Source of the DNA: Longimicrobiales bacterium
GTDB taxonomy: Bacteria; Gemmatimonadota; Gemmatimonadetes; Longimicrobiales; Gaopeijiaceae
Assembly: GCA_951828585.1 (NCBI GenBank)
Contig: OX639991.1
Span: 1,954,576 to 2,018,575, forward strand
Direction: 5' to 3'
DNA: 64,000 nucleotides
How positions within the stretch are numbered: the stretch's first letter is position 1; each line of letters begins with the position of its first letter. The notes below the pieces were generated by a model. The model was not told the origin of the DNA. It ran no database searches and saw only the letters and a program-made list of their open reading frames with translations. This document shows, one piece after another, positions 1-64,000 of the stretch. The position numbers were made by a program, and so were the translations under genes.

Positions 1-2
1 TC

Positions 3-398
3 TTCCTGCTCACCACCGCCGCCCTCCTCCTCCCCCCCACCCCCGCCTCCCCCCAGTTCGTCGAACCCGGACCCGGCCGCGCGGAGGGCGACGGCCCCTT
101 CGACCGCCTCGTCATCCGCGGCGCGATCGTCATCGACGGCACCGGCGCACCGCCCCGCGGCCCCGTCGACATCGTCATCGAGGGCAACCGCATTGCGCGC
201 ATCGCCGGCGTCGGCTACCCCGGCCTCCCCATCGACCCATCGCGGCGTCCCTCCCCCGGCACCCACGAGATCGACGCGCACGGCATGTACGTCCTGCCCG
301 GCTTCGTCGACCTGCACCTCCACACCGGCGGCCTCCCCAAGACGCCCCGGGCCGAGTACGTCTGTTCCTGGGTGCGGTCGCGTTGCCTGTCGTCCTGA
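3..398 (+). pseudogene. Amidohydrolase N-terminal fragment, 3' end lost
   Basis: Frame 3 reads a hydrophobic leader (the start lies before the window), then RLVIRGAIVIDGTGAP, the typical first beta-sandwich of the metal-dependent amidohydrolase superfamily, and VLPGFVDLHLHTGG, whose HLH is the first metal-binding pair. Homology stops near position 360. The remaining 12 codons are out-of-frame sequence of the next gene and end at a TGA. The family normally runs about 450 residues, so the metal-binding and catalytic C-terminal part is gone. The leader suggests a secreted protein. The junction at about 360 could be a real deletion or an assembly join. Confidence 0.75.
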
Positions 399-916
399 TT
401 GGCCTGCTAGCGCTGGGAGTGGTGGATGAAGGTGCGACGATATGGGACATGGCCGTGCTCGTACCCCTCGCACTGCTGGTGTTCCCGGCGGCGGCGTTTC
501 TCCTTGGTCGCGCCGCGATCGTCTGGCTTCGCCCGCGCCTTCAGGTGTACGGCCAGCTCGCCGACTACCTGCGCGTCATGTGGGTTCCGATCGGCGGATT
601 CGCGGTCGGCTACCTGACGATCATCGTCCTTTTCGCCGGATTCTACGGAATGCTGGGGCGTTTCAGCCCCGCCGCGTTTGGTGGGGCCGTCGAGGGCGCC
701 GGAATCACCGAATGGCTGTCCTTCTCGTTCTTCACCGCGCTCGGCCAGGACTTCATCACCGTCGTTCCCGCTTCGCTCGGTGCAAGGGTGCTCGTCGGCG
801 CCCACCTGATCCTCTCGGCGGGCTGGGCGGTCGTGCTGTTCGCCGCGGTGATGTCGTCCATCGGGCCTAAGCTCAACCGGATCGCGCGGCAGCTCGGGGA
901 GGAAGGGGACGACTGA
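383..916 (+). CDS. Ion-channel-like membrane protein, 5' truncated
   Basis: A hydrophobic protein of at least 177 aa. The same reading frame is open back to about 362 (LFLGAVALPVV), directly at the junction with the amidohydrolase fragment, so the native start is probably lost; 383 is only the first usable codon. Membrane segments are visible near residues 1-12, 24-46, 69-93 and 130-155. The stretch SFFTALGQDFITVVPAS followed by a final helix resembles the pore loop (TTLGYGDIVP) of two-TM potassium channel domains, but the selectivity filter is not canonical. Channel function is an inference and the protein may be non-functional. Confidence 0.5.
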   Translation: MPVVLIGLLALGVVDEGATIWDMAVLVPLALLVFPAAAFLLGRAAIVWLRPRLQVYGQLADYLRVMWVPIGGFAVGYLTIIVLFAGFYGMLGRFSPAAFGGAVEGAGITEWLSFSFFTALGQDFITVVPASLGARVLVGAHLILSAGWAVVLFAAVMSSIGPKLNRIARQLGEEGDD

Positions 917-951
917 ATCGCCGGCGAGTCGGCACGGCGGCTATCCGAAGA

Positions 952-980
952 TTGACAGCACAAAGTGCTAGCAGTAGCCT
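952..980 (+). promoter_or_regulatory. Candidate promoter and operator of the first TA pair
   Basis: TTGACA (952-957), a 17-nt spacer and TAGCCT (975-980) form a plausible sigma-70 promoter 58 nt upstream of the antitoxin gene. AGCACAAAGTGCT (957-969), an inverted repeat with 5-bp arms, fills the spacer. That is where a TA antitoxin would bind to repress its own operon. Confidence 0.4.
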
Positions 981-1038
981 GAATCCTCCCCAACCCTTCC
1001 CAAACCGCCACTTTCCACGTTGAAGGGATGCCGCCCAG

Positions 1039-1290
1039 ATGAGTGCCACGATCACCGTCCGCCGTATGGACCCGGGCGACAAGGCCTGGCTCAGGAGCGA
1101 GGCACGTCACGCCGGCGTCTCGATGGAGGAATTCGTACGCCGGATGATCCGCGACCAGAGAGAGGCGTCGCGCCGCCGCATGCGCCCTTCGGAAGCTTTC
1201 AGCCGATACTTCGGCCCTGAACACGGAGTCGAACTGCCGATGCGCGGGTGCCACGGGTATCGGCCGGTCGAATTCCGGGACGTGGAGTAG
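1039..1290 (+). CDS. VapB/FitA-type antitoxin
   Basis: An 83-aa protein. ATITVRRMDPGDKAWLRSEA followed by GVSMEEFVRRMI is a ribbon-helix-helix DNA-binding fold of the FitA/VapB class, with a C-terminal tail that normally wraps the toxin. It stops 6 nt before the PIN toxin gene, the usual antitoxin-first TA order. It should neutralise the downstream toxin and autorepress from the palindrome at 957-969. Confidence 0.8.
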   Translation: MSATITVRRMDPGDKAWLRSEARHAGVSMEEFVRRMIRDQREASRRRMRPSEAFSRYFGPEHGVELPMRGCHGYRPVEFRDVE

Positions 1291-1296
1291 TCGCCG

Positions 1297-1722
1297 GTGG
1301 CCTGGCTGCTGGACACGAACGTGGTCTCGGAGATGATGCGCCCGCACCCGGAGCCGCGGGTCGCACGATTCCTCGACGGTGTCGCGAACGAGGGACTGCA
1401 TGTGAGCGCCGTCACGGTCTGGGAGATCCTCGACGGCATCGGCCGTCTCGACCACGAAGAACGGCGCAGGGACCTGGCCACTCGTTTCACGGACATCGTC
1501 AACGCCCTCTTCGAGGACCAGGTTCTCGATTGGGGCGCCGGCGACGCCGTCGAATGCGCACGCATCATGGAAGAAAAGCGACGGCGGGGCGAGTCGCTCG
1601 ACCACCACCTGCCGGATGCGATGCTCGCCGGTACGGCCGCGAGCCGCGGACTGGCGATCGTGACGCGCAACGATCGGGACTTTCGGAACACCGGCGTAAC
1701 GGCGGTCAATCCGTGGGGATAG
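1297..1722 (+). CDS. VapC/FitB-type PIN-domain toxin
   Basis: A 141-aa protein of full PIN length. It begins MAWLLDTNVVSEMMRP with the first catalytic Asp in LLDTN, has Glu in VTVWEIL, the third acidic residue in LPDAMLAG and the last in IVTRNDRDF. The acidic quartet is therefore intact. PIN toxins of this kind are Mg-dependent endoribonucleases that cut tRNA or rRNA. A GTG start follows the antitoxin closely, so the two are translated together. It looks functional. Confidence 0.85.
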   Translation: MAWLLDTNVVSEMMRPHPEPRVARFLDGVANEGLHVSAVTVWEILDGIGRLDHEERRRDLATRFTDIVNALFEDQVLDWGAGDAVECARIMEEKRRRGESLDHHLPDAMLAGTAASRGLAIVTRNDRDFRNTGVTAVNPWG

Positions 1723-1774
1723 GCCGGGAGCTGGTTTCTCGCGACGCGGAAACCCGGCGCCCACACCCCCCCTC

Positions 1775-3450
1775 TGGACCCCTTCCCGGGAACGCGCCCA
1801 CGCCACCGGCCTCGCCCGCTTCACGGCCTCGCTGTCGGCGCAGGGCCATGATGTGGGCAACGACTACGAGGCACTCTGGCGCTGGTCGATCGAGAACCAG
1901 TCCGCCCTGTGGGACGCGGTGTGGGACTGGTGCGGGGTCGTGGGCGACAAGGGCGAACGCGTAGTCGATACCGGCGACCACCTCCCCGAGACCCGCTACT
2001 TCCCCGACGCGCGGCTCAACTTCGCCGAAAACCTCCTCCGCCGGCGCACCGGCGTCCCCGCGATCATCGCGCGAAACGAGAGTGGCCGTCACCGCGAATT
2101 CAGCTGGCGTGAGCTGTATGACCTGACCTCGCAACTTGCCCAAGCCATGCGCGCCGCCGGCCTGCAGCCGGGTGACCGGGTCGCCCTCCTGCTCCCCAAC
2201 ATCCCCGAGGCCGTCGCCATTGCGCTCGCGGCGGCTGCAATCGGCGCGGTCGTGTCCTCCGCGTCTCCCGACTTCGGCGCGCGCGGGGTTGTCGACCGCT
2301 TCGGACAGGTCCGTCCCCGGTTGCTCTTCGTTGCCGACGGCTACACCTACCGCGGCAAGCGCTACGACACCCTGGCGAAAGTCCCCCGTATCCTCGACGG
2401 CCTCCCGACAGTCGAGAGGACCATCGTCGTCCCGAGCCTCGACGAAGCCGCCCCGTCGACAGCAGCCGACGCAATCACCCTCCACGACTTCATCACCCCC
2501 CATCCCCCCACCGACATCCACTTCGCCCGTCTCCCCTTCGACCACCCCCTCTACATCCTCTTCTCGTCGGGCACCACCGGTGTGCCCAAGTGCATCATGC
2601 ACCGCGCGGGCGGCGTTCTGCTGCAGCACCTCAAGGAACACCAGCTCCACTGCGACATCCGACCGGGCGACCGCGTCTTCCAATTCACCACCCTGGGCTG
2701 GATGATGTGGAACTGGCTCGTCTCCGCCCTGGCCTCGGAGGCGACGATCCTGCTCTACGACGGCTCGCCGGTGCATCCCACCACCACCACCCTCTTCGAC
2801 GCGCCGAAACCACCGGCATGACCCTCATGGGCACCTCACCCGGCTACCTGGACACGCTCCGTACCTCCCGCGCGAGCCCCCGCCGAACCCACGACCTGTC
2901 CTTGCTACGGACCATCGTCTCCACCGGCTCGCCGCTGCCGGCGAACGGCTTCGTATACGTGTACCGGCACGTCAAGCGCGATGTGCACCTGGCCTCGGTC
3001 TCGGGCGGCACCGATCTGTGCGCCTGCTTCGTGGGCGGCGTCCCGACGCACCCCGTCCATCCCGGCGAAATCCAGGGTCCCGTTCTCGGCATGGCCGCCG
3101 ATGTCTTCGATCCCGACGGCTCCCCGCTACGCGCGGGCAAGGGCGAACTGGTCTGCACGCAGCCCTTCCCGTCGCTGCCGCTCGGGTTCCTGAACGACGA
3201 CGACGGTTCCCGCTACCAGGGCACCTATTTCGACCGCTATCCCGGTGTGTGGTGTCACGGGGACTACGTCGAGAGGACGGGGACGGGCGGATACGTCATC
3301 CACGGTCGTTCGGACGCGACGCTGAACGCGCGCGGGGTGCGGATCGGCACCGCCGAGATCTACCGCCCGGTGGAAGCGATGGACGAAGTCGCCGAGGCGC
3401 TGGCGAATCCGGAGGCGCTTGAGGAATTCAGGGGGTGGGTGGGGGGGTAG
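1775..3450 (+). pseudogene. Acetoacetyl-CoA synthetase, frameshifted and truncated
   Basis: Homology starts at WTPSRERAHATGLARF (about 1775), upstream of the first possible start (GTG 1853), so the native start is missing. The AMP-binding motif [29 protein letters not shown] and [20 protein letters not shown] identify the ANL-family acetoacetate-CoA ligase. The frame is lost near 2800: [17 protein letters not shown] ends at a stop, while [16 protein letters not shown] continues in another frame, consistent with a single-base indel. After [21 protein letters not shown] the last roughly 100 residues of the family are absent. The gene is inactive. Confidence 0.85.
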
Positions 3451-3452
3451 GG

Positions 3453-3740
3453 TCAAGCCGCTACGAAGCGCTCCACCGAGATCTCCCCGGCGCGGCCCCG
3501 GGCCTGCCAGAGATCGTGGGCCATCTGCATTCCCAGCCAGGTCTCGGGCGTCGAGCCGAAGGCCTTCGAGAGCCGTATCGCCATCTCCACGGATATCCCC
3601 GTATGCCCGTTCACCAACTCCGAGAGCGCCTGCCGGGTGACGCCCAACCCTTCGGCTGCCCGGGTCACGGTCAGGCCCAGGGGTTCGAGACACTGCCGCT
3701 TTACGATGCCGCCTGGATGAGGGGGGCTATGCATGGCCAT
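3453..3740 (-). CDS. higA: HigA antitoxin, XRE family
   Basis: A 95-aa protein. TVTRAAEGLGVTRQALSELVNG is the helix-turn-helix and AFGSTPETWLGMQMAHDLWQ the dimerisation and toxin-contact region typical of HigA (GraA). In HigBA loci the toxin comes first. Here the toxin's last codons end 14-30 nt upstream, so the order is conserved, but the toxin gene is split by two insertion sequences. The orphan antitoxin remains intact and could still act as a regulator. Its own promoter has probably been displaced about 3.5 kb. Confidence 0.85.
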   Translation of the reverse strand: MAMHSPPHPGGIVKRQCLEPLGLTVTRAAEGLGVTRQALSELVNGHTGISVEMAIRLSKAFGSTPETWLGMQMAHDLWQARGRAGEISVERFVAA

Positions 3741-3909
3741 GATCGGTCTTCTCCTCAGTGATAGTCCACTTAGTCCACATCGGCCGCAGCGCCGTCTTCA
3801 AAGCGGAAGGTCTGGGGTGGTCCTACTTCGTTGGACAGTTCGAGGGCAAAGTTAAGGTGGATTCCGGCTGAGTTTGAGAGCCCTCGGGAACCTTTGCTTC
3901 GTGAATCGT

Positions 3910-3954
3910 AAGCCCCGCTCGCCGGGAGGGGAACCCGACCGGCGAGCGGGGCTT
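3910..3954 (-). terminator. Hairpin inside IS3 copy 1
   Basis: A perfect 16-bp inverted repeat (arms 3910-3925 and 3939-3954) with a 13-nt loop, downstream of orfB. The arms are kept in copy 2 (14 bp). No T-run follows, so it may be a stability or barrier element rather than a classic terminator. Confidence 0.45.
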
Positions 3955-4107
3955 GGTAGCGGTCGGGGAGCGCGCGCCCAGCGGGCGGACTGTCCGCTGG
4001 GCCTCCGGCCCGCGGCCTCATGGGTGTGCGCTCCGGTGCGCGGACACATGGACGGACGGGAGCCTGCGGGCGCTCGGCACCGGCCGGCTGGACGCAACGC
4101 GGCTTGG

Positions 4108-4923
4108 TCATGCCGCCCTCGCGCTGTTGCGGTAGGTCTCGCCCGGCGTCCGCCCGCCCAGCGACGAGTGCGGGCGCACCTCGTTGTAGAAGTCGATCCA
4201 CGAGCCGATGATCCGCTCGGCATCCAGCCCGTTGCGGAGTTCATGCAGGTACACGGCCTCGTACTTCAGCGACCGCCACAGCCGTTCGATGAAGATGTTG
4301 TCGAGGAACCGGCCCCGGCCGTCCATCGAGAACGCCACGCCTGCCTCCAGCACCCGGTCGGCGAAGGCCGCGCTGGTGAACTGCGCACCCTGGTCGGTAT
4401 TCAGGATCTCCGGAGTCGCCCGGATGAGCGCGTCGTCCAGGGCCCCGGTGCAGAACGACGCGTCCATTGTGTTGGACAATCGCCAGGAGAGGACGTGCCG
4501 CGTCGCCCAGTCCATCACGGCCACGAGGTAGAAAAACCCTTGGCTGACAGGGATATAGGTGATGTCCGCGCACCAGACATGGTCCGACCGGGAGATCTCG
4601 AGGTCGCGCAGCAGGTAGGGGAAGATCCGGTGCTCCGAGTTCGCCACGCTCGTGCGCGGCCGCCGGTAGACCGCCTCCATCCCCATGAGCCGCATGAGCC
4701 GCCGGACCCGGTGCCGGCCGGCCGTGACACCCTCGCGGCGGAGATGCCGCATCATCTGCCGGCTCCCGTAGAACGGATAGTCCATGTGGAGCTCGTCCAT
4801 CCGCCGCATCACCGCCAGGTTCTGCGCGCTCTCCCCCTTCGGCCGGTAGTAGAGCGACGATCGGCTCACGCCCAGCAGCACGCTCTGCCTCGACAGGCTC
4901 AGCGGTCCGTCCGGCTCGATCAT
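4108..4923 (-). CDS. IS3 transposase OrfB (DDE integrase domain)
   Basis: 271 aa. After an HTH-like N-terminus come the DDE rve motifs: VWCADITYIP (Asp), LNTDQGAQF (Asp) and NIFIERLWRSLKYE (Glu). All three catalytic residues are present. The frame is open back through the A7 run at 4965-4971 (T7 on the coding strand), so OrfAB is likely made by -1 slippage from orfA. Nothing suggests inactivation. Confidence 0.9.
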   Translation of the reverse strand: MIEPDGPLSLSRQSVLLGVSRSSLYYRPKGESAQNLAVMRRMDELHMDYPFYGSRQMMRHLRREGVTAGRHRVRRLMRLMGMEAVYRRPRTSVANSEHRIFPYLLRDLEISRSDHVWCADITYIPVSQGFFYLVAVMDWATRHVLSWRLSNTMDASFCTGALDDALIRATPEILNTDQGAQFTSAAFADRVLEAGVAFSMDGRGRFLDNIFIERLWRSLKYEAVYLHELRNGLDAERIIGSWIDFYNEVRPHSSLGGRTPGETYRNSARAA

Positions 4924-4943
4924 CCCGAAGCGCTCCGTCCGGC

Positions 4944-5231
4944 TCAGCGCTTCAACCCGCGCCGAAAAAAATCCCGCTCCACCGTCAACTCTCCGATCTT
5001 GGCGTGCAGCTCGTGGATCTTCGCCTCATGCTCCTTGGCGAGCTTCCGTCTCCCGCCCTTGGCGAACACCTCCGGCACGGCATCCAGCAGCTGCCGCTTC
5101 CAGGCGCTCACCTGATTCGGATGAAGCTCATGCCGTGCCGCGATCGCCTGTACGCTGTCGCGCTCCTGGAGCGCCTCCAACGCCACTCGGGCCTTGAACT
5201 CCGCCGTGAATCTCCGTCTCTTTCTGGCCAT
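4944..5231 (-). CDS. IS3 OrfA (helix-turn-helix)
   Basis: 95 aa. The basic start MARKRRRFTAEFKARVALEA is followed by a Transposase_8-type HTH (QAIAARHELHPNQVSAWKRQ) and a leucine-zipper-like region (HEAKIHELHAKIGELTVE). It provides end recognition and acts as a regulator when made alone. The slippery T7 stretch lies near its 3' end. Confidence 0.9.
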   Translation of the reverse strand: MARKRRRFTAEFKARVALEALQERDSVQAIAARHELHPNQVSAWKRQLLDAVPEVFAKGGRRKLAKEHEAKIHELHAKIGELTVERDFFRRGLKR

Positions 5232-5495
5232 CTCGGTGCCTCCTGTTCCATAATGGAATCCACCTTAACGACCTGTCCAAAAAACCGGGACCACCTCAGT
5301 CACCCGCCAGTTCCCGGATACCGAAACCGCGTAGTGCCCCCTCATGGGTCCCTTGAGGGCGTGCAGTCGGAAGCCCGGTAGATTCATGTCCTCCGGCCCC
5401 GAACTGAAATCGAGCGCTGCCAGGATGTCCCGCAGTTTCCTGAGATGCTCCGGCGCGACTCGCCGTGCTGTCCTGCCTTCATAGAGCGCCTTCAA

Positions 5496-7265
5496 CCTGC
5501 CTTATTCATGAATTCGCGAGTCGAGGGCAAGGTAGGGGGCTGAGAGGCCTCTCACAACCCCGATGGCGGGTCGGGGGCGGTTCCGGGGGCCAAAAACAGG
5601 CGTTTCGAGTCCGAAAAGGTTAGTTTGTTCGACCGAACCGAGCCGGTTTCCGGCGCTTGGAGACACCTCGGCGTCCTTGCGGCCGCCGGGGCCGGGAAAG
5701 GGTTCGGCGCCTGGCGGCGCCCGCGCTATCCGGAGGGCCCGTGCAGGGTCGCGAGCCCGCGGGCGAGCATGCGCCAGTGCGCCGACGCGCCTCCGATGGT
5801 CATCGTAATCCGGCGGCCCGATACGGTGAAGCGCGCCGGGGTGCGGAGCACGCGGTCCGCGAGACGCCGCAGGCTCCAGCCGGTTCCGGTCATGCGCTCC
5901 AGCACGGCGCGCTGGACGTGCATGATCTGGTAGCCGAAGCCTGCGAGCAGCAGGCGCACCTGGTTGCACGCGAAGGGGTCCACACCCTTCTCGCGCTTCG
6001 CGATCTTCTTGCCCCGGTAGTGGCTCTTGCGGCGCGACGTGGACGACAGGGCCGGGGAGACGACGCTCATCAGCTCGCCCAGGTGGCCCTCCGCCACGGG
6101 CGCGCTTGCGGTACAGCGCCAGGAGGTCCTCGCCGGACATCTCCTCCGACGGCATCGAGGTCAGCAGCCAGAAGCAGCGCGGGATGAGTTCGCCCGGCCG
6201 CTCGACGACGACCTGCACGACCCGGCGGGAACGGGACCACGACCCGGCCCGGTAGGACGACTCGCAAACCCAGGTGCGGGGCTCGCCGCCGGGCGCCCCG
6301 TTGTTCAGCGCATCCCAGACCACGGCGTCCATGGCCGGCAGCGCCAGGCGCTTCAGCACGGCGTTGTTGCGCACCCGGGCCACGTAGTGCGTGCCCCGCT
6401 CCTCCAGCGCCGCCATCAGCGGCTCGCCGGGATATCCCGCGTCGAAGCGCACCGCTGCCTTCCCGCACAGATGCCGCTCCGCCCGCTCCAGCACCTCGAG
6501 GACGAACTCCAGCCCGCCGTCCGCCGTGTGCACCTGCCCCTCGCGCAGCCGCAGATCCAGGATGTCGCCCGTCTCCCCCGCCGCCGCCACGATCGGATGA
6601 TACACGCGCCGGTGATAGTAGCCGTTCCACGCGCTGCCCGGCTGTTCCCCGTGGACCTCGACCGGCAGGCTGTCGATGTCGATCACCAGCGTCTTCGGAC
6701 GCCGCCGGCCGCCCATCGCCTTCAGCCGCCACCCCGCCAGCCGCTGCAACCCCTCGCGCAGCACCTCGACGCCCTCCTTCGCCGACCACGCCGCCACCCG
6801 CCGCGACAGCGTCGGCTGCGAGGGCAGGCACCCGCCCTCGCCCAGCGGAGCCGTGCCCGCCCGGTCGCCGGTGGCCAGCCGCAGCGCCGGATCGTCGCGC
6901 AGCTCCGTCGCGTCGCCATGGTCCCGGCGGCCCTGCCCCGCCAGCAGCAGAAGCGTCCGCGCCAGCCGCCTCTGAGAATGCCGGATCCGGCGCCCGTCCC
7001 GCTTGTCCGGCAGCCCCTCCGCCAGAAACCGCGCCACCCTGCTGCGCCGCAGCAGCTCGCGCCCCGTCAGAGCCCCCGAATCCCCCGTGATCCGGTCCCG
7101 GCCGGACCCAATCCTGATCGACCTGTTGAAGCTGAACGGCGCATCCATTATCTTCACCCCCGACGTGATGGCTGGCAGGTGCTCGCGATCCTTCTAACAC
7201 TCTGAATCTAAAGCACTTGCCGCCTCACGTCGCCTCGCCTCCCGGCCATTCGTGAATAAGGGGGG
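5496..7265 (-). mobile_element. IS1380-family element
   Basis: 1770 bp. The ends are CCTGCCTTATTCATGAAT (left) and, on the other strand, CCCCCCTTATTCACGAAT (right). The 5-bp target duplication is ttcaa (5491-5495, 7266-7270). It sits inside codon 11 of higB. Its transposase gene is frameshifted, so this copy is probably immobile. Confidence 0.9.
5726..7157 (-). pseudogene. IS1380 transposase, frameshifted
   Basis: About 477 codons in two frames. The first part contains TLVIDIDSLPVEVHG and AVRFDAGYPGEPLMAALEERG, DDE-1-type motifs of IS1380. The frame breaks near 6095: LLALYRKRARGGG runs on, while the homologous MAEGHLGELMSVVSPALSS lies one base off and carries the C-terminal SHYRGKKIAKREKGVDPFACNQVRLLL. 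A one-base indel in a C/G run is the simplest cause. No functional transposase is expected from this copy. Confidence 0.85.
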
Positions 7266-7303
7266 TTCAAGCCTCGGTGGCGGAACGATGCGATCATCGC
7301 ACC

Positions 7304-7332
7304 ATTCTACATTGTCGCCTGTCAAATGACAA
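7304..7332 (-). promoter_or_regulatory. Promoter of the broken higBA operon
   Basis: Read on the minus strand: TTGTCA (7332-7327), 17-nt spacer, TAGAAT (7309-7304). The higB ATG begins at 7297, so transcription would start at or next to the start codon (leaderless). The -35 region overlaps an inverted repeat with 5-bp arms (TGTCA/TGACA, 7320-7331), a likely HigA operator. Confidence 0.5.
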
Positions 7333-7491
7333 CTTACGATTCGCGCGGCGGTGTGCCCGGAGGCGCTGGAGGGATAGGATGGACGATATCGGGATTCCCT
7401 CGAAGAGCGTTGGGGGTTGTCGGGTCCCGACCACGCCGGGGAGTTAGTTTGGCGGTAGAAGTAAACTCTACTTTGCTTGGGGTAAACTACA

Positions 7492-8178
7492 GTGGACACA
7501 CACAACTTCCCTTGGGGCAAGTACGACCCAGCTTCAGGTGCCACGCATCGCCTCGAACACCACCACTGCGCTGACGTGGCTTGCTGCTTCCACGCTCTGG
7601 TTGCTGAGCCAGTGATGAGGGATAGGTTCGACCGGGCAGCCGGAGGCGACGGCCTGGATGACGTGACACTGGCCAGGCTATCCGTCCTTGCCTTCCTCCA
7701 CGACTTCGGCAAGGTGAGTGCAGGCTTTCAATTCAGAGTGGGCGGCCGTCGCAGAGTCCCGTCAAAGGCGAATCACATCGAAGCTGCGGTCTGGGCATGC
7801 TGTCGGTCGGAGGTTGTGAGGGGCTTCGGGATGGACGCGCTGGAAGACTGGGGTGGCCCGGGGCTCCAGGAATTGCTGTTGGCCGCACTCGCCCATCATG
7901 GTCGCCCGATCCCACGCAAGAAGTTGGGTGACACGGGGCGGGAGAGCAGTTGGCGCCCGTGTGCGGGATACGATCCAATTGCCGCAGGGCGCGGGCTCTT
8001 CCGGCGCGCTCGCGGGTGGTTTCCCGAGGCCTTCGAAGCGGGACCAATGCTTCCAAAAGTACCCGCACTGGTTCACCACTTCGCAGGGACACTGGCGAGT
8101 GCCGACCAGATTGGCTCCAACGAGGAGCTCTTCGGGTTCGAATCGGACCTTGATCCACACTACATTTGGGATAGACCA
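7492..8178 (+). pseudogene. Cas3 HD-nuclease domain fragment (type I CRISPR)
   Basis: From a GTG start, about 225 residues match the N-terminal HD domain of Cas3: HRLEHHHCADVACCF (first His and Asp region), VLAFLHDFGKVSAGFQ (HD pair), AALAHHGRP (distal His) and GTLASADQIGSNEELFGF (last Asp). A full type I-E Cas3 is about 900 aa with a helicase; none of that is present. Homology ends at about 8165 where the frame runs into CRISPR repeat sequence. No cascade genes are nearby. It could in principle make a free HD nuclease, but a deletion relic is more likely. Confidence 0.75.
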
Positions 8179-8361
8179 AGGCCTACACCGGCACGACCGA
8201 GGACGGCCGGGGCTTCCCCGCGTGGGTGGGGATAGACCCGAGCAATACGAGATCCGGGTGAAGCACTTCCGGGCTTCCCCGCGTGGGTGGGGATAGAACC
8301 CGCGAGTCCACCGAAGAGCGCTTGCTCTACGCGGCTTCCCCGCGTGGGCGGGGATAGAACC
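8166..8361 (+). CRISPR. Short CRISPR remnant, type I-E-like repeats
   Basis: Three 29-nt repeats at 8211-8239, 8272-8300 and 8333-8361, separated by 32-nt spacers (8240-8271, 8301-8332). The 61-nt period is that of type I-E. The repeat contains the stem CCCCGC-GTGG-GCGGGG (perfect in the third, with G:T pairs in the first two) and ends GGGGATAGAACC. The last 10-12 nt of an older repeat survive at 8167-8178, leaving a third 32-nt spacer at 8179-8210. The array is cut on both sides: cas3 fragment on the left, IS-like sequence on the right. Confidence 0.88.
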
Positions 8362-8384
8362 TCTGGATGCCACCGACCCGAAAG

Positions 8385-8437
8385 TGTCAATGGCCGCCGA
8401 GAATGTCAGGGTTCTGGCCATTGAGAATGTCAGGGTT
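8385..8437. repeat. Paired GAGAATGTCAGGGTT repeats, probable IS end
   Basis: Direct copies of GAGAATGTCAGGGTT at 8399-8413 and 8423-8437, preceded by TGTCAATGGCC at 8385. Multiple short repeats near a TGTCA terminus are typical of IS21-like ends. No transposase remains, so this is at best an IS scar that closed the CRISPR array. Confidence 0.4.
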
Positions 8438-8484
8438 GGGAAGCTGGACCGCGGAAGGAGCGTAGTGACCGGAGCGGCGCGCGC

Positions 8485-8620
8485 CTGCTGAACGGCAGGG
8501 CAGGCGTGTCCGCGAACATGGCGCTCGCGCTGGAAGCCCTCGGATGGGGCACGGCCGATCACTGGATGCGAATGCAGGCGAGCTATGGGCTTGCGCAAGC
8601 ACGACCGGGCGCGCAACACG
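8485..8620 (+). pseudogene. HigA-type antitoxin C-terminal relic
   Basis: LLNGRAGVSANMALALEALG then WGTADHWMRMQASYGLAQA is the second half of a HigA-like XRE antitoxin. It differs clearly from the HigA at 3453-3740. The N-terminal half (including most of the HTH) is missing and the reading frame continues into unrelated sequence. It indicates a second, older higBA-type locus. Confidence 0.7.
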
Positions 8621-8644
8621 CAGCACGTCCACCACGCTACGCAA

Positions 8645-8707
8645 CTAAATCTTCTTCAACAACCACTCCAGCACCCAGCGAACCACCCGCTTCAGGATCT
8701 GTGCCAT
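8645..8707 (-). CDS. Possible 20-residue amphipathic peptide
   Basis: ATG at 8707-8705 is preceded by GAGGGAAAGACCG, a usable ribosome-binding site. The product MAQILKRVVRWVLEWLLKKI has alternating basic and bulky hydrophobic residues and would form an amphipathic helix, as short membrane-active toxins do. There is no homology that I recognise, and an ORF this short can arise by chance. Confidence 0.25.
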   Translation of the reverse strand: MAQILKRVVRWVLEWLLKKI

Positions 8708-8905
8708 CGGTCTTTCCCTCGTCTGAAGTCCCCCGGGGAGCGCCGGCCATGAGCGCCGCGACGCTGCCGACTGAATCTCGTCCCCTTACGGCCGACGCTG
8801 CATCAAAGGTTCACCTTCCAGACGCGACGCGCCAGCCGTGCGTGGCGAACCATCTTGCGGAGCGCCACACTGGAGCGTAGGCGAAGTAAACCCCACTTGT
8901 CCAAA

Positions 8906-8923
8906 TGTCAATCGTAGTTGACA
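8906..8923. promoter_or_regulatory. Palindrome TGTCAA-N6-TTGACA
   Basis: Perfect 6-bp arms with centre TCGTAG. An equivalent palindrome with the same arms lies at 35774-35791, also beside a GTAAAC motif and followed by GTGCGCC. It is probably an operator left from a lost regulatory or TA gene. Confidence 0.35.
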
Positions 8924-9130
8924 GTGCGCCGTGGAAAGGCGCGCCTTCCTGGTGGGTGCGAATCCCACCCAGCTATCGCTCCGGCTGGTAGCGGCCAGAG
9001 CGGTTCATGGAGGTAACGACATGGGCTGAAGCACTCCGGTAGAAGGGCCGCCTTGGGCGGCTCAGCGACCATGCAGGCCGGAACGCGAGTGAACGCCGAG
9101 CAGGCCTCGTATGTGGACGCCCCCCGGTTG
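8924..9130 (+). ncRNA. Possible group II intron 5' fragment
   Basis: Starts GTGCGCC, matching the group II intron 5' consensus GUGYG, followed by dense short hairpins: GGTGGG-TGCGAAT-CCCACC at about 8954, GGTTCATGGAGG near 9003 and GGGCCGCC/GGGCGG near 9046. No protein is encoded. No domain V or reverse transcriptase is present. The assignment is from general resemblance only. Confidence 0.3.
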
Positions 9131-9494
9131 GCAAGCCTGACTTCGGGTCGGGGTGGGCGGTAGTCAGGTCAGGTACAGTCGTATGTGCGGCCTCTTGATG
9201 CGGCGCTTCCTGGCCGCGGGCCCGTATGGTGTTCGTGAGATCGGATCCAAATCGAAACGGCGGGCTGTGTGGCCCATCGAGGCCTACTGGTTTTTCCGAC
9301 CCCGTCTTGTCGACCGTTTTCCCCTACCCCTGTCCGGCGTCCTGCCTGCACTCTCCAGCTGGGACCTCCTCAGCTCGCGCCCATGTGGGTGGTCGAGCCG
9401 TCATGCCCCGAAGATCTGGTCTCTGTATGAGGTGGTCCCGGTTTTTTGGACAGGTCGTTAAGGTGGATTCCAGGATTGAACAGGAGGCACCGAG

Positions 9495-9782
9495 ATGGCC
9501 AGGAAGAGACGACGATTCACAGCGGAGTTCAAGGGCCGGGTGGCGCTGGAAGCGCTTCAGGAGCGCGACAGCGTGCAGGCGATCGCCGCGCGGCATGAAC
9601 TTCATCCGAACCAGGTGAGCGCCTGGAAGCGGCAGCTGCTCGACGCCGTGCCGGAGGTGTTTGCCAAAGGCGGGAGCCGGAAGCTCGCCAAGGAGCATGA
9701 GGCAAAGGTCCACGACCTGCACGCCAAGATCGGAGAGCTCACCGTCGAGCGGGATTTTTTTCGGCGCGGGTTGAAGCGCTGA
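9495..9782 (+). CDS. IS3 OrfA, copy 2
   Basis: 95 aa, almost the same as copy 1's OrfA (FKGRV for FKARV, GGSRK for GGRRK, HEAKVHDL for HEAKIHEL). The coding strand has T7 at 9755-9761 within codons GAT TTT TTT, where -1 slippage leads into the orfB frame. Confidence 0.9.
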   Translation: MARKRRRFTAEFKGRVALEALQERDSVQAIAARHELHPNQVSAWKRQLLDAVPEVFAKGGSRKLAKEHEAKVHDLHAKIGELTVERDFFRRGLKR

Positions 9783-9802
9783 GCCGGACGGAGCGCTTCG
9801 GG

Positions 9803-10618
9803 ATGATCGAGCCGGATGGACCGCTGAGCCTGTCGAGGCAGAGCGTGCTGCTGGGCGTGAGCCGGTCGTCGCTCTACTACCGGCCGAAGGGGGAGAGCGC
9901 GCAGAACCTGGCCCTGATGCGACGGATGGACGAGCTCCACATGGACTATCCGTTCTACGGGAGCCGGCAGATGATGCGGCATCTCCGCCGCGAGGGTGTC
10001 ACGGCTGGCCGGCACCGGATCCGGCGGCTCATGCGGCTCATGGGGATGGAGGCGACCTACCGGCGGCCGCGCACGAGCGTGGCGAACCCGGAGCACCGGA
10101 TCTTTCCCTACCTGCTGCGCGGCCTCGAGATCTTCCGTGCGGACCACGTGTGGTGCGCCGACATCACCTATATCCCTGTGACGCAAGGGTTTTTCTACCT
10201 TGTGGCCGTGATGGACTGGGCCACCCGGCACGTCCTCTCCTGGCGGTTGTCCAACACGATGGACGCCTCGTTCTGCATCGGGGCTCTGGACGACGCGCTC
10301 ATCCATACGACTCCGGAGATCCTGAATACGGACCAGGGCTCGCAGTTCACCAGCGAGGCGTTCGCCGACCGGGTGCTGGGTGCGGGCGTGGCGTTCTCGA
10401 TGGACGGCCGGGGCCGTTTCCTCGACAACATCTTCATCGAACGACTGTGGCGGTCGCTGAAGTACGAGGCGGTGTACCTGCACGAGCTTCGCGACGGCAC
10501 GGAAGCCGGTCGGCTCATCGGGACGTGGATCGACTTCTACAACGAGGTACGCCCGCACTCGGCGCTGGCCGGGCGCACGCCAGGCGAGACCTACCGCAAC
10601 GGCACGAGGGTGATGTGA
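9803..10618 (+). CDS. IS3 transposase OrfB, copy 2
   Basis: 271 aa with intact DDE residues (VWCADITYIP, LNTDQGSQF, NIFIERLWRSLKYE). The -1 frame is open from the T7 slip site (9755-9761) through the ATG at 9803, so an OrfAB fusion can form. It has several substitutions relative to copy 1, so the copies have diverged or arrived separately. Confidence 0.9.
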   Translation: MIEPDGPLSLSRQSVLLGVSRSSLYYRPKGESAQNLALMRRMDELHMDYPFYGSRQMMRHLRREGVTAGRHRIRRLMRLMGMEATYRRPRTSVANPEHRIFPYLLRGLEIFRADHVWCADITYIPVTQGFFYLVAVMDWATRHVLSWRLSNTMDASFCIGALDDALIHTTPEILNTDQGSQFTSEAFADRVLGAGVAFSMDGRGRFLDNIFIERLWRSLKYEAVYLHELRDGTEAGRLIGTWIDFYNEVRPHSALAGRTPGETYRNGTRVM

Positions 10619-10717
10619 ACTGCGGATCACCACGGGGGCTGGCGGACACCCTCGCGAGACAGTCGCGGGGAGCGGGTGATACACCCATCCTGCGCGCCGC
10701 GCGCCACAGGTGTCCAA

Positions 10718-10758
10718 GCCCCGCTCGCCGGTCGGGTCCCCCTCCCGGCGAGCGGGGC
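10718..10758 (+). terminator. Hairpin inside IS3 copy 2
   Basis: 14-bp arms at 10718-10731 and 10745-10758 with a 13-nt loop, 100 nt behind orfB. It corresponds to the hairpin at 3910-3954 in copy 1. The arms are conserved although nearby sequence differs, which suggests selection. Confidence 0.45.
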
Positions 10759-10963
10759 TCATCCCGGCATCCGTCCTTCTCCTTGCCGGAGAGGACTTCA
10801 GCGTCTAACATCCCTTTCAAGACAGAACCAAGCGAAAGCTCCCGAGGGCTCTCAGAACCAGTCGGAGTCCACCTTAGCTTTGCCCTCGGACTGTCCAACG
10901 AAGTAGGACCACTTCAGTATCCTCCTCTGGATTTTGGGTCTTAGCTCTTAGCCACCCGTCACT

Positions 10964-12031
10964 TCACTGATCTGACCCGCAGCCCTGTTGTGCGGCTGTC
11001 AACGGCGGCTGTCGCTCTGGGGCCCTGTAGCTCTCCCCTTTGACCGTCACGGCCCAGATGATGCGTGCCATCCGATTGGCCAGGGCCACTGCGACTACCT
11101 TCCTGGGCTTCTCGTTCAGCATGCGGGCAAGCCAGGGGTCGGTGACGTTCTTGCGCCGAATGGCACTCGATATCACAGCCGTCGCTCCCAGATAGAGTAG
11201 CCTCCGTATGTCGCGCTGACCCATCTTCGTGATTCGCCCCAGCCGCTGGCGGCCACCCGTCGAAGATTCGCGCGGCGTGAGTCCGACCCATGCCGCAAAG
11301 TGACGTCCGTTTCGGAAGGACTCCATCGGTGGCGCAAAGGTGTGGACCGCCATCGCCGTGAGTTCTCCCACCCCCGGGATCGTCATCAGGCGCGCGAGCT
11401 GCTCATCGTCCCTCACGATCCGACGGATCTCCCGGTCCAGCTCATCGATTTCCACGTTCAGATCCCCGATCCGCTCGATCAGTAGGCGGATGGCGGGGGG
11501 TGCCGGCGCCGGGAAGTGCTCCTCACGCGCGACGAATGCCTCCTCCAGCCTTTCGACGTTGTGGATCCCGAGTGGAACGACCAGACCGAACTCTGCCAGA
11601 TGACCCCGAAGCGCGTTAATCGTCTGGGTGCGCTGCTGCACGAGCAGCCCCCGGCTCCGGAACAACACCGAGCGCGCCTGCTCCTCCTCGGTCCTGACGG
11701 TCACGAACCGCATCGTCGGGCGCTGGGCCGCCTCGACGATCGCTCCCGCGTCGTTGGCATCGTTCTTCTGCCTCTTCACGTAGGGCTTCACATACACCGG
11801 GGGAATCAGCCGGACCTCGTGGCCGAGCCCCAGGATCATTCGTCCCCAATGGTGAGCGCTCGCGCAGACTTCCATCACGACCCTGCAGGCGGGCTGCCCG
11901 CCGAGAAACGTGAGCACCTTCGAGCGCGTGAGCTTCCTGCGCAGCACTGGCTCACCATCCGCTGTTGCCCCGTGCAGCTGAAAGTACCGCTTCGAGATGT
12001 CGATGCCGATGACACTGACCACTTTATCCAT
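10964..12031 (-). CDS. IS110-family transposase
   Basis: 355 aa. The N-terminal DEDD RuvC-like domain has VIGIDISKRYFQLHG (first Asp), RVVMEVCASAHHWGR (Glu) and KRQKNDANDAGAIVEAAQ (Asp pair). The C-terminal Transposase_20 domain has MTIPGVGELTAMAVHTF and HFAAWVGLTPRESSTGG with the conserved Ser. It appears complete. IS110 enzymes are guided by a bridge RNA encoded in the element's own non-coding end. The stop lies 48 bp from IS3 copy 2. Confidence 0.93.
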   Translation of the reverse strand: MDKVVSVIGIDISKRYFQLHGATADGEPVLRRKLTRSKVLTFLGGQPACRVVMEVCASAHHWGRMILGLGHEVRLIPPVYVKPYVKRQKNDANDAGAIVEAAQRPTMRFVTVRTEEEQARSVLFRSRGLLVQQRTQTINALRGHLAEFGLVVPLGIHNVERLEEAFVAREEHFPAPAPPAIRLLIERIGDLNVEIDELDREIRRIVRDDEQLARLMTIPGVGELTAMAVHTFAPPMESFRNGRHFAAWVGLTPRESSTGGRQRLGRITKMGQRDIRRLLYLGATAVISSAIRRKNVTDPWLARMLNEKPRKVVAVALANRMARIIWAVTVKGESYRAPERQPPLTAAQQGCGSDQ

Positions 12032-12165
12032 GGAACCTCCGCCGTTCGTGGACCGGAACGCACCGCGTGTGCATTCTCCTCACCAGGCGTATGTTTGCAC
12101 CCGGTGTAGGGGGGCGTCCACTCCATCGAAACGGTTATTGCGGAAGTCGACCCTCCTGTCAATAG
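12032..12165 (-). ncRNA. Non-coding end of the IS110 element; possible bridge RNA region
   Basis: The roughly 130 nt upstream of the transposase start carries no gene. In IS110-group elements this is where the bridge RNA that pairs with donor and target DNA is encoded. I can see short inverted repeats (GGAACCTCC near 12032; CACCAGGCG...CGGTGTAGG near 12082-12110) but cannot fold it. The element boundary is not resolved. Confidence 0.3.
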
Positions 12166-12169
12166 GGGA

Positions 12170-12470
12170 AGGCCGTCGGTCGGCCGGGATGCCCGTCGAG
12201 GAAAGGGGCCTCAGGTGTGGAGGGATGACGGAGGAGCGAAAGCCTGCGGGAGTGGCTTTGCCTACGAACCCCGCGTGAAGGGGCGGAGAGTTCCGAAGCA
12301 TCACATGCGTAAGCGAAGGGGCCGGGCCGAATGGAGGCTCGGTGCCGCCGGGGCGTGAACAGGCCCGGCGGCGCGACGGCGAGGGACACCGCGCGGGTGA
12401 AGCCGTGCAGCCTCTGGAAGCCGGAGGAACGCAAGCCACCGGCACCGTGAGTGTGACCCCGAACCGGTGT
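12170..12470 (+). ncRNA. Structured non-coding stretch, possibly more group II intron
   Basis: No convincing gene. The sequence is rich in GAAA/GCGAAAGC-type loops and short GC helices: GAGGAAAGGGGCCTC near 12197, GAGCGAAAGCCTGCGGGAG near 12233 and CCCCGC-GTGAAGG-GGCGG near 12269. It looks like group II intron domain I. It may continue the fragment starting at 8924, with IS3 and IS110 inserted between them. Confidence 0.3.
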
Positions 12471-12489
12471 TCCGCGTGCGAGTGGCATG

Positions 12490-13335
12490 ATCCCACTGTT
12501 CGCGCCCCAACTCGATTCCCTGTTCCTGCCCTTCCTGCCGAATCTCGTCCAAGCTGCGCTGAAATGCCGTCGCAACGGTTCCCATGGTCATCGCCTCCTC
12601 CAATTGCTCACTGGTCATCCCCTTCGAACGTAACATCGCCGTGACCGCCGGGGTCAAGAACCGGTCGAAGTCCTCGTCTTCGCATTGTTCGACGACCTGG
12701 CGCACCGCCGCCAACTCGTCCCGCATTCGAGGAGCCGTGGACAGGCCCACCATCGCCAGCACCATCTGCGGAAGGTCAAGCGGGGTCGGCGGCGGAGCCT
12801 CCGGCGGCCTTGGCGAGACTACTCGGTATGTGTCCGGGGCGGAATCGCGAAACAGATCCCGCAGACGGGTCGGAGCGTTCCACGGCCGGTCTCCATGGTG
12901 CAATACCAGGCACGCCACGGACAGGTTGCGCTCGCCGCGCCCCAAGTCCTTGTCGCTTCGGAGAAGTTCCTGGGCTGCGAGGCCGGTGGACTGCGAGGCC
13001 GGTGTAGACGGTGGTCCGGAGGGCCATTCGCCGCTCCGGTCGGCCCTGGAACTCCAGAAGGAGCACGTAGTCGGTCTTCGCATCGGAGGAGCGGCCCCGC
13101 CAGATCTTGTCGGCGTAGCGCCGCTGCAATTTGTCGTCGACGAGTTCCGCAGGCAGCCGCTGGAGTGACGAGTAGTCGATCTCCTCGGCCCATTCGGGGA
13201 TATGGGCCCTGATGAGGAGCTCGATCACCCGAGGGTGTGAGAAAACCGTCTTGAAGAACGCGTCTTCCAACGCATGGCCCGGCTGGTGTGGAACGGTAGT
13301 GCCCCGTGATGGACTTCGGGCCACGGCCACGTCAC
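12490..13335 (-). pseudogene. Rpn-family PD-(D/E)XK nuclease, frameshifted
   Basis: HALEDAFFKTVFSHPRVIELL, TDYVLLLEFQGRPERRMALR (nuclease core with Glu) and, in a second frame, LGRGERNLSVACLVLHHGDRPW together identify the Rpn/YhgA recombination-promoting nuclease family. The frame breaks at a 16-bp tandem duplication (12973-12988 and 12989-13004, differing at one position). The C-terminal low-complexity tail EGQEQGIELGREQ ends abruptly near 12490. The N-terminus is fused in frame to a D-amino-acid-oxidase-like fragment, so the native start is uncertain. Confidence 0.75.
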
Positions 13336-13660
13336 CCTCGCGCCCCCCATACGTAACCAGATCCGCCGCCATCTCTGCCGTCCCCCACGACAGCGTGACC
13401 CCGCCACCACCATGCCCGTAGTTGTGCACCACCAGCTTCCCCGCCAGCCGCTCCGCCCGCACCACGAACCCCTCGGCCCGGTACGGCCTCAACCCGGCCA
13501 CCACCCGAATCACCCGATCACTCGACACCCGCACCGGCCGCAACGGCTTCCACGGCGGCGCGGCCCCGAGCCATCCCTCCGGCCGCGAAGCACACCCGGT
13601 CGCCCATCCCCCGGCAACGACCCCCGCCGAAACCCTCAGCCACTGCCGCCGATCAATCAC
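13336..13660 (-). pseudogene. FAD-dependent oxidoreductase (DAAO-type) N-terminal fragment
   Basis: From GTG 13660 the frame reads VIDRRQWLRVSAGVVAGGW, a Tat-like twin-arginine leader. Then come RVVAGLRPYRAEGFVVRAER and VVHNYGHGGGGVTLSWGTAE, a stretch shared by D-amino-acid oxidase-like proteins. After MAADL the homology ends and the frame flows into the Rpn nuclease gene. The enzyme is incomplete. Confidence 0.65.
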
Positions 13661-13698
13661 CGGCGTACGCTCGCGCGCGCGCACCGTCCCGCCCCCCC

Positions 13699-14157
13699 TC
13701 AGACCACCTCCAACTCCGTCGTGATCGCAATACATCCGTGCAACGTCCGATACACCGGACATCGCATCGCATGCATGTCGTACGACCTCCCCACCGCCGC
13801 CTGGTCCGCCCCGGCCGCTTCCAGCCGGTACTTCGCATGAATCTCCCGCACCACCAGCACCCCGTCCTCCTTGCCCACCCTCCCCTTCACCTCCGCCGTG
13901 AGCCTGCCGCCCGACGCATCGATCCCGCGTGCCTCCAGCACGCCTCCGAAGGTTCCGACGAGTCAGCCGCCGGTAGCGGCGATCACGTAGTCGAGCGTGG
14001 TGGTGGTCTCGGTTTTGAGGCGGACGCCGTAGTGCTCGGCGATCGCGCCGTGGACGCCGAACTCGACCGGGCCGTCGTGGGCGGGCAGCCAGGCGAGGCG
14101 GTGGGGGCCGCGCGTGCGTTCGATCCGCACGTCGGCTTCGTAGACGATGTCGCTCAT
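13699..14157 (-). CDS. OsmC-family peroxiredoxin-like protein with in-frame TGA; candidate selenoprotein
   Basis: 153 codons if TGA at 13965-13963 is decoded. The N-part reads MSDIVYEADVRIERTRGPHR ... TTTLDYVIAATGG, then TGA, then LVGTFGGVLEARGID ... YDMHAMRCPVYRTLHGCIAI. OsmC/Ohr proteins reduce peroxides using a Cys in a GGC-like motif and a second Cys in CPV. Here the second Cys is kept and the TGA occupies the first. A hairpin follows 19 nt later. Both halves keep family similarity, arguing for Sec insertion. The alternative is a TGC-to-TGA nonsense mutation. A membrane-protein gene lies 26 nt upstream in the same direction. Confidence 0.7.
13927..13965 (-). promoter_or_regulatory. Candidate bacterial SECIS hairpin
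   Basis: On the coding strand, TGA (13965-13963) is followed by 19 nt and then GCGTGC-TGGAG-GCACGC (13943-13927): 6 perfect base pairs closing a 5-nt loop with G at its second position. The UGA-to-loop distance (25 nt) and a G in the first two loop bases fit the known bacterial SECIS pattern. Confidence 0.55.
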
Positions 14158-14183
14158 GGGGGAGGTGCTCCGTTTGGTGGGTG

Positions 14184-14741
14184 TCACATGGGCCACAGCC
14201 AGGCGAAGATGCCGGCCGTGAGGAGAGCGTACACGAGCCCGTCGAGCGCGTGCTTGAAGGCGACCTTGCCGGGGAGCCCGAACCAGATGCTGTCCTGGAA
14301 GCCGATGAAGCCATGGGCCATGAAGGCCGCGGTGCCGGTGACCTGGAAGACGGACAGGTACGACGCGCCCACCTCCCGCGTGCTCGCCGCCAGGTAGGCC
14401 ACGAAGACCGCGACGACGAGATGGAGCAGAACCGACTTGGCCATCGCCGGCTTCATGTCGATCACCGTTGCCGGGTCGCGCACCCGCAGGATCCCCACCG
14501 GACCGGCGGCCAGCCTTTCCTGGTAGTCCTCGCTGGACGTCTCGCTGTCCGGCGCCCACGGGAACATGTACATGCCGGGACCACCGCAGCGGCGGACCGC
14601 GTCCATCAGGCCGTCCTCGTCGTCGGCGCGGGCGGAGTCGTTCTTGTGGTGCGGCATGACCATCCAGGCCATCGCGCTGACCACGAAGACGACGATGGCG
14701 GAGAGCAGGATGGGCAGCCAGAGGGCGGTGAGGGTGACCAC
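14184..14741 (-). CDS. Conserved membrane protein of unknown function
   Basis: 185 aa from GTG 14741 (AGGAG 8 nt upstream). One N-terminal helix (LTALWLPILLSAIVVFVVSA), a soluble middle with PHHKND and MYMFPWAP, then three helices (SVLLHLVVAVFVAYL; FQVTGTAAFMAHGFIG; LDGLVYALLTAGIFAWLW). I recognise the overall pattern from hypothetical proteins of environmental bacteria but no function. It probably forms a two-gene operon with the OsmC gene. Confidence 0.7.
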   Translation of the reverse strand: MVTLTALWLPILLSAIVVFVVSAMAWMVMPHHKNDSARADDEDGLMDAVRRCGGPGMYMFPWAPDSETSSEDYQERLAAGPVGILRVRDPATVIDMKPAMAKSVLLHLVVAVFVAYLAASTREVGASYLSVFQVTGTAAFMAHGFIGFQDSIWFGLPGKVAFKHALDGLVYALLTAGIFAWLWPM

Positions 14742-14896
14742 GGCGGTACTCCTGGGGAAGGATGGGTGGGTGAGCGTGGGTGGCGAGATCGCGGGGGTCG
14801 CGGGCCGCGCGGACTGGACCCCGGCGACCCGCGACAATAGTGTTTCGGGGCCCCACAGGCCAGCCGCCAGATCCCGTGAGACCGCTAAAGGCCGAA

Positions 14897-15733
14897 ATGA
14901 CAACGATTACGCACGACTTCCGCGACCGGCGCGCGCCGCCGATGGCGCCGGCCCGGTCCAAGATGTGGATGCTGTCAATGACAGCGCTGTCAATGCCTGC
15001 ACTCTTCCTCGCGTCTCTCGTCCCGACCCCCGCCACCGCCCAGACCGACCCGCGCGTCCTCGAGATCATCGACGAGGTGGACCGCCTCATGCGGGGCGAA
15101 TCGAGCACGGGCCGCATGCGCATGGAGATCGACACCGAGAACTGGTCGCGCTCTCTGGAGATGAGCGTCTGGTCGCTCGGCACGGAGTACTCGCTGATCC
15201 GCGTGGAGAGTCCCCCGCGCGAGTCCGGCACCGCGACCCTCAAGGTCGAGAACGAGGTCTGGAACTACCTGCCCCGCGCCGACCGCACCATCAAGATCCC
15301 GCCCTCGATGATGCTCGGCTCGTGGATGGGCTCGCACTTCACCAACGACGACCTGGTCAAGGAGAGCCGTCTGATCGAGGACTACGACATCGTCATCTCC
15401 TTCGAGGGCGACCGCGACGGCGAGGAGGTGTGGGAGTTCACGATGACGCCCAAGCCCGAGGCGCCGGTGATCTGGGGCCGCATCGAGCAGCAGATCCGCA
15501 AGCGCGACCGCATGCCGACGTGGGCGCGCTACTACGACGAGGACGGGACGCTCTCGCGCAGCATGACCTTTTCGGACATCGCCGTCATGGGCGGCCGGAC
15601 CGTGCCGACGCGCACGGTCATCCAGCCGGCGGACGGCGAGGAGCGCACGGTGGTGATCTACCTGGAGCTGGAGTTCGACGTGGGGCTGAAGGAGGACTTC
15701 TTCAGCTTGCGGAATCTGCGGGCGAGGCAATGA
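14897..15733 (+). CDS. LolA-like outer-membrane lipoprotein-sorting protein
   Basis: 278 aa. A signal peptide (hydrophobic stretch ALSMPALFLASLVPTPATAQ) precedes a lipoprotein-carrier-like beta fold of the LolA/LppX superfamily (SLEMSVWSLGTEYSLIRVES, VWNYLPRADRTIKIPPSMML, ARYYDEDGTLSRSMTFSDI). ATG 14897 is chosen because the leader follows directly. It starts the operon with two FtsX-like permeases and a LolD-like ATPase, so it likely takes a substrate from that transporter in the periplasm. Confidence 0.85.
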   Translation: MTTITHDFRDRRAPPMAPARSKMWMLSMTALSMPALFLASLVPTPATAQTDPRVLEIIDEVDRLMRGESSTGRMRMEIDTENWSRSLEMSVWSLGTEYSLIRVESPPRESGTATLKVENEVWNYLPRADRTIKIPPSMMLGSWMGSHFTNDDLVKESRLIEDYDIVISFEGDRDGEEVWEFTMTPKPEAPVIWGRIEQQIRKRDRMPTWARYYDEDGTLSRSMTFSDIAVMGGRTVPTRTVIQPADGEERTVVIYLELEFDVGLKEDFFSLRNLRARQ

Positions 15734-15758
15734 CGGCGACGCCCGTTCCGGCGACTTC

Positions 15759-17021
15759 ATGAGCCGCACCGCGAACCAAACCTGGTGGCGGATTGCCTGG
15801 CGCAACCTGTGGCGCAACCGGCGCCGCACCATCCTCACTGCCTCGGCGCTCTCCTTCGGGTTCGTGGCCTCGGTGCTGATGATCGGGTACATGGACGGGA
15901 TCGTGGAGGAGCTCGTCTCGAACGGGACGCGCGTGGTGACCGGGCAGGTGCAGATCCAGGCGGAGGACTACCAGCCGGAGCGCAGCATCCACAAGACGAT
16001 GGGGGGACGCGAAGGTCTGGACGTGGACGCGCTGCTGGCCGCAGTGGAGGCGCAGGACGGGGTGACCGGGGCGGCGCCGCGGCTCTACGGCGGGGGACTG
16101 GTCAGCTCGGGTGACGAGACGGTGGGGGCCGTGCTGATGGGGATCGACGCGGCCCGGGAGGCAACGGTGAGCCGGTTCGCGAGCGGGCTGGTGGCCGGGC
16201 GGATGCCGGGGCCGGGCGAGATCGCGCTGGGCGAGGCAATGGCCGAAACGGTCGAGGCCGGTGTGGGGGACGAGGTGGTGCTGGTGGCGCCCGCGGCCGA
16301 CGGGTCGACGGGGAACGACCTCTTCGCCGTGTCGGGGATCTTCAGCGTGGGCGTCGGGGCGTACGACGACAGCTACGCGCTCCTCGAGATGGGGTCGCTC
16401 GCCGAGCTGATGGCGATGGACCCCGGCCGCATTCACGAGGTGGCGGTGGCGGTGGCGCGCATTCGCGAACCGGAGGTGCCGGCCGCCGAGATCAGGGAGG
16501 CCGTGGCGGCGGTCGCGCCGGGACTCCGCACCGAGCCTTGGTCGGGCTTCCTGGACCAGCTCTACTTCATGGTCAACTACGTCGACGCGGTGAACTTCGT
16601 CGTCGCCATCCTGATCTTCGGAATGGCCTCGTTCGGGGTCGCCAACGCGATGCTGATCGCGACCTACGAGCGCCGCCGGGAATTCGCGGTCGCGCGCTCG
16701 CTGGGGACGTCGGGGGGCGGGATCGGGCGGATCGTCATCTACGAGGGGCTCCTCCTCGGCTTGGTCTCGCTCGCCGCGGGCGCGGCGCTGGCGGCTCCCC
16801 TCATGTTCTACATCCACAACAATCCCATCGACCTGAGCAGGTTCGTGGGCACCTATTCCTTCGTGGGCTCCGCGGTCCGTCCCATGCTCACGGTCGAGTA
16901 CTCCGTGTGGGGACCCTTCGTGAGCGCGGTCGCCCTGGTTGGCACCGGCGTCGTCTCCGCGCTGCTCCCCGCCTGGCGGGCGGTCCGCATACCCCCCGCC
17001 GACGTGCTGGCCAACCGGTAG
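15759..17021 (+). CDS. ABC transporter permease, LolC/MacB-FtsX type
   Basis: 420 aa. The N-terminal helix RTILTASALSFGFVASVLMI anchors a periplasmic MacB_PCD domain (residues about 45-260). The FtsX domain has three C-terminal helices (VNFVVAILIFGMASFGVANA; GLLLGLVSLAAGAALAAPLM; WGPFVSAVALVGTGVVSALL). ARSLGTSGGGIGRIVIYEG is the coupling segment before the second FtsX helix. It pairs with the following permease and ATPase, probably to extract lipids or lipoproteins from the inner membrane. Confidence 0.88.
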   Translation: MSRTANQTWWRIAWRNLWRNRRRTILTASALSFGFVASVLMIGYMDGIVEELVSNGTRVVTGQVQIQAEDYQPERSIHKTMGGREGLDVDALLAAVEAQDGVTGAAPRLYGGGLVSSGDETVGAVLMGIDAAREATVSRFASGLVAGRMPGPGEIALGEAMAETVEAGVGDEVVLVAPAADGSTGNDLFAVSGIFSVGVGAYDDSYALLEMGSLAELMAMDPGRIHEVAVAVARIREPEVPAAEIREAVAAVAPGLRTEPWSGFLDQLYFMVNYVDAVNFVVAILIFGMASFGVANAMLIATYERRREFAVARSLGTSGGGIGRIVIYEGLLLGLVSLAAGAALAAPLMFYIHNNPIDLSRFVGTYSFVGSAVRPMLTVEYSVWGPFVSAVALVGTGVVSALLPAWRAVRIPPADVLANR

Positions 17022-17028
17022 CCGATAG

Positions 17029-18282
17029 ATGGTACGCCTCCCCACCCTCACCTGGCTCGCGCTCCGCAACCTGGGCCGCGAAATGCGCCGCAGCGCCCTG
17101 ACCGCCGCCGCCATGGCCATGGGTCTGGCGCTCCTGATCTTCTCGCGCACCCTTGCCAACGGCATGCACGAGGACTGGATCGACTCGGGTGTAGGCCTGG
17201 GTTCGGGGCACGTCACCTTCCACGCGCCCGGGTACCGCGACAGCGAGAGTCTGGACGACCGCATGAGCGCGGCCCAGGTGGCGGCGTCGCTGGCCGCGGT
17301 CGCCAAGGCCGAGGTCCCCGAACCGGCGCTGGCTTCGGTCCGGGTGGCCACGCGCGGCCTGGCGTCGTCGCCCGAGGGAGCGCTCCCGGCGTTCATCATC
17401 GGGGTCGACCCCACGACCGAACTCGCGTTCTCGAAGCTGGGCGAGGAGGTGGTGGACGGGCGTTACCTGGAAGACGGCGACCGTCTCCACGCCTTCCTGG
17501 GCCAGGCGCTGGCGGAGCGGCTCGGGGTGCGCACCGGGTCCCGCATGGTCCTGACGGCGCAGGCCGCCCCGGGCGACATCGAGGGGCAGCTGGTCCGCGT
17601 CGTGGGCACCTACCGGACCGGGATCGACGCCCTGGACCAGACGCTGATCCACATCCCGCTCGGCACGGCCCGCTCCTGGCTGGGCGTGGAGGGCGCCACC
17701 GCCGTGGCCGTGTTCCTGCCCCACTCGTCCTACACCGACCCGGTGCTGGAAGAAGCCAGGGCCGAGGTGAGCGGGGCCGGGGTCGAGGTCGTGGGGTGGC
17801 CGGAGACTTCGCCGGACCTGTACTCGGCGCTCAAGCTGGACGACGGGGGCGACTGGGCCTTTCACGTCATCCTCTTCGCCATCGTGGCCCTGGCCATCCT
17901 CAACGCGATCTTCATTTCGGTGCTGCACCGGAAGCGGGAACTGGGACTGTTGCGCGCGCTCGGACTGAGCGGCCGGGAGACGGGGCTCGTGGTCTACATC
18001 GAGGGGATTCTGCTCACCTTCGCGAGCGGGATCGTCGGCGTGGGCGTGGGGCTGGCGGTGGTGTATCTCTTTCTTCGCGACGGTCTGGACATGTCGGGCC
18101 TGATGCCCTCGGACCTCAATTTCGGGGGGATCGCCTTCGACCCGGTCATGGTGCCGGTCATCGAAGCGAAGCCCGTGATCCAGAGCGTGGTGATGACGGC
18201 CCTGATCGGCCTGTCGGCGGCGCTCTACCCGGCGTGGCACGCGGCCCGCCTGGACCCGGCCGAAACAGTCAAGGTGGATTGA
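17029..18282 (+). CDS. ABC transporter permease, LolE/FtsX type
   Basis: 417 aa with the same plan as the previous gene: one N-terminal helix (ALTAAAMAMGLALLIFSRTL), a large periplasmic domain and three C-terminal helices including VILFAIVALAILNAIFISVL. RALGLSGRETGLVVYIEG is the coupling segment. It starts 7 nt after the first permease and ends directly against the ATPase gene (TGAATG). The two permeases should form the heterodimer. Confidence 0.88.
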   Translation: MVRLPTLTWLALRNLGREMRRSALTAAAMAMGLALLIFSRTLANGMHEDWIDSGVGLGSGHVTFHAPGYRDSESLDDRMSAAQVAASLAAVAKAEVPEPALASVRVATRGLASSPEGALPAFIIGVDPTTELAFSKLGEEVVDGRYLEDGDRLHAFLGQALAERLGVRTGSRMVLTAQAAPGDIEGQLVRVVGTYRTGIDALDQTLIHIPLGTARSWLGVEGATAVAVFLPHSSYTDPVLEEARAEVSGAGVEVVGWPETSPDLYSALKLDDGGDWAFHVILFAIVALAILNAIFISVLHRKRELGLLRALGLSGRETGLVVYIEGILLTFASGIVGVGVGLAVVYLFLRDGLDMSGLMPSDLNFGGIAFDPVMVPVIEAKPVIQSVVMTALIGLSAALYPAWHAARLDPAETVKVD

Positions 18283-18999
18283 ATGCAAGAGAACTCGACG
18301 GCAGGAAACGGGACGAACGGGGCGGGGCAGCCCGCCGTGCACACCGAGGGGCTGTGGAAGATCTATCCGCAGGAGCCGCGTCCGGTGGAGGCGGTGCGGG
18401 GGGTGGACATCGAGGTGTCCGCCGGGGAATTCGTGGCGATGGCCGGGCCGTCCGGTTCCGGCAAGACCACCGTGCTCAACCTGCTGGGAGGACTGACCCG
18501 CCCTTCACGGGGGAGAGTGTGGATCGCGGGCCGCGAGATCTCGGAACTGCCGGACAAGGAGCTGGCGAAAGTACGGCTTTCGCGGATCGGATTTGTCTTC
18601 CAATCCTACAACCTGCTTCCCGTGCTGACCGCCGCCGAGAACGCGGAGTTTACGATGCTGCTACAGGGGCTGCCCGCGCGGGAACGCCGCGAGCGGGTGC
18701 GGCGCCTGTTTGCGGAGATCGGGCTGGAGGGGCTGGAGGACCGGATGCCGCCGAAGCTGTCGGGCGGGCAGCAGCAGCGGGTGGCGGTGGCGCGCGCGGT
18801 GCTGGCGGAACCGGCGCTGGTGCTGGCCGACGAACCCACGGCCAACCTGGATTCGACGATGGCCGAGGCGCTGCTCGACGTGATGGAGAAGCTGAACCGG
18901 GAGAAGGGGACGACGTTTGTGTTTTCGACGCATGATCCAAGGGTGATGGAGCGGGCGGGGAGGTTGATTCGGTTGGTGGATGGGCGGGTGGAGGGGTAG
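18283..18999 (+). CDS. ABC transporter ATP-binding protein, LolD/MacB type
   Basis: 238 aa. Walker A GPSGSGKTTVL, Q-loop FVFQSYNLLPVLTA, signature LSGGQQQRVAVARA, Walker B LVLADEPTANLD and switch His in STHD are all intact. Length and the NLLP motif fit the LolD/MacB branch. It energises the two upstream permeases; LolA-like protein, permeases and ATPase make a complete system. The following 20 bases are G-rich. Confidence 0.92.
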   Translation: MQENSTAGNGTNGAGQPAVHTEGLWKIYPQEPRPVEAVRGVDIEVSAGEFVAMAGPSGSGKTTVLNLLGGLTRPSRGRVWIAGREISELPDKELAKVRLSRIGFVFQSYNLLPVLTAAENAEFTMLLQGLPARERRERVRRLFAEIGLEGLEDRMPPKLSGGQQQRVAVARAVLAEPALVLADEPTANLDSTMAEALLDVMEKLNREKGTTFVFSTHDPRVMERAGRLIRLVDGRVEG

Positions 19000-19033
19000 G
19001 GGGGGGTGGGGGGCTGCGGCAGCCGCGTGGCAG

Positions 19034-19050
19034 TGTGTAATTCTTACACA
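19034..19050. promoter_or_regulatory. TGTGTAATNNTTACACA operator, copy 1
   Basis: Palindrome with 7-bp arms, preceded by GTGGCAG. No TA gene follows it here. It matches three other sites in the window (25234, 26617, 31200), two of which precede antitoxin genes. The 19000-19263 gap holds nothing else that I can name. Confidence 0.5.
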
Positions 19051-19263
19051 CTCCGAGCGAACCAGCCGATCACCCGCCGGCGCGCGCAACCACCACCGTT
19101 TCCCGGTTTAGCGGTTAGGCCCAATGAACTTCCGTCGCGAGGTAGTCGCGCAGTATGGCCCTAACGACTAGCCCGTCGTCCTGCTCTACCCGGTCCCGAT
19201 AGACCAAGGGATGGACGAGTGGGCACGGGGAACACACGGTAGCGAGGGGTCTCCGTATGTGGC

Positions 19264-19485
19264 CTAGCCGACATGCCGCCCATGCGGCTTGTGGTTCAAC
19301 ACTCTGTGGATGTACCCACCCCGCGATCGCCCCGGTGCCGTGAACTCCGCCCAGACTTCCGGCGGGCACGCCGAATACCTCCACTCCACACCATCAGGGA
19401 ATCGCACATAGATCGTTTCCGTTTCTGGATCGTACGCCTCGGCAACAATTCGGCACGACTCGGTCACGGGCAGCCATTCAATCAT
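19264..19485 (-). CDS. KTSC-domain small protein
   Basis: 73 aa: MIEWLPVTESCRIVAEAYDP ... YVRFPDGVEWRYSACPPEVW ... GGYIHRVLNHKPHGR. This is the KTSC domain (named after lysyl-tRNA synthetase C-terminal similarity). The usual first Ser of V-x-S-S is here SC, and the domain is complete. Start ATG 19485 overlaps the HerA stop (ATGA), so it is translationally coupled as the last gene of the SIR2-HerA cassette. Its role is unknown; RNA binding has been proposed for the domain. Confidence 0.75.
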   Translation of the reverse strand: MIEWLPVTESCRIVAEAYDPETETIYVRFPDGVEWRYSACPPEVWAEFTAPGRSRGGYIHRVLNHKPHGRHVG

Positions 19486-21290
19486 TCTTCCTCCTCCTCT
19501 TCGTATGTTCCTCTCCATGCGGAAAGTGCCGGGCCAACGTCCGGTGTTCGAAGTTGACTACGCCAAGGATCCAACGACGGATCGTCGGCGAGTGGCTTCG
19601 GATCTGGTGGATCTAAGAGGACGCGTGCGGGCAACACGACGGATTCACCACTCACCACACCCTCCCCCGTACGCAATGATGGTAGTGCAGCAGCCAAGCC
19701 TGCCGTTGCATCAGGCAACGCCGCTCGAATCGCACCTTGATCCTCAGCATTCGACAGCCGAAGTGATATCACGGTGCCGCACTGTGCCAGCGCGGTGTCC
19801 GGCAGCTCCGTTGGACGCTGGGACACCAGCAACAGTCCGACACCATACTTCCTTCCTTCTCTTGCGATGCGATTCGCCGCACGACGAGTCAACGCATTGG
19901 CATCGGCACCGAGGTACCGGTGCGCTTCCTCCAATACGATCAGCACTGGGCTAGGGCGCCCAATCCCGGGACCGTCGGCACTACAACGGAGCGCAACTTC
20001 GAATATCAGATTAAGCACAACTCCTATAGCAAGATCTGCCGCAACCGACGACACGCCAGCAAAATCGAGCACAGAAACCGGTTGTTCCCCTCCAAGCCAT
20101 TCCTGCATCACCTCAATCAAGGGATCGTCTCCACAGGGATCACCGCCTGGCTCCTGAAAGAACCGTAGCTGTGGATCCAGCAGTCCGAGCCGAAGCAGGC
20201 TTGGCATCGTTCCGTAGGCACCGTGGTACGGACCCTTGTGCGGCGGTTTGCCACCCGCTGCATATGGCTTGTATACGGATGACCGCAGCTGCGAGGCATC
20301 GCCAACTTCAATTCGGCAGACGCTGTTAGGGTCTCCCTTCTTGTCAAGCGTCTCGGAGTTCTCCTCATCGAGTCGATACCACACGCTTCGAATATCAAAC
20401 GGCACGGGCGTGTCGGATGTCACAGCCGAGGGATCCAGAGAAAGCCACTCGGCATCGCTAACAAACTGACGGCGATGTTCCGTTACAAGCTCCGCGAAGC
20501 GGCTGCGGAACGTCGGCCCACCGCGGGAGCCGCAGAACGTGCTGATGATCTCAGTTGCTGGAAGCGCCCAAAACGGCACCCGCAACTGCGCATCCCCGGT
20601 CGCAAGCACACTCTTGACCGCCGCACGATCCGACAATGCGTGAGGATACTCGCCGTGTGGATCTATGACAACAATATTGGATGCTGACCATCCTTCGCTC
20701 ACAAATCCCTGCAACAACGATGCAACCGCGCTGGTCTTCCCCGAACCTGTAGAACCCACAATCGCCGCATGGCGGACGACAAACCGTGCCACGTCGACGC
20801 ACACCGGTACATCTGTAGCCGCAGCCAACCGGCCCAGGCACAGATGACGAGCGTCTGGATGGGGGAATACAGATTTGAGTTGTTCCGTTGTAGCGAAGTG
20901 AACGGGATCATCGAGCCCCGGATAGGCACCCACGCCTCGCTGAAAGCGTCCGGTGCCCCGATCTATAGACCCAAGCAACTGAACTTGGAGCCAACGTTTG
21001 TCGTGCTGTACGGCTTCCGCAGGCGCCACAGGGCCGGACAGTTCGGCAATACCAACAAGCCCAACCGTTGCGATGAGATCTACCGGTCCTTGTGGAATCC
21101 GGACCAACGAACCGATCTGACCCACAGACTGCAAGCGACCGCGATATATTGGCGCTGTGCCCGCAAGATCGGAATCAAGCGCCACCGTAACAGTAGACCC
21201 TAGCACATGACGAACTTCGCCAATGCGAGTGGGGTCGCGGCCAGTCACGACAATCTCCCGGTGAGGTCGGGGATCGGATTCCGAAACCAC
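19482..21290 (-). CDS. HerA-like ATPase of a SIR2-HerA defence pair
   Basis: 602 aa. The N-terminal HAS-barrel (IGEVRHVLGSTVTVALDSDL ... VGQIGSLVRIPQG) is followed by Walker A IVGSTGSGKTSAV (about residue 175), VVIDPHGEYPHAL, Walker B VLIVLEEAHRYLG, SREGRKYGVGLLLVSQRP-like sensor sequence and an acidic tail of six Glu. HerA forms hexamers. With SIR2 partners it builds an NAD-depleting or nuclease anti-phage complex (known for SIR2-HerA/Nezha). The start is GTG 21290 immediately after the SIR2 stop, so the two are made together. Confidence 0.9.
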   Translation of the reverse strand: MVSESDPRPHREIVVTGRDPTRIGEVRHVLGSTVTVALDSDLAGTAPIYRGRLQSVGQIGSLVRIPQGPVDLIATVGLVGIAELSGPVAPAEAVQHDKRWLQVQLLGSIDRGTGRFQRGVGAYPGLDDPVHFATTEQLKSVFPHPDARHLCLGRLAAATDVPVCVDVARFVVRHAAIVGSTGSGKTSAVASLLQGFVSEGWSASNIVVIDPHGEYPHALSDRAAVKSVLATGDAQLRVPFWALPATEIISTFCGSRGGPTFRSRFAELVTEHRRQFVSDAEWLSLDPSAVTSDTPVPFDIRSVWYRLDEENSETLDKKGDPNSVCRIEVGDASQLRSSVYKPYAAGGKPPHKGPYHGAYGTMPSLLRLGLLDPQLRFFQEPGGDPCGDDPLIEVMQEWLGGEQPVSVLDFAGVSSVAADLAIGVVLNLIFEVALRCSADGPGIGRPSPVLIVLEEAHRYLGADANALTRRAANRIAREGRKYGVGLLLVSQRPTELPDTALAQCGTVISLRLSNAEDQGAIRAALPDATAGLAAALPSLRTGEGVVSGESVVLPARVLLDPPDPKPLADDPSLDPWRSQLRTPDVGPALSAWRGTYEEEEEE

Positions 21291-22391
21291 TCATTCTTCT
21301 CCACGTGGATCAGCACTCCGGGCTAAGAACTTGGCGAGATTGCGGAAGTCACCCATTCCAAACCTACCTTCATTCCATACGTCCGCCGGTGCGTCCCCGG
21401 GATCCCTCCAGCACATGCGGGAGCCCCCAAGGATCGCTTCATTGTCGGCCACTACTTGCAAATTCGGCGTGATCGCCGCGCGTTCCGCGAGTACAGCCGG
21501 TATGTCCCCATAGCAGAATGCGATGAACTCTGAGCGAGCACGTCGCGTTGCGGCATCGAAGATGTGCTCGTTCAAGTGGTCGTCCCCGAAAGAATACCCG
21601 GTGATTAGCAACATTGTCTCGGGCAGATGAAGCGCTCGCCGTAAACGGTCCTGCAGGACAATGAACGGAAGGCGTCGTGATTCGTCGTATTTCGCATCTG
21701 ACGGATAGATAGCGGCCGGGCGTCCGTCCGGAACTGGATGACCCAGGCGTACGACCTGTTGACCATCTCCAGAAACCCAGTTGACGGAGCCATGCAACTT
21801 CCAGAGTCTAACAAAAGAGACGGGGATGGCTTCGGTCTCCGGCGGTCCTGGCAGTTCCTCCACTAGCTCTGTATGAAAGCGCGCTCTTAGAGTACCCACG
21901 AAACCGTCGAAATATGGTGCACGCATGGTTTCCAAAGCTGTCTCAAGCAGTAGATCATAGTTAACCGTGAACAGCTCAATTGGCCTATGATAGTTGGCGC
22001 GTGCCACCCAAGCCGCAAAATGACGTGCGGAAGTTAGATCAATGTCGTCTGGAGTTAGGGCGTTGACGACGGCTCGGCACACCACCTTATCCAGCTCGGT
22101 AGCCATTTCAGTGGTCAGGTCGTCCACGGTCTCGCCGCCCGACACAAGTGCAGCAATGCGCCGAATGCGGCTCAAGGCCTCCTCAAGGCTCCGTCCGGTC
22201 AGTTGCCGACTAAACGCTGTAGCATTCCCATCGTCAAGAACTGTTAGAACATGCTTTTGGAGTTCGGCGATATCCGGTAAGCCGCATGCCTTCCCGACTC
22301 CGGCACCTAAGAAAAAGCACACATGCCTTGACCGGCTGGCGAGCTTCGCGCCGAGGGAGGCGGCGAATTCCATTGGGTGGTGTTCCGTCAT
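21291..22391 (-). CDS. SIR2-domain NADase partner of HerA
   Basis: 366 aa from ATG 22391; an in-frame TTG at 22460 is possible but less likely. HVCFFLGAGVGKACGLPD is the NAD-binding glycine motif, IELFTVNYDLLLETAL carries the conserved Asn-Tyr-Asp, LWKLHGSVNW the catalytic His, and LLITGYSFGDDHLNEHI is typical of the defence-type SIR2 (SIR2_2). Motif GAGVGKA departs from the common GAGAS. In known systems phage infection triggers NAD+ cleavage and abortive infection. Confidence 0.9.
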   Translation of the reverse strand: MTEHHPMEFAASLGAKLASRSRHVCFFLGAGVGKACGLPDIAELQKHVLTVLDDGNATAFSRQLTGRSLEEALSRIRRIAALVSGGETVDDLTTEMATELDKVVCRAVVNALTPDDIDLTSARHFAAWVARANYHRPIELFTVNYDLLLETALETMRAPYFDGFVGTLRARFHTELVEELPGPPETEAIPVSFVRLWKLHGSVNWVSGDGQQVVRLGHPVPDGRPAAIYPSDAKYDESRRLPFIVLQDRLRRALHLPETMLLITGYSFGDDHLNEHIFDAATRRARSEFIAFCYGDIPAVLAERAAITPNLQVVADNEAILGGSRMCWRDPGDAPADVWNEGRFGMGDFRNLAKFLARSADPRGEE

Positions 22392-22529
22392 GGCGACGCC
22401 TAGCGTATGCAGAAACAGGCCGACCAAAGAGCGGTCGAGATCTGTTGTCCGTGTATGCAAGTGTTGAAAACGTGGCGAACGGCGTCTGGAATACTATTAT
22501 GTAAGGCGTCCGGGCCGTTTGTCTGGAAG

Positions 22530-22880
22530 CTATGCAAAATAGTGTTCTCCTGACAGTCGCGACCACGATAACGCCCACACGGGCTTGACAGAAGTGACTT
22601 GTCTGACTCCTTTGATTGGTCGGAGAGTCTTGACGCCCTTTACGGGTTTGATTTGCCTGACGGGTGTTACCGGACCACCACGAGCGGCCGAAGCAAAAAA
22701 CACAGCATACCCGTCTAAGTCCCTTATCCATCCGTTGTCAAACCATCCAATGTGTTTACCCGCAAACGTGTAAACGGCGGTTCCTGACAAATATGCGACT
22801 GGCTTGCCGGAGAAAAGATAGAAGTGTCCCTCGTCATCAGAGTACGCGATTGGTGCGCCTGAACTGCTATAGAAATCCAT
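22530..22880 (-). CDS. 4-fold beta-flower-type small protein
   Basis: 116 aa. Repeated short strands (MDFYSSSGAPIAYSDDEGHF; YLFSGKPVAYLSGTAVYTF; AGKHIGWFDNGWIRDLDGYA) match the pattern of proteins called 4-fold beta flower. A tail of KPVKGVK-RPIKGVRQVTSVKP repeats ends in WSRLSGEHYF. Function is unknown. It lies 138 nt upstream of SIR2 on the same strand and may head the cassette. ISL3 sits 29 nt upstream of its ATG and probably removed its promoter. Confidence 0.65.
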   Translation of the reverse strand: MDFYSSSGAPIAYSDDEGHFYLFSGKPVAYLSGTAVYTFAGKHIGWFDNGWIRDLDGYAVFFASAARGGPVTPVRQIKPVKGVKTLRPIKGVRQVTSVKPVWALSWSRLSGEHYFA

Positions 22881-22909
22881 TGTCGTGCTTGCTTTCTGTT
22901 CTCTTTTGG

Positions 22910-24550
22910 GGTTCTTCCCCTTTTCTGGTGGGTAGCAGGTCATGTGCGCAGGCCATCGGGGTAGAGGTCGAGGCCGCCGAGGTGGAAGAGGATGGCGTTC
23001 GCGAAGCGTTCCCGGTTGCGAAAGCCGCGGCTGCGGACCTTGACTGTCTTGATCCGGCTGTTGATGCCTTCCGCCGGTTCGTTGGTGGCGCGGAGGATGA
23101 TCGCATTGACGATTCCCCACAGATGCTCCCGGATCATCCGGGCGGTTTTCAGGACCGGCTCCAGATCGCAGTCCGATGCCCACTCCAGCCACCGGTGCCA
23201 TCCGGCCAGCGCCCAGGTTCTGCTCCGGTAGTTCCAGAGGTTCGCGGCCGCTTCCTTCAGCTCCCAGGCCTGGGCGGTCCGGCGGGTGCCCGCACGGAGC
23301 CTCGCGAACGCCAGCTTTTCGGCGTGCGTCTTCCGTCTGGGGCCCTTCAGCCACTGCCACTTGGTGCCCACGAGGATCCCGTTGCCCTCCTTCACCAGCG
23401 CCCGGTGCTCCGCCCGCCGGACCTTGTCCACCGCGTCGCCGAGGTGCTTGGCCACGTGGAACCGGTCGAACGCGATCTTCATCACGGCGTCCGGGATCAT
23501 CGCCAGAGTCGCCGAGATGTAGGGCCCCCACATGTCCATGCTGACGCTCTCGACAGCCTCCCGGTACTTCTCTCCCATGCCCTCGTAGAACGCCAGGAGC
23601 ACGTCCTTGCCCCGTCCCGGGGCGACATGCACGACGTGGCCCGTCTCCGGATTCGACACCACGGTCACGTACTGGTGCCGGCGGCGGAACGAGGTCTCGT
23701 CCACCGAAAGGCGCCGAACCGCCTTCGTCTTGCGGCGCGCAAGTCCCCGCGCCACTGCACGTTGCATGATTCCGTCCACCGCGTTCCAGCTCAGCCGCAT
23801 CCGGCTGGCGACCGCCTGTACGCTCGCCACCTTGAGCCACCGGATCACCTCCGCCTCGAACTCCATCGTGTACCTCGTGCTCCCCTCCGCCCACGGCACC
23901 TGAATCGTGACCACCCCGTGCTCCGGGCACTGGACCCGCGGGACATTGCAGACCAGAAAGGTCTTGTAGCCCCAGGCATCCAGGTTCCGCCACTCGCGGC
24001 GGCGCGTATCGTAGCCCGGGCACGCCTCGCCGCAGTGAGGACACCTCAACGGGCTCCCTCCGGTCCGTTGCAACTCCACCCGAAGTTCCTTGGGGTCCCG
24101 GGTCGGCTCCACCCTCGTGACCTTCCACTCCGGACCCAGGCCCAGAACGGCGTCCAGCCAGTCTCTTCCGGCCATGTCTGCGAGTTCCCTTCCGTCTCGT
24201 TGTGGACACCTGCCGGGAGCGAGCGCTCCGCGGCCTGACCACGCAATTTCCTCCGAGTCTCGCGATCCCGAAAGGCAACCCGCTACTCTCCTCCCCGTTC
24301 AGCACCAGCGCCGGTGGCTTCCGCGCCCAACCAAGTCGTTGTGCGAGGAGTGGTCGAGAGGGTCACCCCGGCCGGTCGGCGGCACGTCAGCCTTCGCCGA
24401 AGGGGATCGCCCCTCCCGTCGTCTACTACATCCTCGCTGTTCCACTCTCTCCACCCACGCTCATCCCACCGCCGCTGTTGCGAAAGCCCGCCAACCCGCC
24501 CCATAATTCGACCCTCCCCCTTGCCCGCCCACCACGACAGGGGAAGAACC
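22910..24550 (-). mobile_element. ISL3-family element
   Basis: 1641 bp. The ends GGTTCTTCCCCTTTTCTGG and, reversed, GGTTCTTCCCCTGTCGTGG are imperfect inverted repeats. The 8-bp target duplication tcttttgg lies at 22902-22909 and 24551-24558, the size expected for ISL3. The duplication is perfect, so insertion is recent or unrearranged. Confidence 0.95.
22940..24175 (-). CDS. ISL3-family transposase
   Basis: 411 aa. The N-terminal zinc-finger-like CPHCGEACPGYDTR-RREW and later CPEHG is followed by an HTH (VASVQAVASRMRLSWNAVDG) and the DDE_Tnp_ISL3 domain with LSVDETSFRRRHQYVTVVS (Asp), VSMDMWGPYISATL (Asp) and the late Glu in TNEPAEGINSRIKTVK. It appears complete and active. Confidence 0.95.
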   Translation of the reverse strand: MAGRDWLDAVLGLGPEWKVTRVEPTRDPKELRVELQRTGGSPLRCPHCGEACPGYDTRRREWRNLDAWGYKTFLVCNVPRVQCPEHGVVTIQVPWAEGSTRYTMEFEAEVIRWLKVASVQAVASRMRLSWNAVDGIMQRAVARGLARRKTKAVRRLSVDETSFRRRHQYVTVVSNPETGHVVHVAPGRGKDVLLAFYEGMGEKYREAVESVSMDMWGPYISATLAMIPDAVMKIAFDRFHVAKHLGDAVDKVRRAEHRALVKEGNGILVGTKWQWLKGPRRKTHAEKLAFARLRAGTRRTAQAWELKEAAANLWNYRSRTWALAGWHRWLEWASDCDLEPVLKTARMIREHLWGIVNAIILRATNEPAEGINSRIKTVKVRSRGFRNRERFANAILFHLGGLDLYPDGLRT

Positions 24551-24558
24551 TCTTTTGG

Positions 24559-25233
24559 TTGGTCCCGTTACCAACCATCACCTACGTGACGGGGAGCCGG
24601 GGCTGTTGTCAACGCTCAAACTAACACGTCGGCGGATTCGGGTCGAGGGGGGGACGTGCCCTCTCGCCGCGGCGGTCGTTTCCTCAGCTCAGGAGAGTTC
24701 GCGGAGGTGGCGAGGTGGTCACGCGAAGTGATACTGCTGGAGAGCGGCGGCGGCGTGTCGAAGTTGTCGACGCTCGTCGAGTTCACGCTATCGGCGCTGG
24801 CGAGCCCGGCAGTCACGAGGGCGCCGCAAAGGGGGCCACGGGGTGACGCAAGCGAATGTCCGCCATCTGGCCCGGTTTCCTCGCCATTTTGGACCGACGG
24901 ATCTGAATCCAACAGTGGCGACGAGACGGCAGATCGTGAAGTCCTGGTTAGACGTCGGAGAGTTCTTGCCGGGAATTGCGTTAGCGATTGGGGGGCCTGA
25001 TAAGCGTGAGGTCGGTAATCCAAGTCTACCGAGCCCAATGGACTTACGGGGTTCCGGGGGTCGGATTCCCGCCAGGAATGCGCTAGAAAAAGCCCCTTCG
25101 GCGGTGTTCAGAAGACCTTCCGGAGGTGGTGCGGATCGGCTCGCAAGTAGCACTGGAGCATCGTCCTGGCCCACTCTTATGGGGTCTGCGTAGTCATCGT
25201 CATGGGGCTCAGGGGCTGGCAGCCGGGTGGTAG
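24559..25233. other. Gap without a recognisable gene
   Basis: About 670 bp between the ISL3 duplication and the operator at 25234. Both strands have ORFs of 115-140 codons but they are Arg/Ser/Pro-rich, overlap each other antisense and match nothing that I know. It may be an old remnant of the region ISL3 entered. Confidence 0.4.
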
Positions 25234-25250
25234 TGTGTAATCCTTACACA
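25234..25250. promoter_or_regulatory. TGTGTAATNNTTACACA operator, copy 2
   Basis: The palindrome is followed by CACGCTGAGACATGTTGGAGG, which resembles the leader behind the copy at 31200 (CACACTGGAACACCTTGGGAGG). The TA gene that should follow is missing; the beta-propeller gene's 3' end comes next. It is a beheaded TA promoter. Confidence 0.5.
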
Positions 25251-25337
25251 TCACGCTGAGACATGTTGGAGGAGAGCAACCGCCGGAGGCATCTTCGCCC
25301 TCCAGACCCTCCGAATCGGACCACGCAAACCACCCAG

Positions 25338-26429
25338 TCACCCCCCCGCCCGCCCAACCACCACCGTCTCCTGGTCCAGCTCGTCGAAATGCAGAAACAC
25401 AGCCCTGTCCCCCGACACATCCAGAATCCGCGCCGTCCCGCCGAAACCAAGCCTCCCCTCCCGAACCCACCCACCCCCCGACTCCCCAAACACATGAAAC
25501 ACCGTCGATTCGTCCACCGTTTCCACGATCCACAACGACCCCTCCCGGCTCGCGAGCATCCCGCGCAAACCCCGCAGCGGCAACCCCGCCAGCTCCACCG
25601 CATCTCGGGACAATTCGCTCGCACCGTCGCCCGCACGATAGGCGGACACCTCCAGCGAATCCCCGCCGAAGGTCGCCACGAACAGCCGTTCCCCTCCTCC
25701 GGCAATCGTCGCCCAGGCGGCATGTTCGTCGCGAATGAGCTCGAAGGATCCCGTATCGGGCCCCCGCTCCCACAGTCCGTGAGGGACGCGGGCGACCGTG
25801 TTCGAGACACCACCCTCGGCGGTCACTTCGAGAACGGCCACGGTGTCGCGGGCTTTCGTGCCGGGCGGCGTGGCCAACCCCATGAGCCCGGGCGGCGTCC
25901 CCAATGACAGCGCCGCCCAGACCCTCGCGCCCATCCGGGTCATCGCCGCGACGTCTCTCCCCCGGCCCCCGTCCCCGGGCAGCGTGAAGATCCGGCCGAA
26001 GTCGCCCGATCGGGAAAAGACGGAGAAGCGGCCGAGACTCATGTCGTATGCCAGCAGCGAGTCCGGGCCGTGGGGTTCCAGTGAGACCGGCCGCCCGAAC
26101 TCGCCCGGCCCCGAGCCTCGCCTGCCGATGCGGCTGGTCCGCCCACTGCCGATATCGTATCGAATGAGTTCGCCATCGCCTCCGTTGACCAGGTAGACGG
26201 CGTCCCTCTCGTTGTCGAGGACGGCATCGAATACCCGGTAGAAGGGTGGCTCATCCCACATCGGGCCGCTCCCCAACACGGCGACCGTGTCGATGCGGTC
26301 CCACGGGAGCTGGCTCGGATGGACGTCGCCGGCGGGCAATTCGGCGCCCGGCGGATCCGGATCCCCCACGCCGTCGGCTACCGGCATGACCAGCAGCATG
26401 GACATCATCGCGCGGGCCAAACTGGTCAT
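25338..26429 (-). CDS. 6-bladed beta-propeller protein, duplicate A
   Basis: 363 aa. A hydrophobic leader (MTSLARAMMSMLLVMPVA) precedes repeated blades: VFDAVLDNERDAVYLVNGGD, GRRGSGPGEFGRPVSLEPHG, DSLLAYDMSLGRFSVFSRSG and ASREGSLWIVETVDESTVFH. The GxGPGEF motif is typical of the NHL-like 6-bladed family, usually secreted and of unknown ligand. A near-identical copy lies at 28378-29475. Confidence 0.75.
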   Translation of the reverse strand: MTSLARAMMSMLLVMPVADGVGDPDPPGAELPAGDVHPSQLPWDRIDTVAVLGSGPMWDEPPFYRVFDAVLDNERDAVYLVNGGDGELIRYDIGSGRTSRIGRRGSGPGEFGRPVSLEPHGPDSLLAYDMSLGRFSVFSRSGDFGRIFTLPGDGGRGRDVAAMTRMGARVWAALSLGTPPGLMGLATPPGTKARDTVAVLEVTAEGGVSNTVARVPHGLWERGPDTGSFELIRDEHAAWATIAGGGERLFVATFGGDSLEVSAYRAGDGASELSRDAVELAGLPLRGLRGMLASREGSLWIVETVDESTVFHVFGESGGGWVREGRLGFGGTARILDVSGDRAVFLHFDELDQETVVVGRAGG

Positions 26430-26533
26430 GGCTGCATCCTCTGGTTTGGGAGTCCTACTCTATGGTGGCGATCCACGACAATCACGGTTCGCTCCGGTAG
26501 AGCCTGGTCGGCCAGAGCCGGCAGGTCAAGCGC
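25338..26533 (-). repeat. Direct duplication, unit A
   Basis: This roughly 1.2-kb segment (beta-propeller gene plus about 100 bp upstream) is repeated at 28378-29580 in the same orientation. Scattered substitutions show the copies are not fresh. The AbiE and VapBC genes lie between the units. Confidence 0.9.
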
Positions 26534-26616
26534 CTGGCCGATGACGAGGAGAGCTTTCCCCAACCCCCTCAGCCCCGCCACTGCGCGATGGTTCTCAGTT
26601 GCCAACCACATGGCAG

Positions 26617-26633
26617 TGTGTAATCGTTACACA
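26617..26633. promoter_or_regulatory. TGTGTAATNNTTACACA operator, copy 3
   Basis: Lies 51 nt upstream of the AbiEi antitoxin start. The preceding 20 bases, TTGCCAACCACATGGCAG plus flank, match those before the site at 31200, so a whole promoter-operator block is shared by two unrelated TA operons. Confidence 0.6.
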
Positions 26634-26684
26634 CCCCAGAGTCTTCGACGGACGCTTATATTGGGCTTACCGAGTCGACTTGCG

Positions 26685-27299
26685 ATGGAGAACGCGGACG
26701 CGATGAACAGCTTGCCCGAGCGGATAATGGAGTATGCCGAGGCCAAGCCGGAGGCCACGCCGACACAGGCGGACAATTTCCTGCACCTCGGCGACCGGGC
26801 AGCGGTGGCTCGGGCGCTATCCCGTCTCGCCCGGTCGGGGCGGCTCCTACGGATTTGCCGTGGGGTCTACATGCGTCCGATCCAGACGCGTTTTGGTCTT
26901 CGCGGACCGAGTCTGGAGCAAGCCATCACCGCGCTCGCGGGCCTCTGGGGTGAGACCATCGTGTCAAACGGCGGAGACGCGGCCAACTGGCTCGGTCTTA
27001 CGACGCAGAACGCCGTGCGCACGGTCTATCTCACTTCCGGTCCCGACCGACTCCTGCATTTCGGGGCCCACCAAGTCAGACTGCTCCATGCTCCGCGTTG
27101 GCAGCTGGCGGCCGGGCAAGGAACCGCCGGCACCGTCATCCGGGCGATCTCGTGGCTCGGTCCCCACGAGGTTGAGAGGAGCCTGGATGCCGTGCTGCCC
27201 AAGCTCTCGCGGAAGGACATGGACGAACTGGTCGCCGCACAGGCCATCCTGCCCAAGTGGATGGCGGAGCCGCTGAGCAGGCGTCTCGCACATGCCTGA
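26685..27299 (+). CDS. AbiEi-type antitoxin (type IV TA)
   Basis: 204 aa from ATG 26685 (a second ATG at 26703 is also possible). An N-terminal winged HTH (HLGDRAAVARALSRLARSGR; LLRICRGVYMRP) is followed by the AbiEi C-terminal domain (VSNGGDAANWLGLTTQNAVR, TVYLTSGPDRLLHFG). AbiEi represses its operon and counteracts a nucleotidyltransferase toxin. Its last 8 nt overlap the toxin gene, which is internally deleted, so the antitoxin is now an orphan. A TGTGTAA palindrome upstream is the likely operator. Confidence 0.8.
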   Translation: MENADAMNSLPERIMEYAEAKPEATPTQADNFLHLGDRAAVARALSRLARSGRLLRICRGVYMRPIQTRFGLRGPSLEQAITALAGLWGETIVSNGGDAANWLGLTTQNAVRTVYLTSGPDRLLHFGAHQVRLLHAPRWQLAAGQGTAGTVIRAISWLGPHEVERSLDAVLPKLSRKDMDELVAAQAILPKWMAEPLSRRLAHA

Positions 27300-27513
27300 G
27301 GTCCAATACCATCGTCTCCCGGCAGCGGAGAAGCGCGAGGCCCTGCAGGCGGCGGCACTGCTCTGCGGTCGGCGGACCCAGCTTCTCGAGAAGGATGCCA
27401 CCATGTTGCCCACCGGGATGTTGCTGGACGACGATGAGCCGTTTGACTCCTTGATGGAGCGATGCGCGATGCTCGAGACGAGGGCCAACGCTCCCTGGAA
27501 GATGGATGAGTAG
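27292..27513 (+). pseudogene. AbiEii toxin with in-frame internal deletion
   Basis: 73 codons. The first part, YHRLPAAEKREALQAAALLC...RTQLLEKD, is the N-terminus of AbiEii/AbiGii nucleotidyltransferase toxins. The second, MLPTGMLLDDDEPFDSLMER CAMLETRAN, is their C-terminus. The roughly 200 residues between, including the catalytic GGTxL and DxD motifs, are gone, yet the frame is kept. The product cannot transfer nucleotides. It might still bind the antitoxin. Confidence 0.75.
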
Positions 27514-27615
27514 CCCGGCCATGGACGTCATACCTCTGGGTGACGAGGCGATCGACAGCCGGTCCTACTCTGCCTCGCCGCCATCGGCTGCCGATCGCCC
27601 CCGCGGCGGCCTCCA

Positions 27616-28044
27616 TCATGGACCGACCCCCGACCAGGGATCGATCACATCCAGTCCCGTACCCTCGAAATCTCGCACGTTGCGCGTGACCAGAGTGGCT
27701 CCGCGTGTGCGGGATATCGCGGCGATCTGGCAGTCGGCCTCGCCGATTGGCCGGCCCGCGTGTCGGCGCTCGGAAGCGATCTCCGCGTAGGCTCTGGCCG
27801 CGGCGCTGTCGAACGGCAGGATCCGTTCTCGAAAGCCGAGTTCCAGCCAGCTTGTCATGGCAGCCTCCAACGCGTTCCGCCGTTTGCCGGTCGGCATAAT
27901 CGCGACGCCGTAGAGGAGCTCAGCTTCGCTCAGGGCCGTCAGGTACATGTCCTGCGCATCGCGCTCACCGATCCATGCTGCTACCGCGGTTGCCGGTTCG
28001 GGGCGCATGAGTTCGGACGCGACATTCGTATCTATGACGAACAT
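27616..28044 (-). CDS. VapC/FitB-type PIN toxin
   Basis: 142 aa. MFVIDTNVASELMRPEP (Asp), LSEAELLYGVAIMPTGKRRN (Glu, with FitB-like GxxxxPxGKRR), GEADCQIAAISRTRG and LVTRNVRDFEGTGLDVIDPW complete the acidic site; the third acidic is E/D in GEADC. It is intact and close in type to the toxin at 1297 but clearly different in sequence. It begins 6 nt after its antitoxin stop. Confidence 0.88.
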   Translation of the reverse strand: MFVIDTNVASELMRPEPATAVAAWIGERDAQDMYLTALSEAELLYGVAIMPTGKRRNALEAAMTSWLELGFRERILPFDSAAARAYAEIASERRHAGRPIGEADCQIAAISRTRGATLVTRNVRDFEGTGLDVIDPWSGVGP

Positions 28045-28050
28045 GGAAGC

Positions 28051-28296
28051 TCAGGAGAAATCCGGAGGCTCGCGCATCGGGCCGCGCGGGGGCAGTTCAA
28101 GTTCGACGCCGCCAAGTGACGCGAAGCACTGGCGGGTGAACGTCGCGAGATTCCGCGGACCGGCGCGACGGTCAGTCACGGCTTCACGCAGGATGATTCG
28201 GGCTTCTTCCTCCATCGAACGGTGATGCTCGGCGGCGCGTACGCGAAGGCGCGTCTTAACGTCGTCGTCGAGATTGCGGATCGTGATGCTCGCCAT
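28051..28296 (-). CDS. FitA-type antitoxin
   Basis: 81 aa from ATG 28296 (GAGG about 8 nt upstream). MASITIRNLDDDVKTRLRVR followed by HHRSMEEEARIILREAV is the ribbon-helix-helix fold of FitA/StbC antitoxins. The C-terminal ELPPRGPMREPPDF is the flexible toxin-binding end. It is the first gene of the pair. Confidence 0.88.
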   Translation of the reverse strand: MASITIRNLDDDVKTRLRVRAAEHHRSMEEEARIILREAVTDRRAGPRNLATFTRQCFASLGGVELELPPRGPMREPPDFS

Positions 28297-28377
28297 TGGC
28301 CGTGCCTCCTCGTGGTGCGGAACGTGCGGACAAGCTATCGCGTGATTGCAGTGCAATCAAGAGCACGGCAGACCCCA

Positions 28378-29475
28378 TTACGGCCTCACAGCCGCCCGCC
28401 CAACCACCACCGTCTCCCGGTCCAACTCGTCGAAACGCAGAAACACAGCCCTGTCCCCCGACACATCCAGAATCCGGGCCGTCCCGCCGAAGCTGAGCCT
28501 CCCCTGCCGAACCCACCCACCCCCCAACTCCCCAAACACGTGAAACACCGTCGATTCGTCCGCCTCTTCCACGATCCACAACGACCCCTCCCGGCTCGCG
28601 AGCATCCCGCGCAAGCCCCGCCGCGGCAACCCCGCCAGCTCGACCGGATACCGGGCCAATTCGCCCGCACCGTCGCCCGCACGATAGGCGAACACCTCCA
28701 GCGAATCCCCGCCGAAGCTCGCCACGAACAGCCGTCCCCCTCCTCCGGCTATCGTCGCCCAGGCGGCATGTTGGTCGCGAATGAGCTCGAAGGATCCCGT
28801 ATCGGGCCCCCGCTCCCACAGTCCGTGAGGGACGCGGGCGACCGTGTTCGAGACACCACCCTCGGCGGTCACTTCGAGAACGGCCACGGTGTCGCGGGCC
28901 TTCGTGCCGGGCGGCGTTGCCAACCCCATGAGCCCGGGCGGCGACCCCAATGACAGTGCCGCCCAGACCCTCGCGCCCATCCGGGTCACCGCCGCGACGT
29001 CTCTCCCCCTGCCCCCGTCCCCGGGCAGCGTGAAGATCCGGCCGAACTCGCCCGATCGGGAAAAGACGGAGAAGCGGCCGAGACTCACGTCGTATGCCAG
29101 CAGCGAGTCCGGGCCGTGGGGTTCCAGCGAGACCGGCCGCCCGAACTCGCCCGGCCCCGAGCCTCGCCTGCCGATGCGGCGGGTCCGCCCACTGCCGATA
29201 TCGTATCGAATGAGCTCGCCATCGCCTCCGTTGACCAGGAAGACGGCGTCCCCCTCGTTGTCGAGGACGGCATCGAATACCCGGTAGAAGGGTGGCTCAT
29301 CCCACATCGGGCCGCTCCCCAACACGGCGACCGTGTCGATGCGGTCCCACGGGAGCTGGCCCGGATGGACATCGCCGGCGAGCATTTCGGCGTCCGGCTG
29401 ATCCGGATGTCCCCCACCGCCGGCTACCGGCATGACCAGCAGCATGGACATCATCGCGCGGGACAAACTGGTCAT
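28378..29475 (-). CDS. 6-bladed beta-propeller protein, duplicate B
   Basis: 365 aa, nearly the same as the protein at 25338-26429, with substitutions such as AGGGGHPDQP for ADGVGDPDPP in the leader and RYPVELAGLPRRG for RDAVELAGLPLRG in the blades. It ends RAAVRP where copy A ends RAGG, so the duplication boundary lies at its 3' end. Both copies keep open frames, so both may be used. Confidence 0.75.
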   Translation of the reverse strand: MTSLSRAMMSMLLVMPVAGGGGHPDQPDAEMLAGDVHPGQLPWDRIDTVAVLGSGPMWDEPPFYRVFDAVLDNEGDAVFLVNGGDGELIRYDIGSGRTRRIGRRGSGPGEFGRPVSLEPHGPDSLLAYDVSLGRFSVFSRSGEFGRIFTLPGDGGRGRDVAAVTRMGARVWAALSLGSPPGLMGLATPPGTKARDTVAVLEVTAEGGVSNTVARVPHGLWERGPDTGSFELIRDQHAAWATIAGGGGRLFVASFGGDSLEVFAYRAGDGAGELARYPVELAGLPRRGLRGMLASREGSLWIVEEADESTVFHVFGELGGGWVRQGRLSFGGTARILDVSGDRAVFLRFDELDRETVVVGRAAVRP

Positions 29476-29580
29476 GGCTGCATCCTCTGGTTTGGGCGTC
29501 CAACTCCATGGTGGCGATCCACGACAGCCTTGGTTCGCTCCGGTAGAGCCTGGTCGGCCGGAGCCGGCAGGTCAAGCGCG
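28378..29580 (-). repeat. Direct duplication, unit B
   Basis: Second copy of the segment at 25338-26533. Similarity continues past the start codon to GCCGGCAGGTCAAGCGC near 29580, then ends. Confidence 0.9.
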
Positions 29581-29922
29581 CCCAGGGGACCCAGCCTCCC
29601 ATGTCCATGAAGAATATCGCACGTAACGAAGTGAACCATTAGATTCAATGCGACCGACTCCGATACCGGCTGTCGCGGGCGGCACTGTTCCTCCACCCGG
29701 TTTCGCGAATCGGCGTTCCGCCCAGGCCGATTTCCGACACTCCCGAACCCAAGCCACCGAGACAGGGGTTGACACGACGATGACCTTGACCGCCCACAGG
29801 TGTGTCCCAGTTCGTCTTCGTGGCTGGCGGCCGGGTTCCAGGAACCTGTGAAGAACGGCGAACCCGCAGGCGCAGAAAGTCATATCCAATCGGGGCAACC
29901 TGACGTTTTGAAACTCCCCCCC

Positions 29923-31083
29923 ATGCCCTCAGCCTATGTCGACGGCTACCCCAAGGCGCGCGCGATCGACCGGGAGACCGCGGACAACTACATCGCGCAC
30001 ACCCATATCGGCGATCCGGTCATGGACGCGATCGTGGAGGACCTGGCGGGGCTGCCTCAGAGTCGGGTCCACCAGCTCATTAGCGCGGGGATGGACGAGG
30101 ATCGCGATGGTCTCAGGAACGCGCCGCAATCGCTGCGCGATTTCTTTTTCGACGCGCCGCCGCCCGATCCGGAGTGGCTGGATCAGTCTGCCTTTCAGCC
30201 GGGCGTCCGGTCCTTTCAGAGAAACTCCGTCCTCGTCCTTTCGGCCTTCGTGGCGGGCGTGCTGATCGACGGCTTTTCGACGCTGATAGCCAAGTCGTTC
30301 GTGCAGACCGGGCGGATATTCGACAACGGTGTCTGGCGGCTCAAGCAGAACAACCGCCATCAGGTGGAGATCTTCCTGCCCGGCGGGCTGGAACGGTTCG
30401 GCGAGGGGTGGAAGCTGTCGGTCCGCATCCGGTTCGTCCACGCGCAGGTTCGCAGACTGTTGGGACAGAGGGAGGAGTGGGAGCACGACGCGTGGGGCGT
30501 GCCCCTCAGCGCCGCGCACATGGGCTACGCGGTCGCCTGCTTCGCGGCCCGCACCGTCAAGCACTCGGAGTCGCTGGGCGCGCGGTACAGTCCGGAGGAG
30601 CGGGCCGGTTTCCATGACGTGTGGCGTTACGCCGGCCACCTCATGGGCATCCCGGATTCCATCCTCTTCACCGACGAGGAGCACGCGCTGCACCTGTACC
30701 GGATCGGTTCCATTTGCGAGCCTCCTCCGACCGACGACGCGATCGTCATGACCAATGCGCTGATCAACTCCGCCCCTCTGGTCGCGAACATCGATGATCC
30801 GGTGGAACGGCGCAAGCTGGTGAACAAGGTCATCTACCCGGTTTCCCGGGCGCTGGTGGGCAAGGATCTTTCCGACCAACTGAACTTCCCCAGGACGAGG
30901 GGCATGCCGTTCCCCTTGCTCGCGTACCGGATCGACCAGCGCATGCAGCGGATCAAGGCCTGGACAATGAAGGGCGGATTCGGGGCTTTCGCGGACCTTC
31001 TTGGGGCGTCGGCCTATGAGGACGCCGGTCTCAGCTACCGGTTGCCCGACCACGCCCACGACGAACTGTCCACCAAGTGGTGA
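29923..31083 (+). CDS. MpaB-type oxygenase (rubber-oxygenase-like heme protein)
   Basis: 386 aa from ATG 29923; a GTG at 29848 with AGGAAC upstream is an alternative. THIGDPVMDAIVEDLAG, VLSAFVAGVLIDGFSTLIA, FAARTVKHSESLGARYSPEE and DVWRYAGHLMGIPDSILFTD follow the ER-bound oxygenase MpaB/latex-clearing-protein fold (DUF2236), which binds b-type heme through His residues. The oxidised substrate cannot be told. It stands alone between TA genes. Confidence 0.8.
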   Translation: MPSAYVDGYPKARAIDRETADNYIAHTHIGDPVMDAIVEDLAGLPQSRVHQLISAGMDEDRDGLRNAPQSLRDFFFDAPPPDPEWLDQSAFQPGVRSFQRNSVLVLSAFVAGVLIDGFSTLIAKSFVQTGRIFDNGVWRLKQNNRHQVEIFLPGGLERFGEGWKLSVRIRFVHAQVRRLLGQREEWEHDAWGVPLSAAHMGYAVACFAARTVKHSESLGARYSPEERAGFHDVWRYAGHLMGIPDSILFTDEEHALHLYRIGSICEPPPTDDAIVMTNALINSAPLVANIDDPVERRKLVNKVIYPVSRALVGKDLSDQLNFPRTRGMPFPLLAYRIDQRMQRIKAWTMKGGFGAFADLLGASAYEDAGLSYRLPDHAHDELSTKW

Positions 31084-31199
31084 GGCGGCGTTTCCGAACC
31101 CCATGAGCCCGGGCGGCGTCCCCTGATGACCCGAACTCGCCCGAACCCGAGCCGCGCCTGCCTATGCGGCCGGTCCACCCATTGCCAACCATGTGGCAG

Positions 31200-31216
31200 T
31201 GTGTAATCGTTACACA
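31200..31216. promoter_or_regulatory. TGTGTAATNNTTACACA operator, copy 4
   Basis: Lies 29 nt before the antitoxin ATG at 31246, with GGGAGGAAC as ribosome-binding site between. The left flank (TTGCCAACCATGTGGCAG) equals that of copy 3. This copy is in the expected place for antitoxin autoregulation. Confidence 0.65.
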
Positions 31217-31245
31217 CCACACTGGAACACCTTGGGAGGAACAAC

Positions 31246-31479
31246 ATGGCCAAGCGGGTCAACTTCATGCTGGACGACGACTCCTGGCGCGTCATCGAGC
31301 GGCTGCCGCGCGGCACTCGCAGCCGCGCCGTCAACGCCGCGATCCGGAACTGGGCTGGCACTTCCATGAGACAGGACGCCGCAGCCCGGATGGATGCCCT
31401 GCGCGCACGCTTGCCCGCGGTCCGGACCGACAGGATCGTCGAGTGGATTCGCGAGGGGCGGGAGCAGGGACTGCCGTGA
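31246..31479 (+). CDS. Ribbon-helix-helix antitoxin
   Basis: 77 aa: MAKRVNFMLDDDSWRVIERL, then TRSRAVNAAIRNWAG (helix pair) and a polar tail. It is the DNA-binding antitoxin of the PIN pair; its stop overlaps the toxin GTG (GTGA). The TGTGTAA palindrome upstream is its probable binding site. Confidence 0.75.
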   Translation: MAKRVNFMLDDDSWRVIERLPRGTRSRAVNAAIRNWAGTSMRQDAAARMDALRARLPAVRTDRIVEWIREGREQGLP

Positions 31480-31898
31480 TCGTAACGCCTGACGCATCGG
31501 TCCTTCTGAAGTGGGTGCTTCCCGGGAACGACAAGCAGGACACGGACGCGGCGCTCGCACTGCGTGACGGAGCGGTGGCCGGGACCATCGACCTGGTCGT
31601 TCCCCAGCTTTGGATCTACGAGGTGGGCAACACGCTGGCGAAGCGGTTTCCGGACGATGCCGGCGAGATATTGGCTTCGCTGTCCGACTTCGGCCTGACC
31701 GAGGCGCCACCGGACTCCGACTGGACAGTCCGCGCCGTTTCCCTGTCCGTGAAGTACGGAGTCACATTCTGCGGCGCGGCGTACCATGCCGTGGCGCTTG
31801 GCCTCGGGGGTGTGTTCGTTACGGCGGACGAACGATACGTGCGTCGCGCCTCGCCGGCCGGGGGCGTCTCGTCCCTGCGGCTCTGGCAAGCCGGGTGA
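31476..31898 (+). CDS. PIN-domain toxin (VapC)
   Basis: 140 aa from GTG 31476. IVTPDASVLLKWVLPGND (Asp), LWIYEVGNTLAKRFPDDAGE (Glu), GVTFCGAAYHAVALGLGGVF and FVTADERYVRRA outline a PIN domain of the VapC type. The third acidic position, usually YDAxYVALA, reads CGAAYHAVAL, so one catalytic Asp appears replaced by Gly. Activity may be reduced. Confidence 0.8.
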   Translation: MIVTPDASVLLKWVLPGNDKQDTDAALALRDGAVAGTIDLVVPQLWIYEVGNTLAKRFPDDAGEILASLSDFGLTEAPPDSDWTVRAVSLSVKYGVTFCGAAYHAVALGLGGVFVTADERYVRRASPAGGVSSLRLWQAG

Positions 31899-33082
31899 CG
31901 GGAATCAGGTTGTCCGCGGGCGCTCTGGCGGCCCTTCTCATCCCCACTTCGGCCGCCGCGCAGCAGCCCGGGCTGTCCGGCTACTACCTGAACGTCGGGA
32001 CTCACGTCGCGGAAAGCCTGCTCGGGTCCGCCGGAGCCTCCGACGTCCAGCGGCTGCGCGTCATGTGGAACGCGTCACCGGGGCCGTTTCGACTCGACGC
32101 GGCGTACGAGCATACGCTGACCCTGCGCCAGGCCGGGACCTCGGTGGGCGCGCAGCTTTTCACGGCGACCGGGACCGAAACCGGAGGCGACTGGCTGCCG
32201 CTGGACGGCGAGATCGAGTCGAGCGACCGGATGTTGTGGCGACACCGGGTGGACCGGCTCAACGTGCGGGTCGACCTGGGCGCCAACGCCGACCTGATCG
32301 TGGGACGGCAGCCCGTCTCGTGGGCGACGACCCTCTTCCTCACCCCCGCCGACCCCTTCTCCCCCTTCGACCCTGCGGACCCCTTCCGCGAATACCGGGC
32401 CGGCGTGGACGCGGCGCGGCTGCGCGTCTACCGGGGCGCGTTCACGCAGTTCGAGGTGGTGGCGCGGATCGGCGCGCGGGAGAGCGTCACCGTGCTCGGG
32501 CGGGTGAGCTCCAACGTCGGCGGCTGGGATCTGGGCACGTGGGGCGGTGTGGTGCACGACACCCCTGGCGCGGCCGCCTTCCTGAGCGGGTCGGTGGGGC
32601 TGTGGGCGCTCCGGGCGGAGGCCGCGGTGCGCGAGGACGGCAGCTCGGTCGCGTTGCGGGGCGCGGTGGGAATGGACCGCACCTTCGCGGTGGCCGGGCG
32701 CGACCTGTACCTGGTGGTCGAAGTGCAGCGCGACGGGTTCGGGGCGACCTCGCCGGCGGGATTGCTTGAGGCGGCGGGGAGCCGCGCGTTCTCCCAGGGC
32801 GAGATGCAGGTGCTGGGGCGCGAGGTGGGGGCCGTGCAGCTCTCGTACACGCTGCATCCGCTGGTGTCGGCGAGCGGCCTGGTGCTGGGCAACTTTCGCG
32901 ACGGGTCGTTTGTTGCTTCGCCGGGGGTGAACTGGTCGGTGTCGGAGAGTGTGGCGGTTCGCGTGGGGGCGTACTTCGGGGTGGGGGAGGGGGTGATGGT
33001 GGATGGGGGGGATGTGGGGCTGGGGTCGGAGTTCGGGGCGCTGCCGAGGGTGGTGTTCGGGTCGTTGAACTGGTTTTTCTAG
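31895..33082 (+). CDS. Putative outer-membrane beta-barrel protein
   Basis: 395 aa from GTG 31895. A signal peptide (RLSAGALAALLIPTSAAAQQ) precedes alternating amphipathic strands (DLIVGRQPVSWATTLFLTPA, LYLVVEVQRDGFGATSPA, SVAVRVGAYFGVGEGVMVDG) and the C-terminal FGSLNWFF, whose final Phe is a barrel-assembly signal. The substrate is unknown. The GTG overlaps the toxin stop by 4 nt, so this envelope gene now depends on the TA operon for expression. Confidence 0.65.
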   Translation: MTGIRLSAGALAALLIPTSAAAQQPGLSGYYLNVGTHVAESLLGSAGASDVQRLRVMWNASPGPFRLDAAYEHTLTLRQAGTSVGAQLFTATGTETGGDWLPLDGEIESSDRMLWRHRVDRLNVRVDLGANADLIVGRQPVSWATTLFLTPADPFSPFDPADPFREYRAGVDAARLRVYRGAFTQFEVVARIGARESVTVLGRVSSNVGGWDLGTWGGVVHDTPGAAAFLSGSVGLWALRAEAAVREDGSSVALRGAVGMDRTFAVAGRDLYLVVEVQRDGFGATSPAGLLEAAGSRAFSQGEMQVLGREVGAVQLSYTLHPLVSASGLVLGNFRDGSFVASPGVNWSVSESVAVRVGAYFGVGEGVMVDGGDVGLGSEFGALPRVVFGSLNWFF

Positions 33083-33171
33083 GGGGGGGAACGTGCGGTG
33101 ATCGCCTTGACCGATCAGCGTCCCTGTATGCATGATATTGTAATGCAAATCACAAGAAGGGAGTGCTCGAC

Positions 33172-33432
33172 ATGCCAAACCACCTCGTCCAGGCCCGCAT
33201 TGACAAGGCCGTCAAAGAGGAGGCGGCGGCAGTGCTGGCGGCCATGGGCCTGACCGTGTCCGGCGCGGTGCGGCTGCTGCTGACCAAGGTCGCGCACGAG
33301 AAGGCGCTGCCGTTCGCGCCGCTGGTTCCCAACGCCGCCACCATCGAGGCCATGAGGGAAGCCCGCCGGGGAGACCTCCCGCAGTTCGCCACCGTGGAGG
33401 AACTGTTCGACGATCTGCATGAGGACGATTGA
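33172..33432 (+). CDS. RelB/DinJ-family antitoxin
   Basis: 86 aa. MPNHLVQARIDKAVKEEAAA and MGLTVSGAVRLLLTKVAHEK are the DinJ ribbon-helix-helix. The tail PQFATVEELFDDLHEDD is the toxin-binding part. It overlaps the start of the YafQ fragment by 14 nt, the normal dinJ-yafQ layout. Confidence 0.85.
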   Translation: MPNHLVQARIDKAVKEEAAAVLAAMGLTVSGAVRLLLTKVAHEKALPFAPLVPNAATIEAMREARRGDLPQFATVEELFDDLHEDD

Positions 33433-33553
33433 GCGAACCAGCCGGTTCAAGCGCGACTACAAGCGGGAGTCCAGGGGCCGGCACCGGACCTACCTCGATG
33501 CTGTCCTGACTCCCGTCGTGGAGACCCTGGCAAGCGATCGGCCGCTGGGCATG
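33419..33553 (+). pseudogene. YafQ-type toxin, 3' truncated
   Basis: About 44 codons: MRTIERTSRFKRDYKRESRG RHRTYLDAVLTPVV, the N-terminal helices of a YafQ RelE-fold RNase. After ASDRPLG the family's catalytic His/Phe region is absent and the frame runs into a second antitoxin copy. The toxin is inactive. Confidence 0.8.
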
Positions 33554-33589
33554 ATAAAGCAGTGCAATCAGGACCCGGGAGTGCTCGAC

Positions 33590-33715
33590 ATGGCAAACCA
33601 CTTCGTTCAGCCTCGCATTGACAAGGCCGCCCAGGAGGAGGCCGGCGTGTTGCTGGCGGCCATCGGCCCGACCGTATCCGGCCCGTCACGGCTGCTGCGT
33701 AAGGCGCGGCGGTAC
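33590..33715 (+). pseudogene. Second, degenerate DinJ copy
   Basis: MANHFVQPRIDKAAQEEAGV LLAAIGPTVSGPSRLL repeats the DinJ N-terminus at 33172 with many changes, and its upstream flank CCGGGAGTGCTCGACATG resembles that of the first (GGGAGTGCTCGACATG). The C-terminal half is missing. The local duplication plus deletion explains the loss of the YafQ 3' end. Confidence 0.75.
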
Positions 33716-33727
33716 CCGCGCGAGAAG

Positions 33728-34426
33728 CTGATCCGAAGACTCCTCTCCTCGCTTGCGGTCGTACCCATCCTGGCTCTCACGGGTTGCAACGACCCCGTCC
33801 GGCCCTCACCCTAGGACGATGTCTCAGGAACCTTCCGAGGCGCCATGAATGCGATCACCAACCCCGCCTTTCGCTTCCGGGGCACCATAACCCTGGACAT
33901 GACGCAGGCCAACAGCATCCTGTCCGGCACCTACCGGTATGACGCCACATTCACCCTTGACGGGCAGGACCTGAGCTTCGTCAACGGCGGGACCATCGCC
34001 GGTGCGATTGCCCAGGGCGCGAACCCCGTCATTGATCTGGAGCTCACGGACGGCAAGGACTGCCTCTTTGCCGATACCATGACGCTTACCGGACACCACA
34101 TGACCGGCGCCAGGCTGATGAACCTGCGCGGCCGGATCGAGTTCGACAACGAAGAATGCGTGTGGTACGCAGGATTCTTCCACATGATTGTCCGTTGGTT
34201 CGATACAGATATAGCAGAACAGATAACCGGGCGGTATCATCGCAGCTTCAAGAGGACTGCTACCAATATCGATCTTTACCTGGATTTCGAATATGACAAT
34301 ACCGACATTGAATGTGAGTATTCCGGTTATACGGTCGATGATGACAGGATTGACGGCTATCTCACATGTAACAGTGATGACTATGTTGTGGATTGGCCGC
34401 TTTCAATGAACATTGGTAGAAGTTGA
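33728..34426 (+). pseudogene. Lipoprotein interrupted by a TAG codon
   Basis: The frame encodes LIRRLLSSLAVVPILALTGC, a lipoprotein signal with lipobox LTGC, then NDPVRPSP and TAG (33812-33814). The same frame continues DDVSGTFRGAMNAITNPAFR and runs 190 codons to 34426. A CAG-to-TAG change would explain it. The downstream ATG at 33845 could yield a protein without signal. The mature part is Asp- and Tyr-rich (DLYLDFEYDNTDIECEYSGY) and its 3' third is AT-richer than neighbours. Family unknown. Confidence 0.6.
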
Positions 34427-34536
34427 GTTGAGGCAATTGGCGGCCTCCCGTTGACCCGTCGACTTCGCGCGCAGCGGTCGGGCGCACCAGAGCCGACCGA
34501 GTGCCCCGGGGGACCCACCGAAAGGAGGACGCGCCG

Positions 34537-34627
34537 ATGCGAAAGCTGACTAGAACTAGACCGGAAACCCCGCCACACCCCCCGCCGTATCGAGCCAAGC
34601 AACCTCATTCGCCAGGAGAACTTGTCC
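34537..34627 (+). other. Strong RBS with a short start, probable gene-start remnant
   Basis: AAAGGAGG (34521-34528) precedes ATG 34537 by 8 nt, the best Shine-Dalgarno in this stretch, yet the frame MRKLTRTRPETPPHPPPYRA is Pro/Arg-rich junk that overlaps the next gene in another frame. The start probably belonged to a gene now deleted. Confidence 0.35.
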
Positions 34628-35761
34628 ATGCCCGATCGCGATCCCCTCGCCCGCCGCCCCATCCTTCCGCTCCTCGCCCTTCTCGCGTTTTCCGCCTGTG
34701 GGCCGGACTTGAACCTGGACGCCGGCGAACAACTCCACCCGACAGACGAAAACGCGGCCCCGGCGGATGCGGCCCTGATCACGGTTGGCAGCGAACCCGT
34801 CGGGCTTTCGGCGGAAGCGCTGGCCGAGTGGCGCGCTGCCCGCGACAGGCTTCTCGGCGCCCGCACGACCCAGGCGCTTGGAACAAACCGCGGCGAGGGT
34901 CCGGAGCTCTTCGGCATGATCGGCGATGTCACCTTCGACCGTGACGGGAACGTCGTGGTTCTCGACGCGGTGAACTACGATGTGCGCATCTTTCGTCCCG
35001 ATGGAAGCCATCTGCTGAGCTTCGGTCGGGAGGGCGAAGGCCCCATGGAGTTCGACACGCGTCCGCACAGCGTCACGGTCCTCTCTGACGGGAGACTTCT
35101 CGTGGGGATGCGTGCCGAGATGAAGACGTTCGCTCCGGTGGCGGGCGGTTACGAGTACCTGGACCGGATTACCGTGCCGTCCCGGGACATGTGCGTGTCG
35201 GCCGCGGAGCGGGTGTTCGTCACCGTCCACCACACGCGCACCAGCGACAGGGTGCTCCACGAGGTGAACCTGACGGGCGATACCACGCTGAGCTTCGGGC
35301 ACGGGTACCTCCACGAGCAATGGCTGATCAGGAATCAGCTGTCCGACGGCACGATCGCGTGTCTCGACAATCCGCCCGCAGTCCTCTTCGCCTTCAGCGA
35401 GCACCCGATTCTGCGGTTGCACCGTCCCGGCGAAGACGATCCGGTCTGGACCGCGGCGCTGGAGGACTATGTTCAGCCGTTCTATGCGGGCGCCATCGAC
35501 GGCAGCCACATCAGGATGCTGAGCAACAGCGCTGAAATCGTCGACAAGCCTCACCCGTTCGGGAAAAGCCACATTGTCCTGCAGACCGGCTACCGGCGTC
35601 TGCTCTCGCTACGGGTCCGCACCTACCTCGTCGATGCGGCGACGGGACAGGGGGCGCTCATCTCCGACGACTTCCCGCGGATCATGAGGATGTTCCCGGG
35701 GCGCTTCGTCGCGGGCTGGAACGATCCCTATCCGCGGATCGAGGTGCGGGAAATCCCGTGA
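34628..35761 (+). CDS. 6-bladed beta-propeller lipoprotein
   Basis: 377 aa. Signal with lipobox (LLALLAFSACGPD) followed by blades: DVTFDRDGNVVVLDAVNYDV, RIFRPDGSHLLSFGREGEGP, HSVTVLSDGRLLVGMRAEMK and ending NDPYPRIEVREIP. It belongs to the same broad family as 25338/28378 but a different subfamily; a broken paralogue lies at 41042-41735. It is probably anchored in the outer membrane; ligand unknown. Confidence 0.75.
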   Translation: MPDRDPLARRPILPLLALLAFSACGPDLNLDAGEQLHPTDENAAPADAALITVGSEPVGLSAEALAEWRAARDRLLGARTTQALGTNRGEGPELFGMIGDVTFDRDGNVVVLDAVNYDVRIFRPDGSHLLSFGREGEGPMEFDTRPHSVTVLSDGRLLVGMRAEMKTFAPVAGGYEYLDRITVPSRDMCVSAAERVFVTVHHTRTSDRVLHEVNLTGDTTLSFGHGYLHEQWLIRNQLSDGTIACLDNPPAVLFAFSEHPILRLHRPGEDDPVWTAALEDYVQPFYAGAIDGSHIRMLSNSAEIVDKPHPFGKSHIVLQTGYRRLLSLRVRTYLVDAATGQGALISDDFPRIMRMFPGRFVAGWNDPYPRIEVREIP

Positions 35762-35773
35762 CCGCACCCCGCA

Positions 35774-35811
35774 TGTCAACCACGGTTGACAAAATGTAAA
35801 CTGGAGTTTAC
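35774..35811. promoter_or_regulatory. Two adjacent perfect palindromes
   Basis: TGTCAACCACGGTTGACA (35774-35791; 8-bp arms) and GTAAACTGGAGTTTAC (35796-35811; 7-bp arms around a 2-bp centre), 4 bp apart. They lie between convergent genes (beta-propeller and dctP), so they are not an obvious promoter. They may be an operator left from a lost TA locus or a transcription-termination structure. Similar motifs occur at 8886-8923 and 7466-7500. Confidence 0.45.
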
Positions 35812-35821
35812 TGTGCGCCCT

Positions 35822-36822
35822 TCACTCCCTCCCCAACAACCTCACCACCTCCCCCACCGTCATCCCCCCCACATCGCGCGCCAGCCCCGCCTCCCGCACC
35901 GCACCAATCGCCCGTTCAAACCGCTGCCTTTCACCCTCCCCAAGCTCGACAATCTCCACCCCGACCCCCCGCGCGAGCTCCAGCGCCTCGGTATCGACAC
36001 GCTCGAACGCCATGGCCCCGGCCACCGATAGCGCGCTGTCCGCCGCCTCGTCGATCCACCCCCGCTCCTCCGGCGACAGGGCCTCGTATGTGTCCCGGTT
36101 CATGAGCAGGGCAAACGCCAATCCGGATATGGGCAGCCAGGTGGTCAGGTAGGCGGCGGGCTCGTGCAGCCGGAACGCGACGATTCCGGACGGCCCGATG
36201 GCGACTCCGTCGATGACGCCGGTGGTCAGACTCTGGTGCAGTTCCGTGGCGGGCTGCATCAGGGCGCTGGCGCCGAGCGCTTCAATGAACGGGATGTCGC
36301 TCCGTGACGACACGCGGATCTTGAGGCCGCGGATGTCATCGAGCGTTCGCACCGGAGTCTCGCGGGTGAGAAGCACGGGCGGGGTGCTGGACCAGACTGC
36401 CAGAACCCTGGCATCGTACTCCTGTTCCAGAACGGACCAGGCGCGCTGCAGCGCCTCGGTGCACTCCAGCGCGGTCTCGCAGACGCCCGGATAGCCGATG
36501 AGGTCCGTCTTCGGGAAGAGGTCGGGCGTGTAGGCGGGGACGACAAGGGCGATGTCGGCCACCCCGCCCAGCAGCATCGAGTACTGCGCGGCGGGCGATG
36601 AGTTCAGGATGCCGCTCGGGTATTGCCTGACGGTCAGCCGGCCGTCCGAGAGCTCGGCCAGCCTTTCCGATAACGGCGTGAACACGGCTTCGTTCAGAAC
36701 GTGGTCCGCGGCAGGAAGTGCGCGAGCGACAACTCGGTGCCTTCCTGTGTTCCCCCGCATCCGAGGGCGACCACCAGTCCGGGTGCGAGCAGTCCGCGGA
36801 TGAACTCGCGCGTGCATTTCAT
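35822..36822 (-). pseudogene. dctP: TRAP transporter substrate-binding protein, frameshifted
   Basis: From ATG 36822: [24 protein letters not shown] is a lipoprotein-type leader, but this frame ends at LAHFLPRTTF. The mature protein continues one base off at ALPAADHVLNEAVFTPLSER and runs intact to the end (LKIRVSSRSDIPFIEALGAS, TGVIDGVAIGPSGIV). A single-base indel near 36705-36720 separates signal and mature parts. DctP binds organic acids in the periplasm and hands them to DctQM. Unless it is a sequencing error, it is not exported. Confidence 0.8.
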
Positions 36823-36835
36823 GGGTAGTCTCCCG

Positions 36836-38140
36836 TCATCCGAACATGGCGTTGGGCAGAAGTGTGGCGAGGCCGGGCAGCACCGCGATCAATATCAGCG
36901 CCGCGAGCATCGCAAGCCAGAACGGAACGATGCCCCGGAACATCGTCCCGACCGGTACGTCGGGAGCCACGCCCTTCACCACGAAGATGTTCAACCCGAC
37001 CGGAGGCGAGATCAGGCCCATCTCGAGCGTGATCACGATCATCACACCGAACCAGATCATGTCGACGCCCAGGGATTCGAGAATCGGCTGAACCAGGGGA
37101 ACGGTCAGCACGAGCATCGCGAAGCCGTCGAGGAAGGTGCCCAGCACGATGAACATGACCAGCACCAGCATGACCACCTGAGCCCCCGAAAACCCCTGTT
37201 CGGTGACCCACTCGGCCGCGACGAAGGCGATTCCCGTAAATCCCAGGAAGACCTTGAACACGAACGCGCCGAAGAGCACCAGGAAGGCGGTGCCGCTCGC
37301 CTTCAGCGTGGCGCGGACCACTTCGTTCATGGCATTGCGGTTCAGCGCACGCCGCACGGCGGCCGCGACCAGCGTCAGCAACGCTCCCACGGCGGCCGCC
37401 TCGACGGCGGAGAAGACGCCGGCGTAGATGCCGCCGATGGTCACGACGACGATGCCGAGGATCCACATCGCGCGTGCGGTAGCCCCGAGACGATCCCGCC
37501 ACGGGACCGGTGCCGTGGCGTGGGGAGCCTTCTCCGGATCGCGTCTCACGACGATCCAGACGCCGAGCACGAAGAGAAGCGTGAGCAGAATCCCGGGGAT
37601 GATCCCGGCCATGAACAGGCGTCCGATGCTCTCCTCGGTGATGATCCCGTAGATGACCAGGCCAGCCGACGGCGGGATCAGTATGCCGAGCGTTCCGCCG
37701 GCGGCGATGGCACCCGTCGCCAGCGAATCGGCATACCTGTACCGACGCATCTCGGGAAGCGACACGCGCCCCATGGTGAGCGCGGCGGCCAGGGACGAGC
37801 CCGAAAGAGCGGAGAATCCGGCGCACGCGACGATCGACGCGGACGCGAGGCTGCCCCTGACACGGCCGAGCCAGCTGTGGGCGGCCTGGTACAGGTCCTG
37901 GCTCATCCCCGAGATCACGGCCAGGTTCCCCATCAGCATGAACAGGGGCAAGATGGTGAGGGAATACCGCGAGGCCACTCCGAAGACCTCCCCCGCCAGC
38001 ACCGGCACCACCGCCCCCGGGCGGATCAGGGCGATTCCGGCCACGCCCACGACCAGCATCGCCAGCCCCACCGGCACCCGGATCAGGAGCAGCGCCAGGA
38101 GGGCGAGGAAACCGAGCAGGGCGATGCTGCTTCCGTCCAT
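36836..38140 (-). CDS. dctM: TRAP transporter large permease
   Basis: 434 aa, full length. There are about a dozen hydrophobic helices, with family motifs [60 protein letters not shown] and [18 protein letters not shown]. It couples Na+ entry to import of small organic acids. It precedes dctP (14 nt gap). Its start overlaps a stop codon (TGATGG) of what remains of dctQ, so the usual PQM set is incomplete. Confidence 0.93.
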
Positions 38141-38206
38141 CAGTCGGCGGGCTCGTTGGGGTCTTCGCCGTGCCAGGTCGCGAACCCCAGGAGCAGTTGG
38201 GACGCG
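38140..38206 (-). pseudogene. Possible dctQ remnant (last codons)
   Basis: The frame [26 protein letters not shown] ends at a TGA overlapping the dctM ATG, as dctQ does in TRAP operons. Upstream, the sequence switches to the PQQ-dehydrogenase pseudogene. About 20 codons are too few for firm identification. Confidence 0.35.
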
Positions 38207-39483
38207 AGCAGCGCTCCATTTCCGCCACCGCGAGCGCGTGGATCTCCGGCGTCAGATCGTTCGCGTCGTCAAGCGATACGCCCTGCACGGCGAAGGGCGG
38301 CGGCCGGGTCGGGAACGGCTGCGTCGGATACAACACTTCGCCCGGCACGTCCGTCGACGTGTCCACCGGACGCTCCTCGATCGGCCACACCGGCTCGCCC
38401 GTCACCCGGTCGAACACGAAGGTGAAGCCATGCTTCGAGACCTGCGCCACCGCGTCGATCTCGCGCCCGTCCACGTTGATCGTCACCAAATTCGGCGCCG
38501 CAAACAGGTCGTAGTCCCACACGCCGTGGTGAACCGCCTGGAAGTGCCACCGCCGCTCACCCGTGCAAGCATCGAGGCACACCAGCGACTCGGCGAACAG
38601 ATTCGCCCCCCTCCGGCGCCCGCCCCAGTAGTCGCTGCTCGGCGTACTCGTCGGCACGTATAGGAAACCCCGCTCCGCGTCGAGCGACATCAGCCCCCAC
38701 ACGTTGGCGTGGCCGGTGTAGCGCTAGGACTCGTCCTCCCAGGTGTCCGCGCCGAAGTCGTCGCCCGATTGCGGGATGGTGAAGAACACCCAGCGCCGCT
38801 CGCCCGTGCGAACGTCGAACGCCTGCACCGTTCCGGGGGGATCGAACCTGCGCTGCACCCCGTCGGGCAAGCGGCTCCCGACGATCACCAGGTCCTCGAA
38901 CACCACCGGAGGCGAGGTCTGGTCGAACTCTTGGCGGGTGACCTCGCGGCCATGCCCTTCGGTCAGCACGACGCTCCCGCCCTCCCCGAAGTCCCCGTCC
39001 AGCTCACCGGTCGCGGCATCGATCGCATACAGCCGGTCGCGGCTGTTGAGGAAGACGCGCGCGGTCGTCCCCGTCGCCCCACCAGGCGACGCCTTGGTGC
39101 TCGAAGCCGGTCGGCCCCGCGCCGACCGGTCCGCCCTCCCAGGCCCTCGGATCGAATGTCCACAGTTCCGCGCCGCTCTCGGCGTCGAGCGCGACCACCC
39201 GCGTATACATGGTGGACAGGTAGAGGACATCGCCGACCAGGATTGGGGTCGCCTGGAAGGAGCCCGGGAGCGTGCCGTACTCCTCGAGGGGTGCCTCCTT
39301 CGGTTCCCATGTCCAGACAATCTCCAGTTCGGTAACGTTGGCGGCCGTGATTTCATCGGCTGCGGAGTACTTGGTGTGCGCCTGGTCGGCGCCGACGAAC
39401 GGCCAGCCGGTCGTGGGCTCCGGTTCCCGGCTGCACGCGACGGCGGTGGATACCGGGGCAACTGTGGCCACCCAGCGCTTCAT
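38207..39483 (-). pseudogene. PQQ-dependent dehydrogenase, multiply broken
   Basis: MKRWVATVAPVSTAVACSRE is the leader. FVGADQAHTKYSAADEITAA, VGDVLYLSTMYTRVVALDAE and SGAELWTFDPRAWE are quinoprotein beta-propeller W-motifs. The frame shifts near 39062 into RVFLNSRDRLYAIDAATGEL. At 38726 a TAG replaces the Trp in [15 protein letters not shown]. The rest ([38 protein letters not shown]) continues in frame to 38207, where it is cut off. Its start overlaps the SulP stop (ATGA). Confidence 0.88.
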
Positions 39484-41041
39484 GAATCGGACTCCGATCG
39501 GGAACCGGACCGTGGGGAGACGGCATCGTCGCGCACCGAGGCTGTCGGTTCGCCTGCGAAACGTTCGGCCAGCAGGTGTCGATACAGCTTCAGTGCGAGC
39601 CCCTCATCCTGCTCCTCCATCCTGCGCCGGGCGGCCGGTGTCAACAGCATCGTCGTGCACGCCGCATCGGCGGTTACCGTTGGCGCCTCCTCGTCCGCAG
39701 GCTCGACCGGCCAGATCGCATCGCCCGGCCCGTAGTGGCGGAAGCGCGTGCCCGCGGCATCGTGGGCGGAAGCCCGGCCGGATGTCAGCAACTGGAGGCC
39801 TTCGCCCGGTACGTCCGGCCCCGCGAGAATCTCGCCGGGGGCGTACCGGCGCGGCCTCAGCCAGCTGTGCAGCTCGTCAACCATGTCCTCGAAACGGGTT
39901 CGCTGCTCCAACTGGCTGTCCAGGTCGGCGGCGGCGCGCTCCAACACCGAGGCGCGGTGCTTGTCGACCGTGCCCGCCTTCGCCTTCCATGCCTCGAGTA
40001 CGATCTCCTCACACTGTTCGAGCGCGCGGTCCGCATCCGGCTCAATCCCCAGGACGGCAAGCTCCGAGGGAGGAAGGTTGCGCTCCAAACCGGGCCTCAC
40101 CTGCTCTGACGGCGCGCTCAGAACCACCTTGACGCCGGCTCTATTCGCCATTTTCAGGAACCTCGCCAGGACGTTCACCGCCGAGAAGTCGAAGCCGGAG
40201 ACGTCCGTGAAATCCAGCATCACGCAGGCGGGACGCGGGTCGGCGCTCAGCGATTCCCGGAGATGGTCGGCCAGGGGGTACACGCTTCCGAAGAAGATGT
40301 AGCCGCGCAGCCGCCACACCAGCACGCGCTCCCCTTCCTCCTGGAGGATGACGCGGTCCGGGACCGAACGCCCCTTGGTGCTCCGGCGTTCACGCACCGT
40401 GAAGCGCGATCCGATCGGGTCCACGCGGCTCAGGCGCACGGCGAAGAACAGCAGAGTGGCCAGCATCCCGGCGCCCACACCTTCGAACAGCCCGAACACC
40501 ACGGTGACGCCCGCGATCAGCACGATGACGCCGTACTCCGTCCACGGAAGGCGCTTTCGGCTTCGAACGAGCCCTTCGTCCAGCATGCCGAGGCCGGCGA
40601 AGAACAGAATGCCCCCGACGAGCGGTACGGGGACCAGGTCCAGCATCCCATCGCCCAGAAACAGGGCGGCTGCGATGACGAGGGCCGCGACGATCCCGGT
40701 GAGGCGGGTGGTCGCCCCAAAGAACTTGCTGCGCAGCGACGCGGGCACGATCATGCTCGCGGGCGTGCCGCCGCCGAGGCCCGCGACCACGCTTGCGAAC
40801 CCCGTCGCGCTCAACTCGCGGTTCCAGTCCAGATCCTGGTTCGCGGCCATTTCAAGGCCGGCGAGATTCATGATCACAACGATCACCGCCATGAGCGCCA
40901 CCGTGGTTGTGACGAAAAGGGGGTCGCCTTGGGCACCCATCGTGGCGCCGACCTGTGCCATCACGATGACAAGCGCAGGCGACAGCCCCGATATCGCCCC
41001 GCGAAAGCCGCCCGTGAGGGCAATGAGGAAACAGGCGGCGA
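39480..41041 (-). pseudogene. SulP anion transporter with STAS and cNMP-like domains, 5' truncated
   Basis: The reading frame is open to 41041 (ACFLIALTGGFRGAISGLSP) and stops matching there, so the N-terminal half of the membrane domain is lost. The remaining part has SulP helices (GFASVVAGLGGGTPASMIVP), a STAS domain (GYIFFGSVYPLADHLRESLS; PACVMLDFTDVSGFDFSAVN) and a C-terminal cyclic-nucleotide-binding-like fold (PRRYAPGEILAGPDVPGEGL). A partial protein from ATG 40964 is possible but would not transport. Confidence 0.82.
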
Positions 41042-41735
41042 ACCACCGGTAGCGAGCCCATCGGTTTGTCGGCGGAAGCGCTCACCGAGTGGCGTGCCGC
41101 CCGCGACAGGCTCCTCGGTGCACGCACCACCCTGGCGCTCGGTACCAACCGCGGCGACAGTCCCGAGCTCTTCGGCATGATCGGCGATGCCGCCTTCGAC
41201 CCCGACGGAAACGTGGTGGTTCTCGACGCCGTGAACTACGATGTTCGCATCTTCGGCCCCGATGGAAGCCACCTGAGGAGCTTCGGCCGCGAGGGCGAAG
41301 GACCCATGGAGTTCGACAGCCGCCCGCATAGCGTCGGAGCGGGTGTTCGTCACCGTCCACCACACGCGCACGAGCGAAAGGTTGCTCCACGAGGTGGCCA
41401 TGACGGGCGATACCACACTGAGCTTCGGGCACGGATACCTCCACGAGCATTGGCTGTTCCGAAACCAGCTCTCCGATGGCACCATCGCCTGTCTCGACGA
41501 CCCCCTGAGGATCCTCTTCGCCTTCAGTGAGCACCCTGTTCTGCGGGCGCATCTTCCCGGTGAAGACGATCCGATATGGAGCGCGGCGTTGGCCGGGGCT
41601 GAGGAGGTCCGCGGCCGAGATCGTGGCGCTTCGTGCGGGGACCGCCTTGTCTCCAGGACAACCCCACGCAGATCCCTACTCGAAGGTGGAGGTGCGGGCG
41701 CTGCCGAGTCTACAGCCCTGACGGGTTCCTGATGG
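41042..41735 (+). pseudogene. Beta-propeller lipoprotein fragment
   Basis: A paralogue of the gene at 34628 without leader: GLSAEALTEWRAARDRLLGA and VVVLDAVNYDVRIFGPDGSH run to FDSRPHS. An internal deletion plus frameshift near 41335 jumps to RVFVTVHHTRTSERLLHEVA and DGTIACLDDPLRILFAFSEH. A last frameshift leads to DPYSKVEVRALPSLQP. It begins exactly where the SulP homology ends, so one deletion event created both truncations. Confidence 0.8.
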
Positions 41736-41748
41736 TGGGTTGGTGCGG

Positions 41749-43107
41749 CTACAGCAACCCCACCACCCCCCCCACCGCCCTCTCCGCGCTGCCACGATTG
41801 CGCTCCAGCGCCACCCGCCCCCCCGCCACCACCCCCAGCGCGGCAACCGGGTCGTCCAGCCACCCCGCGATCACGGCCATCGGGTCCTCGCTGACCACCA
41901 GTCCCCCCGCGGCCACCAGTTCGGCCACCACCCCCGCGAAGTTCTCGTGGTGCGGCCCGATCACGGCCGGCTTGCCCAGCGCCACCGGTTCCAGCGGGTT
42001 GGAGCCGCCCATGGGGACGAGGCTCCGCCCCACGAAAACGGCATCGGCCAGCCGGTAGGCCGCCGGCAGCTCACCGATCGTGTCTAGGAGGAAGACGCTC
42101 GCCGGCTCGCCTGTCCGGCGAGTCTCCTGGTCGCGCATTCTCCGCCCATCCCCACGAATTTCCTTCCCACCCACACGTATACTCTGCCCATCCTCACGCA
42201 TATCCTGCCCACCCACACGCATGCCCTGATCATACTCTCCCATCCCACCACCCCCACTCCGCCGCCGCATCCCCGGCACCATCCCCGCCACCTCGTCCCA
42301 CCGCTCCGGCCTCCTCGGCGCCAGCAACAACTGCCACCCCTCCGGCAGCCCACGCAGCAGCACCGCCTCCTCCCCCGGCCCCGTCGACCCGGCCACGATC
42401 AGCGGCCTGTTCCGGTCGATCCCCAACGCGGCCGCCAACGCCTCCGTCTCCCCCGCGTTCGGCTCCTTCAGCGCCGCATCCCACTTCAGACTTCCACCCA
42501 CCACCACCCGATCCGCCGGCACCCCCAGCCTCACGAACCTGTCCCGGTACACCTTGGTCTGCGCGCTCACCCAGGCGAGCTGCCGGAACATCCGCCGCGC
42601 AAACGGCCTCCACCGCCGATAGCCCCGATAGCTGTGCTCGGACAGCCGGCCGTTCACCACACACACCGGAATCCCGCGCCGCGCACACGCCGCCAGAAAG
42701 GACGGCCACAACTCCAGCTCTCCCAGCACCACCAGCTCAGGACGCACCGCGTCCAGAAAACGACCCGCCATCCAGGTGAAATCGAGCGAAAAGCGCACCA
42801 CCTCCCGGCGCCCCGCATGGATCCGCACCGCTCGCTCGAACCCCGTCGCCGTACTCGCGCTCACCACCACATCCGGCACCAGCGGGGAGGCCGCCAGCGC
42901 GTCAACGAAGGGTTCCAGCGCATGCGTCTCGCCCACGCTCACGCCGTGCACCAGGATCCGTGGTCCCGCCGCTCGCCGCTCCAGGTTACCCACCCTCCCG
43001 CTGCGGTCACGCAAGCCGGTCCTCCAGCTCCCCGTCTGCAGACGCTTCTTCACTGCATATGCGACGAGTCCCAGGGCCAGGGCGAAGTCGCGCAGTAGTC
43101 CGGTCAT
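41749..43107 (-). CDS. waaA: 3-deoxy-D-manno-octulosonic acid (Kdo) transferase
   Basis: 452 aa. ILVHGVSVGETHALEPFVDA carries the catalytic Glu, VLGELELWPSFLAACARRGI and VNGRLSEHSYRGYRRWRPFA are family motifs, and SLVPMGGSNPLEPVALGKPA is the CMP-Kdo site. It adds Kdo to lipid A in LPS synthesis. Residues about 288-325 hold a hydrophilic insert of 7-residue repeats (MRVGGQD, MREDGQS, IRVGGKE, IRGDGRR, MRDQETR) not seen in the usual roughly 425-aa enzyme. Divergent from the glycosyltransferase operon. Confidence 0.9.
   Translation of the reverse strand: MTGLLRDFALALGLVAYAVKKRLQTGSWRTGLRDRSGRVGNLERRAAGPRILVHGVSVGETHALEPFVDALAASPLVPDVVVSASTATGFERAVRIHAGRREVVRFSLDFTWMAGRFLDAVRPELVVLGELELWPSFLAACARRGIPVCVVNGRLSEHSYRGYRRWRPFARRMFRQLAWVSAQTKVYRDRFVRLGVPADRVVVGGSLKWDAALKEPNAGETEALAAALGIDRNRPLIVAGSTGPGEEAVLLRGLPEGWQLLLAPRRPERWDEVAGMVPGMRRRSGGGGMGEYDQGMRVGGQDMREDGQSIRVGGKEIRGDGRRMRDQETRRTGEPASVFLLDTIGELPAAYRLADAVFVGRSLVPMGGSNPLEPVALGKPAVIGPHHENFAGVVAELVAAGGLVVSEDPMAVIAGWLDDPVAALGVVAGGRVALERNRGSAERAVGGVVGLL
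42120..42250 (-). repeat. 21-bp tandem repeat inside waaA
   Basis: About five imperfect 21-nt units, encoding the 7-residue repeats described under waaA, inserted between the two Rossmann halves without frame loss. Confidence 0.7.
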
Positions 43108-43246
43108 GGAGAGGTGCGTGGCAAGGGGGCAAAACCCGGTCGCATACGGGAGTTGTCAGGTCAACACGCAATCATAACCTTCAAGTCATGATTCCTCGAA
43201 AGGTGCGGAAATCTTCCAGCCGCCGCCCACCGCCGGTTCGACCCGA

Positions 43247-44311
43247 ATGATTCCTTCCGATGCCCGGAAGATCCTCGTCGTGCGCCTCTCGGCGCGGGGA
43301 GATGTCGTTCTCTCGTCTCCCCTGGCGGGGGCCCTGCGGCGTGGCTACCCAACCGCCCACATAGCGTGGGCCGTGGAGGAACGGACCGCCGACGTGATCC
43401 GCCACAATCCGCACCTCGACGAGGTGATCGTCTGGGAGCGCGCGGAGTGGAAACGGATGTTGCGGACGGGTCGCTGGGGAGCTTTCGCGGGGGCGGCCGC
43501 GGACTTCTTCGCCGGGTTGCGCGACCGCCGCTTCGACGTGGCCATCGACGCACAGGGACTGCTCCGCAGCGGAGCCCTGGCCTTCTTCTCGGGGGCGCCG
43601 GTGCGCATCGGGCTGGGGTCGCGCGAGGGGTCGGGGCTACTCATGACGAAGGTCGTGAAGCGTGAGTTCTTCACGCGCCGGATCGCGTCGGCGGACGCCT
43701 CCTTCGCCGAGGCGCTCGGGCTGGACGCGACCTCGTTCGCCATGGAGATCCCGCGCGGCGAGGACGAGCTGGCCGCGGTCGACCGGATCGTTGCCGCCGA
43801 GGGACTGGGGGACGGTTTCGTAGCGGCGTGCCCCTTCACGACCCGCTTCTACAAGCACTGGTTCGAGGATCGGTGGTCCGCACTGATTCGGGAGATTCGG
43901 GAGGGTGCGGGGCTGGGGGTCGTGCTGTTGGGGGGTCCTGCGGACCGGGCTGCCGCCGACCGGATCCTGGAGGGTGGCGCGAACGGCCCGGTGGCGGGTG
44001 CTCCGCTCGTGGACCTGGTGGGCAGGACCACGCTGGGCGAGGCGTCAGCGGTGGTCTCCCGGTGCAGCGTGCTGGTCGGCGTGGACACCGGTCTCAGTCA
44101 CATGGCGCACGCCTTCGGCCGTCCGACGGTCCTCATCTTCGGCTCCAACGCGCCGTATCTGGATCCCCCCACCCCGGGGGCATGCATTCTGCACTCGGGG
44201 CGTGACTGCTCCCCGTGCTGGGGCAAGCTGACCTGCGACGGGCGCATCGACTGCATGGACGACATTTCGGTCGCCGAGGTGCTGGCGGCGGTGGAGGCGG
44301 CGGTCGCGTGA
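43247..44311 (+). CDS. Glycosyltransferase family 9 (heptosyltransferase-like)
   Basis: 354 aa. KILVVRLSARGDVVLSSPLA is the classic GT9 start, FDVAIDAQGLLRSGALAFFS follows, and VSRCSVLVGVDTGLSHMAHA binds ADP-heptose; CILHSGRDCSPCWGKLTCDG is a Cys-rich C-terminal signature of WaaC/WaaF-like enzymes. It adds heptose to the LPS inner core. First gene of an operon whose next four genes each overlap their neighbour by 4 nt. Confidence 0.88.
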   Translation: MIPSDARKILVVRLSARGDVVLSSPLAGALRRGYPTAHIAWAVEERTADVIRHNPHLDEVIVWERAEWKRMLRTGRWGAFAGAAADFFAGLRDRRFDVAIDAQGLLRSGALAFFSGAPVRIGLGSREGSGLLMTKVVKREFFTRRIASADASFAEALGLDATSFAMEIPRGEDELAAVDRIVAAEGLGDGFVAACPFTTRFYKHWFEDRWSALIREIREGAGLGVVLLGGPADRAAADRILEGGANGPVAGAPLVDLVGRTTLGEASAVVSRCSVLVGVDTGLSHMAHAFGRPTVLIFGSNAPYLDPPTPGACILHSGRDCSPCWGKLTCDGRIDCMDDISVAEVLAAVEAAVA

Positions 44312-45411
44312 GCGTCATCCACCTCGAGACCGGCCGCGACCTCTACGGCGGCGCTCTCCAGGTGCTGTACCTCGTGCAGGGGCTGCAGGAGCGGGGCGTG
44401 AATTCGGTCGTGCTCGCGCCAAAGGGGTCGGAGGTGGCCCGCGCGGCCCGCGCGCGCTGGCTGCGCGTCGAGGAGTACCCCTTTCGCGGCGAAGCGGACG
44501 TGGTGTCGCTGGCGAGGATGGCGTGGCGCTTCAGCCGCCCCGATGTGGAACTCGTCCACCTCCACAGGGGAGAGGGTGCGGACAGACTGGGTGTGATGGC
44601 GGCCACCATGGCCCGCGCGCCGGTGATCGTGACGCGGCGCGTGGCGGACCCGGATGTGGCCTGGATCGTGGCTCCCAAGTACGGCCTCTTCCGCCGCGTG
44701 GTGGCGATCTCGGCGGCCGTGCGCGACGTGCTGGTGGAACAGGGTGTCCCCGCCGAGAAGATCTCGCTGGTGCACGACGCGGTCGACGCGTCCGACTGGC
44801 AGGACCCGTGCGAACCCGCCAAGCGCGACGGGGAGTTCATGCTCGAGCCCGGGGCGCCCGCGGGGGCGATGGTCGCGCAGTTTCGGTCCCGGAAGGGGCA
44901 CTGGGTGCTGATCGACGCGCTGGCCATCCTGAAGCGCCGGGGGTTGATGGCGAACGTCGTGCTCTTTGGGGAGGGACCGTTGGAGCAGAACGTGGCCGCG
45001 CTCGCCGAGGTGGCGGGCGTGGAGGACCAGATACGTTTCGCCGGTTTCCGCGGTGACCTGCACCGGTGGCTGGGAAGCTTCGACTTCTGCGTGCTCCCGG
45101 CGCTGCGCGAGGGTCTGGGCGTGGCGGCTCTGCAGGCGGGCGCGGCGGGTGTGCCGGTCGTGGGCGCGCACGCGGGGGGCATTCCAGAGGTCATCGAGAA
45201 CGGCAGGACGGGCGTGCTCTGTCCGCCGGGAGACGCGGGGGCGCTGGCGACAGCGATCGCGGGGATCGTGGAGGACCGGGTGGGTGCGCGGGCCATGGGC
45301 GAGCGGGCCCGGGCCCGGGTCGAGTCCCTCTTCTCGGTGGGGGCCATGGTGACGGGGCACCTGGATGTCTACCGCGAGGTGGTGCGGACGCGCGGGAACG
45401 GATCCGGTTGA
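44308..45411 (+). CDS. Glycosyltransferase family 4
   Basis: 367 aa from GTG 44308 (GTGA overlap). It has a GT-B fold with ETGRDLYGGALQVLYLVQGL at the acceptor side and PALREGLGVAALQAGAAGVP VVG (E-x7-E donor motif) at the C-terminal side. It probably transfers a sugar in the LPS core, given waaA and GT9 next door. Confidence 0.88.
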   Translation: MSVIHLETGRDLYGGALQVLYLVQGLQERGVNSVVLAPKGSEVARAARARWLRVEEYPFRGEADVVSLARMAWRFSRPDVELVHLHRGEGADRLGVMAATMARAPVIVTRRVADPDVAWIVAPKYGLFRRVVAISAAVRDVLVEQGVPAEKISLVHDAVDASDWQDPCEPAKRDGEFMLEPGAPAGAMVAQFRSRKGHWVLIDALAILKRRGLMANVVLFGEGPLEQNVAALAEVAGVEDQIRFAGFRGDLHRWLGSFDFCVLPALREGLGVAALQAGAAGVPVVGAHAGGIPEVIENGRTGVLCPPGDAGALATAIAGIVEDRVGARAMGERARARVESLFSVGAMVTGHLDVYREVVRTRGNGSG

Positions 45412-46229
45412 GCGTGCGACTCTCGGTCATCGTCGCCACCTACCAGTCGCCCGAGTGGCTCGAGAAGGTGCTGTGGGGATACCTCGCCCAGAATCACCGC
45501 GACTTCGAGCTGCTGATCGCCGACGACGGGTCGACGGACGAAACCGCGCAGATGATCGCGCGCTACGCGGACGAGGGGGTGCCGATTCGCCATGTGTGGC
45601 AACGGGACGATGGATTTCGCAAGTCACGGATCCTCAACAAGGCGATCGTGGCGGCGCGATCGGAATACCTGGTGTTCTCGGACGCGGACCTGGTTCCCAG
45701 GGGCGACTTCCTGGCCGTGCATGCCGGGCTTGCCGCCAAGGGCCGCTTCCTGTCCGGAGGGTGTGTACGATTGCCGATGGAGGTGAGCCGCAGCATCATG
45801 CGCGCCGATGTGGTAGAGGGACGCGTGTTCTCGTTGCGGTGGATCCGCGCCCGGGGTGGGGGCGCTTCCAGGGGGTGGACCAAGCTCGCCGTACCTGGCT
45901 TCGCGGCTGCCGCGGCCGACCGCCTCACCACGACCCGGCCCACATGGAACGGGGGGAACGCGTCGGGGTGGCGGAGCGATCTGATCGCCGTGAACGGCTT
46001 CGACGAGCGGATGGGCTACGGTGGACAGGACCGCGAACTCGGACGCCGTCTGGAGAACGCGGCGGTGCGCGGGTACGGCGTCCGCTACCGCGCGCTCTGC
46101 ATCCACCTGGACCACGGCCGCGGCTACGCCACCACCGAATCCATCCATGGGAACATGGAGATCCGGCGCCGAACACGGTCGGAGCGCCTCACCTGGACGC
46201 CCTTCGGTATCGAGAAGAGCACCCCATGA
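45408..46229 (+). CDS. Glycosyltransferase family 2
   Basis: 273 aa from TTG 45408 (TTGA overlap); GTG 45414 is an alternative. RLSVIVATYQSPEWLEKVLW, LLIADDGSTDETAQMI (first Asp pair), SEYLVFSDADLVPRGDF (DxD) and a C-terminal GGQDRELGRRLENAAVRGYG like the GT2/GT27 N-acetylgalactosaminyl/galactosyl group. A cytoplasmic inverting enzyme for glycan synthesis. Confidence 0.9.
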   Translation: MSVRLSVIVATYQSPEWLEKVLWGYLAQNHRDFELLIADDGSTDETAQMIARYADEGVPIRHVWQRDDGFRKSRILNKAIVAARSEYLVFSDADLVPRGDFLAVHAGLAAKGRFLSGGCVRLPMEVSRSIMRADVVEGRVFSLRWIRARGGGASRGWTKLAVPGFAAAAADRLTTTRPTWNGGNASGWRSDLIAVNGFDERMGYGGQDRELGRRLENAAVRGYGVRYRALCIHLDHGRGYATTESIHGNMEIRRRTRSERLTWTPFGIEKSTP

Positions 46230-47392
46230 AACCACTCCAATCCTTCCGCGCCGAATTCCCGGTCTCGCGCACCCACATCTTCCTCAACCACGGGGGCGTG
46301 TCTCCCACCTCGACGCGGGTGGTCGACGCGGTCCACGCCTTCATGGACTCCACCGCGCGGGTGGGACGGCCCAGCTTCGACGACTGGGAGTCGCTGGCCA
46401 CCGATTGCCGCGAGCGCTTCGCCCGCCTGATCGGGTGCGTCCCCGACGAGGTTGCCTTCGTGCGCAACACCTCGCACGGGCTGTCGCTGCTGGCCGCCGG
46501 GCTGGACTGGCGCCCCGGCGACCGGGTGGCCGCGGCGGCATCGGTCGAATACCCCTCCAACGTGTACCCGTGGATGGACCTGGAGGAGCGCGGGGTGGCG
46601 GCGCTGGACGTGATTCCCACGGACGAAGCCGGAACCGTCACCGTCGAGTCGGCCGCCCGGGCGATGCGGTCGCGCACGCGTGTACTGGCGGTCAGTTCGG
46701 CGCAGTACGCGACGGGTGCGGTCACAGATGTGGCCGGGCTGGGCCGGCTCTGTCGCGAGTGGGGGGTGCTGCTCTGCGTGGACGGCATCCAGACGGTGGG
46801 GGCGCTGCCGCTGGACGTGAAGGCGGCCGGGATCCATCTCCTCTCGGCCGACAGCCACAAGTGGATGCTCGGCATGATGGGAATCGGGGCCGTGTTCGTG
46901 GACCGGTCCGTGGTCGGACACATCCACCCGGCGCTGATCGGCTGGCGCAGCACGACCGACAACTTCAACTTCGACCGCGTCCACTATGAACTGCTGCCGG
47001 ATGCCGGCCGTTTCGAGGAGGGTAGTCTGGCATACCCGCTGATCGCGGGGTTCGCGGCTGCACTGGAGCTGCTCGAGGAGGCCGGGATCGAGCGGATCGC
47101 GGCCCATGTGTGCGGTCTGGTGGCCGATCTGGCCGGCCGGCTCGAGCGCCTGGGGTGCGAGACAGCTCCCGAACCGGAGCACCGGCGCCACATGGTCACC
47201 TTCCGGCATCCGGACGTTCCGGGCGAGGTGCTCGAAGAGGGGCTCGCCGGAGCGGGCGTGGTCGTATCGCTCAGGCGGGGGCGGATTCGCGTCTCCCCCC
47301 ACCTGTACAACACAATCGATGAAATGGAACGCGTGGCCGACGCGGTGCGCGCCTTGCTGCCCCACCAGTCCAACCGAGGAGAATCACCATGA
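46226..47392 (+). CDS. Class V aminotransferase (cysteine-desulfurase-like)
   Basis: 388 aa. IFLNHGGVSPTSTRVVDAVH, EVAFVRNTSHGLSLLA, LLCVDGIQTVGALPLDVKAA (Asp for pyridoxal N1) and LLSADSHKWMLGMMGIGAVF (Lys Schiff base) are all present. It lacks the active-site Cys loop of NifS/IscS, so it may act on an amino sugar or an isopenicillin-epimerase-type substrate. ATGA overlaps link it to the GT2 gene before and the protease after. Confidence 0.85.
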   Translation: MKPLQSFRAEFPVSRTHIFLNHGGVSPTSTRVVDAVHAFMDSTARVGRPSFDDWESLATDCRERFARLIGCVPDEVAFVRNTSHGLSLLAAGLDWRPGDRVAAAASVEYPSNVYPWMDLEERGVAALDVIPTDEAGTVTVESAARAMRSRTRVLAVSSAQYATGAVTDVAGLGRLCREWGVLLCVDGIQTVGALPLDVKAAGIHLLSADSHKWMLGMMGIGAVFVDRSVVGHIHPALIGWRSTTDNFNFDRVHYELLPDAGRFEEGSLAYPLIAGFAAALELLEEAGIERIAAHVCGLVADLAGRLERLGCETAPEPEHRRHMVTFRHPDVPGEVLEEGLAGAGVVVSLRRGRIRVSPHLYNTIDEMERVADAVRALLPHQSNRGESP

Positions 47393-50064
47393 TCCACAGT
47401 TACGTCATCCGCTCTGCCCGCGGCATGGCCGCTAACGTCACGGTCGCGGCAATCGCCGTTGCCCGCGCGATGGCCATCCCGGCCGCGACACTTGCCCTGG
47501 CCACCACGATGGCCACCATCGTCGCCCCGCACACCCTCGCCGCCCAGGACAGGCCCAGCCCCGCCGCCACCCCCCCCACCATCGAGGAGAAGACCGCCGC
47601 CATGGAACGCATGGACGGCTTCTTCCCCATCTACTGGGAGGAGTCGGCCGGCAGGATCTGGCTCGAAGTCGGACTCTGGGACACCGACGTGCTCCACGCC
47701 GCGGGAATCGGGGCCGGCCTCGGTTCCAACGACATCGGCATCGACCGGGGGCAGCAGTCCGGGTCGCGGGTGGTGCGCTTCCACCGGGTCGGCCCGAAGG
47801 TGCTCATGATCCAGCCGAACCACCGCTTCCGCGCCTCCAGCGACAACCCCGCCGAGCGCAGGGCGGTGGAGGACGCCTTCGCGCCGTCGACGCTCTGGGG
47901 TTCTACGGTTGCGGCCGCGACCGGAGAGCGCGTGCTGGTGGACTTCACGCCGTTCCTCATGCAGGACATCGCCGGGCTCGCGGGGCGCATGCGTCCCGGG
48001 ACCTACCGTCTGGATGCGAGCCGCAGCGCGGTCTACATGCCGATGGTCATGAACTTCCCCGAGAACACCGAGATGGAGGCGTCGCTGACCTTCGCACGGC
48101 AGGCGGGTGGGGGCGGGGGGTTTGGGGGATTTGGCGGCGGAGGAGGCGCCTTCGAGGGGGTCGGCAGCGTAGCGGCCTCCGCGGCGGCGGCGACGGTCCG
48201 CATGCACCACTCGTTCGTGAAGCTTCCGGAGCTGGGCGAATACACGCCCCGCGCCCACGACTCCCGCGCCGGGTACGGCGGCATGTCGTTTCAGGACTAC
48301 TCGGTGCCGCTGGGCGAGCCGATGACGCAGCGTTTCATCCGCCGCCACCGTCTGGAAAAGCGCGACCCGGGCGCCGCGATGAGCGAACCGGTCGAGCCGA
48401 TCGTCTACTACCTCGATCCCGGCACGCCGGAACCGGTCCGCTCCGCGCTGCTCGACGGCGCGCGCTGGTGGAACCAGGCCTTCGAGGCGGCGGGCTTCAT
48501 CGACGCCTTCCGCGTGGAGCTGCGCCCCGAGGAGGTGAGCAGCCACGACATCCGCTACAACGTGATCAACTGGGTGCACCGGTCGACCCGCGGCTGGAGC
48601 ACCGGCGGTTCGATCACCGATCCGCGCACCGGCGAGATCCTGAAAGGGACGGTGACGCTCGGGTCCTTGCGGGTCAGGCAGGACTACCTCATCGCCGAGG
48701 GGCTGCTGGCGCCCTACACCAACGGCGACGAGAACCCGGCGGACATCGCGGAGTGGGCGCTGGCGCGCATCCGCCAGCTCTCGGCGCACGAGGTCGGACA
48801 CACGCTCGGGCTCTCGCACAACTACTACGACAGCGACCTGGGGCGCATCTCGGTCCTCGACTACCCGCACCCGCTCATCACCCACGACGGAGACGACTTC
48901 GACTATTCGGAGGTGTACGACGCCGACATCGGGGAGTGGGACAAGGTGGCCATCCGGTACGGCTACGCGCACTTTCCGGCGGGAACCGACGAGGCGGCTG
49001 AACTGGAGCGCATCCTCGACGAGGCGTGGGAGGAGGACGTCCGCTTCTTCACCAACCAGGACGCCTCGGCCCACGCGCGGGCCGATCAATGGTCGAACGG
49101 GACGGATGCGGGCGTCGAGCTGGACCGCATGCTGGACGTGCGCCGCGCCGCGCTGGAGCGCTTCGGTGAACGCGCGATCCGGGCGGGACGGCCGATGGCG
49201 CAGATGGAGGAGGCGCTGGTGCCGCTCTACCTGCACCACCGCTACCAGGTTACGGCGGCGGCCTCCGTGCTGGGCGGAATGCACTACACCTACGCCTCGC
49301 GGGGCGACGGCCTCGACCCGGTCCGCGCGGCGCCGGCCGCCGAGCAGCAGCGGGCGCTCGACGCGCTGGTGCGCGCCATTCAGCCGGCCGAGCTGACCAT
49401 CCCCCAGACGGTGCTCGACGACCTTCCGCCCCGCCCGTCCGGCTACGGCCGGTCGCGCGAGCTCTTCCCGCGCTACACGGGCCCCATGTTCGACGCCATC
49501 TCGCCGGCGGTGGTCGCCGCGGCCCACGTGGTGGGGAATGTGTTGAATGGGAGCCGGGCGGCGCGGCTGTTCGAGCAGCAACTGCTCGATCCTTCGCTGC
49601 CTGGGCTGGGCGACGTGATGGAGGCGCTCACCGCAGTGGCCGAGCCCGATGCGGGGGACTCCCGCTACGAGGCGGAGGTGCGGCGCGCGGTCGGCAGGGT
49701 CGTGGCCGACGGCTTGATGGGACTGGCGGGTGGCGCTTCCATGCCTCAGGTGCGCGCCATCGCCGCCCGGCATCTCGGACGCATGAAGTCCATGTCGCAA
49801 GGTCTCGCCCTGAGCAACGACGCGGCCGCGGCCCACTTCGCGCTGCTGGCAAGCGACATCCAGCGCTTCGAGGACCGGCCCTTCGATTCGTGGACGCCCA
49901 CCACCGCCCCGCAGGCCCCCCCGGGGGCGCCGATCGGGTCACCCGCACTCGATTGGATCGGTAACTTGACGGCCCCTGCGGGATCCCTGCTCGGCCGCGC
50001 GGGACTCGCGGTACCCGGATGGCCCGGCGAACTCCACCCGTTCTGTGCCTTCGAAGGCTGGTGA
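47389..50064 (+). CDS. Secreted zinc metalloprotease (DUF5117/DUF4953 family)
   Basis: 891 aa. A long N-terminal signal region ends near TLAAQDRP. The DUF5117 part holds GFFPIYWEESAGRIWLEVGL and the catalytic DUF4953 part has RQLSAHEVGHTLGLSHNYYD, the HExxHxxGxxH zincin motif. A Gly-rich linker (GGGGGFGGFGGGGG, about residue 240) separates them. It is exported and probably works at the cell surface. Its overlap with sugar-transfer genes is unexpected. Confidence 0.9.
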   Translation: MIHSYVIRSARGMAANVTVAAIAVARAMAIPAATLALATTMATIVAPHTLAAQDRPSPAATPPTIEEKTAAMERMDGFFPIYWEESAGRIWLEVGLWDTDVLHAAGIGAGLGSNDIGIDRGQQSGSRVVRFHRVGPKVLMIQPNHRFRASSDNPAERRAVEDAFAPSTLWGSTVAAATGERVLVDFTPFLMQDIAGLAGRMRPGTYRLDASRSAVYMPMVMNFPENTEMEASLTFARQAGGGGGFGGFGGGGGAFEGVGSVAASAAAATVRMHHSFVKLPELGEYTPRAHDSRAGYGGMSFQDYSVPLGEPMTQRFIRRHRLEKRDPGAAMSEPVEPIVYYLDPGTPEPVRSALLDGARWWNQAFEAAGFIDAFRVELRPEEVSSHDIRYNVINWVHRSTRGWSTGGSITDPRTGEILKGTVTLGSLRVRQDYLIAEGLLAPYTNGDENPADIAEWALARIRQLSAHEVGHTLGLSHNYYDSDLGRISVLDYPHPLITHDGDDFDYSEVYDADIGEWDKVAIRYGYAHFPAGTDEAAELERILDEAWEEDVRFFTNQDASAHARADQWSNGTDAGVELDRMLDVRRAALERFGERAIRAGRPMAQMEEALVPLYLHHRYQVTAAASVLGGMHYTYASRGDGLDPVRAAPAAEQQRALDALVRAIQPAELTIPQTVLDDLPPRPSGYGRSRELFPRYTGPMFDAISPAVVAAAHVVGNVLNGSRAARLFEQQLLDPSLPGLGDVMEALTAVAEPDAGDSRYEAEVRRAVGRVVADGLMGLAGGASMPQVRAIAARHLGRMKSMSQGLALSNDAAAAHFALLASDIQRFEDRPFDSWTPTTAPQAPPGAPIGSPALDWIGNLTAPAGSLLGRAGLAVPGWPGELHPFCAFEGW

Positions 50065-50086
50065 CCGTCCGCCCGGGAACCGCTCG

Positions 50087-51139
50087 TCAGCCCGTCTCCC
50101 CGAACCGATCGATGACCACGACCCCAAGCACCTCGTAGCCGTCCATCCCCGTCAGCACCTCGATCCCCTCCTCGAGGGTGACCGTGCGGGTCACAAGCCG
50201 GGCCGGATCGACGAAGCCGGAGGCGACCATCCGCAAAATGCGGTCGTACTCATGCGCCTGCAGTCCGTGGCTGCCGATCATCTCCAGCTCCCAGGCGATC
50301 ACACGGTCCATGGGGACTCTGGCGTTACGGTGGTCCCCGGTCATGAGACCCACCTGCACATGGCGCCCGCGCTTGCGCAGGCACGCGACCGAGTTGAAAC
50401 AGGTGTCGGGATGGCCGAGCGCGTCGATGGAAGTGTGAGCCCCGCCGCCGGTTACGTCGCGCACTTCCTCGGCAACGTCCGCCGACATGGAGGCGTCCAC
50501 GACCGCTGCGGCCCCCACCTCACGCGCCATGCGGAGCGCCGCGCGGCGGATATCCACCGCCACCACGTTCGCGCCCAGCGCCGCCCCGATCATCACCGCG
50601 GCCAACCCCACCCCGCCACACCCGTGCACGGCCACCCAGTCGCCCCCCGTCACCCTCCCCTGGGCCTGCACCGCCCGGAAGGAGGTCGCGAAACGGCAGC
50701 CCAGACTCGCGGCCTCCACGAACCCCACCTCATCCGGGAGGGCGGCCAGGGTGAGATCTGCGTGGCGCAACCCCACGCGCTCTGCAAACCCGCCCCAACC
50801 ATGGAAGCCCGGCTGGAACTGGCGGTCGCAGACCTGCTGGTCGCCGGCACGGCAGGGACGGCAGCGCCCACACCCCGCAATGAAGGGCACCGACACCCGG
50901 TCGCCCGTCTTCCACCGCCTCACGTCACGCCCCACCTCCTCGACCACCCCCGCGATCTCGTGCCCCGGCACATGCGGCAGCACGATGTCGGGATCATGTC
51001 CCACCCACCCATGCCAGTCGCTGCGGCAGATTCCGTTGGCCTGGACGCGCAGCACCACGCCGTCGGACGCGGGCTCCGGGTCCGGCAGTGATTCGATCAC
51101 GATGGGGCCACGGTACTCTCGATAGATCGCGGCTCTCAC
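50087..51139 (-). CDS. Zinc-dependent alcohol dehydrogenase
   Basis: 350 aa. GICRSDWHGW (catalytic Cys/Asp), PHVPGHEIAGVVEEVG (His-Glu), CGRCRPCRAGDQQVCDRQFQ (structural zinc Cys set) and HGCGGVGLAAVMIGAALGAN (nucleotide fold, with GCGGVG) define the medium-chain family. The preferred substrate cannot be seen. Transcribed towards the protease gene. Confidence 0.92.
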   Translation of the reverse strand: MRAAIYREYRGPIVIESLPDPEPASDGVVLRVQANGICRSDWHGWVGHDPDIVLPHVPGHEIAGVVEEVGRDVRRWKTGDRVSVPFIAGCGRCRPCRAGDQQVCDRQFQPGFHGWGGFAERVGLRHADLTLAALPDEVGFVEAASLGCRFATSFRAVQAQGRVTGGDWVAVHGCGGVGLAAVMIGAALGANVVAVDIRRAALRMAREVGAAAVVDASMSADVAEEVRDVTGGGAHTSIDALGHPDTCFNSVACLRKRGRHVQVGLMTGDHRNARVPMDRVIAWELEMIGSHGLQAHEYDRILRMVASGFVDPARLVTRTVTLEEGIEVLTGMDGYEVLGVVVIDRFGETG

Positions 51140-51388
51140 GGCATACCCTCCAGGTCGGTTTCAGCGTTGTCGCTGACGGCGGCATCTTCCATTTCTGGCT
51201 GTTTTCGTACACATTCGTGCACGCTGTCTCGTGGGATGTTGGGTGCCGGGGCCGGGGAACAACCGGGAACGAACAAGGCAGTTGAGGGGAAGTATACCGA
51301 ACCAGAACACGGCGTGCTCGGTGCGCGCCGCTCTCAACGCCCCGGCTCTGGCGGAGTACGGGGCACCAACCCAACAAGGAGCAGTTGC

Positions 51389-51673
51389 ATGAACAAGTCC
51401 GAGATGGCCAGGAAGCTTGCGGCGCGGTCCGGGTTGACCCAGGCCCAGTCGGCGGACGTGCTGGAGACGGTCTTCAGCTCGGTCAACGGTGTCATCGCCA
51501 ACGAACTCGACGCGGGCGGAAAGGTCTCCATCGGAGGCTTCGGAACCTTCGAAGCACGTGAGCGGGCGGCGCGGGCAGGCCGCAACCCCCGTACCGGAGA
51601 AGCGATTACGATCGCTGCCAAGAGATATCCCGCGTTCAAGGCCGCGAAGAGCCTGAAGGATCGGGTTTCGTAG
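51389..51673 (+). CDS. HU-family DNA-binding protein
   Basis: 94 aa. MNKSEMARKLAARSGLTQAQ, KVSIGGFGTFEARERAARAG and RNPRTGEAITIAAKRYPAFK AAKSLKD match HU closely, including the RNPRTG beta-arm tip. AAGGAG lies 9 nt before the ATG. It compacts and bends DNA. The 250 bp upstream hold no gene and should carry its promoter. Confidence 0.95.
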   Translation: MNKSEMARKLAARSGLTQAQSADVLETVFSSVNGVIANELDAGGKVSIGGFGTFEARERAARAGRNPRTGEAITIAAKRYPAFKAAKSLKDRVS

Positions 51674-51838
51674 GTTTCGCGGGCGCACGACAAGTAGGTT
51701 GAGGCGGGGCGGCTTCAAAACCCGGGGCCACCCCGCTTCGTGTAGCTGAGAAGGCAACGAAAAGCCACTTTGCCAGCCCGGTGCCTCACCGCTCTCGGTG
51801 CTCGGGCGGCTCTATCCACGGCTAGGGAAGGCAAGCAA

Positions 51839-52105
51839 ATGAGCGAATTTGCGACACCCGCATTGATCGGCGAGCTGGTCTTCCTGGTGCTCGCCGTCGC
51901 CCTGGTGTGGATCGTGTTCAAGGAGTTCATGCGCATCGCAATCCGGATCATCGTGCCGGCGGGCATCCTTCTCGGGGTGGCCGTCTGGGTTGGGTGGCTC
52001 GACGAGACGGCGGTCGGGAACCTTCTGGCGGCGGTCGGGGAAGGCGTGCTGACGGGGGTGCGCGCGGTGGCGGACTGGATCGCAGCGGCGGCGCGTTCCG
52101 GGTGA
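51839..52105 (+). CDS. Small membrane protein
   Basis: 88 aa from ATG 51839 (AGGGAAGG upstream). One or two hydrophobic helices (IGELVFLVLAVALVWIVF; AIRIIVPAGILLGVAVWVGW) and a short amphipathic C-terminus. Unknown function. Its stop overlaps a GTG start for the following lipoprotein gene (GTGA), so the two are probably coupled. Confidence 0.65.
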   Translation: MSEFATPALIGELVFLVLAVALVWIVFKEFMRIAIRIIVPAGILLGVAVWVGWLDETAVGNLLAAVGEGVLTGVRAVADWIAAAARSG

Positions 52106-52578
52106 GCCGGATGTCGGCAGCCGGCTCGTCGCCTGGCCGCCGTGGTTGCCCGCGCGGATTCATCACGGGGCTGCCGTCCCGCTACTTGCCGCTGGTACTC
52201 GTCTCCGGGTTGCTTCCCGGTTGTGCCACCTCTCCCGCCCGCGAAACGAAGGAGTCGGTCCTGGATCCGGTGGGGACCTACGACCTGTCGATGTCATCCG
52301 TGACCCAGGTCTCCGATGGGACAATGACGATCCGCGGCGAGCCGGGGAACTACCGCGGCACCTTCTCCGTGGGGGTCCTGTCGGCGGCGATCGCGGGGGT
52401 GGAGACGGGGGTCGCGGTGCTCAACGTCCACGCCAACCTTGCTCTCGGCACACTCATTCTGCGGCTTACGGGAGATGGCTTCTGCTTTACCGGGAACTGG
52501 GTGCTGGGTGCCCAGCGCGGTACGATCACCGCCGAGAAACTTCCACGGCCGCAAGGGAGCAAGGGCTGTAATCCGTAG
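52102..52578 (+). CDS. Small lipoprotein
   Basis: About 155-158 aa depending on GTG 52102 or ATG 52111. Lipobox VLVSGLLPGC, then a beta-rich domain (VGTYDLSMSSVTQVSDGTMT IRGEPGNYRGTFSV). No known family comes to mind. Likely a periplasmic-facing outer-membrane lipoprotein. Confidence 0.65.
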   Translation: MSRMSAAGSSPGRRGCPRGFITGLPSRYLPLVLVSGLLPGCATSPARETKESVLDPVGTYDLSMSSVTQVSDGTMTIRGEPGNYRGTFSVGVLSAAIAGVETGVAVLNVHANLALGTLILRLTGDGFCFTGNWVLGAQRGTITAEKLPRPQGSKGCNP

Positions 52579-52587
52579 AGCGTCGTG

Positions 52588-53493
52588 TCAGTCGATGATC
52601 TCCGCGGGACCCGTGTCGACCGGGAGGTCCTCGCGGCCGCCCCATTCCGACCAGGATCCGTCGTAGATCGCCACCTCGCCAAGCCCGGCACACGCCATCT
52701 TCCAGGCAAAGGCGCACGCGCTGGTGCCCGAACCGCACGTGCCCACCAGCTGCCTCTGGGGATCGACCCCCGCATGGACCAGCAACCTCGCCAGGGTTTG
52801 GTTGTCGATGACCAGACCGGTGTGGGGGTCCACGAGATCGGAATAGGGCACGTTGCGGCTCCCGGGCACGTGGCCCGGTCTGAGCCCCGCCCGTGGTTCC
52901 GGCTCGGTTCCCGCAAAGCGGCCCGCCGACCGCATGTCCACGATCCGGGTGTGCGCGGCGCCGATCGCCGCGAGGACATCTTCGGCGGTGCGGACGAGGT
53001 GGGGTCGCGGCTGGGGGGTGAAGGGGGCGGGGGCCTCCAGCGTCCGCATGGACGGTCCCGATTCGATCGGCAGTCCCGCCGCCATCCAGTGTCGCAGGCC
53101 GCCGTCCAGCACGGCCGCGTTGTCGTGCCCGAAGTAGCGGAACGTCCACCACACACGCGCCGCGCTGAGGTTCACGCCCGAACCGTCGTAGACGATCACG
53201 GCCGACGCATCCGACACGCCGACCTCCTGGGCGCACTTCCGGAAGTGGCCCGGCGGGGGAATGGTGTGGGGGAGTTCCGCATCGGGGTCGCTGCACACAT
53301 CGATGTCGAAGAAGCGGGCCCCGGGAATCCGCCGCTGCTCGAATTCCCGGACCGGATCCCGTCCGGACCCGGGCAGATACCACGAACCGTCCAGGACCAC
53401 GAGTCCGGCCTGGCCCAGGTTGGCGGCCAGCCACTCGGTGGACACGGCCGGTCCGGGGACGATCGCGGGCGAGTCTGTACAGGAAGACGTCAT
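52588..53493 (-). CDS. 3-mercaptopyruvate/thiosulfate sulfurtransferase
   Basis: 301 aa, two rhodanese domains. The C-terminal active loop is CGSGTSACAF; CGSG(V/T)TA-type loops mark mercaptopyruvate sulfurtransferases. RIPGARFFDIDVCSDPDAEL PHTIP is the first domain's signature. It transfers sulfane sulfur from mercaptopyruvate to acceptors such as thioredoxin. Confidence 0.9.
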   Translation of the reverse strand: MTSSCTDSPAIVPGPAVSTEWLAANLGQAGLVVLDGSWYLPGSGRDPVREFEQRRIPGARFFDIDVCSDPDAELPHTIPPPGHFRKCAQEVGVSDASAVIVYDGSGVNLSAARVWWTFRYFGHDNAAVLDGGLRHWMAAGLPIESGPSMRTLEAPAPFTPQPRPHLVRTAEDVLAAIGAAHTRIVDMRSAGRFAGTEPEPRAGLRPGHVPGSRNVPYSDLVDPHTGLVIDNQTLARLLVHAGVDPQRQLVGTCGSGTSACAFAWKMACAGLGEVAIYDGSWSEWGGREDLPVDTGPAEIID

Positions 53494-53603
53494 GCGTTCG
53501 ATTGTAACCGGCGCCGCCTCGCAACGCATCGGTGCGCTCGACGCGGGCACGGTCGCCGACCGCGGAGTCCGGCGCGCCGCCGGTCACTTCGTTACAGTAC
53601 TGC

Positions 53604-54785
53604 ATGAAGTTGTGGATGCGGCTCACGCTCTGCGCCTGGCTTTCGGCGTGCGGACCGGGACCGGCTCCCTCCGGACCCCCGCCCGGACCGACGCCCGGAC
53701 CCGTGCCCCGGCCCACGTCCGTACGCTTGCCCTCGTTCTCGCCCGTTGGCGCAGCGACCCCGTGCGTGCGCCCCGTATACGGCAGCGGCTCCGAGTACGC
53801 CCTGCTGCGCGTCGGGTGCGAGGATCGCCTCGAGCCCGGAAGGGCGACCTGGACGGTCACCGGCGACACGGTGGTGCTCGAATTCCTGCCCGATTCGCCG
53901 GGACCGAGGGGCGTGGAGCTCGTGAACACCTGGCCGCCGCTAGATCAGCCGCCCTGGCTCGGGCACCACGTGAACCGGGTCGCCGTGCTCGGGAACGGGG
54001 GCATCCGGGTGGAGTTCGGGGATCCGGTGCGCGATCCCGCACGTGTCTTCGTGGACCCCAGATTGGCGGGCGTGCCGCTCCCGGTGGCGGGCGGCGACGT
54101 CCGGGACGCCATCGATGCGGATACGGGAGAAATCGTCACCCGGCACGACGCGTCGATCGAGTACGCCCGGTCGCTGGGCAGGAGTGTGCAACTGGCGGCG
54201 TTCGACCGCCTCTATCTGGTCGCCTTTGCCGGGAGCACCGGGGACGAGGCCGCTCAGGCCCTGCGGAACGCCGTGGGAGTGGCATGGATCGACCGGGGCG
54301 CGACGCTGGCGAGGCAGCTTCCGCTTCTTCGCTGGGAATCGGTCGTGGAGACGTGCGGGTCGCCCCCGGCGAGTGAGGCCGAAAAGGCGGGCGCCATCCC
54401 GGAGGCGGCCGGGCCGACAGCGCCGTCACCTCCCACGGTGAGCTATCCGGAGGACGATCTCGCAGCCCGTCAGATCGCGGAGCGGATGGTCTCACTCGGG
54501 TTGCCCGGTGGGCCGCTCGCGAAGACGGTCGCCGAGTTGACGGGGGCGGGTGAGCGAATGGTCGTGCGCCCGGTTGTGCCCGGTGGCGACCGCTGGAGCG
54601 GCACGGACGTGGCGGCGGTGATTGTGGCGGCTGCAGGGCCCGTGCATCCGTGCTCCCTGTACGCCGAGGTGGGCGACAGGCTGGTCGGGTGGAAAGGCAG
54701 ATCCGAACGCGGAATCCCGACTGTGCTGCTGATCGGCGAGACGGCCTCTTTCGCGATCGGACCCTCATCCGCACCTCGCCCATGA
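53604..54785 (+). CDS. Lipoprotein of unknown function, cotranscribed with a sensor kinase
   Basis: 393 aa. MKLWMRLTLCAWLSACGPGP is a lipoprotein signal, followed by a Pro-rich linker and a domain with WTVTGDTVVLEFLPDSPG and later AEVGDRLVGWKGRSERGIPT VLLIG. I do not recognise the family. Its stop overlaps the histidine-kinase start (ATGA), suggesting it may be an envelope input to that sensor. Confidence 0.7.
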   Translation: MKLWMRLTLCAWLSACGPGPAPSGPPPGPTPGPVPRPTSVRLPSFSPVGAATPCVRPVYGSGSEYALLRVGCEDRLEPGRATWTVTGDTVVLEFLPDSPGPRGVELVNTWPPLDQPPWLGHHVNRVAVLGNGGIRVEFGDPVRDPARVFVDPRLAGVPLPVAGGDVRDAIDADTGEIVTRHDASIEYARSLGRSVQLAAFDRLYLVAFAGSTGDEAAQALRNAVGVAWIDRGATLARQLPLLRWESVVETCGSPPASEAEKAGAIPEAAGPTAPSPPTVSYPEDDLAARQIAERMVSLGLPGGPLAKTVAELTGAGERMVVRPVVPGGDRWSGTDVAAVIVAAAGPVHPCSLYAEVGDRLVGWKGRSERGIPTVLLIGETASFAIGPSSAPRP

Positions 54786-56523
54786 GCTTTCGGGCCCGCA
54801 TCGTCATCGCAGCCCTGGTGGTCGCCTGGATCCCGGTTCTGGCGCTGGGGCTGGTGATGCGTTCGGTCGGCGCGAAGCGGCTGGCCGAGGCCAACAGTCT
54901 CCGCATGCAGCAGCGGGGAGACGCTGTCGCGGCGGCCTGGCAGGAGGATGTGCAGCGCCTGAAGGCCCGCCTCGAAAGCCTGGAACGGCTGCTGGCGGAA
55001 GACAACGCGGTGAGGATGGCGCTCAGGTCCGGGCGGGGCCAGGCGCTGGACGCAGCGCTGGGACGTTTCGCCTCGGTCGGGGATGTCGGGGTGGCGTGCG
55101 TCCTGGACGAGTCCGGCACGATCCTGGCGGCCAGCCACTTTCCGGGGGACGCGGGACGGCGCGATCCCGTCCTGGCAGCGCTGGCGGAGGTGCCGGACGG
55201 GCCCGTCGTGGGTGTGGTGTCTCAGCCGGAGGGTGATGTGACCGCGGTGCTCAGGTCCCGCCGGATCGATGTGGGGGGTGTCGGCGTGGTCGCGGTGGTG
55301 GGGAAGGGGCTCGCGGATCTGGAGGCCGTGCCCGCGGACCGGGACGTGTGGCTGCTCGCACGCGCGGTGGGGGACGGGGGCGGGGTGGAGCGGGTGGTGC
55401 GGGGACAGGGTGGGACGCTGCCCGGCGGCGCGGAGATCGACGGCCGGCGCCGCATCGGTGGTGTGGGGTGGCTGGGGTGGGACGACGAGACCGAATTCGC
55501 CGACGTGGGGCTGTACCTGGCGTGGCGGGACCCGGTGCTCGCCGCCATGGTCCGGGACTGGGACCGCGCTCTCCTGCTGTCTCTCGCGGGCTCGGCCCTG
55601 CTGGCCCTGCTGCTGGGCGGCATTCTCGCGCCCCGCCTGTCGGGTCCGGTCGAGAGGCTCGCCGACACCGCGCGAAGGGTGCACCTGGGCCGCCTGGACA
55701 CGACCTTCGGGCGCGGCGGCGGCCGGGAGCTGGACCGCCTCAGCTATTTCCTCGACGGCATGCTGAAGCGGATTCGCGAAGAGGTGGCAAGGGTCCGCGA
55801 CGCCGAGAAGCGCGCCACGGTGGGGGAGCTGGCGCGACAGGTCAACCACGACGTGCGCAACGGGCTCGTCCCCATACGCAACGTCCTGGACCACCTCGGC
55901 CAGGCGCACCGAAGCGGCCCCGGCGACCTGTCCGATGCCTTCGCGGCGCGGTCCCGCACGCTCGTCGAGAGCCTCGACTACCTGGGGGACCTGGCCGATC
56001 AGTACCGGGCGGTGGCCGTGCACGGCCGCAAGGACCGCGCGGAGCTGGCGGGTGTGGCCCGTGCCGTCGTCGCGTCCTACACGGAGGTGCCGCAGGGGGT
56101 GCGCATCGTCGAATCGCTGGGGATGGAGGAAGCGTGGGTGGAGATGGACGCCGTGTCGCTCAGGCGCGTGGTCGAGAACCTGGTGGCGAACGCGGTGGTG
56201 GCGGTGGGGGGGGAGGGGGGCGAGGTGGTCGTGTCGCTGGAGGAGGCGGGGGGGGACGGACCGCCGCTATACCGGCTGACGGTGGCGGACGACGGACCCG
56301 GAATCCCCGCCGAGTTGGGCGCCCGGGTCTTCGAGCCCTTCTTCACCTTGCGGAGGGAAGGGACGGGACTGGGGCTGGCGATCGCGCGCCGGCTGGTCAC
56401 CGATGTCGGTGGCAGGATCGTACTTGAGAGCGAACAGGGACGGGGGACGTCCGTGCATGTCATTCTCGGGTTGGCGGAACCCTCGGAGAGCGCGCACCAG
56501 AAAACGGACCGCGAGGAGGAGTA

Positions 56524-56524
<1 letters not shown>
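54782..56524 (+). CDS. Sensor histidine kinase (NtrB-like)
   Basis: 580 aa. TM1 (IVIAALVVAWIPVLALGLVM), a roughly 230-residue extracellular sensor, TM2 (ALLLSLAGSALLALLLGGIL), a HAMP linker, a HisKA box ELARQVNHDVRNGLVPIRNV (phospho-His) and a HATPase_c domain with NLVANAVVAVGG, VADDGPGIPAELGARVFEPF and TGLGLAIARRL. The N, G1 and G2 boxes are intact. It is the partner of the regulator that follows (TAATG overlap). Confidence 0.92.
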
Positions 56525-57897
<1,373 letters not shown>

Positions 57898-58102
57898 CAC
57901 GCCCCATTGGCAGCGCGAAACCACCGCCCGGCTTCCCTCCGGCCGTGCAACCGGTGGCCCCGCGATCACCGCCCCGGCTTCCCGTTCGTGTCCAATCGTA
58001 CACAAACAGCCGATGAGATTCGCATCCCGCACGACGCCGTCAGTCACCCAAATCCCATTGTCACAATGCCTTAGCGTTCCCCAACCTCCTGTCGCGGCCT
58101 CC

Positions 58103-58117
58103 TGGCCCGGCCATTGC
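58103..58117 (+). promoter_or_regulatory. Sigma-54-type promoter
   Basis: TGGCCCGGCCATTGC matches TGGCACGRNNNTTGC with GG at -24 and GC at -12 in correct spacing. It lies 91 nt before the TPR lipoprotein gene and directly downstream of an NtrC-type activator gene. The upstream 120 bp hold short direct repeats that could bind the activator. Confidence 0.6.
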
Positions 58118-58207
58118 CCCTATGGCAGACAAGTGCAACGGCCCTGGCGCCCGCGGCTGGAACGAGATCCGGCCGGGCAGCCGCGGGCCAGGGAACAGGA
58201 GGACACG

Positions 58208-59212
58208 ATGAAGAGCAGAAACGCAGGAAACGACCGTTCGGAGAGGGTGCTGCGCTGGACAGCCGCGGCGCTCGGGGCCGCGCTCTTCGCCGCCGCGATG
58301 GCGTGCGACGGCGAGAAGCAGGACGACCCGATGGAGGAAGTCGCCTATGTCGAAGTCGGCGCGCAGACGGTGATGGCCACGCCGGTGCAGGCCCGGATGC
58401 CTGTCGCGGCCGAAATCACCACGCCGTCCCCGGCGGCAGACACGTTGGAGACGAAGGTGCGCGAGGACGCGGGCCCAACCGAAGACGAGACCCCGGAGCC
58501 GGAGACCACCGCTGCCCCGATGTCTCCCTGGGAGCACTACGACGAGGGAATCTCAGCCTGGAAGAGTGGGGAGACGACCGCCGCCGAGGGCCATCTGCGG
58601 GAGTGGGTGGCGTACGCGCCCGACCATGTGAAGGGCAGGGTGAACCTGGCCCGCGTGCTCATCGAGATCGGGCGTCCGCACGAGGCGAAGGAGCACGCGA
58701 CGCTGGCCGCGGATCTCGACCCGTCGTCGGTCGCCGCCAGGCGCGTTCTGGCGCGTGCGCTCGCCGAGGGCGGAGACCCGGTCGCCGCGCTCGAGATGTA
58801 CGAGGAAGCGTTGTGGCTCGACCCCGACGACCGCTGGTCGCTCAACAACATGGGCTACCTGCTCATCCTGCGCGGCCGCCACGACGAGGCCGTGGGGCCG
58901 CTGGCCCTGGCGGCGCAGCTTGACAGCACAAGTGCGATGTTCCATTCGAATCTGGGCGCGGCGCTGGAGGGAGCGGGCTATCCGGCGACCGCGCTGCAGG
59001 CCTTCGCCGCGGCCGTCGCCATCGACCCCGACCACACCTGGGCAGCCGCCAGCGTGGCCCGTCTGCGGGAGCTCGTAGGAGAAGACGCCGTGCCCGAGGT
59101 GGACATCGACCTCCTGGCAGACAATTATCGGAAGGGACTGGTGGGAATGCCGGACCGGGAAGAGCCGGGTCCCGTTGAGTACCCCTGGCAGGGCCGTTGG
59201 CAGGCGGACTGA
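58208..59212 (+). CDS. TPR-repeat lipoprotein
   Basis: 334 aa. Lipobox LFAAAMACDG, an acidic Thr/Pro linker (to about residue 110), then about five tetratricopeptide repeats: WEHYDEGISAWKSGETTAAE, VKGRVNLARVLIEIGRPHEA, VAARRVLARALAEGGDPVAA, WSLNNMGYLLILRGRHDEAV and SAMFHSNLGAALEGAGYPAT. It probably scaffolds an envelope complex. The upstream sigma-54 promoter suggests control by the neighbouring NtrC-type regulator. Confidence 0.8.
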   Translation: MKSRNAGNDRSERVLRWTAAALGAALFAAAMACDGEKQDDPMEEVAYVEVGAQTVMATPVQARMPVAAEITTPSPAADTLETKVREDAGPTEDETPEPETTAAPMSPWEHYDEGISAWKSGETTAAEGHLREWVAYAPDHVKGRVNLARVLIEIGRPHEAKEHATLAADLDPSSVAARRVLARALAEGGDPVAALEMYEEALWLDPDDRWSLNNMGYLLILRGRHDEAVGPLALAAQLDSTSAMFHSNLGAALEGAGYPATALQAFAAAVAIDPDHTWAAASVARLRELVGEDAVPEVDIDLLADNYRKGLVGMPDREEPGPVEYPWQGRWQAD

Positions 59213-59333
59213 GGGGACCACGACCGTTTCGGACCACCAACTCGCTTACCCGGGCAGCCCGCCCCCCTGTCGCCAGCCGCGCGCGGGAGGGCGGGCCGCT
59301 CGTTTCCAACCACGCAAGACGGGACCGGAGGAC

Positions 59334-61151
59334 GTGCGCGAGAAGACGAAGCTGCAGCCGGCCATGGTCTGGAAGGAGGCCCGCGAGATCATCTGGCGCT
59401 ACCGCCGCCGGGTGGCGTTCGGCCTCGTGGTCATGGTGGTGGGCCGGCTGGTGGGGCTCGTCCCCCCCGCGTCCTCCAAGTTCCTGATCGACGATGTGGT
59501 GGGGCAGGGGCGCGTGGACCTTCTGGTGCCGCTGGCCCTCATCGTCGCGGCCGCGACGCTCATCCAGGGCGCCAGCACCTTCTCGCTGTCCCGGATCCTG
59601 GGCGTCACGGCCCAGAGAGCCATCACCGAGATGCGCAAGACCGTGCAGGCCCACGTGGCGCGGCTTCCGGTGGGCTACTTCGACTCCACCAAGTCCGGCG
59701 TCCTCATCTCGCGCGTCATGACCGACGCGGAGGGGATCCGCAACCTGGTGGGCACCGGTCTCGTGCAACTCACCGGTGGCGTGGTCACCTCGGTGGCCTG
59801 CTTTGCCATCCTGCTCTACCTGAACTGGCAGCTGACCGTCTTCACCATGGCGGTGCTTCTCCTCTTCGGGGGCGCCATGGCTTTCGCGTTCCGGCGACTG
59901 CGGCCGCTCTTCCGCGAACGGGGCCGCATCAATGCGGAGGTGACCGGGCGGCTGGGCGAGAGCTTCGCGGGGGTGCGCATCGTCAAGGCGTACACCTCCG
60001 AACGGAAGGAGGATCTGGTCTTCGCGCGCGGGGCCCACCGGCTGCTGCGCAACGTGGCCAGGTCGATCCTGGGGGTGTCGGCGGTGACCTCCTTCTCTTC
60101 GGTGATCGTCGGTTCGATCAGCGTGGTGATGATCGTGATCGGCGGACGCGCGATCCTCGGCGGCGACATGACGCTGGGCGGCTTCGTGATGTACGTCTTC
60201 CTGACCGGGATGATGGCCGGTCCCCTGGTACAGATGGCGAGCATCGGCACGCAGATTACCGAGGCCTTCGCCGGACTGGACCGCATCCGCGAGCTGCGCT
60301 CGATGTCGACGGAGATCGACGGCGACGAGGGAAAGGAACCGCTGCGGGGGACGGAGGGCGGAATCACCTTCGACAACGTGTCCTTCTCATACGACGACGA
60401 GGTACCCGTGCTGAGGGGCGTGTCGCTCGAGGCGCCCCCGGGTTCCACGACCGCGCTGGTCGGATCGTCCGGTTCGGGCAAGAGCACGCTGGCCAGCCTC
60501 GTGCTCTCCTTCAACGCCCCCGACTCCGGGCGCGTTCTGATCGACGGCCGGGACCTGGCGCGCCTGCGGCTCGCCGACTACCGGCGCCATGTTGGCGTCG
60601 TGCTCCAGGACAACTTCCTCTTCGACGACACCATTGAGTACAACATCCGCTACGGAAACACCCGCGCCACACGCGACGACGTGGTGCGGGCGGCCACGCT
60701 GGCGCACTGCCACGAATTCATCACTGCCTTCCCCGACGGCTACGACACGGTCATCGGAGAGCGCGGCATCAAGGTGTCCGGCGGGCAGAGGCAGAGGCTG
60801 GCGATCGCCCGCGCCATCCTGGCCGATCCGAGGATCCTCGTGCTGGACGAAGCCACCTCGAGCCTCGATTCGGAGAGCGAGGCCCAGATCCAGGAGGGAT
60901 TGGGGGCGCTGCGCCGCGGCCGCACCACCTTCGTCATCGCTCATCGGCTTTCCACCATCCGCAGCGCGGACCAGATCCTCGTGATCGAGAGAGGCCGGGT
61001 CGTCGAGCGCGGATCGCACCAGGAACTGATGGCGGCTCAAGGCCGTTACCGGGAGCTGCACGACCGCCAGTACCGAATCGAGATCAACCGGTTCGTGAAT
61101 CCGGGGGAGGAGCTCCTGCCGGGGCCTGGGGTGGACGACAACCCCGTGTGA
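59334..61151 (+). CDS. ABC exporter (MsbA/MDR type), fused TMD and NBD
   Basis: 605 aa from GTG 59334 (GGAGG-like site upstream). Six TM helices (VAFGLVVMVVGRLVGLVPPA, LVPLALIVAAATLIQGASTF, ...), then NBD: Walker A VGSSGSGKSTLASLVL, Q-loop VVLQDNFLFDDTI, signature KVSGGQRQRLAIARAILADP, Walker B RILVLDEATSSLD and switch His in IAHRLSTI. It exports lipids or drugs as a homodimer. It overlaps the DinB-like gene (GTGA). Confidence 0.92.
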   Translation: MREKTKLQPAMVWKEAREIIWRYRRRVAFGLVVMVVGRLVGLVPPASSKFLIDDVVGQGRVDLLVPLALIVAAATLIQGASTFSLSRILGVTAQRAITEMRKTVQAHVARLPVGYFDSTKSGVLISRVMTDAEGIRNLVGTGLVQLTGGVVTSVACFAILLYLNWQLTVFTMAVLLLFGGAMAFAFRRLRPLFRERGRINAEVTGRLGESFAGVRIVKAYTSERKEDLVFARGAHRLLRNVARSILGVSAVTSFSSVIVGSISVVMIVIGGRAILGGDMTLGGFVMYVFLTGMMAGPLVQMASIGTQITEAFAGLDRIRELRSMSTEIDGDEGKEPLRGTEGGITFDNVSFSYDDEVPVLRGVSLEAPPGSTTALVGSSGSGKSTLASLVLSFNAPDSGRVLIDGRDLARLRLADYRRHVGVVLQDNFLFDDTIEYNIRYGNTRATRDDVVRAATLAHCHEFITAFPDGYDTVIGERGIKVSGGQRQRLAIARAILADPRILVLDEATSSLDSESEAQIQEGLGALRRGRTTFVIAHRLSTIRSADQILVIERGRVVERGSHQELMAAQGRYRELHDRQYRIEINRFVNPGEELLPGPGVDDNPV

Positions 61152-61513
61152 GGGCCCAACTTGAAGAGGTCTACATGCACATCGTGGCCGCGAACATCGG
61201 CATCGTCGCGGGCGTGCTGCAGGTGCCGCCGCCGGCCCTGGCCGATCCCGCCTGGTACGATTTCCAGAATGCAGAATCGATCACCGACAAGATGACGATC
61301 GGCCAGGCGCTGGCCGCATCATTCGACTACGTGGCCGAGGTAGTCCAGAACTATTCGGATGCCCGCCTGCAGGAAGCCGTCGACCTTTTCGGCCGGGAAA
61401 CCTCGGCGAGGGGGGCCCTCCTGCTGGTGATCACCCACTGTCATGAGCACCTGGGACAGTCGATCGCGTACGCCCGCATGAAAGGCGTCACGCCTCCCTG
61501 GTCGGAGGGCTGA
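61148..61513 (+). CDS. DinB-family protein, short form
   Basis: 121 aa from GTG 61148. VYMHIVAANIGIVAGVLQVP (first metal-His helix region), TIGQALAASFDYVAEVVQNY and LLLVITHCHEHLGQSIAYAR (HxxxH) mark a DinB/YfiT four-helix metal-binding fold. Typical members have about 45 more N-terminal residues including the first helix, so the gene is likely 5' truncated and joined to the ABC exporter, or starts elsewhere. Confidence 0.6.
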   Translation: MRAQLEEVYMHIVAANIGIVAGVLQVPPPALADPAWYDFQNAESITDKMTIGQALAASFDYVAEVVQNYSDARLQEAVDLFGRETSARGALLLVITHCHEHLGQSIAYARMKGVTPPWSEG

Positions 61514-61598
61514 CCGAGGGTGACGGCGCAGTCGGCGCAGGCGTTTGCGCAATGTTCCCTGACCGCGCTCCTGCGGGCGGCGGACGACCTGCACGGTC

Positions 61599-61916
61599 CC
61601 CGACCCGGATCCGTCCCACGACAGCACGGAGCCGCGCAGCTACGACGACCTAACCACGCTCTTCGCCGAGTGGCGCGAGTTCGAGGCCCAGTCGTTCACT
61701 GGCGGAGTGCCCGACTATTCGGCCGACGCGATGGCCGCGCAGTACGCGGAGCTGCCCCGCTGGCGGGCGGGGACAAGCGGGTCGCCGGACTCGGCGATCG
61801 CGGCCGCGCGGGCGGCCACCGACGGATTCTTCGCCGCGGGGGTGATCCCCGTCGTCCTGACGCGGTGGGAGATGACGGGAACCCGTGAGGAGGTGCCGAG
61901 TGGGGTTTCACAGTGA
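61599..61916 (+). pseudogene. DUF885-like N-terminal fragment
   Basis: DPSHDSTEPRSYDDLTTLFA EWREFEAQSFTGGVPDYSAD AMAAQYAELPRWRAG resembles the start of secreted DUF885 carboxypeptidase-like proteins; sequence then drifts. Neither start nor catalytic HExxH part is present. The rest of 61917-62075 holds no gene. It contains an RBS (GGAGG at 62063) of the next gene. Confidence 0.4.
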
Positions 61917-62075
61917 GAAAACAGAGAGTGGCCATGCGGGCGCCGAATGGCCATCTTCAGTGTAGCAATGTGGTGCGAATGAGGGTTGCCCGGGTAATCA
62001 CCGGCGGCCAGTTGCGTTACGATAGAGGTGTAGTCAAGGGATCATCGATTCGCGCCCCATGCAGGAGGCAGTAAA

Positions 62076-63230
62076 GTGCGAGAAGGCTTGCAGATGCGAA
62101 GACGTGACTTCATCAGGGCGGGAACGCTCGGGGGGCTCGCGGCGGGTGGGGGGATTGGGGGACTGGGGGACCCCTTGGCTGCAATTGTCGGCGGCCCCGG
62201 GCGCGGCGTTGCCGAGGGCCGTGTACGCCTCAGCTCCAACGAGAACCCGCTCGGAATCTCGTCGGCGGCGAAAGACGCGCTGGTCGAGGCCATCGTTCTC
62301 GCCAACCGCTACCCTGCGGACCAGCACCGGGCCCTCGTGGCCAAACTGGCCGCGGCGCACGAGGTGGGCGAGGATCAGGTGGTGCTGGGAACGGGATCGG
62401 CGGAGGTGCTGCAGATGGCCGTCCAGGCGTACGCCGCCCCGCGTGCGAAGCTGGTTATGGCGGAACCGACGTACGAGGCCGTGACCAACTACCAGCGCAC
62501 GGAGGCGTACGAACTGGTGAGGGTTCCGCTGACTCCCGGGCACGAGCACGATCTGGATCGCATGCGCGAGGCCGCCGAAAGCTCGGGCCACCCAGCGCTG
62601 GTCTACCTCTGCAACCCCAACAACCCGACCGCGACCATCACGTCCAGCGCGGCGATCGACGCCTGGATCGCCGACGCGCCGGATCACGTCTTCTTTCTCT
62701 CGGACGAGGCGTACATCGAATACGTCGAAGACGAACGCATGTGGAGTTCGCTCCCGTGGATCGCGAAGAAGCGTAACGTCCTCGTGGTCAGGACGTTTTC
62801 GAAGATCTACGGTCTGGCGGGACTTCGGATCGGGTACGGGATCGCCCACCCCGACACGGCGGCGCGCCTCTCCGACTTCGCATCGCGGAACAACATCAAC
62901 CAGCTCGCGATCGCCGCGGCCGGCGCGTCCTTCCGCGACGAGGGCCTGATGGAGAAGAGCCGCGTGGTCAACCGCGAGTCGCGGCAGATGGTCGAGGCCA
63001 CGCTGGACGAACTGGGGTTGGAACGCATGCCCACTCAGGCGAACTTTCTCATGCACCGAATCAACGGAGACCTCGCCACCTACCGTGGCCGCATGGCCGA
63101 GGCGGGTTTTCTTGTCGGGCGGGACTTCCCGCCCATGCTGGACTGGAACCGGCTCTCCTTCGGTCTCCCGGAGGACATGGGCCGATTTTGTGACACACTG
63201 CGCGATTTTCGCGGAAAGGGATGGACCTAG
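62076..63230 (+). CDS. Histidinol-phosphate-type aminotransferase with Tat leader
   Basis: 384 aa from GTG 62076 (GCAGGAGGC 6 nt before). MRRRDFIRAGTLGGLAAGGG is a twin-arginine export leader, unusual for this cytosolic family. RLSSNENPLGISSAAKDALV, VYLCNPNNPTATITSSAAID, FLSDEAYIEYVEDE and VRTFSKIYGLAGLRIGYGIA (Lys in TFSK) are the fold-I motifs. It probably works in the periplasm on an unknown amino acid. Confidence 0.9.
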   Translation: MREGLQMRRRDFIRAGTLGGLAAGGGIGGLGDPLAAIVGGPGRGVAEGRVRLSSNENPLGISSAAKDALVEAIVLANRYPADQHRALVAKLAAAHEVGEDQVVLGTGSAEVLQMAVQAYAAPRAKLVMAEPTYEAVTNYQRTEAYELVRVPLTPGHEHDLDRMREAAESSGHPALVYLCNPNNPTATITSSAAIDAWIADAPDHVFFLSDEAYIEYVEDERMWSSLPWIAKKRNVLVVRTFSKIYGLAGLRIGYGIAHPDTAARLSDFASRNNINQLAIAAAGASFRDEGLMEKSRVVNRESRQMVEATLDELGLERMPTQANFLMHRINGDLATYRGRMAEAGFLVGRDFPPMLDWNRLSFGLPEDMGRFCDTLRDFRGKGWT

Positions 63231-63233
63231 CCA

Positions 63234-64000
63234 ATGAAATCGAAATTGATTCTGATCGGAGCGCTGTTCACGTTCGCCCTGCCCGGTCTCGCTGCGGCTC
63301 AGGGTACGCTGCGGGGCACCATCACGAATGCTGCCACGGGGGCGGCCCTGGAAGGGGCCTCGGTCTCGGTGGCGGACCTCAACATGGGCGCCAACACTAT
63401 GGCTGGCGGCGCGTACGAAATCACCGGCATTCCGGCCGGAACCCACGAGGTGGAGGTCCGTCTGATCGGCTTCCAGCTCGCGCGCCGGGAAGTCACCATC
63501 ACCGAGGGCGGCACGGCCCGGCTGGACGTCGCGCTGACCGAGATGGCGATCGAACTTGGCGGACTGGTCGCCGTGGGCAGCCGTGCGCAGCCCAGAACGG
63601 TGACCGAATCACCCGTGCCGGTCGACGTCATCCGGACCCGGGAACTCGTCAACCAGGGCGATTCCGACCTGGTGAACCTGATCCGCAACGTGGTTCCGTC
63701 GTGGAACGCCAATATCCAGCCGATCTCCGACGCGGCCACCTTCGCGCGGCCCGCCAACCTGCGCGGTCTCGCGCCCGACCACACACTGGTGCTCGTCAAC
63801 GGAAAGCGACGTCATCGCACCGCGGTCATCACCTGGTACGGCAACGGACTCGCCGACGGCTCCCAGGGCCCCGATATCGCGGTCATCCCCGGGTTGGCTC
63901 TCGAGCAGGCCGAGGTTCTCCGCGACGGCGCGTCCGCCCAGTACGGCTCCGACGCGATCGCCGGCGTCATGAACTTCGTGCTGAAGAACGACCGCTCCGG
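63234..64000 (+). CDS. TonB-dependent receptor (partial, runs off the window)
   Basis: At least 255 aa. Signal peptide MKSKLILIGALFTFALPGLA AA, a carboxypeptidase-regulatory-like domain (GTLRGTITNAATGAALEGAS) and the plug domain beginning VTESPVPVDVIRTRELVNQG with FARPANLRGLAPDHTLVLVN GKRRH. The barrel lies beyond the end. Start ATG 63234 is 4 nt after the aminotransferase stop, so both may form one operon for an amino compound. Confidence 0.92.
   Translation, partial: MKSKLILIGALFTFALPGLAAAQGTLRGTITNAATGAALEGASVSVADLNMGANTMAGGAYEITGIPAGTHEVEVRLIGFQLARREVTITEGGTARLDVALTEMAIELGGLVAVGSRAQPRTVTESPVPVDVIRTRELVNQGDSDLVNLIRNVVPSWNANIQPISDAATFARPANLRGLAPDHTLVLVNGKRRHRTAVITWYGNGLADGSQGPDIAVIPGLALEQAEVLRDGASAQYGSDAIAGVMNFVLKNDRS

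Follow-up and report, generated by a model that had tools for sequence, protein, structure and literature searches.

A predicted selenoprotein of the OsmC/Ohr fold in Gemmatimonadota, with selenocysteine proposed at a conserved in-frame UGA codon

We propose with high confidence that the minus-strand gene at 13699-14157 specifies an OsmC/Ohr-fold selenoprotein (Sec-OsmC), in which selenocysteine (Sec) would be inserted at UGA codon 65, and which likely acts as an organic hydroperoxide reductase. Here and below, coordinates without a prefix are positions in the window, the whole 64,000-nt stretch of DNA that was analyzed, and the source genome is called G000. Sec decoding is very well supported by the sequence comparisons described here, from which we also infer actual Sec insertion, the substrate, the reductant, and the physiological role.

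The reading frame opens on the minus strand with an ATG at 14157-14155, 5' of which lies a GGAG motif, and continues as MSDIVYEADVRIERTRGPHRLAWLPAHDGPVEFGVHGAIAEHYGVRLKTETTTTLDYVIAATGG-(TGA 13965-13963)-LVGTFGGVLEARGI...MRCPVYRTLHGCIAITTELEVV to a stop codon, TGA, at 13701-13699. With the internal TGA read through, the 152-residue product, which contains U65 and a probable resolving Cys, C133, belongs to the Pfam OsmC family (PF02566; 46.6 bits vs a cut-off of 27.5). The internal TGA (13963-13965, minus strand), the proposed Sec codon, occupies the position of the peroxidatic Cys: it aligns with the Cys of the genome's own Cys-OsmC (L131) and with TGC/TGT in the Cys homologues L174 and L177. 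An earlier note on this DNA had placed an in-frame TGA at the catalytic Cys position of an OsmC gene whose frame continues beyond it, and had stated that the second Cys (CPVYR) is kept; both observations hold, and C133 (codon 13759-13761, minus strand) is invariant across the alignment. For the residues 5' of the TGA, the note's frame and position were right, and its wording, ATGG, is corrected to AATGG, with GGC GGC as the ending codons.

Relatives were gathered by a contig scan, which yielded 80 loci, and by a scan of 395 Gemmatimonadota genomes, which yielded matches in 123. Because the contig-scan patterns left out the TGA, its conservation was not built in. TGA is nevertheless present in 110 of 110 loci with a readable codon, a count that covers both sets and includes some genes fetched twice, and by record titles the loci with TGA span four phyla: Gemmatimonadota, Acidobacteriota, Acidimicrobiia (Actinomycetota), and Calditrichota. 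Among the full-length relatives that the Gemmatimonadota scan lists, each has exactly one in-frame stop, always TGA. The same is true of each strong match in 297 genomes of Acidobacteriota, the phylum of locus L049, where 30 genomes have a match; the few matches that lack TGA are weak and come from distant proteins, and the hairpin is missing from two of these, whose aligned codon is TGC or TGT. Neither the contig scan nor the 395 Gemmatimonadota and 297 Acidobacteriota genomes yielded a Cys ortholog that falls within the Sec-OsmC clade, and no relatives were found among viral contigs. A tree sets the Sec rows apart from the Cys rows, and is indicative only, with just three distant Cys rows, one of them on an extreme branch.

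These data bear directly on whether the gene is instead an ordinary Cys-type osmC gene inactivated by a nonsense mutation. Decay does occur nearby, as the adjoining DAO-type oxidoreductase gene is broken by mobile-element debris, but the relatives carry the same TGA without any further lesion and the protein is strongly conserved on both sides of it. That both the TGA and the frame beyond it are conserved excludes a pseudogene or a random nonsense mutation, to which we assign a negligible probability; together with the complete Sec machinery described below, it supports the earlier note's preference for a Sec-decoded gene. Neither observation that the note had named as speaking against its reading, a genome devoid of Sec machinery or relatives with random lesions, was made. 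That note had also called the product a peroxidase, and this part of its claim is a prediction from the fold and the active-site residues.

In close relatives, the gene order is membrane protein, Sec-OsmC, and DAO-type FAD-dependent oxidoreductase. The first of these neighbors, a predicted membrane protein of no Pfam family, is found upstream in the window at 14184-14903 (minus strand). Downstream lies the start of the oxidoreductase gene (13320-13702, minus strand). This gene is intact in relative L021, but the copy in the window breaks off after about 125 codons and runs on in frame into a Transposase_31-like fragment (12776-13702). A functional link with the oxidoreductase, for example through peroxide that it makes, is speculation. 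Just downstream of the broken gene are an IS3-type integrase core (9803-10618, plus strand) and an IS110-type transposase (10964-12031, minus strand). Also in the window, a Cas3 HD domain (7492-8235) runs directly into a short CRISPR-like array (8202-8361) of three repeats with 61-nt spacing, and the stretch 7492-8361 looks like a truncated CRISPR-Cas locus.

A hairpin of the bacterial SECIS type (13927-13943, minus strand) starts 19 nt after the TGA, with stem GCGTGC (13943-13938), loop TGGAG (13937-13933), and stem GCACGC (13932-13927), exactly where the earlier note had drawn a 6-bp stem and a 5-nt loop containing GG. The bacterial SECIS model calls for a stem of 4-16 bp, a loop of 3-9 nt with a G in its first two positions, a UGA-to-loop distance of 16-37 nt, and an MFE of at most -7.5 kcal/mol (PMC13188914); the hairpin agrees with it on every count (6 bp, UGGAG, 25 nt, and a minimal hairpin energy of -11.3 kcal/mol), and no difference was found. 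In single-sequence folding, the energy of a 51-nt stretch of this GC-rich sequence was no better than that of shuffles (z -0.33), for which reason folding energy is not taken as evidence.

Evidence for the hairpin comes instead from pairing, covariation, and synonymous constraint. Across the 85 distinct sequences used for nucleotide analysis, the six stem pairs are formed in 509 of 510 cells (99.6%) and the loop reads UGGNN in 84 sequences, with a summary consensus across relatives of UGGAR. Compensatory changes exchange C-G and U-A at pair 4 and G-C and A-U at pair 5. Percent paired and covariation score exceed those of all 500 shuffles, the number of pairs with a double change exceeds that of 497 of 500, and slid controls fall below the hairpin on pairing and covariation. 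Because kinship among the sequences inflates such shuffle tests, the case is made to rest on three other observations. The pair-4 exchange recurs in separate groups, the window clade and Acidobacteriota locus L160, and it links a change at the second position of one codon (Ala GCG / Val GTG) to a synonymous change at the third position of another (Ala GCG / GCA), a pattern for which selection on the protein alone does not account. A pair-5 exchange is seen in a paralog from the same genome, described below. Finally, the five least synonymously variable codons of the whole gene (72, 73, 74, 76, and 77) all fall within the hairpin, and the mean synonymous ratio is 0.36 over codons 72-77 vs 0.93 elsewhere (Mann-Whitney p 6e-4).

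Searching the genome with the Rfam model SECIS_1 (RF00031) gave no match, and that model matched no control genome either. When G000 was searched with a covariance model for other SECIS elements, two OsmC genes alone stood out. A third match (E 0.003, L140), antisense in an apparent pilus-assembly operon, was taken as chance. The second of the two OsmC genes is a Sec-OsmC paralog at G000:C1:893950-894402 (L134:1451-1903), which matches the window gene in the codon position of its TGA and in the spacing from there to its hairpin, GCGCAC-UGGAG-GUGCGC. The two paralogs are 35-36% identical to each other, and such pairs are present in many genomes.

G000, a single contig of 4,472,315 bases (4.47 Mb) that is 99.5% complete, contains all four components that the earlier note had proposed to look for: selA (497.5 bits), selB (318 bits; an open frame of 661 codons), selD (383.6 bits), and tRNA-Sec (79.7 bits), which ARAGORN also calls as tRNA-SeC with anticodon TCA (UCA). 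The selD gene (G000:C1:1180470-1181396; L135) has its own in-frame TGA at the active site (GUACK); SelD with a Sec codon is a known kind of SelD. From the full pathway and the TGA-containing genes, it follows that G000 decodes Sec and that three or more of its genes, among them selD and the two osmC paralogs, are predicted selenoprotein genes.

The distribution of selA, which was found in 290 of the 395 Gemmatimonadota genomes scanned, points the same way. It is present in 118 of the 123 genomes that match the OsmC query, a few of them only weakly, vs 172 of the 272 without a match (Fisher p 7e-14), and a selA match was obtained in 20 of the 21 genomes behind distant loci. The five genomes with an OsmC match and no detected selA are G146, G211, G339, G377, and G378, several of which are fragmented or incomplete drafts. 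Taken with the conserved TGA, the compensatory pairs, and the synonymous constraint, this co-occurrence is evidence that the hairpin is more than a chance structure.

The identity of the inserted residue is not given by sequence alone, and UGA might in principle be reassigned or suppressed to another residue, such as Trp, Gly, or a near-cognate insertion. This reading is extremely improbable: the gene's own stop is TGA, the genome encodes every component of Sec decoding, a tRNA-Sec with anticodon UCA among them, Cys homologues have their catalytic Cys at the aligned position, the SECIS-like hairpin is conserved, and presence of the gene tracks selA. Read-through at UGA/SECIS elements is generally incomplete, and one could also imagine the TGA as a selenium switch, with a mainly truncated product and read-through to the Sec form only under an ample selenium supply. 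The presence in G000 of a separate OsmC (positions 668186-668479 of that genome) that is an ordinary Cys protein would be compatible with such regulated termination. A product of 64 residues, however, would contain neither catalytic redox residue and less than half of the fold, and conservation is strong 3' as well as 5' of the TGA, leaving this explanation very unlikely.

What the protein would do is suggested by its fold. Because phmmer gave no match for Sec-OsmC among PDB sequences, a fold search was used. The AlphaFold2 model of the monomer, built from 43 aligned sequences, has a pLDDT of 93.3 and a pTM of 0.87, and its best matches among solved structures are all OsmC/Ohr proteins (Foldseek E 2e-9). 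In structure comparison, 2onf reached a Z of 15.2, and E. coli OsmC and several Ohr proteins scored about 12-14. Six columns are invariant in the 43 sequences: R20, D56, U65 (read as C), L74, R124, and C133. Ohr enzymes use a Cys-Arg-Glu triad and a resolving Cys, with a lipoylated protein as the reductant (PMC5962072); R20 and D56 probably correspond to the Arg and Glu of that triad. By analogy, and based on the alignment, U65 is predicted to be the peroxidatic residue and C133 the resolving one, with R20/D56 as the Arg/acid pair. Compared with Cys enzymes of the family (for example Xylella Ohr, PDB 4XX2, and E. coli OsmC, 1QWI/1NYE), Sec-OsmC has the common fold (Z about 12-15) and likewise two catalytic positions, a conserved Arg, and an acidic residue; it differs in having Sec for the peroxidatic Cys, Asp for Glu, and an identity of about 10-20%.

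From the fold and active-site residues, the protein is likely to be a peroxidase that acts on organic hydroperoxides and depends on thiols or lipoyl groups. We propose that SelB and tRNA-Sec would insert Sec at UGA codon 65 under the direction of the downstream hairpin, and that on the central helix the selenol of U65 would stand in for the peroxidatic Cys. The substrate would most likely be organic (lipid) hydroperoxides, with the selenolate attacking ROOH. The resulting selenenic acid may then react with C133 to form a selenenylsulfide, which a dithiol reductant (a lipoylated protein or similar) could reset. Substrate and reductant are uncertain because identity to solved OsmC/Ohr structures is so low. 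Alternatively, this OsmC-fold protein may be a Sec oxidoreductase whose main substrate is something other than an organic hydroperoxide, for example a disulfide or persulfide reductase, a proposal that leaves Sec decoding untouched and challenges the functional assignment only. The low identity would allow this, as would the placement of the acidic residue, an Asp 9 residues before U, vs Glu51 of Xylella Ohr, 10 before Cys61 (PMC5962072). Since the protein retains both redox positions, peroxidatic and resolving, along with an Arg and an acidic residue, we consider another main substrate rather unlikely and favor the peroxidase assignment.

Beyond the window, the relatives raise the possibility, which we find plausible but somewhat short of probable, of a deep, apparently Sec-only OsmC branch that has been kept since before the paralog split across Gemmatimonadota, Acidobacteriota, and other phyla. 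If so, it would be one case in which Cys does not easily take the place of Sec, and would provide one of the reasons why these phyla keep Sec decoding. The apparent lack of Cys orthologs makes the branch a good test of why some peroxidases retain selenium. Genes interrupted by a TGA are often split or omitted by gene-calling programs, and Sec-OsmC, a putative antioxidant selenoprotein common in two large and mostly uncultured phyla, is for this reason likely to be missed in annotation. Sec-OsmC otherwise agrees with established selenoprotein biology.

OsmC-like selenoproteins have been described before. The Sargasso Sea survey of 2005 reported three sequences with the motif UxxT (PMC1088965), the GOS study of 2008 reported five (PMC2398784), and the family also appears in reviews (PMC9312934, PMC13188914); the earlier note was right to recall Sec-containing OsmC-like proteins from marine metagenomes. 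Our literature search found no paper tying OsmC-like selenoproteins to Gemmatimonadota. Compared by published motif only, the present proteins have U[LM]xGT, with Thr at +4 (U-L-V-G-T), vs Thr at +3 in UxxT, an offset that could mean either that the subfamilies differ or that the residues were counted differently. Whereas the reported set consists of metagenomic sequences with known Cys homologues (PMC1088965, PMC2398784), the present relatives come from genomes of Gemmatimonadota, Acidobacteriota, Actinomycetota, and Calditrichota, many with two paralogs; what may be new is this broad clade with its U[LM]xGT motif, its paralogs, and no detected Cys ortholog. Common to the reported proteins and this one are an OsmC domain (PF02566/COG1765), a redox-site Sec, and a bacterial SECIS downstream, and the window gene is a genuine further member of a family known since 2005.

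Follow-up and report, generated by a model that had tools for sequence, protein, structure and literature searches.

The SIR2-HerA cassette considered here lies within a window of 64,000 nucleotides, which is the whole stretch of DNA analysed, taken from the genome of a Longimicrobiales bacterium. Judged by its sequence, it is a member of the 8wld-type branch of SIR2-HerA systems in which the KTSC domain has been detached from HerA as a coupled gene. It probably functions as an abortive-infection cassette of the kind represented by the solved complexes of this branch, with KTSC as a separate, translationally coupled subunit of 73 aa. The observations behind this reading are the gene order, the intact motifs, the near-universal linkage of KTSC to HerA, natural HerA-KTSC fusions and the ordered KTSC domain of solved HerA. 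Because of this linkage and of the KTSC domain found in solved HerA, KTSC is regarded as a core part of the branch that in most members is encoded by a coupled gene of its own.

The first gene of the cassette encodes a SIR2-family NADase of 366 aa (positions 21291-22391, minus strand; PADLOC SIR2, 346 bits). Its most likely start is the ATG at 22391, where the homologues also start, and a reading from a TTG at 22460 is also present. The gene of the HerA/FtsK-type ring ATPase (19482-21290, minus strand; 602 aa; PADLOC HerA, 416 bits) follows with a GTG start that abuts the SIR2 stop in a TGAGTG junction. The HerA stop in turn shares four bases with the ATG at 19485 of the KTSC-domain gene (19264-19485, minus strand; PF13619, 34.3 bits with a cut-off of 25), forming an ATGA overlap at 19482-19485. 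All three reading frames, and that of a 4-fold beta-flower gene further upstream, are intact. The preliminary description had read these four genes as codirectional, with the two junctions as given here and with KTSC translationally coupled to a SIR2-HerA cassette; the strand and both junctions are confirmed in the sequence, and the reading as a SIR2-HerA cassette with a coupled KTSC is likewise correct. The Pfam and PADLOC assignments of the cassette genes are unambiguous, with HerA matching DUF87/HerA_C and SIR2 matching SIR2_2 (51.7 bits, cut-off 24.5); the KTSC gene of the window is covered by none of the PADLOC and NCBIfam models. In alignments, the catalytic residues N144-Y145-D146 and H200 of SIR2 are present and invariant across homologues, as are the intact Walker A (GSTGSGKT) and Walker B (VLEEAH) motifs of HerA. 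Inside the part of the HerA gene that encodes the acidic tail lies a Shine-Dalgarno-like stretch for KTSC, GAAGAGGAGGAGGAAGA (19486-19502, minus strand), with an anti-SD duplex of -11.3 kcal/mol as against -2.6 at control positions. This stretch has a double role, encoding the acidic tail and forming a strong predicted ribosome-binding site for KTSC.

The association of KTSC with HerA was followed through a branch set of 112 HerA genes scoring at least 400 bits, in which three records are present twice. Of these loci, 110 carry KTSC after HerA in the same orientation or fused to it; among the 100 loci found by HerA alone, without using KTSC, the count is 98. In one exception (L036) the KTSC start is retained at the usual ATGA overlap and the frame is interrupted, and in the other (L058) the KTSC gene is next to HerA but inverted. 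HerA and KTSC form a single open reading frame in four loci (L062, L077, L084 and L276). Where the genes are separate their spacing ranges from -34 to +26 nt, leaving aside two loci whose HerA frame is broken, and is most commonly -8, -4, -1 or 0. HerA-KTSC loci are spread over many bacterial phyla and the haloarchaea, and a second SIR2-HerA-KTSC cassette (L196) occurs in the same genome about 1.5 Mb away. The effector is SIR2 in all of the 112 loci with enough sequence, the two that lack SIR2 stopping at a contig edge, and no case was seen in which KTSC lies upstream or is alone with SIR2. A tblastn search of plasmids with HerA alone led to Methylocystis, Paraburkholderia, the archaeon Natrinema, E. 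coli, Rhizobium and Pseudoalteromonas, and KTSC directly follows HerA in all six of the loci opened. When genomes were scanned with a HerA profile, KTSC followed HerA in 77 of the 79 loci returned.

The linkage is characteristic of this one branch of HerA. A sample of 596 genomes (349 Pseudomonadota and 247 Bacteroidota) contains 13 HerA copies above 440 bits; KTSC adjoins 12 of them, the thirteenth being a truncated HerA (L313), and a HerA fragment of the same branch at a contig edge (G836:C114) also adjoins a KTSC. The distant copies below 360 bits in the same genomes have an adjacent KTSC in none of 16 cases, of which six were opened and confirmed and the rest were judged from a KTSC search of those genomes. 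Likewise, SIR2-HerA pairs of other branches within the bacterium's own phylum (L200-L204 and L207) show no KTSC, even when the threshold is made very loose. KTSC itself is uncommon, being found in 41 of the 349 Pseudomonadota genomes (12%) and 42 of the 247 Bacteroidota genomes, and most KTSC genes are distant from HerA, with most of the KTSC regions fetched containing no HerA. Dependence therefore runs from HerA to KTSC. Pairwise distances (n=97) are correlated between HerA and KTSC (r=0.87), HerA and SIR2 (r=0.94) and SIR2 and KTSC (r=0.79); the HerA-KTSC correlation shows co-inheritance rather than contact. ThiF and AAA neighbours were also seen beside KTSC genes.

Searches of the PDB show both large proteins to be closest to the chains of a single solved assembly. 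The best PDB match of the window SIR2 is the SIR2 chain of the SIR2/HerA complex 8w9l (E=1.2e-43) and that of the window HerA is the HerA chain of 8wiv (E=3e-97), and these are the two chains of one complex (8w9l/8wiv/8wld/8wof), which we take to be the Paenibacillus system of Liao et al. 2024, a study cited in PMC12198126. Searched against the PDB, the KTSC profile returns residues 628-696 of the HerA chain of 8wiv and of six sister entries (E=1.1e-24) as well as two stand-alone KTSC structures; in no other HerA chain of the PDB is the domain detected. The window KTSC was modelled with AlphaFold on an alignment with no plasmid rows; the model has a mean pLDDT of 95 and matches the KTSC structures 4rgi and 7x8c with Z scores of 12.2 and 11.7, respectively. 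The model also superposes on HerA residues 613-696 of 8wld, 8wof, 8wj3 and 8wiv with Z scores of 9.7-10.8 and rmsd of 1.5-1.8, which indicates that a C-terminal KTSC domain is ordered in these maps. Fold neighbours outside the KTSC family (kindlin, CPAP and Spt5 KOW, with a polo-box in Foldseek) were set aside at Z of 4 or below. The preliminary description had placed KTSC outside the described system. This was wrong, since KTSC is the C-terminal domain of solved HerA and adjoins HerA throughout the branch.

The constant linkage, the natural fusions, the order of the domain in the solved maps and the correlated divergence together assign KTSC to HerA, and we are confident that the separate protein docks on the HerA ring. 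It would bind where the fused domain sits, at roughly one copy per HerA subunit, on a ring upon which SIR2 would be stacked in a two-layer dodecamer by homology with the solved complex and the reviews of it. From this position KTSC could control the engagement by the ring of DNA or of another phage cue; the engaged complex would then activate the SIR2 NADase, so that NAD+ is hydrolysed and the infected cell stops. The proposal that KTSC gates ring engagement, and through it the NADase, is the leading one for the mechanism, but a tentative one that falls somewhat short of being probable. The beta-flower protein would take no part in this process.

A rival role for KTSC, as a sensor of RNA, of a tRNA-like ligand or of DNA, the last as suggested by the authors of PMC9503650, appears rather unlikely. 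KTSC has been described as RNA-binding (PMC7824862) and as DNA-binding (PMC9503650), HerA is a DNA motor, and residues R55 and R70 of KTSC are largely kept basic. However, KTSC domains are mostly acidic, with a median net charge of -3 (n=108) and a charge of -2 in the window, the fold search gave no specific nucleic-acid-binding relative above background, and no binding measurements were found in the literature search. The suggestion in the preliminary description that KTSC may bind RNA or a tRNA-like ligand finds no support, these domains being mostly acidic.

It has also to be considered whether free KTSC is a dissociable brake that keeps HerA-SIR2 inactive in the manner of an antitoxin until a phage product removes it. 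KTSC does resemble many antitoxins: it is small, separately made and, in most members, served by a strong ribosome-binding site. However, in the four fused loci and in the solved complex it is permanently joined to HerA and unable to leave, and no KTSC was seen upstream or alone with SIR2, which makes a brake of this kind improbable. In all four fused genes, the KTSC part opens with a methionine, and the stretch before it resembles a strong ribosome-binding site (-6.4 to -10.5 kcal/mol as against about -2.8 at control positions); since both features are kept at the KTSC boundary these genes could also make free KTSC; the comparison is only suggestive because it covers four loci, of which two are closely related, and its simple controls are unmatched for purine-rich linkers. 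One may speculate, with less conviction than for gating, that SIR2-HerA of this branch has three working components, the third being free KTSC as a regulatory subunit of the ring with its own dose, that the fused genes may make both forms, and that KTSC may be a general plug-in for defence ATPases and E1-like enzymes.

The 4-fold beta-flower gene (22530-22880, minus strand; 116 aa) is judged to be a neighbour and not a component. Its product matches PF21784 over residues 2-115 with 123.9 bits (cut-off 25), a fold described in PMC10584680. The preliminary description had proposed it as a trigger or immunity partner, which would make it a fourth part of the cassette. It is on the same strand and in the same island, 138 bp upstream of SIR2 and uncoupled from it. 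However, a search of the 111 other loci of the HerA branch, the second cassette in this genome among them, detected no beta-flower gene with a profile able to recover known ones, and the GC content of the gene is 51%, as against 58% for the SIR2, HerA and KTSC genes. Its nearest relatives are found in unrelated settings, on plasmids of Methylobacterium, Variovorax and Pelagibacterium and in a Rhizobium phage near terminase genes. The idea was rejected as highly improbable on account of this absence of recurrence and of the unrelated settings of its relatives. Counting neighbours across homologous loci, as the preliminary description had suggested, thus bears out KTSC, which is next to most of them, and fails the beta-flower gene, which is next to no other.

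The beta-flower gene is most readily understood as one more passenger on a variable island of 12.9 kb (19005-31915, no strand assigned). In six of six genomes of the same genus, the sequence that ends at about 19.0 kb of the window is followed directly, but for a short gap, by the sequence that starts at about 31.9 kb, so the intervening DNA is an insertion in this genome. Besides the cassette and the beta-flower gene, the island carries an AbiEi-type antitoxin gene, a FitA/PIN toxin-antitoxin pair and an ISL3-family insertion sequence (22910-24550, minus strand) with 23-bp inverted ends. This element lies 29 bp upstream of the beta-flower start, is flanked by a perfect 8-bp target duplication, TCTTTTGG (22902-22909 and 24551-24558), and has a GC content of 67%, equal to that of the whole window. 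It is judged to be a later insertion and not a component of the cassette.

The possibility that KTSC merely lies beside HerA by chance or by hitch-hiking can be dismissed almost with certainty: KTSC genes do occur without HerA, but the linkage counts in loci found by HerA alone, the fusions, the solved chain and the scarcity of KTSC among Pseudomonadota genomes refute it.

Descriptions and tests of SIR2-HerA usually deal with two genes. Should the separately encoded KTSC prove to be a needed subunit, two-gene clones and annotations taken from this branch would be incomplete. The split KTSC is also the commonest natural form, and offers a built-in way to probe the function of the C-terminal domain of HerA.

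The systems 8j4u and 8yhx, presumably the SIR2-HerA of E. coli and S. aureus, share with the cassette the two-gene logic of SIR2 and HerA, as does the type defined by the NCBIfam models SIR2_antiphage and HerA_antiphage. They are distant, however, since the window HerA matches them with only 96 and 75 bits, and the KTSC domain was not detected in their HerA chains. The NCBIfam cut-offs are likewise missed, by SIR2 with 48 bits of 500 and by HerA with 207 of 850 and 160 of 800. In HerA-DUF4297 systems (reviewed in PMC12198126) the HerA ring activates an effector oligomer, as it would in the cassette, and the effector differs. The only published hint of a HerA-KTSC partnership found in our literature search is one sentence in PMC9503650, which couples HerA to KTSC, called DNA-binding, with an endoDNase replacing the sirtuin. 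KTSC is the partner of HerA in both arrangements, but the effector here is SIR2, and a nuclease in its place was found in none of the 112 loci of the branch. The plasmid-borne loci of Methylocystis and Paraburkholderia have the same SIR2-HerA-KTSC order, with HerA proteins 70-71% identical to that of the window, and unlike the window they have neither a beta-flower gene nor ISL3. The closest relationship is with the complex of 8w9l, 8wiv, 8wld and 8wof, to which SIR2 and HerA are homologous over nearly their full length. The window contains the sequence features of the 8wld type: a homologous SIR2 with the catalytic N and H, a Walker-intact HerA that is codirectional with and adjacent to SIR2, and a KTSC that accompanies HerA. 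A KTSC domain fused to the end of HerA is known from the solved complex; the cassette described here is a variant in which KTSC is supplied by its own, overlapping gene.

The genome carries a second, diverged SIR2-HerA-KTSC cassette at about 500 kb on its contig (locus L196, G000:C1), and this copy is without a beta-flower gene. In the window, the palindrome GTGTGTAANNNTTACACAC occurs in four copies (19033, 25233, 26616 and 31199), one of them with a mismatch, against an expectation of zero. Exact sites number only five across the entire 4.47-Mb genome, three of which fall inside the window. One copy lies upstream of the AbiEi-type antitoxin gene, and the palindrome is perhaps an operator that spreads together with modules such as this one. 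The 12.9-kb island that holds the first cassette contains two genes of about 364 aa (25338-26429 and 28378-29475), neither of which has a Pfam match; they are closely alike and go back to a recent duplication.

KTSC genes are also found beside other genes. In both the archaeon Haloferax (L294:4501-6652) and the actinobacterium Streptomyces (L295:1363-3483), the gene that KTSC immediately precedes codes for an AAA-family ATPase about 620 aa long, possibly a second recurrent partner. In Natrinema zhouii, KTSC overlaps a split ADP-ribosylglycohydrolase gene (L006:7783-8875), an enzyme for which the products of NAD or ADP-ribose chemistry could be substrates. On a Halorubrum plasmid (L289:2789-4713), genes for an E2-like protein, a ThiF (E1-like) protein and KTSC are consecutive, and the KTSC neighbour is likewise annotated as ThiF at two further hits (H47 and H49). 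The ThiF and KTSC genes of the plasmid share a 4-nt overlap, the same as that between HerA and KTSC, suggesting that KTSC may be an add-on shared by several conflict systems.
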